Source of the DNA: Craterostigma plantagineum
Taxonomy: Eukaryota > Streptophyta > Magnoliopsida > Lamiales > Linderniaceae
DNA length: 64,000 nt
Reading direction: 5' to 3'
NCBI GenBank assembly: GCA_027422505.1
Contig: JAPQWV010000012.1
Coordinates: 24,629,501 to 24,693,500, forward strand
In this document: positions 1 through 64,000 of the stretch, piece by piece
Numbering within the stretch: the stretch's first letter is position 1
Layout: each line of letters begins with the position of its first letter
The notes under the pieces: model-generated
Seen by the model: the letters and a program-made list of their open reading frames with translations, nothing else
Databases searched by the model: none
What the model was told of the DNA's origin: nothing
Translations under genes and position numbers: made by a program

Positions 1-630
1 GAATATTATGGGCAATGGACCTTCCAGGTACAAAAGCTCCCTGGTTATCTTGTACTAGCCGAGGCAAGACTAGCCTGATTCTAGAGCAAATGAGCTTTGA
101 TATGCATTTAGACACAGTGTTGCAACACGAGATAGGTCTATAATCTTTCGCATAGGTAGGGTATTCCACCTTCGGGATCAAAGTGATGGTGGTTTTGTTG
201 AAGGTCTTCAGCAGCTGACCTGTCATGAAGAAATTCTGAACCACCCTGGTTACATCCTCCCCCACTACCATCCATGTTTTCTTATAGAATTCGCTGTTAT
301 ACCCATCCGGTCTGGGGAGCTTTCTCACTATGTATGGAAAACATGGCGTTTTTTATCTCCTCCTTACTGAAAGGCTTTATCAAATCCATCTGCTCCTCCA
401 CTGATAGTATATGACCTTGTCTGATAACATCTTCCTCAATTTCATGGAGGTGATCCATTCTTTTCCCCAGTATCCCTTCATAGTAGGCGACCAGGTGCTC
501 AGCAATGTCCTCAGGTTGCTCAATGAGTTCCCCTGCTTCATTATAAATGGAACATATCATATTCCTGATCCTCCTTTGTTTCACCAAGGCATGGAAATAC
601 CTGGTGTTCCTATCTCCCTGTTGTAACCAG
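1..630 (-). pseudogene. LINE reverse transcriptase, N-terminal part, frameshifted and cut by window edge
   Basis: Minus-strand translation of 297-587 gives the linker that leads into LINE RT (…KPFSKEEIKNAMFSIHSEKAP). After a frame change, the bases at 1-290 continue with RT fingers motifs, including DYRPIS and a GAFVPGRS-type block. The catalytic YADD box would lie beyond the window. Together with the upstream endonuclease this is one broken ORF2. Confidence 0.7.
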
Positions 631-849
631 TTTATTTAGCTCTTTGTGCCAGAAATTTTGTTGCCGCCTTACTCAAGATCTCAAATTCAATAGCCTTATC
701 CCTCTCTTCCTGAATCGGCTCCCAGTTCAGAGGGTCTCCATGCAGTAGCTCCTGAGCTGTTTTCAGTGTTTGTCTGCTTCTTTCCATAGAATTAATGATG
801 TCAGGGAAGCTTGTTCTATTTAGTTCTCTGAGGGACCCCATCAAGTTCC

Positions 850-1662
850 TCAGTTTATTGAGCAAATTCCAAGCCGAACCCCTTCATACTTCACCTTCCA
901 GGTGTCTGCAACCAGTTGCAAAAATTGGGGTGCATCCACCCACATATTTTGGAATTTAAAGCTCTTGTTATTTGGCCATTGAGCCCCTACTTTCCTGATT
1001 AGTATAGGGGTGTGATCGGGTACACCTTCCTCCAACACATGTGCCTCTCTGTCCATGTATTTTTCAGCCCGCGGGATGTTAACAAAAACCCAATCAATTT
1101 TACTCCATACTCTCTTCTCTTGCCTTTGCTTATTTGACCATGTGAAGTGATTCCCTTTCCTTGGCATTTCCTCAAGCTCACAGTCCTTTATACATTCCCT
1201 GAAAGCTTCACATTCTGATGCACAAACAGGTGTGCCCCCTATTCTATCTCCCATATTTAGCACATTGTTGAAATCCCCCCATAGTACCCATGGGTAATGG
1301 TCTTGTTTGAGTCCTGTGATGTCTTCCCACAGTTCCATTCTTTTTATGCTGTTGTTGTGTCCATACACCGATGTTAATAAGAACTCCTCACCTTGCCGAG
1401 TGATTTTTGCATGTACCAGTTGGCCAGTTTTCTTGATGATCCTCACATTCCATTCATTTTGCCAGAACACCACAATTCTCCCATTTGGATGGCTATCCAA
1501 ATTACTTAGATGGTTCCACCCTCTAAAACTTCTATCCGTAACTAGCTCCATACTATCCTGTTTTACTTTTGTTTCAACCAGACAAGCGAGATTAATCTGT
1601 AATTTTTTGAATAGCAGACTATTCTCAGCTCGTTTGTGAGGGGTATACCCCTCACATTCCAA
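850..1662 (-). pseudogene. LINE apurinic-type endonuclease domain (start of ORF2)
   Basis: An uninterrupted 270-residue reading frame matches the N-terminal EEP endonuclease of plant LINE ORF2. Visible signatures are LACLVETKV near the start (catalytic Glu region), WVLWGDFNNV (Asp/Asn motif) and VPDHTPILI (catalytic Asp-His at the end). In the family this domain nicks target DNA for target-primed reverse transcription. The frame closes at the junction to the RT linker (632-865), so the ORF2 polyprotein is not intact. Confidence 0.8.
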
Positions 1663-1663
1663 A

Positions 1664-2997
1664 CTAGTGCCCTATCCATGGGGGGAAAGCTCCATTCCCC
1701 TGTATAGGGGATTTAGAACTGATGCCCTGCTCTCTCGTAGGTTGATATTTATTCTGCGTCTGCTGGTCTTTATGTGCTCGCCTTCTGCCCTGTATACTCA
1801 ATTCATTAGTGTGTCCACTGAGCTCCTGGTGCATCTGCTCTGATCTCCCCAAGGCCTGAAGTATTTCCCCACGTTTTGGGGCCTGATCCTGGGTCTGTTG
1901 AGCTTCTTGTTCATCCTTACTTGGGATGTTCTCCTCATGGTTATCTTCTGGCTCTATCAACTGCTTAAACTTCCACTCTTTATTGCCCTCTGCTTTCCTG
2001 CAGACATCCTTGTCATGACCATACATTCCACATTTCCCACACTTAGTTGGTTTCAATTCGTAGACTACTTTTTGTTCACACAACTGACCATGTTCATTCA
2101 GAAAGGATACAGACTCCCTCATCTCATTCCTCAGCTCTACTTCCACAAGGATTCGCACGTACTATATTCGCTCCTTTTGCTCAGTTATCCCATCTGCCAT
2201 AACTGGGTTCCCCACCAGACTAGCTATTTTGCTCAAACTCTTGGGACCCCAATACTTGAGATCTAAGTGTGGGAATTGGACCCAAATAGGTACTTTCTCC
2301 ACATCCCCCTTCTTGAACTGTGTGTTTGAAGTCCAAGGCGCTAGGATTACCAGTTTCTTATCGAACTGCACAACCTCCTCCTGAAGCACTCGGTCCCGAA
2401 TCTCCATGGTGTCCAATTTGCCATAAACAGCCCTGTTCTAACTTGCAGCACCTTCTGCAATCCATATTTTTTCCACATTCTATTTAAGAATCCATTCATC
2501 ACTGAAAAATGGGGATTCGAGCCCAATACATAGCACACGAGTGTGGTATTCCAATATTGAATCTCCTCAGAGATGTCATCCATCTCAATTTGTCCCAATC
2601 CCACACCTTTGTTCATGACCGGTTCAACAAAACCAAGTTTCGTCCTTGCATTCCTCAGCTTTGTAATGTCAAAATTTTCCCAGTGTTTTTTGCTTTGTTC
2701 CCGACAGCTACTCCCTCCATCTTCATTACTGCCTTGCTTTCCTTTAAGGTCCCGCAAGGTATGTGCCAATGTTGTCAAATCCTCCTTATTCCCTTGTTCC
2801 CTATTGGGGCTACTAATGCATTGCCCTATCATCCGTGTTATGGTTTCAAGCATGGGTTCATTCGGTGTCATTATATTCTTAGGCGTTTCTTGTACATTCC
2901 CATTCAAATCAGCAGTAGTTGGTACCCCCATTTCAGGCGTCGAGGGACCCCATTTCGTTGCCCGCTTCTTCTTGGCCATGGCCGCGGCGTTTACCAC
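1664..2997 (-). pseudogene. LINE ORF1 protein (DUF4283 + CCHC zinc knuckle), frameshifted
   Basis: This is the nucleic-acid-binding ORF1 of the LINE. The DUF4283-like core contains the WNTTLVCYVLGSNP stretch. It is followed after a frame change by a zinc knuckle of CX2CX4HX4C type (CGKCGMYGHDKDVC), and then by a hydrophilic, Gln-rich tail. The reading frame is broken at least twice, between about 2420 and 2160. ORF1 proteins of this kind coat the element RNA; that role is family knowledge, not visible here. The plus-strand relative at 53,209-54,376 has the same domain order. Confidence 0.8.
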
Positions 2998-3050
2998 CGG
3001 AGAAGAAAGAGGCGGAAATGGAACAGTGTCGCTCAGTTGTATCGCCTATG

Positions 3051-3942
3051 TGTGTGTAAAATCGCACCTAGTAAGTGTGTGAATAATATTGGTTCTATTA
3101 AATCTTTTAGCCCCTTTTTAAAATTTTTAGCCCCTTTTTAAAATTTTTACTGTTAGGGTTTCGAGTTTGTTTCAGTTGGGATCGAAGGAGCTGAGCTTCC
3201 ACAAATCCAAACATAGTCTGGTAAATAAAATCGAATTCTACCTTCTTCCAGCGATGATAAATGGAGAAAAACAGCTGCTCCTTCAAACATAGTTTTTTGA
3301 GCGATGGTGAAATTAGGTTTAATTTAAGTCACAACCGGGGTATTTTAGTCAATCGACATTTTTTATCTAGTGTAGGATTAATTATCTTGGGTTGGCCCAT
3401 TGGTTAAATTATCTTAGATTGATTGGTTTATTATAGGGGCCTGTTTTTTGCTGCGGGCTTTCAATTAGTTCTCCTTTAGCAAGTGAACAAGTTAAGAATA
3501 GATACTGGACCACTTATCTTGGGTTATCTGGTGTAGTAAACGGGGCCCAAGAATAAAGACACACACATCTAACAAAGTTACAGCAAAGGAGAGACAAGGT
3601 CAATTTTATTCCATAATACATTCCTCCAAGGGTCCAATAGAGAGTACTAACAAATGTGGCTCTTCGAAAGAGTTCAAACATTTTATTTTGATCAAATAAA
3701 CATCAAAGGAAACCCATCAACGAGCCATAGCAATTGACGTCCAATATACTACTACAGATTGAGCCCAGATTTAAGATATGATGTACTAACTATATGAACA
3801 ACATCATACCTTATCCTCGCTCGCATGTTGCGATGCGAAGAGCTTATTTTTGCATGTGAGGTAATAAATATAAACCAAAGCAAGTCACGGGTCGGCTCAG
3901 GTTTTGGCATTCTTTAACACTTCTGTTTGAACCGTTCAAACT
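3051..3942. other. Intergenic stretch with no recognised gene
   Basis: AT-rich sequence between the LINE and the copia element. The only structure I see is a short direct repeat of a 20-base unit containing TTTTTAGCCCC, at about 3105-3144. No ORF, RNA gene or transposon terminus was recognised. Confidence 0.5.
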
Positions 3943-3947
3943 ATATT

Positions 3948-4865
3948 TGTTAGGATCGGTTAACGCGTTTAGAGGGGGGTGAATAAACGCTTGTCTCTTT
4001 TTCGGTACTTAACCAGTTAGGGTCATTACCGGTACTTGATATTTTTCTAAGTGTAACGTGCGGAAACGGATAAGTCGGTTTTGAACCAAGACAGATGATA
4101 AACGTGATGTGTTTGTGTGTGTGAAGGAACACCGGTTTGTTTCTGGAAGTTCGGAGTTAACTATCCTACGTCTCCCCTTCTTCCTCGCAAGGAAGATTCA
4201 CTAGATCTTCAGTTATACACTAAGTACAACCTACTCAGCTGCCCTCAGCTTTAATCTAACGAATCACCTAGGCAGTCATATAATACAATCCACATACTTC
4301 AAGAGCTTGTTAAAGTCCCTTGGAAACAACTCACTTACTAACCGAAACTGGTCTACATACAGTGAGGACAACACCCAAACAACTCTCTTAAGAGCTTAAC
4401 AGTTTTTCACTTGTTTTTCACTTTCAAGGTTAGTTGTCATCTGTCTTAATCACGCCTGAGCTTGATGAAGGGAGCCGTTGTGAGATAGCTCCTTGTACCG
4501 GACAATACATTAAATGTTACCCAAAACGGGTACTGTCCGGTTTCCATAGCAGTTTGAGCTGTGCCATTTGCTTTTTCCTCTTTTAGCTTGGCTTGACTTT
4601 AGCTTGGCTTTTTCCTGGCAGCCTTGCATTAAATGCTTTATCAGAAGTCTTCAACATCCCGCCTTGAATAATTTCGAATTTTCGTTCACGTGGCAGGTCC
4701 GGTATCTGCACTTCAGTCTTGGCAGTTTACATCCGGTTTCTGGTGCGCTTGTAAACTGCTGACTGGTATCCGATCTTGAGTCTTCGTTTAATAGGTATAC
4801 TTAGTCAAGTTTGGACAATCATCAAAACTGTTGAATCTGAATTCCTTGATTCACGATTTCTAACA
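3948..4865 (-). repeat. 3' LTR of copia element 1
   Basis: 918-bp partner of the LTR at 13,115-14,030, preceded on the plus strand by the target duplication ATATT (3943-3947). Just inside it (about 4866-4885), the minus strand reads a purine tract, CACCAAAAAAGGAGAAATTG, the expected polypurine tract. Confidence 0.92.
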
Positions 4866-6653
4866 ATTTCTCCTTTTTTGGTGATTGTCAAAACTCAACG
4901 AAGCAGAAAGGTATTTATTATATCAAAGGGATTTGATACATAAACTACCAATCTATTACAACCGTTGTTAGCCTGTCTTATTACTTCGATTTGGCCAGTT
5001 CTTTGACCTTCCAGTTGATGACATCTTCCGGTCTCGACCTTCTGCTTTGTCAGTAGGTCAGTTCTTCGATCTTCCTGTTGATGGCATTTTCCAGTCTCGG
5101 CCTTCTGCTTCGTCAGTACTGCCATCTGCCCTTTCTCTTGAATTGGCAGTACTCTTCTTCCCCCTTTTTGACAATCGCTTGTCCATTATGAGGGAAGGTA
5201 GCATTTGTCATTGTGCAGGAGAGTCGTCATTGCGGTTGTTCTTTACTCATAAAGCACAATGAATCCGGTAGCTCTGCGGCTGCACTGCGAGTCTTAACAG
5301 AAGATCGCTCAGCCTCAACGAGACTCTTAAAGGTCTGAAGAAAACCTTGTCCGACTTGCTCCGTCTTAGCAGCTGGCCTCCTGCAGAGCTACGGTATCCC
5401 CTGAACCCACGCCTTGTCGAGGGTTTCTTCGGGGAATCAGATGGAGCGGAGGGATACCGTCTGGCATGGCATTCAATCCCGGGTATCCGCTCGTCAGCTC
5501 CAGTGCCGTTTCTTGGTGGGTTCTCAGCCTTTTTTCCACCAAGAAACTGGGACGGGCGCCATTCTCTTCTTTGGGTCCTTGTAGTGCCAGGATGGCCTGC
5601 CCGCGGTATCTTCTTTTCGGCTAGTGCCATCTTCTGTGTGTCCTGGGTTTGTCACTTTCATCTCGCCCAGTCCACAGAGAAGCTTCTCGGAGCTAGCCTT
5701 TTGTGTCGTTGGACTTGCTTTAGAACTTTTGCTGGTCCGAAACAGCGTATTTACGTCTTTGTTGGACCGCCAAGAGGTCTTTGTATACCCTAATGGGTCG
5801 GTTTGCATCCAATGTCGAGTCATTGCAACTCTGAGATGGTCTAAAAGAAAAACTGGATTTGGACTAGTTAGGCTTTTTCTGGTTGTGAGGCTTATCCTGT
5901 CTAAGGGTGGTGGATGTTTTGGAGGTTTAGGCATTGTGAACTCAATCGATTGTAGGTTGATGAACTTTGAAAGAGGGTGCGAGGTCCTTAAATACTTGGG
6001 AGAGTTTCATCGTGTTGTGTCACGGGTGCACAGTAACCCAGACTATCCTTATCGCTCCATTCAGTGCATCAGAGCTTTAAGTCTTGTCTGTTGGCAGCTT
6101 TGATGACAAGACTATTCACGCATTCAGATGACCCTGCAAACTCAAGGCCAGCTATGCCAAGACATATAATATGTGCATTGATGCAGTGCAATTATTAAAG
6201 CAAAGTCGGTCTTTAACCAGCAATATGGTAAGATGTAATATCCATTGGACAGATTCTAGTACCGGTTTCAGAAGGAATCCGGTATAGGTAATGAGAACTT
6301 GGCTTAAACTGATATAACATATATGTTTAGGTTTCTGTACTGTATATTTGACGGAGTTCGATTTTGGCTGAAATCAACTGGAATAAGTGTATGAGCTGGT
6401 TTTTATGAAGAAACCGGAAAAAGTCGTGCACTGAAATCATCAAAATGCAACATTCTCTGTAATGTCTAGGCAACTGCGTTATATCATTTATATTGATATA
6501 ACATCGTTCCCCCTGACTTCATGCTAGGACTCTAAGATATTTCTAACAGTTCTAAAGCACTCTGAAAGGAGATAGACTTAGTTTTGAAGAGCGGTTTCGT
6601 GTGACGTCACTTGCCAGTTTGTCGAAGTGTCCCTCGGTCTTGCAATCACCATG
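4866..6653 (-). other. 3' internal region of copia element 1, no coherent ORF
   Basis: Sequence between the 3' LTR and the hAT insertion. It contains open frames of up to 159 codons on both strands, but I recognise none as a protein family. The minus strand at 4895-5125 encodes two copies of a short Lys/Gln/Thr repeat (see separate entry). Most likely degenerate retroelement sequence. Confidence 0.5.
4985..5116 (-). repeat. Tandem duplication of about 63 bp in copia 3' region
   Basis: Two consecutive imperfect units. The minus-strand reading is (L)LTKQKxETGxCHQxE twice. They share the CTTCTGCTT(C/T)GTCAGTA block on the plus strand. Confidence 0.7.
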
Positions 6654-6661
6654 GGTTCTGC

Positions 6662-9600
6662 TAGGGGTGGGCATTCGGTACGTACCGAACCGTACCGAAC
6701 CAAAGTTTCGGTTAACCGAACTGAAATTTTTCATTTTTTTAAAACCGAATACCGAACCGAATTAGTCAGTTCGGTATTCGGTTTTACCGAATTAAATACG
6801 GTTATCTCGGTTTTACCGAATGGTTAACCGAAATTAAACTAAAAAAATTCCACTTACAGTGAAGAAACCATCTGTCATACATCAAAGGTGTTTTGGTTTT
6901 TGCCAACCACACAAAACATAACCCAAAAAGATCACAACTACTACCATCGGATCAAAAAACTGTGCTGAAATCACAATTGTCATTCACTGCCAGTGCCAAT
7001 CAAAATTCAAAACACCTTTCTTCTTTACTCACTCGAACAGAACAGCAACTGCAATTTACAAGAAGAGGTTTATTACAAATATTAACCAAAACGAAGTATA
7101 GACTATTATTGAAAAACCAACCTTGAAAAATGGTCACAGCCCGATGATTGTCGACTCCAAGCCAATCTCTGAACACATATATATAATACTCATATATGAT
7201 ACTGACCAGAACATCGCAACACATTAATAGAAACTATACCACGAATAAATAAAATAGTAAAAAGAAAGTGAAAATATACCATTTTCATATTTCTGAAGTA
7301 ATTCATAGTCCTCTTCCACATTCTTGAGTGGCGTCCTACGAAGCCAATCTTCACAACATATTAAAGCTTGTGCCATTTTAGGTGTCAAAGAAACTCTAAA
7401 GTCATCGATAACTCGACCTCCGGTGCTGAAAGCAGATTTGGAAGCTACCGTAGTTATAGGCATAGCTAGTACATCACGAGCCAACCTCGATAAAATAGAA
7501 AATCTCGGAGCAAGCATTTTCCACCATTCACTTATATCCAAATCTTCAATGTATTTTTCGATATGTTCGCTTAGATATACATCTACCTCAGATTGATCTA
7601 AGCCGCCACTTTCATGCATCATTTGTAGAAATCTCTTACGATGACCTCTTACCACCCTTCTTGCAACTTCGGTTTCATTTTCTAGATTGGATCCACTCGG
7701 ATTTGTACTTCCTTCAGATGATACTGAAGAAAATGCTTTTTTGTAATCAAAGATTTCATAAAGAGCGTCCTTTGCAATATTTGTCATCACCTCTCCACGT
7801 TCATCGCCATACATATTCTTGAGGACATATTGAAGCATCGTCATGAACAAGTCGTGACTCACACTCCATTCTTTTAACAAGTCATCGACATCGGCAATTT
7901 CATCAAATAATGTGTTCGACGTAACGTACAAAGAACCTGAAATTCGAAGAGTAACAAGTCATTAATATCAACAATTTTATCAACTAGCATTCAACGTTAT
8001 GTATAACGAACCTGAGATTCGAAGAGTGAGCTCGTAGAAATGCCGTAACACTTTCACCAACCGGTCAACAACAGCCCAATCATGTCTATCGGGCATACCT
8101 ATCTTACCATATGCTCCATCAGGCATAAAATCAGCTCGAAAATCAGCATCAGAAATGTTATACCTATCAAAAACTCCTTGATAACAAAGAGATGTCTCTA
8201 GCATTGTGAACACAGAATTCCATCTAGTTGGAACATCCAGACATAAGCATTTTTTAGTCTCAATTATTTCCTCAACTGCAAACTCATTAAATTTCTTCAA
8301 TCTAGATGGTGATTGTCTCACATATCTGACTACTGTACGAACACGCTCGACGGAATGATTCGCTTCCTTAAATCCATCTTTAACAACAAGATTAACAATG
8401 TGAGCCACGCATCTCATATGTAGATACTTCCCACCACATATAGCCGTCTTCCAACTAACAACTCATCTCTTCAGATAACCCACAGTTGTATCATTTGAAG
8501 ACGCGTTATCAACCGTAATCGTGAAAACCTTGTCAATTCCCCAATCAAGCAAGCATTTCTCAATCAACAACCCAACCTTCTCACCTTTATGTGTCAGACA
8601 TGGAATGAAATTGAGGATTGTTTTGTGCAATTTCCAATCACTATCAATATAATGACCGGTCAAGCACAAGTAGTTCAGCCGTTGGTTTGACGTCCATGTA
8701 TCGGTTGTGATTGAGATTTTTTGTCCACTTGTTCAAAAAAAAGTCTTTAACTTCTCTTCTTCTTCAAAGTAAAGCTTGTAGCAATCTCTTGTAATGGTTT
8801 TCCTTGATGACACGAGGAATTGTGGACAAGAAAGTGATACAAAACGCCGAAATCCTTCATTTTCCACGAAGTTGAATGGTAGCTCATAAACGATAATCAT
8901 TCGAGCTAAGCCATTCCTAATGGCTTCTTGATCAAATTTCCATGTAGAAGTTCTAGCTTCTCCCGGTCCACTCTGACAATACGCTGCCATATAGTATGCG
9001 TATCTCCAACATTTTCGGGATTATTCTTGCAAGCTTTCATGTGATTTTTCATTCCCGAAGTTCCATTTTTAGATGATTCAGCAGCATAATTCCTATCCCA
9101 ATACTTACATTTGGCTCTCCGTTTTCCATCTTTGCCGGTGTATAAAACAAAATGATCCCAGACTAGAGACCTTCTAGGCATTTCTTTGCTCTTAGATCTT
9201 TCAATTTGTTCTTCTCTGCCAGAAATCTCAGCTCCTTCTGTGATACTTTCAGGTGGGGTCGAGGATGACATATTCGAACTTTGAAGTGGACCAAGTGTCT
9301 GTGTCTGTCCTCCTTTACTATCCATCCCTAAAAATCATGAACATACAAGATTACATAAAGAGACTTGATGACCTCACGAACTTAAAGGAAGGAGAGACTT
9401 GATGAAATGACGAACTTAAAGGAAGGAAAGATGACGCGATGAGGACAGATTTTGAGATGGAGTTTATACCTTTTTCAATGACGCAATGACGGGCAGATTT
9501 TGAGATGGATGCCTTCTTCGATCTTGACTCTTGAGTTCTTGACGAGTTTAGGGTTTTAACTTTTAAGTGTGATTTCAAATTGGGATTTTGAAGTAAAAGG

Positions 9601-9949
9601 TCGAAACAATCGAGCTCTGTGAACGTTTAGGTATTGAAGTAAAAGGCTGATTATTAGTATGCTTAATATATTTAATTATTAAAAGGCTATGAAGTAAAAG
9701 GCCACTGAAGTAAAAAGGCAATAGGCAAGGCCCAGAATATTATTATTAATACATGTAACTATTAAAGAATTACAGTTCGGTACATCGGTACAGTTCGGTA
9801 AACCGAAATAAATAACCAAACCGAACCGATTACCGAAAATTTCAGCATTTTAAAACCGAATACCGAACTGAATTATTTGTTCGGTATTCGGTACGTACCG
9901 AAATTTTGGTAATCGGTTCGGTCGGTTTACCGAACTGTGGCCACCCCTA
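6662..9949 (-). mobile_element. hAT DNA transposon (BED/hATC type) inserted in copia element 1
   Basis: Termini TAGGGGTGG… and …CCACCCCTA are inverted repeats. They are flanked by an exact 8-bp target duplication GGTTCTGC (6654-6661 and 9950-9957), the hAT hallmark. Both subterminal regions (6670-6830 and 9775-9935) are packed with inverted and direct copies of ACCGAA/TTCGGT, typical of hAT transposase-binding regions. The transposase frame on the minus strand is broken. Because it interrupts the retroelement, it is the younger of the two. Confidence 0.95.
7224..9325 (-). pseudogene. hAT transposase, multiply frameshifted
   Basis: Domains appear in order on the minus strand. A BED-like zinc finger lies at about 9050-9190, in which the second Cys of the CxxC pair is Trp (CKYW). 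The RNase H-like core follows (8990-7980, including FTITVDNASSND and CLDVPTRWNS). The hATC dimerisation domain closes it (WWKMLAPRFSILSRLARDVL and SKSAFSTGGRVI). Frame changes near 8900, 8670, 8420 and 7950 break it into at least five pieces. Family role is cut-and-paste transposition, but this copy cannot encode an active enzyme. Confidence 0.85.
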
Positions 9950-9975
9950 GGTTCTGCTTCAGCTGGTGTGGCTAC

Positions 9976-10458
9976 TTAAGCTTGCTTGTTGAATTTGGAT
10001 ACTGACCGGTCATCGAGGCACTGGTATGTACTGGTGCTTCTTTGGTCAATCCTGGAATCGTCGTGGTCACCATTGGTATAACCCTTGGAGTTTGACTGAC
10101 GTCGTCCACAGAGACCGATACTGCATATGGTATCTGGTCTGCTGGCCGTTAGGTATAATAAACCTATGTCCCTCCGGTATTTACTTGTGTTTGGCACGCC
10201 CTCTTCATCTTCATGTTTGATGTGCTCATTTGAGTTGGTCTCTGACAGTCGTCCATACCAACCTTCTTTAAATTTCTGCTTGAAGTCCTCATGTACTAAG
10301 TATAACCCAAATGGCTCCAAGTCTCGCGTCCTATGCGACTGTTTCACAATCAGTTCCTTCCATATGCAGGTATCTTGGAGTGACCAATCTCGCCTTGTTT
10401 TTGAACACCCGTTTTTGTACCGGTCATTATTTAATGTGGTTTTGGAACAACAGTCCAA
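9976..10458 (-). pseudogene. copia RT/RNase H junction scrap
   Basis: The minus-strand frame holds a decayed form of the copia motif that joins RT to RNase H (YRRDIGLLYLTASRPDTICS), in a frame-shifted context. It lies just 3' of the hAT insertion in plus coordinates. Remaining pol sequence at 10,459-11,400 is too decayed for me to assign domain by domain. Confidence 0.6.
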
Positions 10459-11426
10459 ACTTGGCTATGCTCAAACTGGTTCAGTTTCTGCATGGCTTTC
10501 ATCCAGTTGTCCCCTTAAGGTCTTAATCCTTGAAGATCGTGGTTGAGACAGAGGCGTGGGCAAGCATGTTGACTGACGCTTGGTCTTTATTTCACACTGG
10601 AAACTCTAATGATGAGTTTCTTAAGGTGGTTAGGTTTAGCCCAGTTTCATCTGATGGATTCCCCCTCATATTGTCCCTTCATCCGATAGTCAACTGGTAG
10701 TTGTTCGTTGATTATCGAATTTTGCTTAGCTGGATCCTTCCTGCAATATCCCCTCATTGGATCTCCAGTTGATTGCTAAGCCGGTTTAAGCTCTCACACC
10801 GGGGTTCCTTACTTATGGAGATTCTTATACCAAATCTTTTTGGAGTCGATTATCCGGTATAGTCTCCTTCCAGACATCTTGAAATCTCTGAAACGTTTCC
10901 AGCTCAGATCTCGTAGTGTAGTCTTTTTCTGCCTCCTTGCAAACTAGTGATAGGTTCTAAGTGTAGCGACCGGTATTGACTTTTTCCCAGAATTCTTCAG
11001 ATATGTATCTGCTACCGTAATTCTGGCTGCTTTTATGAGCGTCCGATTTGTTTTCTCAACTACTTCACTTTGATGAAATAACCTGACAGTAAATAACCCA
11101 TGGAGTATTCCATGGTTCTCAGAATATGATGTTAGTGTAAAGTTGAAAAATTCAGTATCGGTCTACTTCCCCATAAGCCTATTACTGAGACTGGTTGGCA
11201 TGTTGAAAATAAATTTATCTCCAGCATGTTAGTGTCGATGGGTTATAAACTAGATTAGTCCATCTTGAATATGAAATTATTTTCAATTTTAGATGATCCA
11301 GTCTTTTGTGCCATAGCCATCTCTTGGACTCACAAGTTACCAAACACGTTGGCATATAAGCACTTGCTTATTCCAGTTTAGAGTGTCGGTATTGTCGGTT
11401 CCTCGTCCAGTTAGTGTAGCTATGCC

Positions 11427-11636
11427 TCAGTTTTTAGCAAGCAATTTAGAATTGTCTTCATATCCTATGATTTTACCTTGGTCGCTATCCCCAAAGGTAA
11501 TGATAATCTTGGCACATGGTTTAATGCCCGTGAGAGGTCTTCTCTCCCCGGTCATGTGCCGACAGCATCTGCTGTCTAGAAACCAGTTGGTCTGGTTTGG
11601 ATTCCTGCAAAAGAAACCAAAGTCTTTGGTATCCAC
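11427..11636 (-). pseudogene. copia protease scrap
   Basis: Minus-strand translation contains WFLDSRCCRHMTGE, a decayed form of the copia aspartic protease signature WxLDSGCSxHMTG. The active-site DSG has become DSR. Flanking frames are closed. Confidence 0.7.
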
Positions 11637-12078
11637 CTAGACTTGGGCCCGCTTTGGGATTAGATTCTTAGGTATCCAGACTTGGATTACCCTAACTTGT
11701 CTACTGTAACAGAATCAATAAGATATCTGCATTTATTGTTCCTGTTTTGAGACTGGTATCTAGGTCTTCTGTTACCTTGTGTTTCCAGTTTTGTGTTGTG
11801 AGCATTCCCCCTAGGTTATTGGGGTCTTCCCCTTCGTGGGTCGTTACTTATACCGGTATTCCTCCTTACCATCTGAGGTAATGTGTTCTTATTTGGAATC
11901 GGGGATTTGAAGCTGTTTGCATATCCCAGTCCAGTTCTCTTAGACCTGTTCATAGAGGACGTGGGAACTGGGTTATTATCAGAGGAACCCACAAAATTAT
12001 ACCCGTGAGGTAGTCGGTTGATAGGACGTCATCGTCTCTTCAGTGTTGGTCTTTCACTGTATCCTAGACCTGTCCGAT

Positions 12079-13072
12079 CTAGTGTCCTTCATTGTTTCTT
12101 GGAGACAATGAAGCGTCTTGGACGAATTTGTCCAGGACTGGACTATCGTAGACAGATTTTGAATCTCCGAGTTCTTTAGCTCGGTGATTTCTCAGTCTGT
12201 TGTTTTCTTCCTCCAGCTGTGTGATTCTTTCAATCAGGGGTCCGATATTCTCTTGTACCGGTGCCTTTCCCTTTTCAGCAGCCTTCAGCTTTTCGTTCAA
12301 TTTCCATCATTCACCAGCCATGTTCTGAAGAGCATCCAAGATTTCTTCATAGGTGAACTTGTCTTCTGGGTCTGACTGATCTCCCACCAGGCAAACAAGT
12401 TCTTTCTCACTTTCATGTTTGCTCAGTTCGTCTTCTGAACTAGATTCTTCTGAGTCTGTATCATCCCATCTGTGGAAATTCCTTTTAGCTAGGGATGCAC
12501 TTGATTTCCTTCTACCTTTGGACCAGTCCGCCTTCTTTTTGGGGCAGTCAGCGTTGTAATGTCCAGTCCGGTCACAGTTAAAGCCAGTGTTAGTGTTTAC
12601 ATCTTTTCCATCTAGTTTACCTTGTGGCGTTTTGAAAAGTTCTGCTGCTCCCAGTGTTTTTACTGGTTGAGCTGGTATATTTTCCTCCAGTCTTGTCTGG
12701 GACTCGATCTCGTAAGCTTCTAAGTTTTCTCCGATTTGGCATAATTTGGTCCACTTCCTTTGCATTCTTACAAGTCATGACTTGTCTGAACATTTCTATG
12801 TCCAATGTTTTGAACATGAAGTTTTTGGCAATATTGTCGAGATTTGCCTTTCGTCTTTCTAGCGTTGACAGCTCGTGTCTTTCCTTGGGAACTTCTCGCC
12901 GTTCATTAGGATGCACGGCATGTCGTACGTTTACTTTGTTGAACACGAACGGTCCAGTTTCTAACACATCGACCATCTCATCATCTTGCGCATAGAGATG
13001 AGTCATTAACCTTATCTTCCATTCAAAGAAGTTTTCCCTGCTAAACATAAGAAGCCGGTCAGATAAAGTCAT
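12079..13072 (-). pseudogene. copia Gag, frameshifted
   Basis: Reading starts at an ATG at 13,072, about 40 bases inside the LTR. The first part resembles copia Gag (FFEWKIRLMTHLYAQD). A frame change near 12,700 leads to a CCHC-type knuckle CDRTGHYNADC around 12,560, followed by an acidic Ser/Glu-rich stretch and a short coiled-coil-like segment near 12,100-12,300. Gag packages the element RNA. Several frame breaks rule out a functional product. Confidence 0.8.
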
Positions 13073-13100
13073 GGTTAGTACGAGAAATATCAAGTAACCC

Positions 13101-13112
13101 GCTCTGATACCA
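13101..13112 (-). other. Primer-binding site (initiator tRNA-Met type) of copia element 1
   Basis: Minus strand TGGTATCAGAGC, two bases from the LTR edge. It is complementary to the 3' end of plant initiator tRNA-Met and is the common PBS of plant copia elements. Confidence 0.9.
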
Positions 13113-13114
13113 CT

Positions 13115-14030
13115 TGTTAGGATCAGTTAACGCGTTTAGAGGGGGTGAATAAACGCTTGTCTCTTTTCAGTACTTAACCAGTTAGGGTCAATACCGGTAC
13201 TTGATATTTTTCTAAGTGTAACGTGCGGAAACGGATAAGTCGGTTTTGAACCAAGACAGATGATAAATGTGATGTGTTTGTGTGTGTGAAGGAACACCGG
13301 TTTGTTTCTGGAAGTTCGGAGTTAACTCTCCTACGTCTCCCCTTCTTCCTCGCAAGGAAGATTCACTAGATCTTCAGTTATACACTAAGTACAACCTACC
13401 CAGCTGCCCTCAGCTTTAATCTAATGAATCACCTAGGCAGTCATATAATACAATCCACCTACTTCAAGAGCTTGTTAAAGTCCCTTGGAAACAACTCACT
13501 TACTAACCGAAACTGGTCTACATACAGTGAGGACAACACCCAAACAACTCTCTTAAGAGCTTAACAGTTTTTCACTTGTTTTTCACTTTCAAGGTTAGTC
13601 GTCATCTGTCTTAATCACGCCTGAGCTTGATGAAGGGAGCCGTTGTGAGATAGCTCCTTGTACCGGACAATACATTAAATGTTACCCAAAACGGGTACTG
13701 TCCGGTTTCCATAGCAGTTTGAGCTATGCCATTTGCTTTTTCCTCTTTTAGCTTGGCTTGACTTCAGCTTGGCTTTTTCCTGGCAGCCTTGCATTAAATA
13801 CTTTATCAGAAGTCTTCAACATCCCGCCTTGAATAATTTCGAATTTTCGTTCACGTGGCAGGTCCGGTATCTGCACTCCGGTCTTGGCAGTTTACATCCG
13901 GTTTCTGGTGCGCTTGTGAACTGCTGACTGATATCCGGTCTTGAGTCTTCGTTTAACCGGTATACTCAGTCAAGTTTGGACAATCACCAAAACTGTTTAA
14001 TCTGAATTATTTGATTCACGATTTGTAACA
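13115..14030 (-). repeat. 5' LTR of copia element 1
   Basis: 916-bp LTR, upstream of gag in element orientation. It is nearly identical to 3948-4865, with scattered substitutions and short indels seen by eye and not counted. It ends in TAACA followed by the target duplication ATATT. The two LTRs were identical at insertion, so the differences mean the insertion is not recent. Confidence 0.92.
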
Positions 14031-14035
14031 ATATT

Positions 14036-14866
14036 ATATGTACATGTATCTTGGTACTACTTCAAAATATACAGCTTTGATATTTTAAAAATAACACGAG
14101 TACATTGCCGAATAAGTAGCTGCCAATTGCCAGCAATTTAATCGAAGTATTTTCATTGGACAAATTGTCACTAGCATCGACGGTGTTTGGTCGATCTTGA
14201 GTATTTAATCAAGAATTATCAGCCGAAAGAAACCATGCACTCGAAAGTGGTAGAGAGAAAAAGCCCACTGTTTCAACACTCTAAACAGTCCAAATCCAGC
14301 ACTTCATCAAATCCTCACCACGTGTTTGGGCTCCTCTTTATTCCATCAAAAACCAGTATTCTGACCACACGTAGCAGTACAGTAGTGTAGTGCTCAACTT
14401 GAATCTTTCTAGGCAGCTGTCGATGTCCTTGGATTGATTCGATTTGCCTAGGTCGCCTTCTCCACTCATCAATCAGGTGTGCGTTTCAATCTATCACTCA
14501 GTTTATTGAGTCCAACAACTGATTTCAGCTTCAATGGAGATGAGTAGAATTTAATTATACATGAGGAGGCTTATGGCTGCCTGGACGTTTCTCTGATTCT
14601 AGATCGGTTTTATAGATGCCCATTTCGATTTGTAGTTATCATTCTTTCCTGGGCCATTTGCCCGTTGTTTATCTATCTTTATAGGTGGTCAAGATTAGAG
14701 CACAATTGTCCTAATTTTATTGTAAGGTCCAGAATTTTTGTTCTTTTTTCCTTTTTTGCTTCGTTCATTCCCGTTGTAGTCACGCAAAGTTCTGATCTTT
14801 TTGTGGCGATGTAATCCTAAACACAGCTCAGTGTTTTCTTTCAGTGCAGTTTGAGTCGAGCTAGCA
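14036..14866 (+). promoter_or_regulatory. Upstream region of CYP51
   Basis: 831 bp between the copia target duplication and the CYP51 start codon, presumably promoter and 5' UTR. A copia LTR ends immediately upstream, so the distal promoter may have been displaced by the insertion. I see no clear TATA box at a convincing distance. Confidence 0.4.
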
Positions 14867-15958
14867 ATGGAAGTCGTGAATTCAACTAATCCCGAAAACA
14901 AAATCTGGAATGTCGGGCTTCTGCTTGTAGCCACCCTTGTGGCTGCAAAGCTTATTGTTGTTTTGATTATGCCCAGGTCTAAAAAGAGAATGCCTCCCAC
15001 AATCAGTACATGGCCTGTGTTTGGTGGCTTGGTAAGGTTCATGAAAGGGCCCATAGTGATGCTGAGAGAGGAGTATCCCAAACTCGGGAGCGTGTTCACT
15101 TTGAAATTGCTCAACAAGAACATCACTTTCTTGATTGGCCCTGAAGTTTCGGCTCATTTCTTTAAGGCCCCTGAGGCCGATCTCAGCCAGCAAGAGGTGT
15201 ACCAATTCAATGTGCCTACATTTGGGCCTGGGGTGGTGTTTGACGTTGACTACAGCATCAGGCAGGAACAATTCAGGTTTTTCAGTGAAGCACTTAGGGT
15301 CACTAAGCTTAAAGGATATGTTGATATGATGGTTACGGAGACGGAGGTACGATGAATATGCTTTTGCTTATTTTAGTTTGTATTTTCGTTTCTCTGTATA
15401 ATCTGCATTCACTTTCTTCCTTGTGTGTATTGTCAGGAATATTTTTCAAAATGGGGAGACAGTGGTGAGGTTGACCTGAAAGATGAGCTCGAACACCTAA
15501 TCATACTAACAGCCAGTCGATGCTTGTTAGGCGAAGAGGTTCGCAACAAACTCTTTACCGATGTGTCGGCCCTCTTCCACGACCTCGACAATGGAATGCT
15601 CCCCATAAGCGTAATCTTTCCTTACCTCCCAATCCCAGCACACAAACGTCGAGACCAAGCTCGCAAGAAACTTGCTGACATCTTTGCAAACATCATAGCA
15701 TCTCGCAAGCAGATGGGCAAATCTGAGAATGATTTACTGCAGTGCTTCATCAATTCCAAGTACAAGGATGGACGCTCCACTACAGAGGCTGAAATCACAG
15801 GCTTACTCATTGCAGCGCTCTTCGCCGGGCAGCACACGAGTTCAATCACCTCTACATGGACTGGTGCTTACCTCCTATGCAACCCGAAGTACATGGCTTC
15901 TGTTTTGGACGAGCAAAAGAATGTGGTGCAAAAGCACGGCAACAAAGTGGATTATGAC
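14867..15958 (+). pseudogene. CYP51G1: Sterol 14-alpha-demethylase CYP51 (obtusifoliol demethylase), 5' two-thirds
   Basis: Exon 1 (14,867-15,346, 160 codons) gives an N-terminal membrane anchor, the PPTISTWPVFGGL proline hinge and the CYP51 N-terminal region. Exon 2 starts at 15,437 after a GT-AG intron, in phase 0. It contains the I-helix AGQHTSSITSTW with the CYP51-type His-Thr pair. CYP51 removes the 14-alpha-methyl group of obtusifoliol in the ER, an essential step of plant sterol synthesis. The frame is open without defects to codon 334 (GAT TAT GAC), where an 8.5-kb insertion begins. The remainder resumes in frame at 24,476. The product cannot be made unless the insertion is removed from DNA or RNA. 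Confidence 0.93.
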
Positions 15959-17061
15959 CATGGTTCGCCGTCGCGGCGTTAACTCGGCCGTATCGCCCGC
16001 TCCGTAACGGGATCGCCGCCGGCCGCGCCAAAGATACGGGTTGGCGCGGTTATGGTCTTGCCGCGGCTAGATCTCGGACGTAGCGGTGAGATCTCGGCCG
16101 GGTCGGGACGGAGCGGACGATATATCGGTGTAACGTCCGAAATATCGGCGATTCGATCTCACTTTTTTTTCTTCTGCAACTTACCTCCATTGATGAACTG
16201 ATAAGCTTAGAATAGAAGACAGGCGGCGGCATTAGGTTAGATAAAGCCGATGGAGTGTTTTTCAATTTTAGACATTGGGCTGTTAACTAATATCATGGTT
16301 ACAAAGGCCCAATTGTTAATCAAACAATTACAAATTACTGAAAATAAAAAAATTCTCAAGCATGTAAAATTTATTGATAACTTTTTAACTAAATCTAATG
16401 ACATGAGTTAAATATACTAGCAGAAAATCTAAATATAATATGTATAATCTTGTGATATTGAAACAAATTAGAAGATATTTCACAAACATTATGTATTGTA
16501 ATTGGTAAAACACATATATAAATATATATTATTATTCAAACGTTATGTATTATAATTGGTAAAAACACATATATAAATATATGTTATTATTATTTACATA
16601 ATATGTATAATCTTGTGATATTGAAACAAATTAGAAGATATTTCACAAACATTATGTATTGTAATTGGTAAAACACATATATCAATATATATTATTATTA
16701 TTCAAACATTATGTATTATAATTGGTAAAACACATATATAAATATATGTTATTATTATTTACATAATATGTATAATCTTGTAGAAGATATTTCACAAACA
16801 TTATGTATTGTAATTGGTAAAACACATATATAAATATATATTATTATTCAAACATTATGTATTATAATTGGTAAAACACATATATAAATATATATTATTA
16901 TTATTATTTAACATTATGTATACTGGTAAACACATATATAAATATATATTATTATTATCTTTGCAAAATTTGCGTATCGCCCGCGACCGATACGCGATAA
17001 TGCAACGTATCTGAATTGCTCGTGTCCGCATCAGCGTCCGCGACCGCTACGGCGAACCATG
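15959..17061. mobile_element. Non-autonomous hAT-like element, copy 1 (CATGG family)
   Basis: 1,103 bp with perfect 11-bp inverted termini CATGGTTCGCC/GGCGAACCATG. GC-rich subterminal zones are dense in GTATCGC/GCGATAC motifs (15,990-16,130 and 16,970-17,060), and the AT-rich core is built of tandem repeats. No coding capacity. Its left flank is the CYP51 duplication; its right flank (GTCATGAT) does not match, so it has been separated from its original partner flank. Confidence 0.8.
16436..16960. repeat. AT-rich tandem repeats in the core of copy 1
   Basis: About three imperfect repeats of a 180-200 bp unit: ATAATATGTATAATCTTG, then ATTAGAAGATATTTCACAAA, then one or two GTAATTGGTAAAACACATAT sub-units ending in TTATTATT. 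The same array recurs inverted at about 17,495-18,030 and again at 23,829-24,365. Confidence 0.85.
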
Positions 17062-17391
17062 GTCATGATACTACTAATATATTGTCTGAAGATACGGGAA
17101 ATGCAAGGTTCTACTATACCTCCGCTACCGCAGCAGCGCGGGCCGCCGCCGCAGAAGCGTGGTCCGCCGCAGCAATTGCTTCTCCCATCAACATGATGGC
17201 GTCCTTGACCTTTTCCTTAGCTATCCTAGATTGCATTAGCATTGTCATGTTCGAATCCTCCACTTCAACCTCCGCCTTCTCAGCAGCTTGTAGCGCACGT
17301 CGCGCAGCGTCCGGGCCGTTCAACGCAGTAGACGCATCGACTATCTTTCCCTTCGCAGCCTCAAACACCGTCGTCGCAATTCCCGAGGCAT
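17062..17391 (-). pseudogene. Captured fragment of an unidentified host gene (exon plus donor site)
   Basis: The minus strand reads an uninterrupted, Ala-rich, probably helical stretch of about 90 residues (for example FEAAKGKIVDASTALNGPDA and KEKVKDAIMLMGEAIAAADH), ending at GCGGAG|GTATAG, a plausible splice donor followed by AT-rich intron-like sequence. If copy 2 and one target duplication are removed, the frame continues directly into the 53 bp at 18,509-18,561 (VVAEKAGAAQELIDAS). It is therefore one host exon, captured as genomic DNA. I do not recognise the parent gene. Confidence 0.65.
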
Positions 17392-18508
17392 CATGGTTCG
17401 CCGTTGCGGTCGCGGACGCTGATGCGGACACGAGCAATTCAGATACGTTGCATTATCGCGTATCGGTCGCGGGCGATACGCAAATTTTGCAAAGATAATA
17501 ATAATATATATTTATATATGTGTTTACCAGTATACATAATGTTAAATAATAATAATAATATATATTTATATATGTGTTTTACCAATTATAATACATAATG
17601 TTTGAATAATAATATATATTTATATATGTGTTTTACCAATTACAATACATAATGTTCGTGAAATATCTTCTAATTTATTTCAATATCACAAGATTATACA
17701 TATTATGTAAATAATAATAACATATATTTATATATGTGTTTTACCAATTATAATACATAATGTTTGAATAATAATATATATTGATATATGTGTTTTACCA
17801 ATTACAATACATAATGTTTGTGAAATATCTTCTAATTTGTTTCAATATCACAAGATTATACATATTATGTAAATAATAATAACATATATTTATATATGTG
17901 TTTTACCAATTATAATACATAACGTTTGAATAATAATAATATATATTTATATATGTGTTTTACCAATTACAATACATAATGTTTGTGAAATATCTTCTAA
18001 TTTGTTTCAATATCACAAGATTATACATATTATATTTAGATTTTCTGCTAGTATATTTAACTCATGTCATTAGATTTAGTTAAAAAGTTATCAATAAATT
18101 TTACATGCTTGAGAATTTTTTTATTTTCAGTAATTTGTAATTGTTTGATTAACAATTGGGCCTTTGTAACCATGATATTAGTTAACAGCCCAATGTCTAA
18201 AATTGAAAAACACTCCATCGGCTTTATCTAACCTAACGCCGCCGCCTGTCTTCTATTCTAAGCTTATCAGTTCATCAATGGAGGTAAGTTGCAGAAGAAA
18301 AAAAAGTGAGATCGAATCGCCGATATTTCGGACGTTACACCGATAATCGTCCGCTCCGTCCCGACCCGGCCGAGATCTCACCGCTACGTCCGAGATCTAG
18401 CCGCGGCAAGACCATAACCGCGCCAACCCGTATCTTTGGCGCGGCCGGCGGCGATCCCGTTACGTAGCGGGCGATACGGCCGAGTTAACGCCGCGACGGC
18501 GAACCATG
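17392..18508. mobile_element. Non-autonomous hAT-like element, copy 2, inverted (CATGG family)
   Basis: 1,117 bp, reverse-complement relative of copy 1 with the same termini. It is flanked by an exact 8-bp duplication CGAGGCAT (17,384-17,391 and 18,509-18,516). This shows an independent insertion into the captured host exon and confirms the 8-bp duplication length of the family. Confidence 0.88.
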
Positions 18509-18561
18509 CGAGGCATCGATCAATTCCTGGGCCGCGCCTGCCTTCTCGGCCACAACACGAG
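18509..18561 (-). pseudogene. Second piece of the captured host exon (mirror at 23,298-23,350)
   Basis: 53 bp that read VVAEKAGAAQELIDAS on the minus strand and join in frame to 17,062-17,391 once transposon copy 2 is removed. The other side meets a further CATGG terminus at 18,562. Confidence 0.6.
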
Positions 18562-18798
18562 CATGGTTCGCCGTCGCGGATGCGGACATCGATGCGGACA
18601 CGAGCGATACGGATACTTTGCATTATCGCGGCGCGGTCGCGGGCGATACGCAATTTTTGTAAAAGAATGTGTAAATTATATAAGTTTTCTGCAATTATAC
18701 TAGATAATATTTGTGAAAACGCAAAATATACATGATAAAGCTACATTACATATATTACAAAGTTTTCTATGGTTATTTATTCGATAAAGAGAATAACC

Positions 18799-20917
18799 AA
18801 TCCGTGATCCGTGATCCTCATGGTAAGCAACACTTTTTCAAGACTCCTAGAAACTTCATCTTCAGTTTTCCCATTGATCATCAGAATCTGACCTTTAGGC
18901 TCTGTTAAGAAGGGTGACAAACTTGCATTGTATGAGAAGCATTCCATGAATGGTGATAAAGCGGATATAAAGACATCTATTCCAGCAGCTATATTTTAGA
19001 GGTGAAAGGATAAGCAGGGAACTAAAGAGATACAAAAAAAGTAAGATTAAACATGGGCAGACCTACCGGGAGAAATAAAATTACAAGAAACAGCGATTTG
19101 TATAGCAGTGCTCTGCTTGTCTCCAGTCAGCATCCAAAAATTTATTCCTGCTCTTCTAAGTGTTTCAATCGTTTCTGGAACATCGTCCTGGTTTTGTTAT
19201 CCAAGTGGTGAGAATATATTCAAACATCTCAACATTAAGAGATTCAAATCAAACATGAAATTGAAAAATATATACACATTGCAGCCAGACTTCCTTAGAA
19301 ATGTCTAACAACTAAAACAAACCTGTAGACGATCTTCAATTGCGGCAACACCAAGAATCTCAAAGTCAGCTCTATCCTTTGACAAACTTCAGCTACTCGC
19401 CACTAGAAGTCAGTAAAGCAAATTATTATATTTCTACATTGAAACAACAAGACTCTCAAAGCCTTGCTCTGTCCTTCGACGAACTTGAGCTACTCTCCCA
19501 CTTGAGAATTATATCTACCAAACAGGAAAAAAAAAACCCAACCACAGCAGAGGATTTTTGTGGTCTGTCTAATAAGTGCTAACACCACGTTTATAAATTG
19601 TTTCAAAGAGTTTATTCGTCAGAGCAGATAAGTACTGAAGAAAAATAGTTGTTTAGAGATCTTGAAATATCAAATATTTGTCTTGATCCTTTTGTTGGCA
19701 TTCTTAACATGCTCTTAAGTCGACAGGATATATTACTAAAAATAAACTCTTAGATTCATCAAATGCCTTTTACGAAAGAACCAGATCTCACATAGTATAA
19801 ACTTGTAACTCGTCAGTGGAGCTAAATACTCTGATATGTAACGACAAGGCCAGAAAAAACTAAATTACCTCACGATCAACTAACATACTATTGGCCTCCT
19901 TAAACAGCAATGCCCAATCTTGATATTCATCCTCATCTAATTCACGCCAAGCCAGGCATAGTGTCCGCAGGCCCAGTTGAGCATATTGTTCGACAGCTTC
20001 AGCAAAGATCCTTGTTTGTTGACCTGAAACACAATTACACAGGTCATGTTTCGATATTACAACAAGATATATGAACACTGGATCTGGAATGATTACCCTT
20101 CTATAAATTCTTATTATCAACACTTATACTCAATGATGGACGAAAGAACAACAAAATACCAAAGATTTTATTGACGGAATGTACTACACTACATTTAACC
20201 AGATCGCATCAAGCTTAATGTGTCCGCATAAGAATCACTTATAAACATCACGAGTAGTCTTTTGCTAGATCAAAGTCAACAGTCCAGAGAAGTAGAAGGG
20301 ATCACTTTCAGAAGGTCCTTCACGAAGGAAATTATATATAAGAATAAACTTTACCATTACAAACATAAGGCAGGATGGCTTCATCTGCTCCCTTTGACAA
20401 TAGGAGGACTTTGCCACTATGACATTCCTTAACTATCACAGACATTCTTTTCCTGTCAGAAGTGAATTCAAGAATGTCCAGCACTTCAAATTGCACAATG
20501 AACCATTGAAATTCACATCTGCATACCAGAAAAGTACATGATTGTGGGAGAAAGAAAGTACCAATATTGAATCCCAGATAAGGCAAGCTTACCATTAATT
20601 TTTCCATTCTTACTGAGAAGAACCATATCTAAACGTGCAGCACCACGTACTAGAGCTTCTTCATCTTGAGACTGTGCTTTATATGAAATTATCCCGTTTT
20701 TGCTGCATAATTGAAAAAAGATCCTCAAATGAGCTACCGAGAGCAGAAAAGCATCATGATCGTCTCTATTCACTCATAGATACGGTCGGCGGAACTAGTC
20801 ATTACCTTCGGACTGGGATTACAGTGTTGCATAATGCCATGACCTTGAGAAATAGAATTACATCGGTTGAATTGCTGGACACGGCATTAAGAAGTTCTGC
20901 ATCTGCATAGTACGGAA
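18799..20917 (-). pseudogene. ALA2: Captured ALA2-like phospholipid flippase (P4-ATPase) fragment, left copy
   Basis: Mirror of the right copy. Minus-strand exons read the nucleotide-binding and hinge region of plant aminophospholipid ATPase 2: [81 protein letters not shown] and CNFISP. Introns with GT/AG ends are retained, so capture was from genomic DNA. The N-terminal membrane segments, the DKTGT phosphorylation site and the C-terminal membrane domain are absent. Frameshifts are present (see right copy). No promoter or start codon of the parent gene is included. Confidence 0.9.
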
Positions 20918-20941
20918 TATTACTCTGGTCATTATTCTTTT

Positions 20942-23060
20942 TTCCGTACTATGCAGATGCAGAACTTCTTAATGCCGTGTCCAGCAATTCAACCGATGTA
21001 ATTCTATTTCTCAAGGTCATGGCATTATGCAACACTGTAATCCCAGTCCGAAGGTAATGACTAGTTCCGCCGACCGTATCTATGAGTGAATAGAGACGAT
21101 CATGATGCTTTTCTGCTCTCGGTAGCTCATTTGAGGATCTTTTTTCAATTATGCAGCAAAAACGGGATAATTTCATATAAAGCACAGTCTCAAGATGAAG
21201 AAGCTCTAGTACGTGGTGCTGCACGTTTAGATATGGTTCTTCTCAGTAAGAATGGAAAAATTAATGGTAAGCTTGCCTTATCTGGGATTCAATATTGGTA
21301 CTTTCTTTCTCCCACAATCATGTACTTTTCTGGTATGCAGATGTGAATTTCAATGGTTCATTGTGCAATTTGAAGTGCTGGACATTCTTGAATTCACTTC
21401 TGACAGGAAAAGAATGTCTGTGATAGTTAAGGAATGTCATAGTGGCAAAGTCCTCCTATTGTCAAAGGGAGCAGATGAAGCCATCCTGCCTTATGTTTGT
21501 AATGGTAAAGTTTATTCTTATATATAATTTCCTTCGTGAAGGACCTTCTGAAAGTGATCCCTTCTACTTCTCTGGACTGTTGACTTTGATCTAGCAAAAG
21601 ACTACTCGTGATGTTTATAAGTGATTCTTATGCGGACACATTAAGCTTGATGCGATCTGGTTAAATGTAGTGTAGTACATTCCGTCAATAAAATCTTTGG
21701 TATTTTGTTGTTCTTTCGTCCATCATTGAGTATAAGTGTTGATAATAAGAATTTATAGAAGGGTAATCATTCCAGATCCAGTGTTCATATATCTTGTTGT
21801 AATATCGAAACATGACCTGTGTAATTGTGTTTCAGGTCAACAAACAAGGATCTTTGCTGAAGCTGTCGAACAATATGCTCAACTGGGCCTGCGGACACTA
21901 TGCCTGGCTTGGCGTGAATTAGATGAGGATGAATATCAAGATTGGGCATTGCTGTTTAAGGAGGCCAATAGTATGTTAGTTGATCGTGAGGTAATTTAGT
22001 TTTTTCTGGCCTTGTCGTTACATATCAGAGTATTTAGCTCCACTGACGAGTTACAAGTTTATACTATGTGAGATCTGGTTCTTTCGTAAAAGGCATTTGA
22101 TGAATCTAAGAGTTTATTTTTAGTAATATATCCTGTCGACTTAAGAGCATGTTAAGAATGCCAACAAAAGGATCAAGACAAATATTTGATATTTCAAGAT
22201 CTCTAAACAACTATTTTTCTTCAGTACTTATCTGCTCTGACGAATAAACTCTTTGAAACAATTTATAAACGTGGTGTTAGCACTTATTAGACAGACCACA
22301 AAAATCCTCTGCTGTGGTTGGGTTTTTTTTTTCCTGTTTGGTAGATATAATTCTCAAGTGGGAGAGTAGCTCAAGTTCGTCGAAGGACAGAGCAAGGCTT
22401 TGAGAGTCTTGTTGTTTCAATGTAGAAATATAATAATTTGCTTTACTGACTTCTAGTGGCGAGTAGCTGAAGTTTGTCAAAGGATAGAGCTGACTTTGAG
22501 ATTCTTGGTGTTGCCGCAATTGAAGATCGTCTACAGGTTTGTTTTAGTTGTTAGACATTTCTAAGGAAGTCTGGCTGCAATGTGTATATATTTTTCAATT
22601 TCATGTTTGATTTGAATCTCTTAATGTTGAGATGTTTGAATATATTCTCACCACTTGGATAACAAAACCAGGACGATGTTCCAGAAACGATTGAAACACT
22701 TAGAAGAGCAGGAATAAATTTTTGGATGCTGACTGGAGACAAGCAGAGCACTGCTATACAAATCGCTGTTTCTTGTAATTTTATTTCTCCCGGTAGGTCT
22801 GCCCATGTTTAATCTTACTTTTTTTGTATCTCTTTAGTTCCCTGCTTATCCTTTCACCTCTAAAATATAGCTGCTGGAATAGATGTCTTTATATCCGCTT
22901 TATCACCATTCATGGAATGCTTCTCATACAATGCAAGTTTGTCACCCTTCTTAACAGAGCCTAAAGGTCAGATTCTGATGATCAATGGGAAAACTGAAGA
23001 TGAAGTTTCTAGGAGTCTTGAAAAAGTGTTGCTTACCATGAGGATCACGGATCACGGATT
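20942..23060 (+). pseudogene. ALA2: Captured ALA2-like phospholipid flippase (P4-ATPase) fragment, right copy
   Basis: Sense-strand copy of the same fragment, with about seven exon pieces: 20,949-21,054; about 21,168-21,267; 21,342-21,505; about 21,836-21,990; about 22,457-22,538; about 22,674-22,792; and 22,962-23,060. The parent family flips phospholipids across Golgi and endosome membranes. One-base frame breaks occur in the exon at 21,342 (the frame changes between NFNGS and [10 protein letters not shown]) and in the exon at 22,457 (a base is missing after GAGCTGACTTTG). The fragment is therefore non-coding as a protein but keeps long exact identity for base pairing with the left copy and similarity to the host gene. 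Confidence 0.9.
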
Positions 23061-23350
23061 GGTTATTCTCTTTATCGAATAAATAACCATAGAAAACTTT
23101 GTAATATATGTAATGTAGCTTTATCATGTATATTTTGCGTTTTCACAAATATTATCTAGTATAATTGCAAAAAACTTATATAATTTACACATTCTTTTAC
23201 AAAAATTGCGTATCGCCCGCGACCGCGCCGCGATAATGCAAAGTATCCGTATCGCTCGTGTCCGCATCGATGTCCGCATCCGCGACGGCGAACCATGCTC
23301 GTGTTGTGGCCGAGAAGGCAGGCGCGGCCCAGGAATTGATCGATGCCTCG

Positions 23351-24467
23351 CATGGTTCGCCGTCGCGGCGTTAACTCGGCCGTATCGCCCGCTACGTAAC
23401 GGGATCGCCGCCGGCCGCGCCAAAGATACGGGTTGGCGCGGTTATGGTCTTGCCGCGGCTAGATCTCGGACGTAGCGGTGAGATCTCGGCCGGGTCGGGA
23501 CGGAGCGGGCGATTATCGGTGTAACGTCCGAAATATCGGCGATTCGATCTCACTTTTTTTTCTTCTGCAACTTACCTCCATTGATGAACTGATAAGCTTA
23601 GAATAGAAGACAGGCGGCGGCGTTAGGTTAGATAAAGCCGATGGAGTGTTTTTCAATTTTAGACATTGGGCTGTTAACTAATATCATGGTTACAAAGGCC
23701 CAATTGTTAATCAAACAATTACAAATTACTGAAAATAAAAAAATTCTCAAGCATGTAAAATTTATTGATAACTTTTTAACTAAATCTAATGACATGAGTT
23801 AAATATACTAGCAGAAAATCTAAATATAATATGTATAATCTTGTGATATTGAAACAAATTAGAAGATATTTCACAAACATTATGTATTGTAATTGGTAAA
23901 ACACATATATAAATATATATTATTATTATTCAAACGTTATGTATTATAATTGGTAAAACACATATATAAATATATGTTATTATTATTTACATAATATGTA
24001 TAATCTTGTGATATTGAAACAAATTAGAAGATATTTCACAAACATTATGTATTGTAATTGGTAAAACACATATATCAATATATATTATTATTCAAACATT
24101 ATGTATTATAATTGGTAAAACACATATATAAATATATGTTATTATTATTTACATAATATGTATAATCTTGTGATATTGAAATAAATTAGAAGATATTTCA
24201 CGAACATTATGTATTGTAATTGGTAAAACACATATATAAATATATATTATTATTCAAACATTATGTATTATAATTGGTAAAACACATATATAAATATATA
24301 TTATTATTATTATTTAACATTATGTATACTGGTAAACACATATATAAATATATATTATTATTATCTTTGCAAAATTTGCGTATCGCCCGCGACCGATACG
24401 CGATAATGCAACGTATCTGAATTGCTCGTGTCCGCATCAGCGTCCGCGACCGCAACGGCGAACCATG
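23351..24467. mobile_element. Non-autonomous hAT-like element, copy 3 (mirror of copy 2)
   Basis: Exact mirror of 17,392-18,508. Its outer terminus serves as the right end of the whole composite; its inner flank is CGCATGG-ended captured exon sequence (23,298-23,350). Confidence 0.85.
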
Positions 24468-24475
24468 ATTATGAC

Positions 24476-24952
24476 ATCTTGTCTGAAATGGAAGTTCTGT
24501 ACCGATGCATAAAGGAGGCGTTGAGACTCCACCCTCCGTTGATTATGCTCTTGCGAAGCTCGCACAGCGATTTCAGTGTCAAGACAAGAGAAGGGATTGA
24601 GTATGATGTTCCAAAAGGGCACATTGTGGCAACATCGCCTGCTTTTGCTAACAGGCTTCCACACATATTCAAAGATCCCGACGCTTACAATCCCGACAGG
24701 TTTGCTTTGGGGAGGGAGGAGGACAAAGCAGCTGGGGCATTCTCTTACATATCCTTCGGTGGTGGGAGACATGGCTGTTTGGGCGAGCCGTTTGCTTATC
24801 TGCAGATAAAGGCTATATGGAGCCACTTGCTTAGAAACTTTGAGATGGAGCTTCTTTCACCGTTCCCCGAGATTGATTGGAATGCTATGGTTGTGGGAGT
24901 GAAGGGGGAAGTGATGGTACGATACAAGCGTAGGAAGCTTTCCGTCGACTAA
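24476..24952 (+). pseudogene. CYP51G1: Sterol 14-alpha-demethylase CYP51, 3' third
   Basis: This continues codon 335 of the interrupted gene: ILSEMEVLYRC, the K-helix ExxR (KEALRLHP), then the haem-binding loop FGGGRHGCLGE with the thiolate Cys at about residue 435 of the joined reading. It ends in TAA at 24,950-24,952. With the upstream part the protein would be 492 residues, the usual CYP51 length. No stop or frameshift is present on either side, so the gene was intact until very recently. The insertion separates the I-helix from the haem ligand. Confidence 0.93.
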
Positions 24953-25386
24953 ATTTGTGATTGTTTTTGTTTTGCTAGGTGGTTTCTTCATGTCTATGCG
25001 TTGTTGGGAAGTTCCTGGTACTTTTATTACTCTTGTTTGTTTGTCTTGTGGCAACTATCTTCTTGGTTTTCTTTGTTGTGATCATCTAAATGCAGTTTTC
25101 TTTTTTCTTACTTGATTTATTATTGTTTATTATCTGGATAAGAGAGATCTATTGACCCTTCACTTCAGGTTCAGAGAAACCACAGCCACACCACAAGGGA
25201 TGATAGTAAAGAAAAGGATATTCCAAGCCATAAATAACAATACAAAATCTTCAAAAACCATCATCACAACCATCACCACACAAACATTTTCAGTCACAAA
25301 CTGGGATTCATACAAGGGATTGAAATGAAACAAGAGACACAGCCGTGCCTCTCTTTATTATCAAAGCAACCGAACAAGTTCCATTC

Positions 25387-27523
25387 TTACAGGCTAACTA
25401 GTTTGAGAGAGTTTGCCTTCTCTTGAAGGCTATCCAGCAAGCTGTCGAAGCTCTTCTTGAAGGAGTCGACACCTTCCACCTCAAGCTGGGTGCCCACATA
25501 GCCCCAATCAATGCCAAGCTTCTCAAGAGCACTGTAAATGCCTTCGGCTTCTGAGACGTTAGAGTCTATCGTTCTTCCAACAGAGCCATGGTCTATGAAT
25601 GCTTCAAGTGCTTGATCAGGCATGGTGGAAACCTAGAGAAAAGATGTGTCACATTTTTATAAGAAATAAAATAAAAATCTGCTAGTTTTCCGAGCCACAA
25701 GTACTATAGGGACGATGATGATAATATATTACCGTCTCAGGTCCAATAAGAGGAGCCACATAGAGTGTGTCAGGATAAGCTGGATTCTTGACGCTAGTTG
25801 AGGCCCAGAGGAGTCTTTGCTTCTTGGCTCCTTTCTTCACAAGAGCTTCCCATCTTGGGCCTGAGAATTTCCGCTGGTACAGCTGAAAAGCCAGCGCTGC
25901 TTGAGCAACTGCAGCCTGAGAAATGTTGGGAAACAAAGGTAAAGAAGAGTGGAGGCTTAAGAGCTACTTTTTTATTCAGATTTTAAAAATATTTGATTGA
26001 AATCTACTTTTCCGCGAAGATCAAGGGCTTCAGGCGTTCCAATCTTCTCAAGCATCTTGTCAACAAGGGTATCCACCCGGCTAACAAAGAAAGATGCAAC
26101 GCTCGTGACTCGGGACAGATCATCGAGCCCAGATTTCTCGAGACCATCGAGGTATGCATCAATCACATCTTCATATCTAGCAAGAGAGAATATAAGCTGC
26201 ATAGAGCCAAATTAGTGCAACATATTAGTATTTGTATGAAGTTAGAATAGCTAACTTAATGGTTGCCACGGAATTATGCTTCTACTAGCTAAAGTAAAGA
26301 TATGCTGCAATATCTTACGAAAATGATTTTTAAAAATTGCATACTCACCGTGACATTCACACTTATTCCTTTTGCAATGACTTCCTTGATTGATGGGATG
26401 CATGGAGCAGTAGCGGGAATCTTAATATATACATTAGAGCGATCAACCCTCTGGTGAAGCCATTTTGCAGCTTCAATGGTGTTCTCGGTGTCATCAGCAA
26501 GTTTAGGTGAAACTTCGACGGAGACGTATCCGTCGCCTCCATCTGTTTGATCATAGATTGGCTCGAAGAGTTTGCATGCATCTTGAATATCCTTAATCAC
26601 AAGTTCCCAGTAAGCACTTTCAATGTCTTTTCCAGATTGGACAAGTTCCCTGAAGTTATTGTAGTAAAAGAATGAGCGAAACTAACAAGAAATAGGTTCA
26701 GGGTTAGGCAAAAAAGTAATTGCATTGAAAATATTTCATGGTTTCTCATTTTCGAGATTCATTGATAAACATACACACATATACGCGAGAACTAGTTGAA
26801 GTAGCTCTAGCAGAGGACACGATTATTGAGAAGAAGCATGTAAAGTCACTCCCTTACTTGAACTGATCATTGTATGCATTTGAGGTAGATATCCCCTTTT
26901 GGAAAATCTGCAATTGCACACAGTAGCGTAGCAGCACGTGTTAGATCATTGACAAGACATCACACAATCTCTGAGTTGGGATCATGCAATAATTTGCTTA
27001 CACCCATTTATAAGAAGGGGGAGTGAAATCTTACCGCAGGATTGCTGGTCACTCCTCGAACTCCACGTTCAATGAGCGGAATGAGATCTGTGACGGGACG
27101 ACACAGATTGTCGTACCATGGGCTTTGACCTTCTTTATCGTAAAGATCGTGAAGCGTCGTTCTCCCGCCACTGCTTCCATTACCATCGCCCTTGGAGCAC
27201 CTCACACTTGAGAAATCAAATGGGGCCCAATCAAACAGAGTAAAAATCGATTCTTTTTGTCGGGGAAAAGTGAGCGAAATAGGGCGGCGGCGCATGATTA
27301 ATTTGCTAAACCAAAAAAAATAAAAAAGAAAGAAAGATCCTTACAGCAAAGACACCCTTAAGGGCTGATTTGACCGTACACTCAGCTTGGAAGATGCAAA
27401 GGCAGCCTTTCTTCCAGGCAGATCCACACAGCGCAGGGGCTGGTGCGAAAATTTGACGTTGGTACCAAAATCAGAGGCGGGATTAGCAATAGTTGCACTG
27501 TAGAGCTTGGAAATGGAAGCCAT
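25387..27523 (-). CDS. TRA2: Transaldolase, plastid type
   Basis: Seven exons read cleanly with GT-AG introns: 27,345-27,523; 27,035-27,206; 26,858-26,907; 26,349-26,649; 26,008-26,196; 25,733-25,915; and 25,387-25,632. The predicted 439-residue length matches plant plastid transaldolases. The first 60 residues are Ser/Lys/Arg-rich and look like a chloroplast transit peptide. Core motifs are [27 protein letters not shown] and VYIKIPAT with the Schiff-base Lys. The enzyme moves a dihydroxyacetone unit between sedoheptulose 7-phosphate and glyceraldehyde 3-phosphate in the pentose phosphate pathway. The start at 27,523 was chosen because an upstream in-frame ATG lacks the conserved MASIS context. 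It is divergent from the VIM gene 400 bp away. Confidence 0.95.
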
Positions 27524-27922
27524 GGCAGCTTGGTTAGGTTTGCTTTGGTTGTTGGGAAGAGGCAATTAGGTGATGTGATGAATGAGATGATTATATATAG
27601 TAAGATGTCAATCAAAACGGCTGTCTTTTGCTGATCTATCTTAATCTGGCTTTAGGCGACTGGGTAGAGCCGGTGAAGGGTATTTCTGGTAATTTACTCG
27701 ACACTTGTTTGGTTGGTGTTGTTGGACTGGGCCGAAGAATTCTTCTTTCACTGAGTTTGGGCTTTTCCTAATAATTTGCAGGCCCTTCATTATATATCGT
27801 TTTCTGTTTTATATAATATATTTTCCCAAATAGACTTGAAGAAAACAGTCGAAAGGGATAATTTGAAACGTTAGCTCCGCGCCAAGAACCACTTTTGATT
27901 CACAGCTTTAGACTACTGACAA
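27524..27922. promoter_or_regulatory. Shared divergent promoter region of transaldolase and VIM genes
   Basis: 399 bp separate the two start codons. On the transaldolase side a TATATATA-type box lies at about 27,591-27,599 (minus strand), some 70 bases before its ATG. The VIM side shows AT-rich runs near 27,790-27,825 but no convincing TATA box. Confidence 0.5.
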
Positions 27923-30900
27923 ATGGCTGCGGCGAACTTAAGCGAGCTCCCCTGCGACGGCGATGGCGTCTGCCTGGTGTGTAAGATTAAAGCGGAGAAC
28001 GAGACCATCACTTGCAACACTTGTACGTCTACCTGGCACGTGGCGTGTTTGAAGGCTACACCCAAAACCCTAGCGGAGGTGGCGAGCTGGGTCTGCCCCG
28101 ACTGCTCCGGCGTCGGAGAAGAAATGGAAGCTTCGGCGAGCTTAGGGGGAGGGGAGTTGGTGCAGAAGATCCGGGCGATTGAGTCTGACGCGACGCTGAC
28201 GGAGCGTGAGAAGGCGAAGAAGCGTCAGGAGCTTTTGGGCGGTGGGAATGGGAACGCCGTCCCTGAGCTGAAGCGTAACAGTGGAAGTGGTGATTTAGAG
28301 ATTCTGGGTGACAAGTTCAACTGCTCCATTTGTATGCACCTGCTTGATAGGCCTGTTTCTGTACGATCTTTAACTCCCTTAATATGAGTAATAAATCAGA
28401 ATAAGTTCTTATCTATTCTTGATTCCACTGTTCTTTATTCGTTGAGCCTGATTTTCTTATATCTCGTGGATTGAATCAGTTTCTGTAATTTAAATTATTG
28501 TTTTATTCTATTGCTCTCTGGAGTGTGGAACAGTTAGCCCCCTGCTTCATTTGTTGATTCGTGTACGCGCAAATTAGGTTTATTCAGAGAGTTTTCCTTC
28601 TTTTGATGTTCTTTAGGTTCAAAGGTTCAACTTTTGATGGTATGTAGAACCAAATTAACGACATGCTTATGAAGTAAATTCCTCATGTGTATTTTAATTC
28701 GTGTAATTAGTGATGCATGGGTTTAGATAACTCTACGATACCTATGCACTTGTTTGGAATTCCTTCTTACCCAACGTTGCTTGTGGTTTTTTTCTACGGA
28801 AACTTGAGGTCGTAATTCTACTTCATTGTTAAGTTAACAATGTTCTTTTCTCATGTCAGACACCGTGCGGACATAACTTCTGCTTAAAATGCTTCCAAAA
28901 ATGGGTCAGACAACAGGGTAAGAAATCATGCGCCATGTGTCGAAAGCCAATACCACCAAAGATGGTCGAAGAGCCACGCATCAACTCTGCTATCGTTATT
29001 GCCATTAGAATGGCAAAAAATTCACTGCTGAACTTTCCAGTCAACGTCCCGAAGGTCCACAACTTCATTCACAACCAAGAACGTCCCGACACCGCATTTA
29101 CAACAGAACGTGCTAAGAAAGCTGGAATGGCTAATGCGTGTAGTGGAAAGATATTTGTCACAGTTCCTTTAGACCATTTTGGCCCCATTACAGCTGAGCA
29201 CGATCCAATAAGAAACCAGGGTGTTTTGGTTGGGGAGACTTGGAACGATAGGATGGAGTGTAGGCAATGGGGTGCTCATTTTCAGCACGTTGCTGGGATC
29301 ACTGGTCAATCTAATTATGGGGCTCAATCTGTCGCACTCTCTGGAGGTTATGAAGATGACGAAGACCATGGAGAATGGTTCCTTTACACCGGAAGGTCCG
29401 TTCTAGCCTCATTTGCGCAACTAACCACTATGGTGTATAATGCCTCTACTGATTGATCTTCATTTTGCATACTTGATTCTCTGGTTGCAGTGGCGGACGT
29501 GATCTTAGCGGAAATAAAAGAACAAACAAGTATCAATCATTTGACCAGACGTTTAGTAAGAGCAATGAAGCCTTGCGAGTCAGTTGTGAACATGGTTATC
29601 CTGTTCGGGTCGTGAGGTATGATATGCTGCTGTTGATTTTCTGAAGCTGTTGCAAAATGTGTCGTCTGCCTGAGTCATAGTAGTCCATGGCACAATTTGG
29701 TTCCATTGCAAGTTCCTAGCGCCGTTTCTTACAAATGGCACCGAGCTATTACCCATGAGCTGACCAAGAAATATCTTTGTTTTGATTCGGTCAATGAGGA
29801 TTTAACACTAAATACCTTCTGATATGCCTCTTAAAAGTTGGCCAAAAGAAATACTACCTTCCTTCTTCCTGACGAATATGCTCGCGCAGTCACGCTTAGT
29901 TTTCAATAGTGAAGCATACAGCTTTGGGCCTGCACTCTGTCTCTGTAGTAGCATTCTATTCTGTATATGTTTGCAAAAATATCTATCACACTTGCTTGCT
30001 TATACAAGCTTCCTATTAACGGGCAGATCTCACAAGGAAAAACGATCATCTTACGCGCCAGCAGAGGGCGTGCGGTATGATGGGGTTTACAGAATCGAAA
30101 GGTGTTGGCGCAAAGTTGGAATTCAAGTAAAACACTTACTACGGAAGAACCATAATAACTTTTATTATCCAAGATTTAGTCTTTCAGGGCATCATTCGTC
30201 GTTTGCAGGGATTTAAAGTATGTAGGTATCTATTCATTCGTTGTGACAATGAACCTGCGCCATGGACAAGGTTCGATGTTATGCTATCGCCAAAATAATT
30301 TCCTTTAGTTCTTGAACACTTGCCAATTTTTGACCAAACTGATGATCGTGCTAACTAGCAGCTCATTGCTTTTCTTACAGTGACTACCATGGTGATAGAC
30401 CAAGATCGTCACTACCTCAAGTCCGTGAACTGAAAAACGCCACCGATGTATTTGAAAGAAATGGGATCCCTGCTTGGGATTATGATGTAAGACATGATAA
30501 ATTAACTTATGCTTGATATAATAACTGTTTTGGTTGTAACTATTCATAAGTCAATGATATCTGGAGATAGCTGTAGCAGAGAATGCATGCTCTATCCTCT
30601 GTATATTCTTGTAAGGATGAAAACATGTTGGGTTTATCAAATCCAGGAAGAACAAGGATGCTGGATGTGGAAAAAACCTCCACCGCAAAGCCGTAAGGGG
30701 ATTACTTCGTGGAAACAGCCCCCACCAGAAAGTAACATCCAGCTCGTCGATCAGGACTTAAAAGACAAGGAAAATAAGAAAAGAAAACGGGAGATCGTAA
30801 AAGGTTTTGTAAAAGAAAGGCTTATGAAAGGTAACACTAAATTCTCCTCTTTTGAGGGCAACTCACTATTGTTGGAAGAAACCGGGAATGAATAGAGAAA

Positions 30901-31417
30901 CTAATGAAATAATATTACATTTTAATGTTGTTATGCAGAATTCAGTTGCCTAATGTGCCGTAAAGTGATGGTTGATCCGCTGAGTACGCCGTGCGCTCAT
31001 AACTTTTGCAAGGCGTGCTTGGAGGGTGCTTTCGCGGGTCAATCTTTGATCAAAGAGAGGACGTGCGGAGGGAGAAGGACATTGCGCCCTCAGAAGAATG
31101 TTATGAAGTGCCCGTCTTGCCAATGTGATATAACTGATTTCCTTGAAAGTCCTCAGGTAGGTTCTGAATTGTTTGTTGGAAGAAAGGAACCTTTTGATTG
31201 TTAAAATAAATAAAGATGTTATGTGCAAGCGCAGGTCAACACAGAGCTGCAAGATGTGATCCAATCGTTACAGTCCAAGATGGAAGAGGACGACGACAAC
31301 AACGATGAACAAGAAGAAGCTTCTCCTTCTGATGTTGCTGCTGCTGCTGAAGAAGAAAAGGAAGAAAACAAAGAGAATGGTGATGTTGCTGAAGATCAAG
31401 TGAATTCTCTCGTTTGA
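27923..31417 (+). CDS. VIM1: E3 ubiquitin ligase VIM/ORTHRUS (PHD-RING-SRA-RING), DNA methylation maintenance
   Basis: Nine exons join in frame: 27,923-28,360; 28,860-29,395; 29,491-29,616; 30,027-30,126; 30,209-30,270; 30,381-30,486; 30,647-30,830; 30,939-31,156; and 31,235-31,417. The predicted protein has 650 residues, close to known VIM proteins. Domains: PHD finger (about 16-60), first RING (CSICMHLLDRP…CGHNFCLKC, about 133-175), SRA domain (about 235-425, with QWGAHFQHVAG and GSGGRDLSGNKRT), a Lys/Pro-rich linker, and second RING (CLMCRKVMVDP, about 520-590). The C-terminus is acidic. VIM proteins bind hemimethylated CG sites through SRA and recruit the maintenance methyltransferase; that is family knowledge. 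I cannot separate VIM1, VIM2 and VIM3 orthologues. Confidence 0.95.
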
Positions 31418-31924
31418 CATTCCCTCAGAATTTCCATCAGTTTACCGTTAATTATGTGACTATTCTAGCCAACACATGGCGTGGAGTTTGTTTCTAACTA
31501 TCAACTGCTGTCTTCTGTTCGTCTAGCCAACCATGGAGATGGATCTTTCAGTTTCTCGTACTAGAATTTTATCTTAGACTACTTGAAGGCAACGTTTCAT
31601 AACCGTTGTTCGTAATAAATAACTCAATGTTGTGCGAACTGGAAAATAATGAGTCATAACCGTCGTTGGTGAAACATTAATCGAATCAAATAGAAAGAGA
31701 AGATAGGACAATTATCCAGCATCAGACTTAGTAATTTTAATTTTGCCTTTGTTTTAGTTTTTTCCTCTCCTTCCGTCTCTGCTCGTGCAAACCTGGTAAA
31801 AGCAAGTTACAAATTCAGGCGACCAAATAGAAGATTCAATGGAAAAGGAGAAGACAAGCACTAGTACGTTTTTTCATCTCTCGCCTCGTTCGCCTCTTGT
31901 CGTCTGCTTTCTTTTTCTTCTCAG

Positions 31925-34900
31925 CTATTTCTCGGAGGTCCAAGCGTGCCTAAGGTTGATTACAGCACGAATCAAATCACGTGTAATAAATGTTTTAGGC
32001 TTTGAGCAAATATCCATATAGCCTTTTACCTCCTCACTTGCGCCTTTTAATGCCTGAAGTGGTTCTACACAATCTTGGCCAATAACCACAAGTTTCCTCC
32101 TTTTGTTTTGTCCCGAGTCACTTCCATTGTTCACTTTCTGGTTGGCCAGTTCTTCGAATTGGTTTTGAAGAAGAGTTGAGACACCAGCCTGAGCAAAATC
32201 TTCATATTAGTTTTGATGTGTTTGGAATTTAATTAATGCCCAAAATTTTATCATGGAACATTAACAACCACAAAACTATGATAAACTAATATTATCATGG
32301 AAAGAACGTCATGCACAAGTTAGTAGGGTCAACATCTACTTACACCAGCCAAGTAGCGTTTCGAGAATGATTTGGGCTGCAGTGGTCTTGCTAGCAGTGA
32401 ATTAAGTTCCTGCATGTATGTTAGTAGCAGGTTAGAACGGAGTTCACTAAGAATTTGAGGCAACAAGTTGAATTTTGTGCCAACTGAGACCTGCTGCAAT
32501 TTCTCCAACTGATTTGATTTGACTTTATTTTGTTTGTGTCTCTTCACACGGTCTTCCTCACTATCATCATCGTCCAACACAAGTTCAATAGATTCGGCAT
32601 TTCTTTCCAACCACGTCCTCTCAGCTTTCTCCTGAAAATGATACGAAATATGTCTATAACTATTATAGATGAAATTAAAAAAGGATGTAAGGGGACATCA
32701 TAAAGTTGGGCTTGTCTCTCTTATTTGAAATCTCAATCACCTGTGTATCCTTGCGTAGAATTTTATCTATCTGACGTGCAAGGGATAATCGTTTCATGAT
32801 CTCTGGTATGTAAGAGATTTCGACAGGAAATCGTGGGAAACTATCCTGTAACAAACATGAGGTTGTTAATATGTGGCTTTAGAACCAAAAGCTGAAAATA
32901 TGATTGTTGCGACAAATGCAGATAGTTGTACATCGTGTTTCATGGGATTGACAAGCAATACAAGAGTAGTAACCTTTGAAAATGACTTGCACAAAGTTGC
33001 AAATTTCGACGCATCATTTGGTGATATTAGAGCAATGCTGCAACCATCGGTGGAGGCTCGAGCTGTTCTACCACATCTATGGACATAAACCTATAACAAT
33101 TTCATTGACCATTATTCAGAAAAACAAAATACAATATATATACACCCATATATCATAATCTTGGAGGAAAACAATTACTTCAGCAGAATGAGGAAGCTGG
33201 TAATGAACAACAGTTCGAACCCCAGGAATGTCAAGTCCTCTGGCAGCAGCATCTGTGGCAACAAGTGTGGTATGCTCACTCGCACGAAAACGGTCAATCG
33301 ACTGCAAGCAAACACAAGCCATCAGAAAAATCCAGGTGAATCATGAGAAAGAAAGAGCAAAGATGACATGATCCCCTAGTAAAAGGGCCTCAACAAGGCA
33401 AATCTCAGTGATATTTTGATTAACGTAATTATTTCAGAGATCATCATAACCATGATTAAGCTCCATGTTCATCCTGAGATAACATTGATTCTCCTGGAAA
33501 CTAGCTAGCATTTGAAAGCTGCAGAGAAAACTTTTTACCAAACAATAAATAGAATATAGATTCTGAGAAGGAAAAATGAAGCTCAAATTAATGGGCAAGA
33601 AGATGACACCAAAGGAAATAAAAGAAGAGAAAGGAAGAAGTTAAGGGAGAAAATGAACCTTTAGACGTGCTCGTTGCTGCATCTCAGAATGCAAGGTCAA
33701 CACGTTGACACTGAGGTTTCGCAACAAAGATGAAATATGGCGTAAAGCTGCTATTGAGGTGCAGAATACGATGGTGCGGCCTTGTCCGTGAACACTTAAA
33801 ATATAATACAAATATGCATCTTTGTCATTTTCCCTGCAACTGTAACCAACATGAAACATGAGATGAGATTCTTATTCCTAAGAACGAGCAGCTGCATTTG
33901 ACTTCATAATATCACGTGTCATAAGAAGGGAAGTGGGCATTGCAGAGGTGAAGCGTCATGTAAACAAACTGACAGAAGTTACTACTACTCAAACTTGAAT
34001 AAGGATATCACATTAACTTACTCAATAACTGATTCCACAAGTTTGTGTGCCAGAATTGAGGCACTAGTAAGATCTACGATGGCTGTGTTAGGCCTCATTC
34101 CTGCTCTCTCTGAAAGGTTCTCAATGGAACTGAGGTCACTTTTTCTTGCATTAAGAGATCCACGCTTTAATTTCATCCGGAAATCAGCTGACAGAGCAAG
34201 AGTTGCAGAAAACACAAAAGTTTGTCTTTTCTTCCTTTGCACTTTCGAAACTGTCACACAGTTCTGCAAATTTTGCAGTTGACCCTCAGAAGACTGCTGA
34301 TTCATAGGAAGCATATCAATTATAGACTGTAACTCGCGAAAATGACCAGCTTCAATCATGCGATCAGCCTCATCTAGTACAAAGAATGAGAGGGAGTGCA
34401 GCTGCAATTGATGAAATGCAAGAGAATTTTAAAGTAGTTCCCTGGTAAAATAATAATGAGAGGAGAAGCATCATAAAATGGAAATGATTATGTACATCTT
34501 TGACTTAGTATGTATATCGACTAGAAAGTTCCAAAACTTAACCAATATCACCTCAAGCCACCAAAACCCCCTGTGTACAGTTCAATTAAATTCCAGCGTT
34601 CCACAGCAAATAACTCAACTGAGACAGACAGATTCTAGAAAAGGGCCAACTTGCTTAAGTGTCTCAGACAGAGCCTAATTACCTTATCATTGCAACCCAT
34701 GAAAGGGGACGGGGAGACAAGGTAAACACCAGAAATTAAAATACCACCTACAAAAAAATTCTGATTACCTCTACAAGGTGAATCTCTCCACCTGACATAA
34801 GTTCCCACAGCCTCCCCGGGGTCCCAACGACAATTTCAGGCCGTGCTTTCAAAAGTCTTTCCTGCTTTTCTGTAGACATACCACCAACAATAGGCACCAC

Positions 34901-36948
34901 TCTAATATTGGTCCCCAAGGCCACTTGCTTGAGATGGTCTGTCACCTTTAGAGATTTTAATACATTATATATAGGGTGCTGCAGTGCTCTTTCATAAGAG
35001 TCGTTATAGGAAACTGACGAGAATCATTAAGTACCTGAAGAGCAAGCTCCCTGGTTGGAGTAACAATAAGTGCCCGAAGAAAACCTTGTGGAGCAATCCT
35101 CTCGCTGGCTTCTCCTTTTTCAGACAGAAGCCTATCAACTTTATCGCGTTCCTCAAGTAGACGCTGAAAAATAGGCAAACCAAAAGCCAGAGTTTTACCA
35201 GATCCAGTCTCTGCGGCACCAATCACATCCTGTCAAAAGAAAGTAGTTTCAGTGAATTCTACAGCTGACACTACCTATTTCCATGGCCAACCATTAGTGG
35301 CCTACTAAAATCAACCTTCCCTTGATGAGCACCAGCAGGTATACAAGCTTTTTGTATGGGAGTAGGTTCCTTGAACATGAGGCGGTGTATCGATTTCATA
35401 ATCATGGGATGAAGTCTCAGTTCATTCCATGCGTAGTATTCTTCATCATCCATAGGGTCATCTTCCATGATTCCGTTGTCCTCCAAACCCTCATCAGTAG
35501 CTGAATCAGGTTTTTTGCATCACATGAAGAATGTCACGGACTCATTTTGTTTTATAATAAAATATAGGAATTCCAAACAATCTTAAAAAATGTGCAGACA
35601 AAACACTAGCCAGGTGACCTTCAGCAACCAAAAGACGGATTTTTATAGGGTACGTGACCAAAGTTCCTTTTCAAGCGAAGATGTGTATATCAATTAACAA
35701 TGAGCACTTAAAGCACCATCGGAGCTAGAGATGGTGAACTAAAACCAAGAAATCTGATATAAACATGACATACAAAGTAACCAGATGAAATTAATTCACT
35801 TAATTAATCATAAACATCAACTGATCGCCTCTGGACATAATATAAAGTTCGTAATGATAAAAAACACTTGCAATCTACTGAAGAACTACGCAATAATTAA
35901 ACTATGGCCTGATAATCAAACATCGTAGTATTACCTCCCAATATTGAAAAAATCGACCAAACTAGCTGAACCTCAAGCACACAAGGCTATATTTTTCTTG
36001 ATAATAAACATAATCTCAGCTAAATTGGAAGAAAATAACCTAATTCGAAACTCCTTTCTAACTAATTCACATTTCAACATAATCCGAACTGCTAAACTCA
36101 AATGCGCCATATAGATTCATCTTAAGAATAAAAGACACTAACCAGGTGCTGCATCTGCACTTTCCTCCTCTTTATATGCTACATTGTTGATCTTCCCTTG
36201 GCCCTTTTTCTTCTTATTACTGTCATTATTCTTTTTCTTCTTCTTTTTCTGTTTCACCACTTTTTCCTTATCCCCCTTGTTCTCCATGATGTCAATATCC
36301 CCATGTTGATCACCAGAATTCTGATTGGCGTTTTTTTCATTTTTCTTTTGCTTCTTCAATCCAATCCCTTGGTCGACATCCACTTTAGGTATTTCCAAAC
36401 CATAATCTGCCTCATCAATCTCTTCAAGTGTAAGGAATCCTACAATCACACGGGCCATTAAGATGAAGGAAACCATTAGCGTAATCAAAACGGATTTCCA
36501 ATTGAATCCACGTACGTTGATTATTAGAAGGGAAAAGAATAAGAAGAGAGCTACAATGACTAGAGTGCAAGCAGATAAAGATGAAAAATTTACGAATTTC
36601 CCGTGCATTATAAACACTTCCACCGCAAAGCTTTTGAAGTTTCTATTTTGAAGCTGAGACTTTGCACTGCCACTAATAAAACAATGAAATGAAGAAACAT
36701 AGCAGAATAGTTCGTTTTTCAGCTAACTACTCCAGAAAAGAAACACGATGACGGGGCTGTTATAACTAATCACCTCCTTCGAGCTCGTTTGAGCCGATGA
36801 AGAGGGAGAAATCATCGGAGCCGTCCGTAACGGGAAGAGAAGGCTTCCAATCGAGCGCGCTCATCCGTTCGATTTTCCGTTCCGAATCCACTTTACGACC
36901 TCGCTTTCGTCCAGCTTTCTTCTCATGAGCTGCACTGTCCGACGCCAT
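31925..36948 (-). CDS. RH13: DEAD-box ATP-dependent RNA helicase 13 (Mak5/DDX24 type)
   Basis: A multi-exon minus-strand gene starting [19 protein letters not shown] at 36,948. Motifs in order: Q motif ([13 protein letters not shown], near 35,370), motif I AETGSGKT (35,210), Ia [14 protein letters not shown] (34,820), II DEAD (34,375), III SAT (34,210), IV TIVFC (33,770), [12 protein letters not shown] (33,250) and [10 protein letters not shown] (33,070). A long insertion between motifs II and III and the Lys-rich N-terminal exon at 36,138-36,440 are typical of Mak5/DDX24. The C-terminal exons at 31,925-32,640 carry a basic tail ([10 protein letters not shown]). Family members act in the nucleolus in 60S ribosome assembly. 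I did not resolve every splice site. All motifs are intact. Confidence 0.92.
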
Positions 36949-37228
36949 TATTTTGCCTAAGCCGTCTCAGCTTTGGAAGCGAGAAACCTCGTCAAGTAAG
37001 AAGACCACGGTATCGTAATTGGGCCCTGATGGACATGTTTAATGGGCCTACTAAATTTAAGGCCCAAATAGAAAGATGAAACCGTCTCGAAGGCCTTCGT
37101 TGGATGTCAGCAACCGATAAAGTTAAGGCCCATACATCACTTTTAGCCCATTCCCAAAATCCTGACCATTGAAAGCTTGAGAACCATAAAATGAGCATTT
37201 CGGTCCGATATTGCTCAATATTGGGGTC
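36949..37228 (-). promoter_or_regulatory. Proximal upstream region of RH13
   Basis: 280 bp between the RH13 start codon and the hAT insertion site. Two GGCCCA/TGGGCC-type motifs occur (GGGCCCTGAT at about 37,021, and AATGGGCCTA at about 37,041), which are frequent in promoters of plant ribosome-related genes. No clear TATA box. Confidence 0.4.
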
Positions 37229-37236
37229 ATAATCAT

Positions 37237-38079
37237 TAGGGGTGGGATCTGGTCGGGTTTTGGGTTTTTCGGGTCGGGTATCCGACATTTGCGGGTATCG
37301 AAATTGAAACCCGACCCGACGGCTAATTTTTATAAAAAAAAACTTAAATTAAGTTTACAATACACGGTGTATTGTACACCCAAAAAATAATACACTGAGG
37401 CTAAACGACCATGGAAGGAAAAGAACACAGCAATAGGACCATCACTGGGAGGCTAAACGACCAAATTGACACCCAAAAAATATCACCCATGAATATGATG
37501 ATTCTAGTTCTAACACTATATAATGCTAATAGAACCTTATGGATTCGAAAATTGCAAGCAATCAGTAACACCAAAATCCCCAATGGAGACGGAGTGGCCT
37601 AAGACGTGGGCGGCGGCAGAGACGGCACGGCTGAGACGATGGCGTGGCTGACGGCTGGCCTGTGAGAGCGAGGCGACGACGACGTTACCAGATTAGTGGA
37701 GGATTGTTAGGTTACGAGACATTGAGGTGGACGATGGCGCGGCTGAGGCTGACGGCTGGCCTGTGAGAGAAAGGCGACGACGACGTGGTGTGGCCGGACA
37801 GTTGGAGAATGGCGACAAGGAAGGAGATCGGCGACGGCGATGAGGTGAGGGACGAAATTTAGGTGTGTGTATGTGAATTTCAGTTCAGCTGCTCGACATT
37901 CCATTCATTTAAGTTTAGTAATTTTTTTTTTAATTCACACATTAGATCGGGTCGGGTACCCGATCGGGTTTTTCGGGTATCTTATTGCTACCCGAACCCG
38001 ACCCGGAGTATTATATCGGGTATCGGGTAGATCGGGTCGGGTCGGGTACCCGAAACCCGACCCCGATTGCCCACCCCTA
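37237..38079. mobile_element. Non-autonomous hAT element (MITE-like), 843 bp
   Basis: Termini TAGGGGTGGGA… and …GCCCACCCCTA with an exact 8-bp target duplication ATAATCAT (37,229-37,236 and 38,080-38,087). Subterminal zones are filled with CGGGT/ACCCG motifs in both orientations. The interior contains no transposase. It has a GC-rich imperfect duplication (about 37,638-37,690 and 37,733-37,790, both with GACGGCTGGCCTGTGAGAG). It lies 5' of the RH13 gene, about 290 bp from its start codon. Confidence 0.93.
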
Positions 38080-38087
38080 ATAATCAT

Positions 38088-38993
38088 ATACATACAGACA
38101 TGTGAAAAATAAACAAAATAATTTAATTTATGAGTAGTTAATGTATGTGTCTCGGAAGATGGACCCACGAAGGCCGTCTGCTGCGTTCGTTTTTATGTAT
38201 ACACCAATTAATTAATTGAGAATACCTATCTACGTGATGACAGCCCATCTCTTAATCGCAATTTCGTGGAAGCACGTGATGACAAACCCATCTTTTAATC
38301 TTAATCGGTTTATTTATTCGTATTTTGGCATCTTCTTCCGCTAACTAATCCAGTTTAACAATAAAGCTTGATGATTCAATTATGAACTCTAAGTAGCTTG
38401 AAAGGGTCATGCACATAAGTTGGAAAGTAAAAATTGGATAGCTTTTTGCCTTTTGGCACGAGGGAATATATTAAATATTAAATACAAAATTTGCCTGCTA
38501 TGAAAATTAATTTTTGGCTATAATCAACGATGCCATCTGCTGTTTTTAATTTCTTTACGGCAATAGATAGCTTGCTACCAACCTAATATTCTTCTTCTAG
38601 TCCTAAATCCAACAATAACGTGGTATTTTGAAAAGAAAGGTTACAACGGCTAAATATAAATTACTAAAAATGGGTCCCATTATTGTATAATAAAGGTGAA
38701 GAAAAAGAAAAGGCCAAAATCCAATTTCGTAGAGTGTGTTCACTCTACAAGCAGAACAAGAAATATTAAGTCTTCTTCCATATATGATATATATATGTTG
38801 GTAAGACAAATAAATGAGGCCCTATTGATATAAGGCAAATACATTATAATTCTCCATCTTTTCTTGAAGCTGGACTGGACTTCGCGTTAGATAAAAGGAA
38901 GGTTTCATCAGTTTCAAGAAAGCTTTCAACGAATATCTCTTTAAATACTCTGCTGCTGCAGCATACAGTCCTCCAAGCGCCTGAGTAGCAAGC
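38088..38993. other. Intergenic / GH17 upstream region
   Basis: AT-rich stretch between the hAT MITE and the glucanase start. It carries two imperfect copies of a short segment around ACGTGATGACA (38,233 and 38,275). I see no gene. Confidence 0.4.
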
Positions 38994-40525
38994 ATGACGA
39001 CGAGGACGACCACTATCTTGTGCTTGCTATGTCTTCTGTCCATCTCAGCAAGTGAGCTCGCTCATCTCTTCTTTATGTTTTGAAATCTCTCTCAGATTAG
39101 GTTTGTAAGAGATTTCGCTGGTGTTATTGTTACAGGTGGTGAAATGCACCCAAAGATCGGAGTTTGCTACGGCGAGCTAGGCAACAACCTCCCAACCCCA
39201 CCAAAATCCATCAAACTCATACAGAAGCTCAACGCCAGGAGAATCAAGATCTACGGTACGAACCCAGAAATCCTCAAGGCCATACAAGGCACAGATCTTC
39301 AAATCTCAATCATGTTGCCCAACGATCGCATCCCAGACATAGCCTCCAACCAAACACTTTCCGACCAGTGGGTCAAAGAAAACGTCGTCCCCTTCTACCC
39401 CAAATCTAAAATCCGCTATCTCCTCGTCGGAAACGAAATACTGAGCAACCCGCCCAACACCACTTGGTTCAAGCTCGTGCCGGCCATGATAAAGATTAGA
39501 TCTTCGCTCAAAAGGTGCGGTCTTGGGAAAATCAAGGTAGGTACCCCATTGGGCATGGATTGCTTGGAGTCTTCCTACCCACCGTCCAACGGCACTTTTC
39601 GTGGTGACGTCAGGGATCGCGTCATCAAACCGATGCTGCAGTTTCTGGACCGTACCAAGTCCTTCTTCTTCGTCGACGTCTACACTTACTTCGCGTGGGT
39701 GTCGAGCCCTTTGGATATCAATCTCGACTACGCTTTGCTCGAGCCCACGAACATAACCTACAAGGATCCAGGCTCGGGTTTGGTCTACACCAATCTGTTG
39801 GATCAGATGTTGGATGCCCTGATATTCGCCATGAAGCGGTTGGGTTATCCGAATATCCGACTGTTCTTAGCTGAGACTGGTTGGCCCAGTAAAGGTGACC
39901 CGGACCAGCTCGGGGCGAACATCCACAATGCCGCTACTTACAACCGCAATGTGGTCAAAAAGTTCACTACCAAGTCCGGCACTCCGGCCCGACCCGGGGT
40001 CGTCACGCCGACCATGATATTTGCTTTGTACAACGAGAACAAAAAACCAGGTCCAGGAACCGAGAGGAACTTCGGGTTGTTGTACCCCAACGGGTCGAAT
40101 GTGTACCCAATTGATTTGTCGGGTAAGACTGATTACCCAGCACTGCCTAAGATGAGCAACGGTAATCTGTGGTGCGTGGCTGCTGCCTCGAAGAACAAGA
40201 CGGCGCTGGGTCAGGCGCTGGCTTATGCGTGTGGTCAAGGGAATGGAACCTGTGGCCCGATACAGCTCGGCGGCTCGTGTTACAAGCCCAATACTTTGGT
40301 GGACCATGCGAGCTATGCTTTCAGCTCGTATTGGACTCAGCTGAGGTCGGCTGGTGCGACTTGTTCGTTTGGTGGTTTGGCCACTTTGACTTCAAAAGAT
40401 CCCAGTGAGTTTTTCTCTTCTTTTTTTCAGCCTTTTAGAAATTGATTTGTTTTTGTTCTTTAAGCTCTTCTAAATCTTTACCAACAGGTCATGGATCTTG
40501 CAAGTTCCCTAGCGTTAGCCTTTAA
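38994..40525 (+). CDS. Glucan endo-1,3-beta-glucosidase, GH17 with C-terminal CBM43 (X8)
   Basis: Three exons: 38,994-39,051; 39,136-40,404; and 40,488-40,525, giving 454 residues. The short first exon encodes a hydrophobic secretion signal (ILCLLCLLSISA) and joins in frame to the large one. The GH17 core begins IGVCYGELGNNLP. Acid/base Glu lies in LLVGNEILS and nucleophile Glu in LFLAETGWPS. A CBM43 module follows: WCVAAASKN, YACGQGNGTCGPIQ, with Cys spacing of the X8 fold. The last exon adds HGSCKFPSVSL and supplies a final Cys. The enzyme would cut callose-type beta-1,3-glucan at the wall or plasmodesmata. No GPI-anchor-like hydrophobic tail follows the CBM43, so it is probably soluble or wall-bound. 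Confidence 0.93.
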
Positions 40526-41470
40526 TCGAGCAGCCATGAAGGAGATATCTATTGTTGTCGTTCTCATTACAATTTATTTCATTACCATCGACATTACTTT
40601 GTAGGGAAAGCTAAGCAACACGAGTGTGTTCTGTTCTGCTCTGCCGTTCATGTGATGGTTACGAATTATTAGGCATTTCCCGCTTTCGAAGTTAAGTTTA
40701 ACAATCTCAGTACGATCTTTTCTTGTTCCAATAAAGGGTGATTTATTTATAAAAGCAAATATTGGAAAAAGGTCAAAGTGACTGTAACAGAGCTTTCTTT
40801 GCTTCTTTATGTTTGATAAGTCAACCCTTTGTAGCCAGCCTCCTTTTCTTTTTGAAATAGACTCTTTATGGCTATTGCACTACACTAATCCAACTAAATG
40901 TTTTTTGAGCCAGAACTGATAGGATAGTGCAACTTGCAAGTTTCCAGCATTATCATTATACCATTTCAGCTATCTGAGTTTCAGAATCGAACTCTGTGTG
41001 GTTGGGTGGACCCTGACATGCGCTTTCCGGGCTCAAAGACACATCGAACTTTGAAAGTGTCTGGAAATTTCCCGGTTCAGTCAAACGTTACACATAATTT
41101 GTTAGCCAAGGAAGATTGTTTCGAAATGTCAAGACTTCGATATGGTTAGTTATTCTTGATTCAATAAACTGAATGGGACGGACCAATTACACGGTGTTGG
41201 ACTTGGCCAGTTTTTTTAGTAGATATACAATGCAAATAATGGAAGTTGATGCATATTTTATATTGTTCGAACCTAGAATTTAATAGTGTTGCTTCCATCA
41301 AGGCTTGAAAGTCTTAAAATATGTTGGCAGTAACTACTACACGCAAAACAGGTCATCTTCAACGCCTCAAAAGCCAATATAATCAAAGTTAAAGCTTATA
41401 ACACCACCATGAATCATACAAGTACAAAACGAAGTTTTTCTTGCGTATGTCCTGATTATTTGCCAATACA
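40526..41470. other. Intergenic stretch, no gene recognised
   Basis: Probable 3' UTR of the glucanase (AATAAAGG-type signal at about 40,731) followed by AT-rich sequence. Short open frames here show no family features. Confidence 0.45.
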
Positions 41471-41926
41471 ATGGTTGTCATCCTCTTAAAGCTCATTTTC
41501 TTTGTCATTACAACCATATCAAACATCATTTCACAGCTGATCTTAACTGCCACAGCCCACATAGTCGTGCAGTTAATACAGGCTCTTAAGGGTTCCGACG
41601 AAGGCAGCAAATGGATATTGGATCAAGCTCGTAATTGGATGCAATGGTTATTCGACAGCTTATCTGATATGGTGATCACGGCAGTTATTTCGGTTGTGTC
41701 ATTGATTTTCAATCTTGCAAAGGAAGGACTCATCAGTGCATCCTCTGGTTTGACTTGGGCTGTAATGGAATTAGGAGAAAAGCTGAAGGCTTCCCTTGAT
41801 GAAGCGGTGGAAGATGTTCCAAACGTCGTCAGTGCTTTTGCGGACATGATGGGGAAGATTGTGGCAGATTTGTCTAAAAATTGCATAGATGCTGTCAAGT
41901 ATGTGATGGAAAATGTTCTCAAGTGA
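41471..41926 (+). CDS. Hypothetical small membrane-associated protein, 151 aa
   Basis: An intronless open frame. Residues 1-40 are strongly hydrophobic (MVVILLKLIFFVITTISNII), compatible with a membrane anchor. A second hydrophobic stretch lies near 68-85 (VITAVISVVSLIFNL). The C-terminal half looks amphipathic-helical with acidic residues (DEAVEDVPNVV). I do not recognise the family. Support for being real: an in-frame ATG, plausible codon use, position in a gene-rich interval and good length for the AT content. Against: no splice signals or known domain to confirm it. Confidence 0.55.
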   Translation: MVVILLKLIFFVITTISNIISQLILTATAHIVVQLIQALKGSDEGSKWILDQARNWMQWLFDSLSDMVITAVISVVSLIFNLAKEGLISASSGLTWAVMELGEKLKASLDEAVEDVPNVVSAFADMMGKIVADLSKNCIDAVKYVMENVLK

Positions 41927-42208
41927 AGGGCTTTGTTTATTCTTTTTCCATGGTAGTACGATGATCCATTGTACAAACTTAAAACTGCATATGATTTATT
42001 CTCTGTGGCAACGTATCGAATTGTAATGAAGGTCAAATTATGTGGGAAGGAACTAGTACTGCTACAGAAGTCGAGGGACGAGAATGTCTCTGAAAGAGGG
42101 TGAGCAACGAAAAATAACAAAAACCAAAACATCTTAGAACGAAAAATCGAACCTCGGTCGGTAGTACATCAATCAACCTGGGCAAAATTTTCATATAAAA
42201 TCTAAATC

Positions 42209-43799
42209 TTACAAGGGCGGTAGTTGGTAGTTGGGAATGCTCTGCAAGAAATTGGCCCTTGCCGATGGCTCAGCGGAGAATCGGCCCATAACAGCAATAG
42301 TGGCCGTGCTGCTCCCAAACTTCTCAATCCCTCGGGAGATCATACAGGTGTGAGTTGCTTCAACCACTACGATAACATCTTCGCCTAAGAACGATGAAAC
42401 CGTCTCTGCTACCTGCCTGGTCAACCTCTCTTGCACTTGGAGTTTGAAACCGTAAAAATGCACCACAGACTGCACCAGAGATCTCGAGGCTATGCTCGAT
42501 CCAAAGTAGCCGACATGCACAACGCCATGGAAGGGAAGTAAGTGGTGTTCGCACTGCGACCAAAAGGACAAGTTCAACTCAGAGCAGACGTGGTGTTCTT
42601 CGTTGCTATGGTGAATGTTTCCATTAGTTGATGCATCTGTCGTTCCTCGGAGGAACCCATTCATCTTCAAGTCCAATTTGGAGTCCTTGAAATTCATCAG
42701 CCACCGCACGAATCGAGAAGGTGTTTCTATTAGCTCTTTCCTTAACGGGTCCTCGCCAAGGGAGATCATAATCGAGGACACTGCAGTGAGCATTGAGGGA
42801 TCTAACGAACTACCCGCCTTGCATAGGGTGTGAGATGGGCACCAAGAGATATCAGCGCCTCGAGGCTCAGCGTCCACCCCTCGAAACCTCACAAGGCTAA
42901 AGAAATCCATCCAAATATCAGCTTTCTCGTCTTCAAAAACACCAGAGCCTGATGAGACTCTGCAATTGATTGATTCTTGGTGACTTGGATCGAAGATTGC
43001 AGATCGAAGATCAGGGAAATGGATGTGAGAGCAGTGGAGCAGAACAGCTACACCAGTTGGTTTGATGCTTTGCTGAAGCGAAGAACATATCTCACGGGCC
43101 AATCTCTGTGGATCTTGAAGGCGTTTGGCGAATACATCGGCAACTCGAGAGAGTTTGCTTAAGCCTAATACTCGCTGACCGGACGGGACATACCCTACGT
43201 CACACCTGACATGGAACGGAAGGAGACAAGACTCGCAGTACGAGAACAGATTGAGATCTCTTACGATCACAAGTCCGCCAGTTCCACCGGCATGGCCAAC
43301 TTTGGTATCCAGCCCAGACTCGGGGAATAAAGCACTACTAACAATGTCGCTTACGTTTTGGTTGTAACCTACAAATAGATTGAGATTGATATTATGTTAA
43401 AAGGCGCAAATATGGCTCTAGTTCTAGCAAAAACAGAATAGGTATGAAATCTAATCTACTCTACAGACCAATTCCAACAATATATGCAAAATCATGGCTG
43501 GCCCCTAGGCATCAGATTCGATAATCAATACTTTATTACAATGGTTTCAGTAATAAACGAGCACCAATAATTATATATATACCTCTGGTCCCTTCTCTAA
43601 GGGCCTTAGCCACACGCAAAGGGGTCTTTTGCAAACCTTCGCGAGCGATATTTTCACCCAAACCGAGCAAAAGGACTCTGACAGCATCTTCGATGGCTAC
43701 AGTTTCACGTTCGCCCTCACAATCCAAATCCAAACACCCATTAAGATTCACTCCATTCTCTAGCTCCACGCAATAGTGGCATTCATCTAAAGCGCCCAT
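42209..43799 (-). CDS. GCH1: GTP cyclohydrolase I, plant two-domain form
   Basis: Exon 1 (43,583-43,799) and exon 2 (42,209-43,368) join in phase to give 458 residues, typical of plant GCHI. The start at 43,799 gives MGALDECHYC, as in plant relatives; an ATG 24 bases upstream is less likely. Two tandem GCHI modules are visible: the N-terminal one with YCESCLLPFHVRCDVGY, and the C-terminal one with WSQCEHHLLPFHGVVHVGY and EATHTCMISRG. The enzyme converts GTP to dihydroneopterin triphosphate, the first step of the pterin branch of folate synthesis, in the cytosol. In plants neither module alone has a full active site, so both are needed; that is established for the family. Confidence 0.95.
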
Positions 43800-44921
43800 T
43801 GAAGAGTAGCGATACAGACGCAATGCTCTGTCAAATGAGCTAAGGGAAACACGACGCTAATAATCAAGTTCAATAAATAGATGCTAGAGCTAAAGATTGA
43901 TGTAATTATTAACACCAATCAATGATTCCAGCTAACGGGCCACCAAGATCCAAAACACACACCACGGAGACAGATCAAATCTGAGGTCACCTGATACAAG
44001 AAACAGAACCTACTTAATATTCGATCCTTTGTCTCCCCTATGGAAAAAGATCAAAGCTTTCCTCACACCTCTAACCGACCCCAGATCTAAGGGAAAAAGC
44101 GAAAAAATCTTCTGCCAGGAACCTACCCACCAAGAAATTGTGATGTCCACCAAAACGACGTTTCAGACGAACAATGTAAACGAATGAGATGGAGAAAGAG
44201 AGACGGGGTATGGTAAGCGAAGGGCTGTTATTGAGATAGAGGAGGGTGAGGTAGGTGTGTACGCGAATGTTTGAAGAAAGCTAATATAGAACCAACTGAG
44301 AAACGTAGGGTTCCCATTGATTATGGGAATGTGTGGAGTACAAAAATGATTTGTCTTCCTTTTAACGCTGTAATAATAAAACGATAAGTGCTATTTCTTT
44401 GTTGCCTTGCCGCAAAGCGAAGCAAAGATGTTGACTGTACCGTCTTTTCTTTTTTCCTTTTCTCTCTTTTCCTGTTTGTTATCTTCCTTCAATGTGCTTT
44501 TTGCAAGTGCAACACTAATAATTAATTATATCCATATATATGAATAAATAGAGGATATCTATCTGAAAATAGCATGGCGGCGGTCAAGAAAAGATCTGAG
44601 TGACACAGGTCGTTATTCTTGGTGGTTTGGACGAAATGGGCTGAATAATATTGGGCTCCCATGTTGCCCAATTGTTTTGTATTCCTCCATATTGTGAATA
44701 TACCCAATTGGAAATAATTATTTTACAAACCATTTGAACATTGCTACTTGCTAGAGAAATAGAACGCAGTAGTACAGTACTACGGACACTTCCAGAACCC
44801 AAAAGACCTTCGTCGAAACAAAACAATTCTTCTCAACTGAAAGTCAGCACTAAACAGCACGATTTGCGAAAAGCCTCTGTAAATTGGAGTGGAGTCTGTG
44901 AAAGATATAAACCCAGAAATT
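43800..44921. promoter_or_regulatory. Divergent intergenic region between GCH1 and the unknown gene at 44,922
   Basis: 1.1 kb holding the 5' regions of two divergent genes. The minus strand next to GCH1 is probably 5' UTR and may contain an intron (a splice-like boundary lies near 43,830), which I could not settle. The short minus-strand open frames near 44,520-44,830 show no family features. Confidence 0.4.
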
Positions 44922-45762
44922 ATGGAAGAAGATGGCCGCAGAGGACAGAGAAGGATAGCGTTGCTGTGCCCTTCACTGCCAAAGTTAACCCACATAATCG
45001 CTTGGGACGACCACAAACTCGACATTGGATCCATCGCACGTGTATTCGGGCTGGAGCCCAACTCCCTAAAACTCAACGGGCACTTCATAAGCAGAGGCGT
45101 CGACCTCCTTGCCTATTCGGTGACGTGGCGGTCCCTCATTGGCTTCTTCTCTTCCCGCGGGCTGTCCACCGGCGTCTCCGATTCGAGCCCCCTCGTCGTC
45201 GATGGCAAGCTTGCAAGAATCGGCTCCAAAAGTAAGCACTCGGCGTCATGTTTATTTTTATAATTTTTTTACGCAACTGAGGAGTGGTTGCCATTGTTCA
45301 GGGTTGTGTGGCCCTGAAGAAGCGTCCAACGGCGTAATTGGCGCGGGGGGACAAAGCGATACAATTCGAAAGAGTAAAAGGCCACAACTTGAGAGTAAAA
45401 ATGGTCATCTTTTTCAGGGTGGCCTAGCCTTAAAGAGAAAGAATGGGTTGGAAGATGAATCCAGCGTAAAGAGACCAAAATCCAACTTGGCTGCTTCGGG
45501 TAGGGAATCCTTGATTGAATTCTAGTACTCAGAGTCCCAACTAGCTATTTAATTAGTCTAAAGTTTTGCGATGGGCGGTGCTCTGTGCAGAACCAAGAAT
45601 CAGTAGTTTTGTGTTTTTGCAGGTGTTGAAGAAAGAAGAGGCTTAACAAGCAACTCTGTATTGCCCTGCGGTTTCATGCGGAAAAACATAAAGAGAATGA
45701 GAGACCTCGATGATGGGGATGATATGTTTGCCGTTGTTTCTCCCTTGAAGAAAACAAGATGA
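44922..45762 (+). CDS. Unrecognised plant protein, basic C-terminus, probably nuclear
   Basis: Three exons join in frame: 44,922-45,231; 45,302-45,499; and 45,623-45,762, giving 215 residues. The start is the ATG reading MEEDGRRGQRR. Residues 10-100 look like a compact domain (LLCPSLPKLTHIIAWDD, IARVFGLEPNSLKLNGHFIS), while the rest is low in hydrophobics with Lys/Arg clusters (LALKRKNGLED, KRPKSNLAAS) and ends KKTR. The basic clusters suggest nuclear localisation; that is inference. I do not recognise a named domain. Three consistent GT-AG junctions support a real gene. Confidence 0.75.
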
Positions 45763-46300
45763 GGTGAACGAACTCTCGAGCTTTTGTAAAGTAGTAGTTA
45801 TTACGATAGTCATCAATGTAATTGATATCGCTGCATTGATAACATATAGTGTTTGGTAGCATATTGGTTAGTAACTGCCAACCCTTTCTGGTATAAAATA
45901 TGGCAAAAGATCAAACAAAAGCGAGCGTATTCAATGCTGCAACCATCCGCGCATTGAATATTCTTCAACAGACCTGTCCCAGAGATATCATCCCAGTTCA
46001 GAAGATGATATTTGTATTACTGGGTAGTCACAGCATCAGCAACGTATCTTTAACTAACAAACAACGATTGAATTTAAATGCAGTAGGTGAGAACAGGGAA
46101 GAAATCATCCAGATTTCAGTACATTGAGTTAAGAATAAAAACGGAAAAAGAAAAGAAAGAAAAGAAAAGATGAGCGTTTCCATTCCATGTTCTGAGAATA
46201 TTACCTGGTTTGTGTACCCAACCGACGGTCTATTACGTTCTTGGAACATGAATTTGCCCGAGCTGATTTCACTTGAAGGAGCCAGGAGAAAAATTGGGTA
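45763..46300. other. Intergenic / 3' region of the RING gene, no gene recognised
   Basis: AT-rich sequence. The part from about 46,255 is 3' UTR of the RING gene and is also present in the downstream duplicate at 55,734. Confidence 0.45.
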
Positions 46301-46993
46301 TCAGAATATGTCTAGAATTTCAACGATTTTGTTGTTACAAAGCGGGCAGTTCCCTCTCTGAACCCACAGCTCCCTAGAACACAGTCTGCAGAAAGTATGG
46401 CCGCAGGGAATAAAAGCAGCACCTTTGTGCCTCACCATACACACGCAACACTGATGATGCGCGGTGCTGCTGTTGACCTCTTCTCCTTCTTCATCTTCTT
46501 CTTTCAGTTTGCGTTCATAACCATCCAATCCCATCTGCTGCCTACCGTTCTCCTGTAACAGTGCCATCAGAGATGTCCTCGACGGGCCCACCTCGCCGCG
46601 CGTGGTGTCTGAGATGGACACCGCAGCAGCTTCGACGTGATTGTTATTACTGTTGCGGTGGAGGCGTACCATGTTCTTGAGAAGGCTCCAGCGTATTGCT
46701 CTGCCATAACTTCCGAGCGCAGTCGACCTCTGTTCCTCGTCGCGGAGGATGTCTAGAAGTGTACGGCTGGACTGAACTGCTGACTGTGTTTGACGGCGAG
46801 ATGCTTGGTTGTCGCTTAAGATGGCAAGCAAGGTCATGCGTCGAGCACCACCAGCAGACACAACGTTGTCGTGGCGGCGATGATCTTCTTCTTGTATTTG
46901 AAGGAGGTCGCCAAGGTTTTTAGATTCTCTTATGGCTTCCATTAATTTTCTCTTCACAAGAACACAAAGGTAGTCTTCAATTTGACCTGACAA
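46301..46993 (-). CDS. RING-type E3 ubiquitin ligase, 230 aa
   Basis: A single-exon open frame ending in a C3HC4 RING at residues about 183-222 (CCVCMVRHKGAAFIPCGHTF, then CPLCNNKI). All eight metal ligands are present. The N-terminal 170 residues are hydrophilic and have two short leucine-rich segments repeated in style (MTLLAILSDNQ, RTLLDILRDEE, TSLMALLQENG), each an L-x-x-L-L-type stretch. That motif arrangement is shared with a group of plant RING proteins of unassigned substrate. The role as a ubiquitin ligase is inferred from the RING. A truncated duplicate lies at 55,734-61,440. Confidence 0.85.
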   Translation of the reverse strand: MSGQIEDYLCVLVKRKLMEAIRESKNLGDLLQIQEEDHRRHDNVVSAGGARRMTLLAILSDNQASRRQTQSAVQSSRTLLDILRDEEQRSTALGSYGRAIRWSLLKNMVRLHRNSNNNHVEAAAVSISDTTRGEVGPSRTSLMALLQENGRQQMGLDGYERKLKEEDEEGEEVNSSTAHHQCCVCMVRHKGAAFIPCGHTFCRLCSRELWVQRGNCPLCNNKIVEILDIF

Positions 46994-48190
46994 GACCAGA
47001 CCAGACAGCGTGCTCGAGAGGGTGTGACAATAAATAAATGTTAATCTAAAATCAACTACTCTCTTTTGTACTTTCTTGGGAATATGAATGAAGGCGATGA
47101 AACTTCGCTTCTGGGCAATGTGATGAGATTTCTTGGAAGGCTAAATTAAAGAATCATTGAAATTAATGGAGACTAACAAATCAAACATGTCAGTCAAGGA
47201 ATTGAAGTGCTGATGGTGGGATTAGAACTGAAATGGCGACAAAGCCTTTTATTTTTATTTTTCCAAGGGGTAGAGCCGATTGAGAGGACAAGAATGAAGA
47301 ACAAAGATATAGTTTTGTTGGTTTAGAAAAGACAATGATGAGAAACAAAAGTGTAGGTGGAGAGATAAGGTGCCGCTTATGAATGATCATCACCATCAAC
47401 TTTGAAGCTGGAAAGGTCTCTCCTTTCCCTTTTTCCTGTTAAACCCAATGGTTCGAGTATCTTTTATTTTAATTAATATATACAGTTTATGATAATGTAC
47501 CATAATATTAAATGACATGCATAGATTATTATTTTTTATTTCTGGGTAGAGAAAATAAATGAGTTGGCAATAAAAATAAATGCCAGTTAAGGACAATGGT
47601 ACGAGAATGGATGATGATGGTATGGTGGGCAGGTGAGAGGCAGTTATTGTAGTAGTTATCGTGGGAAAACGGACAATTTGTGAACGTCAAAAGTCAACTA
47701 AAACAAACAAGTGAGGTCCAGTGAAACCTAATGACGATTATCTATGAACATCCCAAAATAATTACTATTCATCCCGTACCATATCTTATCTGGCATGATG
47801 AGCATACGTCTAACAAAAATAAACAAGAGTACTTTTTGTCCTCTCTTGGTTTATTTTTTTACACCACTCATCCGGTCTTCTTCATATCCGGCCCAATAGA
47901 TCTGATGATATGTTTAGATTTATGTGATTGGTTTTTAGCCCACTTAATAAGAAAATTCAAGCCCGTGCAAAATAAACATTGATTGTCCCATGAATATCAC
48001 ATTTAAGACAAGTGGAACTGTTTCACAACATAATATAAACTAGTAGTTTTGCACACCAATAAGTGTATTATTATATATATTTAATTATGAAATAATAATA
48101 CTAAAAATAGAAGGATAAATTTGCAAATATAAAATATTGTGTAGTGGGTAGTTTTTTTATATTTCATGTTATTTCTTAAACGGAGTGAAG
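46994..48190. other. Intergenic region, no gene recognised
   Basis: 5' region of the RING gene and AT-rich intergenic sequence. The part at about 47,417-47,560 recurs at 61,297-61,440 as part of the duplication. No ORF with family features. Confidence 0.45.
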
Positions 48191-48545
48191 GTGGTAGTTA
48201 GACATGCCCAAAATTAGCCGTAACCGGCGGTTGAACCGTCCAACCGCCGGTTACGGAACCGCCGTTGTAACCGTAACCGGCAACAACCGTAACCGGCAAC
48301 CGCAAACGGCCGGTTACGGGGCGGTTGGTCGATTTGACCAACCGCAAACCGCCGGTTAGGCGGTCAACCGGCGGTTATCAGATTTGTAAAAAAAAAATTT
48401 AAAATTCAAATTTTGAAATTGCCGCCGTTGAATTTTAAAAAAATATAAAAAAAAAATTAAAATAGCCGTTGTAACCGGCGGTTCATCCGGCTAACCGGCG
48501 GTTAACCGGACAAACCGCCGGTTACAACGGGCAAAAAAATATTCT

Positions 48546-49150
48546 TATTAAATGCCTCTCTCTCTGTCTCACTCTCCTTACTCAGTCTCTCTCTCTCTCT
48601 CTCGCACTCTCTCTCTCTGTCTCTCGCTATCTCTCTCTGTCTCTCGCTATCTCTCTCTGTCCCTCGCTCTCTCTCTCTGTCTCTCACAGTCTCACTCCTG
48701 CCGCCGCCGACCACCTCCCGCCGCCGCCACCGCCCGCCACCGCGCCACCCCCACCGCCCGCCACCACGCCACCCCCACCGCCCGCCACCTCGCCCGCCAC
48801 CACCTCCCATCCGGGACCCGCCGGCGCCGCCCACCACCTCCCGCCACCGCCGACTACACCGACCGGCGACCGCCTCCCGCCGCCGCCGACTACACCGACC
48901 GCCAGCCCCCACCACGCCAGCCCCACCGCCCGCCACCTCGCCAGCCCCCACCACGCCAGCCCCACCGCCCGCCACCTCGCCCGCCACCACGCGCCGCCAC
49001 GCGCCGTCGCTCACCACCACTCCCGCACCACCGCGCCAGCCGCAGCCGCAGCCACGCGCCAGCCCCCGCCTGCGCCAGCCGCCGCACGCCGCAGCCGCCG
49101 CAGCCCCGCCAGCCGCCGCAGCCCCGCTCCACCGCACGACCGCACCGCCA
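48546..49150 (+). repeat. CT-rich microsatellite and CCG/CCA-rich low-complexity leader
   Basis: 48,546-48,690 is a (CT)n tract with a superimposed period of about 24 bases (CTCTCTGTCTCTCGCTAT). 48,700-49,140 is nearly pure C/G with CCGCC and CCACC repeats. Long open frames in it on both strands are composition artefacts. It probably forms promoter or 5' UTR of the transposase. Confidence 0.7.
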
Positions 49151-49249
49151 CGTTTCGCCTCGGCCGGGCCCCCTTGGTATTGCCGTTTTAGCCGTTTTAG
49201 TTTTTTATCTAACCATATTTTTCGTAGTCCGTGTGTAGATTATTTGTAG

Positions 49250-51501
49250 ATGGATCGTGGTGGTGGCCGACGTGGTTCTCGTGCATCGAGAGCCAGCAAA
49301 GGGAAGCAAGTCGTTGGTAGTTCATCGCAAGATGACTACCAACAATACGATCCGAACGAGTTCTTGGATATCGCCGACGTGCTCGGCGGTGACTTGAACG
49401 AGGAGCCGGCCGGTTTTGAACCATCGCCGGGAGCAAGCTCGCATGCCGCGCAACATATGGAGGTGGAGGAGGATCCGGAGAGCGAAGCGCCTACGCAAAC
49501 CGCCGCCGCCCGGCGGCTACAGTCGGACATCTTCGCGGTACACTTCAAGAAGGTACCTACTAGTATAGTCAACCAATTTAGAGCCATTTGTAACTACTGT
49601 CCCAAGGAATATAATTTTAGAAAGGGAGGCGGATATGGGTCAATGAATTCCCATCTCCGTTCGAAACACCCGAGTAAGTTAGGTGTAGCACAAAACCAAC
49701 AGCAAATGTTCGGAGGTACCGATTCGTCCGCGTCGGGACCCGCCGGCGGGAGCGGAAGCGCAACGTCGTTGTTTCATTACAACGAGGACGTTGCGCGACG
49801 CGAGCTTGCCAAGTTCGTAGCCGCGAAGCATCTACCGTTTCGATTTGCCGATGACCCGATCTACGAGCATTGGATCAAGGCCGCATACAACCCACAGGCG
49901 AAGAAGATTTCGAGGAGCACCTTGACGCGGGATACTAAGAAGACGGTAATTGCGCTTAAGCGCGACTTAGTAGCGATATTAGGTAGTTTAGGAACGTCCG
50001 TGTCGATTTGCTCCGATATATGGAGCGATCATTGGCAACGTTCATCTTACATGGGCGTGACATGCCATTGGGTCGATGATTCGTGGACGATACAAAAGCG
50101 CTTGATCGCATATAGGGAGTTCGATGAAGCGCACACGGCGCAAAACATTGCGATCAAGCTTAGGACGATCTTATCAGAGTATAGGATAGTCAACAAAGTC
50201 TTTTCAGTATCGTTCGACAATGCGAGCGCAAACAACGCGAGCATTGAACGCTTGATCGAGTATTGTCAGCCGTCAGTCGGAGGACGGTTTTTCCACGTGC
50301 GTTGTTTTTGCCACATACTTAACCACTGTGTGCAAGACGCGCTAGCTAGTTTAAAGGACCAGGTGCAGCCTATACGCTACGCAATCTCCTACCTGATGCG
50401 ACACCCGTCTTTGTGGAAGAAGTGGAAGCGTTTCTGCGCTAGAGAGGGTGTAGCAGCCAAGAAGTTTAGTTTAGACGTACCCACCAGGTGGAATTCCACC
50501 TACAAGTTGCTGTACAGTTCTATGGAGTATCGACAGCATCTGTGCGACTTTTTTGCCGAAAACAGAGTATTGTCGTACAATTTACTTCCGGAGATGTGGG
50601 ACCCGTGCAACAGTTTATGTGAGATACTTCAAGTATTTCACGATGCCACCGAGGCGATGTCGGGTTCATATTACCCGACTCCATACTTGCGTTAGATAAT
50701 TGCGTTAAAGTCGCAATCATACTCGACGGGCTTCGGTTTGATCCAGTAGTCGGCGAGGCCATTGGGAGCATGACTACCAAGTGGCTCAAATATTTTTTTG
50801 AGTTACCGGATATCTTCATTATAGCGAAGATATTGGATCCGAGATGGCGTTTAGATGGTACGGGTAGACTACTAGAATGCTACTATACGAAGGTATCGTC
50901 GGGCAGGGTAGTCGATAGCATTTATTGGCAGAGCGTACTCGATCGAGCGCATAGCTCTTTAAAGGATCTCTTTAAAGAGTATAAGCCCGATTTTGGCCAC
51001 GACTCGTCTCGATCGGGATCGGGGCGCAGTCAATCTAGTTCTACTAGTAGTCGATCTTCACGATTAGCTGACTACTACGACATCCTCAACGCAAACAAGC
51101 GTCCAAGGTCCTCCCAAAACCCCTACATAGAAGTCGATAACTTTATGTCGACGACTTTCGAGTTCGAGGACGAAGATGAGTTCAACGTCCTTAGATGGTG
51201 GTCGAGGGTGTCGCCAACGTATCCAACGTTGGCGAGAATCGCTCGGGAGATCCTTGCCGTCCCGGTCTCGACTGTCGCGGTGGAGCATGCTTTTAGCATG
51301 GGCGGTTTGACCTTGAGCGAGAAGCGTTCGAACTTGAGTGTCGACAACCTCGAGTACCAATGTCTTCTCGACGATTGGACTCGAGCCGAGTATCGCACCC
51401 AAGATGAGCGTGCCAGCGACTCGCCCGATGACCTTTTCGAGGACACCACCGGCACGGAGACAAGCGGAGGCAACGGCGGCGACGGCGGCGAGGATTATTA
51501 G
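49250..51501 (+). pseudogene. hAT transposase (zf-BED, RNase H-like core, hATC), single frameshift
   Basis: The frame opens at ATG 49,250. A BED zinc finger sits at residues about 95-140 (ICNYCPKEYNF … HLRSKH, ligands intact). The RNase H-like core follows (SICSDIWSD, VSFDNASANN, SLDVPTRWNSTYK). At about 50,680-50,695 a one-base deletion-like shift closes the frame after YYPTPYLR. The neighbouring frame carries on without other damage from ALDNCVKVAIILD to the hATC dimerisation domain (WWSRVSPTYPTLARIAREIL, VEHAFSMGG) and stops at 51,501. Joined length would be about 750 residues, normal for plant hAT transposases. A single sequencing error could also explain the break. Confidence 0.9.
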
Positions 51502-51543
51502 AGGCATTCGGCGAGGCCGGGACTCCACATCAACAAACAAGTC

Positions 51544-51900
51544 CGAAAAAAGATAAGTATCCAACTCTTATATTTTTTTGCATACAAATATTTTTATGTT
51601 TATAGTGCTAACTAATGAATTGTTATTTTCAGGTACTAATTTATTTGAACAAACCTAACGACGAAGCCCGAAAAAGATAAGTATTCAACTCTTATATTTT
51701 TTTTTTGCGTACAAATATTTATTATGTTTATTGGCTAACTAATGAATTGTTATTTTCAGGTACTAATTTATTTGAACAAGCCTATTATATTACGACGAGT
51801 CACGACGAAGCCCGAAAAAAGATAAGTAAATATTTGTATAATTACTTCTTGTTCTTTTTTTTTTTAAAATTAAACTTATAATGTAAATCATGTTTATGCA
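51544..51900 (+). repeat. Tandem exon-intron-like repeats downstream of the hAT transposase
   Basis: Units begin CGAAAAA(A)GATAAGTA at 51,544, 51,669 and 51,812 (spacing 125 and 143 bases). The first two contain ATGAATTGTTATTTTCAG|GTACTAATTTATTTG, a good splice acceptor, and each unit starts at a donor-like AAGATAA|GTA. The third is diverged but ends TTTTTTTATAG|GGAAC. They lie in the 3' untranslated part. Confidence 0.75.
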
Positions 51901-52101
51901 TTTTTTTATAGGGAACAAGATTACGAAGAAGAGGGGTTTCGGTAAGTGCAAGTAAGTTAGCAACGTGTGGTCTCCGGATGCTTTGACGGATCATAATTGA
52001 TAGTTGATTCGTGAGAGCTCCTGAGATCATACGCTGCTTTCTCGCCTACACTTGCGGAAGCCCGACCAAAAAGTCGAAGAATCGTGGCTTCGCCCGTGAT
52101 G

Positions 52102-52160
52102 GGCTTCAACAGGTTCAGGCGTCGCGTCGGGCCGGCCCGACGCTTGGACCTGTTGAAGCC
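52102..52160 (+). other. RNA-hairpin-like inverted repeat 1 in hAT 3' region
   Basis: GGCTTCAACAGGTTCA pairs with TGGACCTGTTGAAGCC (one G-U), extended through GCGTCG/CGACGC and GGCC. It is preceded by GCCCGTGAT and followed by TTTCTCGGAC, the same flanks as hairpin 2. Confidence 0.8.
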
Positions 52161-52222
52161 TTTCTCGGACGAAGTCCGAAAAGAAGACTGATTTAATTTT
52201 TTTTGTGGCTTAGCCCGTGATG

Positions 52223-52272
52223 GGCTTCAGCAAGTTCAGCCGCCTAGCTAGGCGATTGAACTTGCTGAAGCC
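52223..52272 (+). other. RNA-hairpin-like inverted repeat 2 in hAT 3' region
   Basis: GGCTTCAGCAAGTTCA pairs perfectly with TGAACTTGCTGAAGCC, with an inner CGCCTAG/CTAGGCG stem. It is a diverged copy of hairpin 1, with compensating base changes on both sides of the stem. Confidence 0.8.
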
Positions 52273-52742
52273 TTTCTCGGACAAAGCCCCTATATAAAAG
52301 ACTTCAAATTTGCCTAGATGGATGCGGACCGGACCGTACGGAGACGGAGGCTAATTTAATTTATATTTATGTATTGTATTCTAAATTTGTAATTAGTTAA
52401 TTAAAGTTTTGTCTACATATTGTGTTGTACTTGTACAAGTTCGTTGTAAAATGTTGTAGATTTTTTTAATTGTCTTACAAATTATATAGTGGATTTCGAT
52501 ACATAATTCGATCAAATAATATACTAAACCTAACTTTATTAAAACATTAATTAAAAAAATTAAAAAAATTAAAAAATCGGCGGTTGGAACCGCCGGTTAA
52601 CCTTAACCGGCGGTTAGCCAACCGCCGGTTACTCTAACCGTCAACCGGGGGCGGCTAACCGGCAACCGCCCCCGGCCGGTTAGACGGCGGTTAGTCCGAT
52701 GGACTAACCGCCAACCGGCGGTTGGGCAAGTCTAGTGGTAGT

Positions 52743-53208
52743 TTAAGGTTAATGATGGATAAAAATAACCAACAAATTGGATCAAATTTGTTGTGATTGA
52801 TACACTAAATTGGATAAAAAATGACACTTTTTTAAAGGTGCTGACCGTTAATAAAATTGAATAGATGTAATAATATCTTGTTTGGTTTAGCTATAAAATG
52901 GGCCAGATGAACGTTTAAAAGACTTATTTGCCCCTTAACTTTTATAAACCCTAATACCATTTTACTCACCTATCAAACTCTGCACCTTGAAGAAGAAGTA
53001 CCTAGCAACCAACGTTAAGGGCTCAAGGTAAGACCCACACCTTTGAACATGAGTTTCTCTAAAGTTTTCAAAATAAATGAGATAGATTTGATTGAAAGTT
53101 ACAATTCAGTGGTGTTAGTACATGCGTTATGCAGTTGCGATAGCTGGAAGAGTATTTATGCTCTAACATGAACGTTAAAAATTATTTCTGCACTGAACTG
53201 ATGTATGG
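52743..53208. other. Intergenic stretch, no gene recognised
   Basis: AT-rich sequence between the hAT target duplication and the LINE fragment. No repeat end or ORF of note. Confidence 0.4.
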
Positions 53209-55733
53209 TTGTTGAACAAATTTATTAAGGGCGAGAGCAAAGCGATAATAATGAGGTTTATTTATACTGGGCGAACTTGCTCATTATCAAAACCATTGAC
53301 TAAAAGGAATAAGACGGATTTGATAACATTGGAGCATACATTGAGCGAACTAAACGGAAAGAGGGAGCAGCTGTCGAGAACAAAGCAAAAAAATCTGGGA
53401 AATTTTGACATTAATAAGTTGAGGAATGCATGGACGAAACTTGCTTTTGTTGAACCGGTCATGACCAAAGGCGTGGGATTGGGACAAATCGAGTTTGATG
53501 ACATTTCTGAGGAGATTCAATATTGGAACACCACACTTGTGTGCTATGTATTGGGCTCGAATCCCCCTTTCAGTGACGAATGGATTCCTAAATCGTATGT
53601 GGAAAAAATATGGACTGCAGAAGGTGTTGCAAGTTAGAGCAGGCTGTTTATGGCTAAATTTGAGTCCATGGAGATTCGGGAATGGATTCGATAAGAAACC
53701 GGTTATCCTAGCTCCTTGGACTTCAAAAACATAGTTCAAGAAGGGGGATGTGGAGAAAGTACCCATTTGGATTCAATTTCCTCACCTTGAGCTCAAATAT
53801 TGGGGCCCCAAGAGTTTGAGCAAAATAGCTAGCCTTGTGGGGAATCCAATTATGGCAGATGGGGTCACTGAGAGAAAGGAACGAATACAATACGCACGAG
53901 TCCTTGTTAAAGTAGAGCTTAAGAATGAATTGAGGGATTCTGTATCTTTTGTTAATGAACATGGCCAGCTATGTGAACAAAAAGTAGTCTATGAATGGAA
54001 ACCAACTAAGTGTGGGCAGTGCGGAATGGATGGTCATAAAATGGATGTGTGTAGGAAAGCAGGTGGCAAGAAAGAGTGGAGGATTAAGCAGCAGATACGT
54101 CCAGAGGGGAACATCCCAAGCAAGAATGGGCCACAAGCTCAATAGGCCCAGGATCAGCTCCCTAAACCTGGGGAAGAACCTTAGGCATTGGGGAGACTAG
54201 AGCAGGCGTACCAGGAGATTAGTGGGCACACATATGAGTGGACTATACAGGGCAGAAGGCGAGCATACAAAGACCAGAAGACGCTGAACAAAGATCACCC
54301 TACTCGAGAACAGGGCAATAGTTCCAAGCCCCCTATACAGGGGATTGGATCTCCCCCCCCATGGATAGATCACTAGTTTGGAATATGAGGGGTATGAATA
54401 CCCCTCACAAGCAAGTCGAGATTAGTCTACTATTCAAAAAGTTACAGATTAATCTCGCTTGTCTGGTTGAAATAAAAATAAAAAATGATAGTATGGAGCT
54501 GGTTATGGATAGAAGTTTCAGAGGGTGGAACCATCTAAATAATTTGGATATCATCCAAATGGAAGAATTGTGGTGATGTGGCAGAATGAGTGGAATGTGA
54601 GTATCATCAAGAAAACTGACCAACTGATACATGCTAAAGTCACTAGACAAGATGAGGAGTTCTTGTTGACTTCGGTGTATCGACACAACAACAGCACAAA
54701 AAGAATGAAACTATGGGAAGACATCAGAGGACTCAAACAGGACCGTTGTCCTTGGATACTATGGGGGGATTTAACAATGACCTAAATATGGGAGATAGAA
54801 TAGGGGGACACCTGTCTTCGCATAAGAATGTGAAGCTTTCAGAGATTGTATAAGGGACTGTGAGCTCGAGGAAATGCCAAGGAAAGGGAATTATTTCACT
54901 TGGACAAATAAGCAAGAGCAAGAGAAGAGGGTATGGAGTAAGATTGATTGGGTTTTTGTTAACATCCCGTGGGCTGAAAAGTACTTGGACAGAGAGGCCC
55001 ATGTGTTGGAGGAAGGTGTATCCGATCACACCACACCCCTATACTAAACAGGAAGGTAGGGGCTCAATGGCCAAATAAAAAGAGCTTCAAAATTCCAAAA
55101 TATGTGGGTAGATGCACCTGAGTTTTTGCAGCTGGTTGCAGACACCTGGAAGGTGAATTATGAAGGGGGCTATGAATGGAATCTGATCAATAAACTGAGG
55201 AATTTGAAGGGGTCACTCAGAGAACTAAATAGGACAAGTTTCCCTGACATCATCAATTCTATGGAAAGAAGCAGACAAACACTGAAAGCAGCTCAGGAGC
55301 TATTGCATGGAGATCCTCTAAATTGGGAGCTGATTCAAGAAGAGAAGGAAAGGGCTATTGAATTTGAAACATTGAGTAAGGCTACAACCAAGTTTCTGGC
55401 ACAAAGAGCCAAAACTAACTAGTTACAACAGGGTGATAGGAATACCAGGTTCTTCCATGCCTTGGTGAAACAAAGGAGGCTTAGGAATAGGATCTCTTCC
55501 AGTTATAATGACGCAGGGGAACTCATTGAGCAACCTGAGGGCATTGCTGAGCACCTGGTTGCCTATGATGAGGGATCTTGGGGAAAAGAATGGATCACCT
55601 CTATGAAATTGAAGATGATGTTATCAGACAATGCGATATATTATCAGTGGAGGAGCAGATGGAAATGATAAAGCCATTCAGTAAGGAGGAAATAAAAAAG
55701 GCCATGTTCTCTATTCATAGTGAGAAAGCCCCC
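53209..55733 (+). mobile_element. LINE fragment, second copy, frameshifted and 3'-truncated
   Basis: Same family as the LINE at 1-3050 but on the plus strand. ORF1 (DUF4283-like, QYWNTTLVCYVLGSN; knuckle CGQCGMDGHKMDVC at about 54,013) runs to 54,360. The endonuclease (LACLVEIKIKNDSMELV at 54,450 onward) and the RT linker (KPFSKEEIKKAMFSIHSEKAP) follow. There are at least six frame breaks. It ends abruptly at 55,733, where duplicated RING-gene 3' sequence begins, so the RT and the 3' tail are missing. Homology to copy 1 begins near 53,340; the upstream edge is uncertain. Confidence 0.85.
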
Positions 55734-56047
55734 TTGCCCGAGCTGATTTCACTTGAAGGAGCCAGGAGAAAAAATCTGTTGGCTAATTGGACTTGGTACA
55801 AACACGAACAATTGGGTATCAGAATATGTCTAGAATTTGGACGATTTTGTTGTTACAAAGCAGGCAGTTCCCTCTCTGAACCCACAGCTCCCTAGAACAC
55901 AGTCTGCAGAAAGTATGGCCGCAGGGAATAAAAGCAGCACCTTTGTGCCTCACCATACACACGCAACACTATTACGCGGTGCTGCTGTTGACCTCTTCTT
56001 CTTCTTCATCATCTTCTTCTTTCAATTTGCGTTTATAACCATCCAAC
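55734..56047 (-). pseudogene. Duplicate of RING gene 3' part (left piece), interrupted by copia element
   Basis: From TTGCCCGAGCTGATTTCACT onward this matches 46,254-46,529, which is the 3' UTR and RING-coding end of the gene at 46,301-46,993, in the same orientation. It differs by a 38-base stretch present here and absent there (about 55,773-55,810) and by several indels. The copia element 2 enters at 56,048 within it; the other half resumes at 61,159. Confidence 0.85.
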
Positions 56048-56526
56048 TATCGACATACTAATTAAAAGGCACATGGCCTTTTGGAATGGTCAAAGAAGCA
56101 GCAACATTAAAGTGCTGCTGAAGACTTTATGTAATGTGTTCAGATTAATAATGAGGTAAGCAATTATCTCATTTGCACAAGCTAGAATGCCTATAAATAG
56201 GCCATGAGAGCAAACGATGAAAGCATTCCATAGATAAAATAAAAAGAGAGATCAGAGAGGAGAGAAATAGAGAGAAAAAATTAATAGAGAGTTTGTCTGT
56301 ATTTTTCTCCGACTATAAAGAGAGAGTTTGAGGGTTTTCTCCTTTATAGATTGAGAGGTTGTAATTCCTATATTTTTCATCTATAGTGGATTCTTCTTCC
56401 TTGCCCGTGGTTTTTACCCCGATTTGTTTGGGGGTTTTCCACGTTAAATCTCGGTGTCCACTTTTATCTTTAATTACTCAATACTAGCCGCAGTATTATT
56501 CGACCGGGTCCGCTGCCACGCCAACA
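56048..56526 (+). repeat. 5' LTR of copia element 2
   Basis: 479 bp. It contains TATAAATAGGCCATGAGAGC at about 56,192, a TATA-box-like promoter core, with an A/G-rich leader downstream (AGAGAGATCAGAGAGGAGAG). Followed by the PBS. Confidence 0.93.
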
Positions 56527-56528
56527 AT

Positions 56529-56540
56529 TGGTATCAGAGC
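56529..56540 (+). other. Primer-binding site of copia element 2
   Basis: TGGTATCAGAGC two bases after the 5' LTR, complementary to the 3' end of initiator tRNA-Met. Confidence 0.92.
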
Positions 56541-56723
56541 CTAGCTTGGGTTTTATATATCTATTTATCGTATGCTCTGTGGTTGCCACTAACGTGGACC
56601 CCCCACATCAGAAAATAATAGATATTATATTGCCCTTGTTACGGTGACGAAAAAGCCGGTACGAGTTCAATAATTATCTGCTGCAACCCCGTCGGAGGTA
56701 TCGCTCACGACTGAGCAGAAATT

Positions 56724-59700
56724 ATGGCGGCGAAGTTTGATATCGAAAAGTTCAACGAGAGAAATTTCTCACTGTGGAAATTAAAGATAAAGGCGATCTT
56801 GCGAAAGGACGGATGTCTATAGGCGATCGATGGAAAACCAGCCACGGTGACAGACGAAAAGAAATGGAACGAGATGGACGGGAGCGCTGTCGCAAGTCTC
56901 CATCTGGCACTAGCAGATGAGATATTGTCCAGCGTCGAAGAAAAGAAAACGGCAAAGGAAATTTGGGACCACCTAACCAATCTGTACGAGCCGACGTCGT
57001 TACACAATAAAATTTTCTTGAAGAGAAAATTGTTCACCTTGAGAATGTCTGAATCTCCTTCGGTGACGGAGCATCTCAACGTCTTGAATACTCTATTTTC
57101 CTAGCTAACATCGTTGGGGTATAAAACGGAGGCTAAAGAACGTGCGGAAATTCTACTTCAAAGTCTGCCTTATTCGTATGATCAACTCATCATCAACTTG
57201 ACGAACAACGCGAAGGTTCTGGTCTTCAGTAACATTGCAGCTGCTATTCTCGAAGAAGAAAATCGGTGAAAGAACAAGGAGGACCAGCAAGCAAGCTCGC
57301 AACAGGTCGAAGCTTTGCCGGTGATGATAGGGAGATCAACGGATCGTGGTTCAAGTGGGAGTCACATTCAAGACAGGGGAAAATCAAGAAGTAAGAAGAA
57401 GGATATGGAATGCTATCATTGTGGAAAGAAGGGTCACTTGAAGAAGGATTGTTGGAACCTAAAGAATTCCAATCCTCAAGGAAATCTGGCAAAGGCGTCA
57501 GGTGGAGACGTATTGTGTAGCGAAGCAGCTAGCTCAACGGAGAGTAGGAGGGCGTACGACGAGATATGGCTTCTTGACTCGGGCACAACTTATCATATGA
57601 CCTCTCGAAGAGACTGGTTCAACCACTACGAACCTATCTTAGGAGGATCTGTGTACAGTTGTGAAGATAATGCCTTAAAGATCGTAGGCGTTGGAACCGT
57701 GAGGTTGAAGTTGCACGATGGTACAGTTTGCACTATTCAAGGAGTGCGGCACGTGGAAGGTCTAAAGAAGAATTTATTATCTGTGGGACAGCTCGATGAT
57801 CTTGGCTGTGAAATCAAAGTTCGGGGAGGAATAATGAAAATATTCCGGGGAGCACTTGTAGTCATGAAAGGTGAAAAGGTTGCTGCAAATTTGTATATGC
57901 TGTTGGGAGAGATGGTGCAAGAAGGGGAAGCGTCTGTAGCTTCGGGAAATTCAACCGAAGATCTACTATGCTGTGGCATCAAAAGCTCGGGCATATGTCG
58001 TAACAAGGTATGAAAATTCTTGCGAACCAAAATCTACTTCCGGGTCCCACGAAGGTGTCACTACCATTCTGTGAGCATTGCGTAGCAAACAAGCAGCATT
58101 GGCTACAGTTCTACACATCAAATTCTAGAAGCAACAATATTCTAGAATTGGTTCACTCTGATGTATGGCAATCACCGGTTTCATCCCAAGGAGGACTACT
58201 TCGTGTCCTTCATCGACGATTACTCCCGGAGATGTTGGGTGTATATCATCAAGAGTAAGGGAGATGTGTTCGTTACCTTCAAGAATTTCAAGGCTCCGGT
58301 CGAACTTGATACTGGAAATAAGATCAAGTGTTTGAGGACAGATAATGGAGGAGAATATACTGGTAAGGAATTTGATAGCTTTTGCAAAAGGGAAGGCATC
58401 AAAAGGCACTACACTACGGCGTATACTCCACAACAAAATGGAGTGGCGGAGCGGATGAACAGAACTCTGTTGGAGAGGACAAGAGCCATGTTGGGAGCTG
58501 CAGGTCTGGATAAATCTTACTGGGACGAAGCAGTCAACACCGCCTGCTACGTGATCAATCGATCGCCTTCAACGACAATTGATCAGAAGACACCGATGGA
58601 GATGTGGACCGGGAAGCCAGTGGATTATTCCAAACTCCATGTACTTGGAAGTCTTGTGTACGTAATGTACAACGCCCAAGAAACTACGAAGCTGGATCCG
58701 AAGTCCAGGAAGTGTTTGTTCTTGGGGTATGCTGATGGTGTGAAGGGGTATCGCCTGTGGGATCCCACTGCCCACAAGGTTGTCATCAGCAGGGAGGTTA
58801 TTCTTAGAAGATAAAATAATCGGAGAAAATGATAGCACTACAAACGAAAGTCCAGAAACTACGACGATTCAGGTGGAAGGGAAGTCTATCGAACAAGATT
58901 CTTCTGAAGCAGCACTGGAGCACGAGGAAGGGCCAAGCGAATCTTCAGAGCCAGAACTTAGAAGGGGCACACGAAAAAGAGCCGCACCATCCTGGCATGA
59001 AGATTACGATTTGGACAGCAATGTTGCGTACTGTCTTCTAACTGATGACGGAGAGCCATCAATTCTTCAAGAAGCACTGGATAGTTCAGATGCAGATCAA
59101 TGGTTGGCGGCAAGAAGAAATGGAAGCTCTACGGAAAAATAAGACTTGGGAGTTGGTGCCACTACCGAACGGCAGAAAGGCAATCGGCAATAAATGGGTC
59201 TTTAAGATCAAGCGGAACAGCGATGATCAAGTAGAGCGGTTTCGTGAACGACTGGTGGTTAAAGACTACGCTCAGAAAGAAGGCATCGACTTCAATGAGA
59301 AATTCTCACCGGTGGTTCGACTGACGATTGTTCAGGCACTCCTGGCGATGTGTGCTAAAATCTACCTACATCTACAGCAACTAGATGTGAAGACGACTTT
59401 TCTTCATGGAGATCGTGAAGAAGAGATTATATGCTCCAGCCGGAAGGTTTTGAAGACAAAGAAAAGCAGAACTTGGTTTGCAGGTTGAACAAATCTCTAT
59501 ACGGTCTCAAACAGGCGCCGAGGTATTGGTATAAGAGATTTGATACCTTCATCATGAGTCTTGGATACAACAGATTGAATGCAGACCCTTGTGCATATTT
59601 CAAGAGGTTTGGTGAAAATAATTTTATCATATTACTGTTGTATGTTGACGACATGTTGTAGCAGGCCCCAACAAAGATCGTGTTGAAGAACTGAAGGCAC

Positions 59701-60602
59701 AGTTGGCTAGGGAATTTGAAATGAAGGACTTGGGACCGGCAAACAAGATTCTAGGGATGCAAATTTACCGAGACAGAAATAACAGGAAGATTTGGCTTTC
59801 GCAGAAGAATTATCTGATGAAGGTCTTGCGACGCTTCAATTTGCAAGATTGTAAGCCAATTTCTACCCCACTTCTTGTTAATTTCAAATTATCCTCAAGT
59901 ATGAGTCCTAGCAGTGAAGAAGGGAGGATGGAAACATCTCGATCGTATGCATCAGCGGTGGGAAGTCTTATGTTCGCGATGATTTGTACACGACCAGACA
60001 TTGCACATGCAGTGAGAGTAGTAAGTCGGTACATGGCGAATCCGGGCAAAGAGCATTGGAGCGCGGTGAAGAGGATCGTACGATATATCAGAGGAACCTC
60101 AGATGTTGCATTATGTTACGGAGGAGCAGACTTTACTGTCAGAGGGTATGTTGACTCTGATTATGCAGGTGATCTTGACAAGAGCAAATCTACCACGAGA
60201 TATGTGTTCACTCTTACTGGCGGAGCCGTAAGCTGGGTATCGAAGCTTCAGTCTGTTGTCGCGACGTCAACAACTGAAGCAGAATATGTTGCAGCTACAC
60301 ATGCAAGTAAAGAGGCGATATGGTTGAAAATGATCATGGAGGAACTTGGGCACGGACAGGAGAATATTCCCCTGTTCTGTGACAGCCAGAGTGCCTTGCA
60401 TCTCGCAAGGAATCCAGCTTTTCATTCTAGGTCTAAGCACATACGAGTCCAGTATCACTTCGTTCGTGAGAAAGTGGAAGAGGGCACGGTAGATATGTTG
60501 AAAATTCATACGAGAGACAACCTAGCAGATTTTTTGACGAAGACGGTCAACACTGATAAGTTCGTTTGGTGTCGTTCCTCAAGTGACCTAACGGAGACGT
60601 AA
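56724..60602 (+). pseudogene. copia Gag-Pol, several stops and frameshifts
   Basis: Gag opens at ATG 56,724 and meets in-frame stops at about 56,820, 57,103 and 57,267. Then follow the CCHC knuckle CYHCGKKGHLKKDC (57,409), protease LLDSGTTYHM (57,572), an integrase zinc region split by a frame change near 58,010-58,160, and the integrase core (LRTDNGGEYTGKEF and TPQQNGVAERMN, around 58,330-58,450). RT begins around 59,120 (KNKTWELVPLPNGRKAIG). A frame change near 59,430 precedes the YVDDM catalytic box (59,641), which is followed at once by a stop. RNase H (59,703-60,602) is open, with DSDYAGD, STTEAEYVA and DSQSALHLA. It cannot make a full polyprotein. Confidence 0.93.
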
Positions 60603-60677
60603 GCAACATGAAAGGTAAGGGGGAAAGAATGGTGTGAAGATGCGATTGATTCTCAATCAAATCTTCAAGTGGGAGAT

Positions 60678-61158
60678 CGTCGACATACTAATTAAAAGGC
60701 ACATGGCCTTTTGGAATGGTCAAAGAAGCAGCAACGTTAAAGTGCTGCTGAAGACTTTATGTAATGTGTTCAGATTAATAATGAGGTAAGCAATTACCTC
60801 ATATGCACAAGCTAGAATGCCTATAAATAGGCCATGAGAGCAAACTATGAAAGCATCCCACAGATAAAATAAAAAGAGAGATCAGAGAGGAGAGAAATAG
60901 AGAGAAAAAAAATTAATGGAGAGTTTGTCGGTATTTTTCTCCGACTATAAAGAGAGAGGTTGATGGTTTTCTCCTTTATAGATTGAGAGGTTGTAATTCC
61001 TATATTTTTCCTCTATAGTGGATTCTTCTTCCTTGCCCGTGGTTTCTACCCCGATTTGTTTGGGGGTTTTCCACGTTAAATGTCGGTGTCCACTTTTATC
61101 TTTAATTACTCAATACTAGCCGCAGTATTGTTCGACCGGGTCCGCTGCCACGCCAACA
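60678..61158 (+). repeat. 3' LTR of copia element 2
   Basis: 481 bp, partner of 56,048-56,526, preceded by the polypurine tract and followed by the CCAAC target duplication. Confidence 0.93.
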
Positions 61159-61440
61159 CCAACCCCATCTGCTGCCTACCGTTCTCCTGTAACAGTGCCA
61201 TCAGAGATGTCCTCGGGGCCCACCTCGCTGCGCGGGATGTCTGAGATGGACGCCGCAGCAGCTTCGACGTGATTGTTATTACTGTTGCGGTGGAGGTATC
61301 TCCTTTCCCTTTTTCCTTTTAAACCCAATGGTTCGAGTATCTTTTATTTTAATTAATATATACAGTTTATGATAATGTACCATGATATTAAATGACATGC
61401 ATAAATTATTTCCTTATTTTCTGGGTAGAGAAAATAAATG
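61159..61440 (-). pseudogene. Duplicate of RING gene (right piece) with internal deletion
   Basis: 61,159-61,296 matches about 46,525-46,664. Then the sequence jumps, and 61,297-61,440 matches about 47,417-47,560. The roughly 750 bases between (coding start and proximal promoter of the RING gene) are deleted. The duplicate therefore has no start codon and cannot encode the protein. Confidence 0.85.
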
Positions 61441-61781
61441 ATATTAAATGACATGCATAAACAAGTGATTTCTTTCCGTCGCTTCGGAGGAATGATAGAA
61501 GTTGCCGTGAACCAAAAATTAATCCACACCCATATATATCCATACTAGTTTTATGTCGGTGCATTTCACGGGTGTGAAATATGTGTAATTAATATAATAT
61601 AGTATTTTCCACTTTGTTAGTGGGTGGTTTTTATATTCTTTTGTTCTTTTTATTTGTTTAATATAATAAAAATGGACACGTGGCGCATGAGAACAAAACT
61701 ACATTTGATTGTATATATGGTTTTATGCCCGTGCATTTCACGGGTGTGAAATATGTGTAATTAATACAATATAGTGTTTTT
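61441..61781. repeat. Direct repeats with CCCGTG-hairpin, Helitron-end-like
   Basis: Two 60-bp direct repeats at 61,549-61,608 and 61,721-61,780 (TTTTATG(T/C)C(G/C)GTGCATTTC, then ACGGGTGTGAAATATGTG). On the minus strand the first reads a short CCCGTG…CACNGG stem, ten bases, then CTAG followed by T. That is the form of a Helitron 3' end. Only the end is visible; no TC start or Rep/helicase sequence was found. Confidence 0.4.
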
Positions 61782-62298
61782 TAGGGATGGCAATGGGGCG
61801 GGTCTAGACCCGGACCCGACAGGACCCGACCCTAATGAATCGGGTTTTTTTAAATTTTTTCGGGTCCGGGGCGGGTTATGGGTCCTAAATGTTTCAACCC
61901 AGCCGGGTCCGGGTCGGGTCTCGGGTCTTGCTATCTTAGACCCGAAACCCGCCCTGAACCCGCCCCGTATATATTTCTATAAATTATTTTATTTATAATC
62001 TAATAAATATAAGACATGCCAGTATTTTTCATAAAAAAGCTTGTCGCCCAATGGTTAACTTGCTAGTCTATTAAGTAGGAGGTTGTGGGTTCGACTCATT
62101 TTCAGCCAAAATCTAGGTACATTTAATATTTTTTGCTATTTAAAAATATATAAAAAAAAAAGTAACGAGTTCCGGGTCTGGCGGGGCAGACCCGATTCGC
62201 CCGGGTTCGGGCCGGGGCGGGGCGGGTCCATTTCTGACCCGGGGCGGGGCGGGGTTCGAGTCCAACTAAAATCAATCGGGGCGGGTCCTCATTACAGA
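61782..62298. mobile_element. hAT-like non-autonomous remnant, one clear terminus
   Basis: Begins TAGGGATGGCAATGGGGCGG, a typical plant hAT-type terminus, and is rich in GACCCG/CGGGTC subterminal motifs at both ends (61,800-61,970 and 62,175-62,290). The right end fades into GGGTCCTCATTACAG without the expected inverted terminus or a target duplication, so that end is mutated or lost. Confidence 0.6.
62038..62104 (+). other. tRNA-like / SINE-like sequence inside the hAT remnant
   Basis: AAGCTTGTCGCCCAATGGTT, then an A-box-like TGGTTAACTTG and, 32 bases on, a B-box-like GGGTTCGACTC. The spacing fits a tRNA-derived RNA polymerase III promoter. Acceptor-stem pairing is not convincing, so this is a tRNA-derived fragment rather than a tRNA gene. 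Confidence 0.4.
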
Positions 62299-62529
62299 AA
62301 ACATACATTCCTATTTATATATAAGATATGTATGCTCTTTTGATGGCCTTGTTTAAATCGTTCAATTTGGTCTGTCAATTCAGACTAATTAGAAAACATA
62401 TTAAATAAAATACAAAGAAACTACCCACTAACATTACTTACTATTTTTTTAGTTAATTATTAATTTACTATTTTAGTTAATTATTAATTTACTATTTTAG
62501 TTAATTGTTATTTTAACCTTTAATTTAAG

Positions 62530-62702
62530 GGGGTGTTTGTTTTGGGGTGATCCTCCAAAACATCACCCTAATGGCAGATCATCTAGGTGATGAAAATGTG
62601 GTGATATTCTACCTTTTGGATCACCCCAAAAAAGCTAGGTGATCTTACATCACCGTGATGGGGTGATCTTCCAAATTTGTATATTTGGACAACATTACCC
62701 CT
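62530..62702. mobile_element. Possible Tourist-like (PIF/Harbinger) MITE
   Basis: Starts TTAAGGGGGTGTTTGTTTTG, the well-known Tourist-type terminus next to a TAA/TTA target. It ends …ACATTACCCCTTA, a decayed inverted terminus also next to TTA. The interior is full of GGTGATCCAC-like inverted motifs (GGGGTGATC, GATCACCCC). Confidence 0.4.
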
Positions 62703-62945
62703 TAATTTAGCATTTATACCCATATCCTTATTCATATTTTAATTTATTTAATTAGATTATTTAAATCTTAAAATAATATATTTAATAATAATAATTATAT
62801 TGAATAACTATACGGAAAACTTATTATTAATTCTTAATAAAATTAAATTCGATATTAAAATAGTAATCATTATTATGTAAATATTATATATATATATCAT
62901 CCACATAATTTCTGTAATATTCTTAGGGTTAAATATGACATTTAT
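62703..62945. other. AT-rich intergenic stretch
   Basis: Very AT-rich sequence between the MITE candidate and copia element 3. No gene or repeat end recognised. Confidence 0.4.
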
Positions 62946-64000
62946 GTTGGCGTGGCAATGGATCCGGTCATACGAATCATATTGCGGCTAGTATTTGAGC
63001 AATTAAAGATAAAAGTGGACACCGAGATTTAACGTGGAAAACCCCCAAACAAATCGGGATAAAAAACACGGGCAAGGAAGAAGAATCCACTAAAAGGAAA
63101 AATATAGGAGTTACAACCTCTCAATCTATAAAGGAGAAAACCCTCAAACCCTCTCTTTATAGTCGGAGAAAATACCGACAAACTCTCCCTGCTTCACAGC
63201 TAGGACTCATACTTGAGGATAATTTGAAATTAACAAGAAGTGGGGTAGAAATTGGCTTACAATCTTGCATATTGAAGCGTTGCAAGACCTTCCTCAGATA
63301 ATTCTTCTGCGAAAGGCAAATCTTCCTGTTATTTCTGTCTCGGTAAATTTGCATCCCTAAAATCTTGTTTGCCGGTCCCAAGTCCTTCATTTCAAATTCC
63401 CTAGCCAACTGTGCCTTCAGTTCTTCAACACTATCTTTGTTGGGGCCTGCTACAACATGTCGTCAACATACAACAGTAATATGATAAAATCATTTTCACC
63501 AAACCTCTTGAACTATGCACAAGGGTCTGCATTCAATCTGTTGTATCCAAGACTCATGATGAAGGAATCAAATCTCTTATACCAATACCTCGGCGCCTGT
63601 TTGAGACCGTATAGAGATTTGTTCAACCTGCAAACCAAGTTCTGCTTTTCTTTGTCTTCAAAACCTTCCGGCTGGAGCATATAATCTCTTCTTCACGATC
63701 TCCATGAAGAAAAGTCGTCTTCACATCTAGTTGCTGTAGATGTAGGTAGATTTTAGCACACATCGCCAGGAGTACCCGAACAATCGTCAGTCGAACCACC
63801 GGTGAGAATTTCTCATTGAAGTCGATGCCTTCTTTCTGAGCGTAGCCTTTAACCACCAGTCGTGCACGAAAGCGCTCTACTTGATTAGTGCTATTTCGCT
63901 TGATCTTAAAGACCCATTTATTGCCGATTGCCTTTCTTCCGTTTGGTAGTGGCACCAGCTCCCAAGTCTTATTTTTCCGTAGAGCTTCCATTTCTTCTTG
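62946..64000 (-). mobile_element. copia retrotransposon 3, internally deleted, cut by window edge
   Basis: On the minus strand the element runs from the right window edge to 62,946, where TGTTGGCGTGG is the reverse complement of the LTR end of copia element 2. The LTR piece (62,946 to about 63,189) is joined directly to RT/RNase H sequence. Everything between the SSSMSPS region and the middle of the 3' LTR (rest of RNase H, polypurine tract, LTR start) is deleted. Confidence 0.88.
63190..64000 (-). pseudogene. copia reverse transcriptase fragment (element 3)
   Basis: Reads KNKTWELVPLPNGRKAIG to CSSRKVLKTKK in one frame (63,623-63,991). It then shifts frame through the KSLYGLKQAPRYWYKRF and YVDDML region (63,456-63,684 on the complementary strand) and continues as FEMKDLGPANKILGMQ to about 63,190. 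The frame-shift sites match those of copia element 2, so the two share a broken ancestor. Confidence 0.85.

Follow-up and report, generated by a model that had tools for sequence, protein, structure and literature searches.

In the window, i.e., the whole stretch of 64,000 nt of Craterostigma plantagineum DNA that was analysed, a CYP51 exon is split by a composite insertion, the inner part of which is a near-perfect palindrome. This raises the question of how transposon ends, a gene fragment and their mirror images came to lie together in one exon, and whether the central fold of the palindrome is real.

Composition of the insertion in CYP51

The features of the locus are summarized in Table 1. 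The composite insertion comprises 8,509 bp (15959-24467). The 8-bp duplication ATTATGAC flanks it at both CYP51 joins, which confirmed the proposal of the first-pass annotation that the outer end of the palindrome coincides with a transposon terminus and a target duplication. The top solved relative of the 5' part of the split exon was the obtusifoliol 14alpha-demethylase 6q2c (E 5.9e-52). At the 13 other CYP51 places in this genome the composite insertion is absent; all 13 are uninterrupted, and their 5' and 3' matches overlap by 8-9 bp.

Table 1. Coordinates of the features at the split CYP51 locus (positions in the window).
Feature	Position	Strand	Remarks
CYP51 (obtusifoliol/sterol 14alpha-demethylase) exon 1	14867..15346	+	Pfam p450; ORF list
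CYP51 exon 2, 5' part	15437..15958	+	last 8 nt ATTATGAC, target duplication
Element A, hAT-type, non-autonomous	15959..17061	+	12-bp terminal inverted repeat CATGGTTCGCCG; left end adjoins CYP51
F1, gene F piece	17062..17391	-	GTCATGAT at its start is the right-hand duplication of A, CGAGGCAT at its end that of B
Element B, left-arm copy, reversed	17392..18508	-	right end at 17392
F2, gene F continuation	18509..18561	-	second CGAGGCAT at start; empty site in C4153 and C6
Element C (third element), right end only	18562..18791	-	broken off
P4-ATPase (ALA2-like) exons and introns, left arm	18807..20917	-	
Spacer	20918..20941	.	24 nt; native continuation of left arm to ...TTCTTT, then extra T, novel joint before right arm
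Right arm: P4-ATPase piece and right end of element C	20942..23297	+	
F2, mirrored	23298..23350	+	
Element B, right-arm copy	23351..24467	+	right end adjoins CYP51
CYP51 exon 2, 3' part	24468..24952	+	Pfam p450; first 8 nt ATTATGAC, target duplication

A near-perfect 7-kb palindrome with a 24-bp spacer and two mismatches had been annotated, and recalculation of the arms upheld this description. The arms (17390-20917 and 20942-24469) have 3,528 nt each with 24 nt between them, and under the mirror relation x <-> 41,859-x two internal mismatches were found (18350/23509 and 18689/23170). The outermost 2 nt of each arm are a chance match, and the true transposon terminus is at 17392, the start that had been annotated. 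The mirror symmetry is far beyond chance. The spacer prolongs the left arm natively, as seen at nine other genomic places, which ruled out the guess, based on its T-run, that it continues the intron of the right arm.

The outer ends of the composite come from distinct hAT-type elements, termed A and B, which are about 1.1 kb each and 97.5% identical. The short terminal inverted repeats of hAT elements have an A as second and a G as fifth base, and CATGGTTCGCCG, which is present at both ends of A and B, fits both positions. Target duplications of 8 bp were found not only in the window (ATTATGAC, GTCATGAT and CGAGGCAT), but also at further copies on contigs C14 (GGATTATC) and C27 (GCTGTAGG). In the right copy of B, all columns that distinguish the two elements have the B state, including the last one, which lies 13 bp from the join to CYP51; element A differs from B at all of these columns. 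This column purity argues against hybrids from recombination or repeat collapse. Apart from these elements, hAT transposase genes are present elsewhere in the window.

Gene F, the putative home of A and B, and the P4-ATPase part

F1 and F2 are parts of a gene, termed gene F, for which a Pfam search retrieved no family. A and B are inverted relative to each other and lie 330 bp apart within the gene F piece; at this putative home locus A's left end and B's right end are directly oriented. In all four paralogous places at which the two flanks of A in gene F, Q and F1, lie side by side, they overlap by exactly 8 bp, and the A of the window keeps GTCATGAT on its right only. B's empty site, F1-CGAGGCAT-F2, was unbroken in both paralogs that were read (two of the four contigs). 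Both elements thus appear to have been inserted in gene F first, in the ordinary way, and before CYP51. The leftover GTCATGAT and CGAGGCAT and the empty sites in related copies of gene F indicate that one end of each element moved jointly into CYP51, where these ends flank an insertion with one target duplication. We regard such a two-element transposition into CYP51 as highly probable.

The annotated intron-bearing ALA2-like copies are indeed present head to head. One exon was searched, and it matched solved DRS2 flippases; a Pfam search with this single exon retrieved no family. In contrast, the claim that a flippase gene had been captured between transposon ends had to be given up, since the P4-ATPase sequence runs on as a longer locus in a second contig, C961. 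It is 98.0-99.6% identical to the best paralog contig on both sides of the fold point, and this continuation shows that the flippase piece is more than a small captured fragment, so that a Pack-hAT origin was rejected. The part is bounded by one transposon end only, and not by both ends of one element as a Pack-TYPE gene piece would be: on one side it is cut off by the right end of element C (about 230 bp), and left of the P4-ATPase sequence in C961 the exact 12-bp terminus was not found. The right end of element C occurs at 85-96% identity in at least 37 other places (among 40 of the 797 candidates, which were scored). Relatives of gene F occur on four other contigs, and on each of these a copy of the P4-ATPase was found about 10-40 kb away from them.

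Contig C961, the fold and the mirrored contig end

C961, 103 kb in all, carries the right arm, B and the CYP51-3' part, has about 51 kb in common with the window's contig, and departs from it at the fold into the longer P4-ATPase locus. At the fold, 20941/20942, no bases are shared and about one T has been added; snap-back priming was rejected, because paired bases leave the number of Ts unexplained. The first-pass annotation had warned of an assembly artefact, and C961, in which the P4-ATPase sequence is unbroken at this point, indeed contradicts the fold. The fold was seen in the window and nowhere else in the assembly (all 10 candidates were scored). The left arm differs from C961 by two substitutions and one indel over about 3.55 kb, so few that it is unlike single-read sequence, and at the two mismatch sites of the arms C961 sides with the right arm. 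A 2,000-base query from the left arm of C961, which contains a repeat, had its full match in C961 only (among 40 of the 811 candidates, which were scored). The similarity of the arms and C961 is best explained by a recent common origin, in agreement with the recent formation proposed in the annotation. A plain inversion by single-chromatid transposition fits C961, but not the left arm of the window, in which F1 is still joined to B. Our confidence in the reality of the fold is evenly balanced.

At the F locus, 0.5 Mb downstream, the window's contig terminates in a mirrored segment around F1. This stretch has 5 gap bases and no mismatches in 1,505, and F1 in the tail carries three single-base deletions, a lost GG and one substitution in its 330 bp. 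Its centre contains an extra element between Q and F1, without a plain excision join. The extra element is A-type at column 44, B-type at columns 273, 752-754, 874 and 1127, and A-like at column 623. The A of the window and the contig-end A are distinguished by a 16-nt deletion and by columns 604 and 676, at which the former equals B, and the two copies differ more than the palindrome arms do. This second mirror resembles an assembly error caused by repeats, most plausibly a single read that was overlapped wrongly. It supports a real inverted duplication weakly, because the tail is indel-rich and a hybrid element is expected from a mis-overlap of A and B.

Possible origins and known systems

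The favoured reading, which we hold tentatively and at just under an even chance, is that the composite was made by an alternative (sister-chromatid, direct-ends) hAT-type transposition with re-replication and a fold joint. One sister chromatid would have supplied A's left end to the transposase and the other sister B's right end, and the pair would have been inserted in the still unreplicated CYP51, about 0.5 Mb away. The palindrome would begin at B's right end because the transposase cut there, and its outer end would mark the cut point rather than a place at which an inverted duplication chanced to end. The fork on one side would have re-copied A-F1-B-F2-C-P4-ATPase, the opposite fork B-F2-C-P4-ATPase, and both copies would have halted at nearly the same point, e.g., at one and the same stalled fork or at a break shared by both sisters, after which the two broken ends would have been joined, giving the fold. 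The observed anatomy, two segments joined to each other with the element ends outside, is that expected of re-copying, but C961 contradicts the fold. Two further products would follow from the same event: the segment from CYP51 to F would be duplicated in inverted orientation, and a chromosome would carry the join CYP51-3'/B/F2/C/P4-ATPase/rest. This join is present in C961, and the mirrored contig end is as the duplication would look; together they would fit an inverted duplication between home and target, but may also reflect a collapse or misassembly.

Several observations count against the sister-chromatid reading: the fold was seen once and C961 is unbroken there, the contig end has an extra element instead of a plain excision join, and its A differs from that of the window beyond the arm differences. 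In addition, joints of the sequenced maize composite insertions are mostly microhomologous or homologous; in favour of the reading, one of them, P1-rr-E311, is also without microhomology (PMC4270019). A more far-reaching version, a heritable natural sister-chromatid product with the palindromic composite, a hidden CYP51-to-F inverted duplication of about 0.5 Mb that collapsed in the assembly, and arms that end together at one stalled fork, is distinctly unlikely. In such a version the inverted B copies of the palindrome could also yield hairpin RNA against their own family.

It is somewhat unlikely that the fold arose as an artefact of assembly or of the library. In this case the joins CYP51-5'/A/F1/B/F2/C/P4-ATPase and CYP51-3'/B/F2/C/P4-ATPase would both be real, on rearranged chromosomes or haplotypes, and would have been closed into a palindrome by a chimeric read that folded back or by a misrouted assembly path through the identical arms. 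C961 and the second mirrored stretch, with its indel-rich tail, on the window's contig fit this reading, whereas the two arm differences, at which C961 equals the right arm, do not, and the tail of the contig is less clean than the left arm. P4-ATPase matches run to the contig end on C1320, C4153 and C4971, and whole-genome amplification is known to introduce artificial palindromes into long reads (PMC6218980), but a lone fold-back read would mirror F1 and A and would not reach CYP51-3' with the duplication.

It is very unlikely that a longer palindrome (Q-A-F1-B-F2-C-P4-ATPase, mirrored) was formed first at the F locus, by broken-sister fusion or fold-back replication, and was then moved as an ordinary macrotransposon by A's left and B's right end, which would be in normal orientation there. 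The composite does have a normal pair of left and right ends with one duplication, the 24-nt asymmetry and the limit of the palindrome at B's end would be accounted for, and macrotransposons with Ac/fAc ends excise and reinsert (PMC9910405); the fold was, however, found at no second place, and C961 is left unexplained. Least probable is that a simple CYP51 element, the source of the shared duplication, underwent ectopic recombination at the F locus with both A and B, or that an assembler crossover occurred, since two or three separate events are required, the neighbours of CYP51-5' and CYP51-3' are column-pure as described above, and no contig with the simple single-element state at this CYP51 was found in the assembly, despite the high identity of A and B, the hybrid contig-end element and the two B-like columns in the window's A.

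Direct-ends sister-chromatid transposition of maize Ac/Ds is reportedly treated by Wang et al. 2020 (Genetics 215:393). According to PMC3744419 and PMC8225341, maize direct-ends transposition gives inverted duplications and composite insertions, in the latter paper upon transposition to unreplicated DNA. As in that system, two neighbouring hAT elements would contribute directly oriented ends that act as one pair, an 8-bp target duplication and inverted copies of element flanks are seen, and the predicted second chromosome join is present, here in C961. In contrast to it, another hAT family, another plant and an assembled genome rather than a selected screen are involved, the donor centre keeps an extra element, and the case is known from one assembly. 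In Zhang et al. 2014 (PMC4270019), reversed-ends composite insertions likewise have transposon ends that flank re-copied DNA of a few kb in two parts end to end, with 4,781-18,866 bp per fork versus about 5.0 and 3.5 kb here; reversed ends gave a direct duplication there, while here the same sequence would have been copied in both parts, resulting in a palindrome. Macrotransposons (PMC9910405, PMC3260210) also consist of two elements that move with the DNA between them by their outermost ends, but here the interior is palindromic and the ends are not in normal orientation at the putative home locus. Pack-TYPE elements (PMC8903248; Pack-TIRs, PMC8277862) share gene exons between terminal inverted repeats, whereas the gene part here continues as the C961 genomic locus and is no compact captured piece.

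Should the fold prove artefactual, the joint move of two elements into CYP51 would be unaffected, and the locus would be a clear warning how inverted transposon copies mislead assemblies. If the fold is real, the locus is a natural case, outside the screens with maize Ac/Ds, in which a single aberrant hAT transposition split a gene and built a kilobase palindrome. Half a megabase may have been rearranged in the same event, both the home and the target site can be read, and the composite would offer precise breakpoints for testing re-replication and fork collision.

The composite insertion in CYP51

The insertion lies within exon 2 of CYP51, and its parts are listed in the table. The pattern CATGGTTCGCCG has eight mismatch-free occurrences in the window, in all cases inside the insertion, and when up to two mismatches were allowed 11 matches were found in the window, versus 2.2 expected. 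Three pieces of the window CYP51 matched Pfam p450, the top solved-structure match for the 5' part of exon 2 was obtusifoliol 14alpha-demethylase, and one arm exon matched DRS2-type phospholipid flippases. When the insertion and one ATTATGAC were deleted in silico, exon 2 was open. The hAT-type elements A and B contain AT-rich tandem units (window 16400-16960 and the mirrored copies), the details of which vary among copies.

Features of the CYP51 insertion (window positions)
Position	Feature
left of 15959	CYP51 exon 2, 5' part, then ATTATGAC
15959-17061	element A
17062-17391	F1, piece of gene F
17392-18508	element B, reversed
18509-18561	F2, piece of gene F
18562-18791	element C, right end
up to 20917	P4-ATPase sequence, left arm
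20918-24467	spacer, then mirror image ending with the right end of B
right of 24467	ATTATGAC and remainder of CYP51

The CYP51 insertion is a transposition product. A search of the 1.71 Gb genome, with the window on contig C12, revealed 13 other CYP51 places, six of them at 93-97% and the remaining seven at 77-78%. The gene is uninterrupted in all 13, and its 5' and 3' matches overlap by 8 or 9 bp, as long as the duplication. Only C12 carried a 100% match to the 5' half, and the join of the right end of B with the 3' part of CYP51 was found on C12 and contig C961 only (3' query including the B end; best 40 of 712 candidates).

Two further hAT sequences are present in the window. On the plus strand, 49250-51501 contains two successive long ORFs; a BED zinc finger is encoded by the first and a hAT dimerisation domain by the second, and together they are perhaps a nearly complete hAT transposase gene. 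On the minus strand, 7224-7931 is a C-terminal fragment of a hAT transposase (Dimer_Tnp_hAT, E 2.4e-26).

The home locus of elements A and B

F1 is present at nine places in the genome, including the window. One is near the end of C12 (25150621-25150942, 99%), and seven have 84-95% (C6, C4153, two on C2505 and three on C14, each of the latter with half of F1 only). On C4153, C6 and, twice, C2505, the sequence flanking A at the end of C12, termed Q, meets F1 with an overlap of exactly 8 bp, which is the empty site of A with the duplication GTCATGAT. In both contigs read at this point (C4153 and C6, of the four), F1 and F2 run on through a single CGAGGCAT, the empty site of B. At the end of C12, GTCATGAT flanks A on both sides and thus marks the home of A. 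Window A retained it only on the right, and the left end of window A adjoins CYP51; the B copy of the right arm retained CGAGGCAT at its left end, and its right end adjoins CYP51. It is therefore well supported that each end of the insertion derives from a different element and that both elements belong to another locus, gene F, where the left end of A and the right end of B are directly oriented.

Eight element copies were aligned, the C27 copy being partial. The right-arm copy is B-type at all columns separating A from B, the last of which is 13 bp from the CYP51 join, and at none of these columns does window A resemble B. At columns 604 and 676 window A equals B, in contrast to the contig-end home copy of A. 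A near-identical copy with its own duplication GGATTATC (C14:1036353-1037473) indicates that the family moved recently.

All four other contigs with F1 relatives carry a P4-ATPase copy about 10-40 kb away, indicating that the flippase gene neighbours F, and thus the F2/C/P4-ATPase join is a deletion-type join. It was found at three places only, i.e., in both arms and in C961 (best 40 of 797 candidates).

The palindrome and the conflicting contig

The palindrome coordinates of the first-pass annotation were correct. An inverted-repeat search of the window recovered arms of 3,528 nt each (17390-20917 and 20942-24469) with 24 nt between them, the true transposon termini being 17392 and 24467. Base-by-base mirroring revealed two internal differences, both transitions (18350/23509 and 18689/23170). 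The claim that the outer end coincides with a transposon terminus and a target duplication also held, as the right end of B at 24467 is followed by ATTATGAC.

The odds that the DNA truly folds at 20941/20942 are about even, because C961, the sole independent contig, disagrees and a second doubtful mirror is nearby in the assembly. C961 (153,908 bp, read end to end) matches C12 from window position 20942 through the window end; the BLAST match reaches 72049 in window numbering, the end of C961 (51 kb at 99.86%). Within the window (43 kb) four substitutions separate the two contigs, and insertions or deletions occur at 11 places, nine of which are in base runs. Past the window the base-by-base comparison could be followed to 66758, where the differences cluster more densely. 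C961 has the right-arm base at both sites at which the arms differ, and it departs from C12 exactly at the fold. To the left, the upstream P4-ATPase sequence continues, and it natively includes the 23 nt of spacer adjoining the left arm; where the spacer meets the right arm there is about one extra T, and no bases are shared. From C961:98700 on, C961 is 98.0-99.6% identical to the paralog contig C5183, and the identity does not shift at the fold point. The 102.8 kb left of this point gave no megablast match above 300 bp with 82 kb of C12, and thus A, F1 and the 5' part of CYP51 are missing there. The full fold was detected in the window only; nine other P4-ATPase places, including C961, match each of its sides separately. 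P4-ATPase copies are present on nine other contigs, including C961, and the match runs to the contig end in C1320, C4153 and C4971; this gene family is hard to assemble, and the genome is polyploid-looking.

The second mirror is at the end of C12, which seems to be a mirrored copy of the preceding approximately 8 kb around F1, with an indel-rich tail (C12:25141094-25160268, read in part). C12:25149502-25152059 holds an element together with F1 and A, both in reverse orientation, and its flanks mirror one another over 501 bp with one indel. The final 1,500 bases mirror 25141278-25142782 with five gap bases and no mismatches. At column 44 the other contig-end element is A-type and at 623 it is A-like; at 273, 752-754, 874 and 1127 it is B-type. 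The contig-end F1 has three single-base deletions, one lost GG and one substitution. We interpret this tail as a native Q-A-F1-B read placed in reverse through the similarity of A and B; a genuine inverted duplication would give the same picture.

A proposed direct-ends transposition model

According to PMC3744419, direct-ends transposition between sister chromatids can yield flanking inverted duplications and deletions, and according to PMC8225341, such transposition to unreplicated DNA leads to inverted duplications and composite insertions. Applied to CYP51 and F, such an event would predict three joins: CYP51-5' with A-F1-B-F2-C-P4-ATPase, CYP51-3' with B-F2-C-P4-ATPase and onward, and a fused pair of re-copied segments in CYP51. 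All three are present, the first and third in the window and the second in C961. Independent forks halting at most 24 nt apart would be a coincidence, which a shared cause would remove: both forks may have collided with one stalled fork, a termination cause considered in PMC4270019, or one break may have been inherited by both sisters.

For this particular case no report was found in the literature searched, though one may still exist. It is well supported that the insertion used the ends of two elements, and the kind of event is known from maize.
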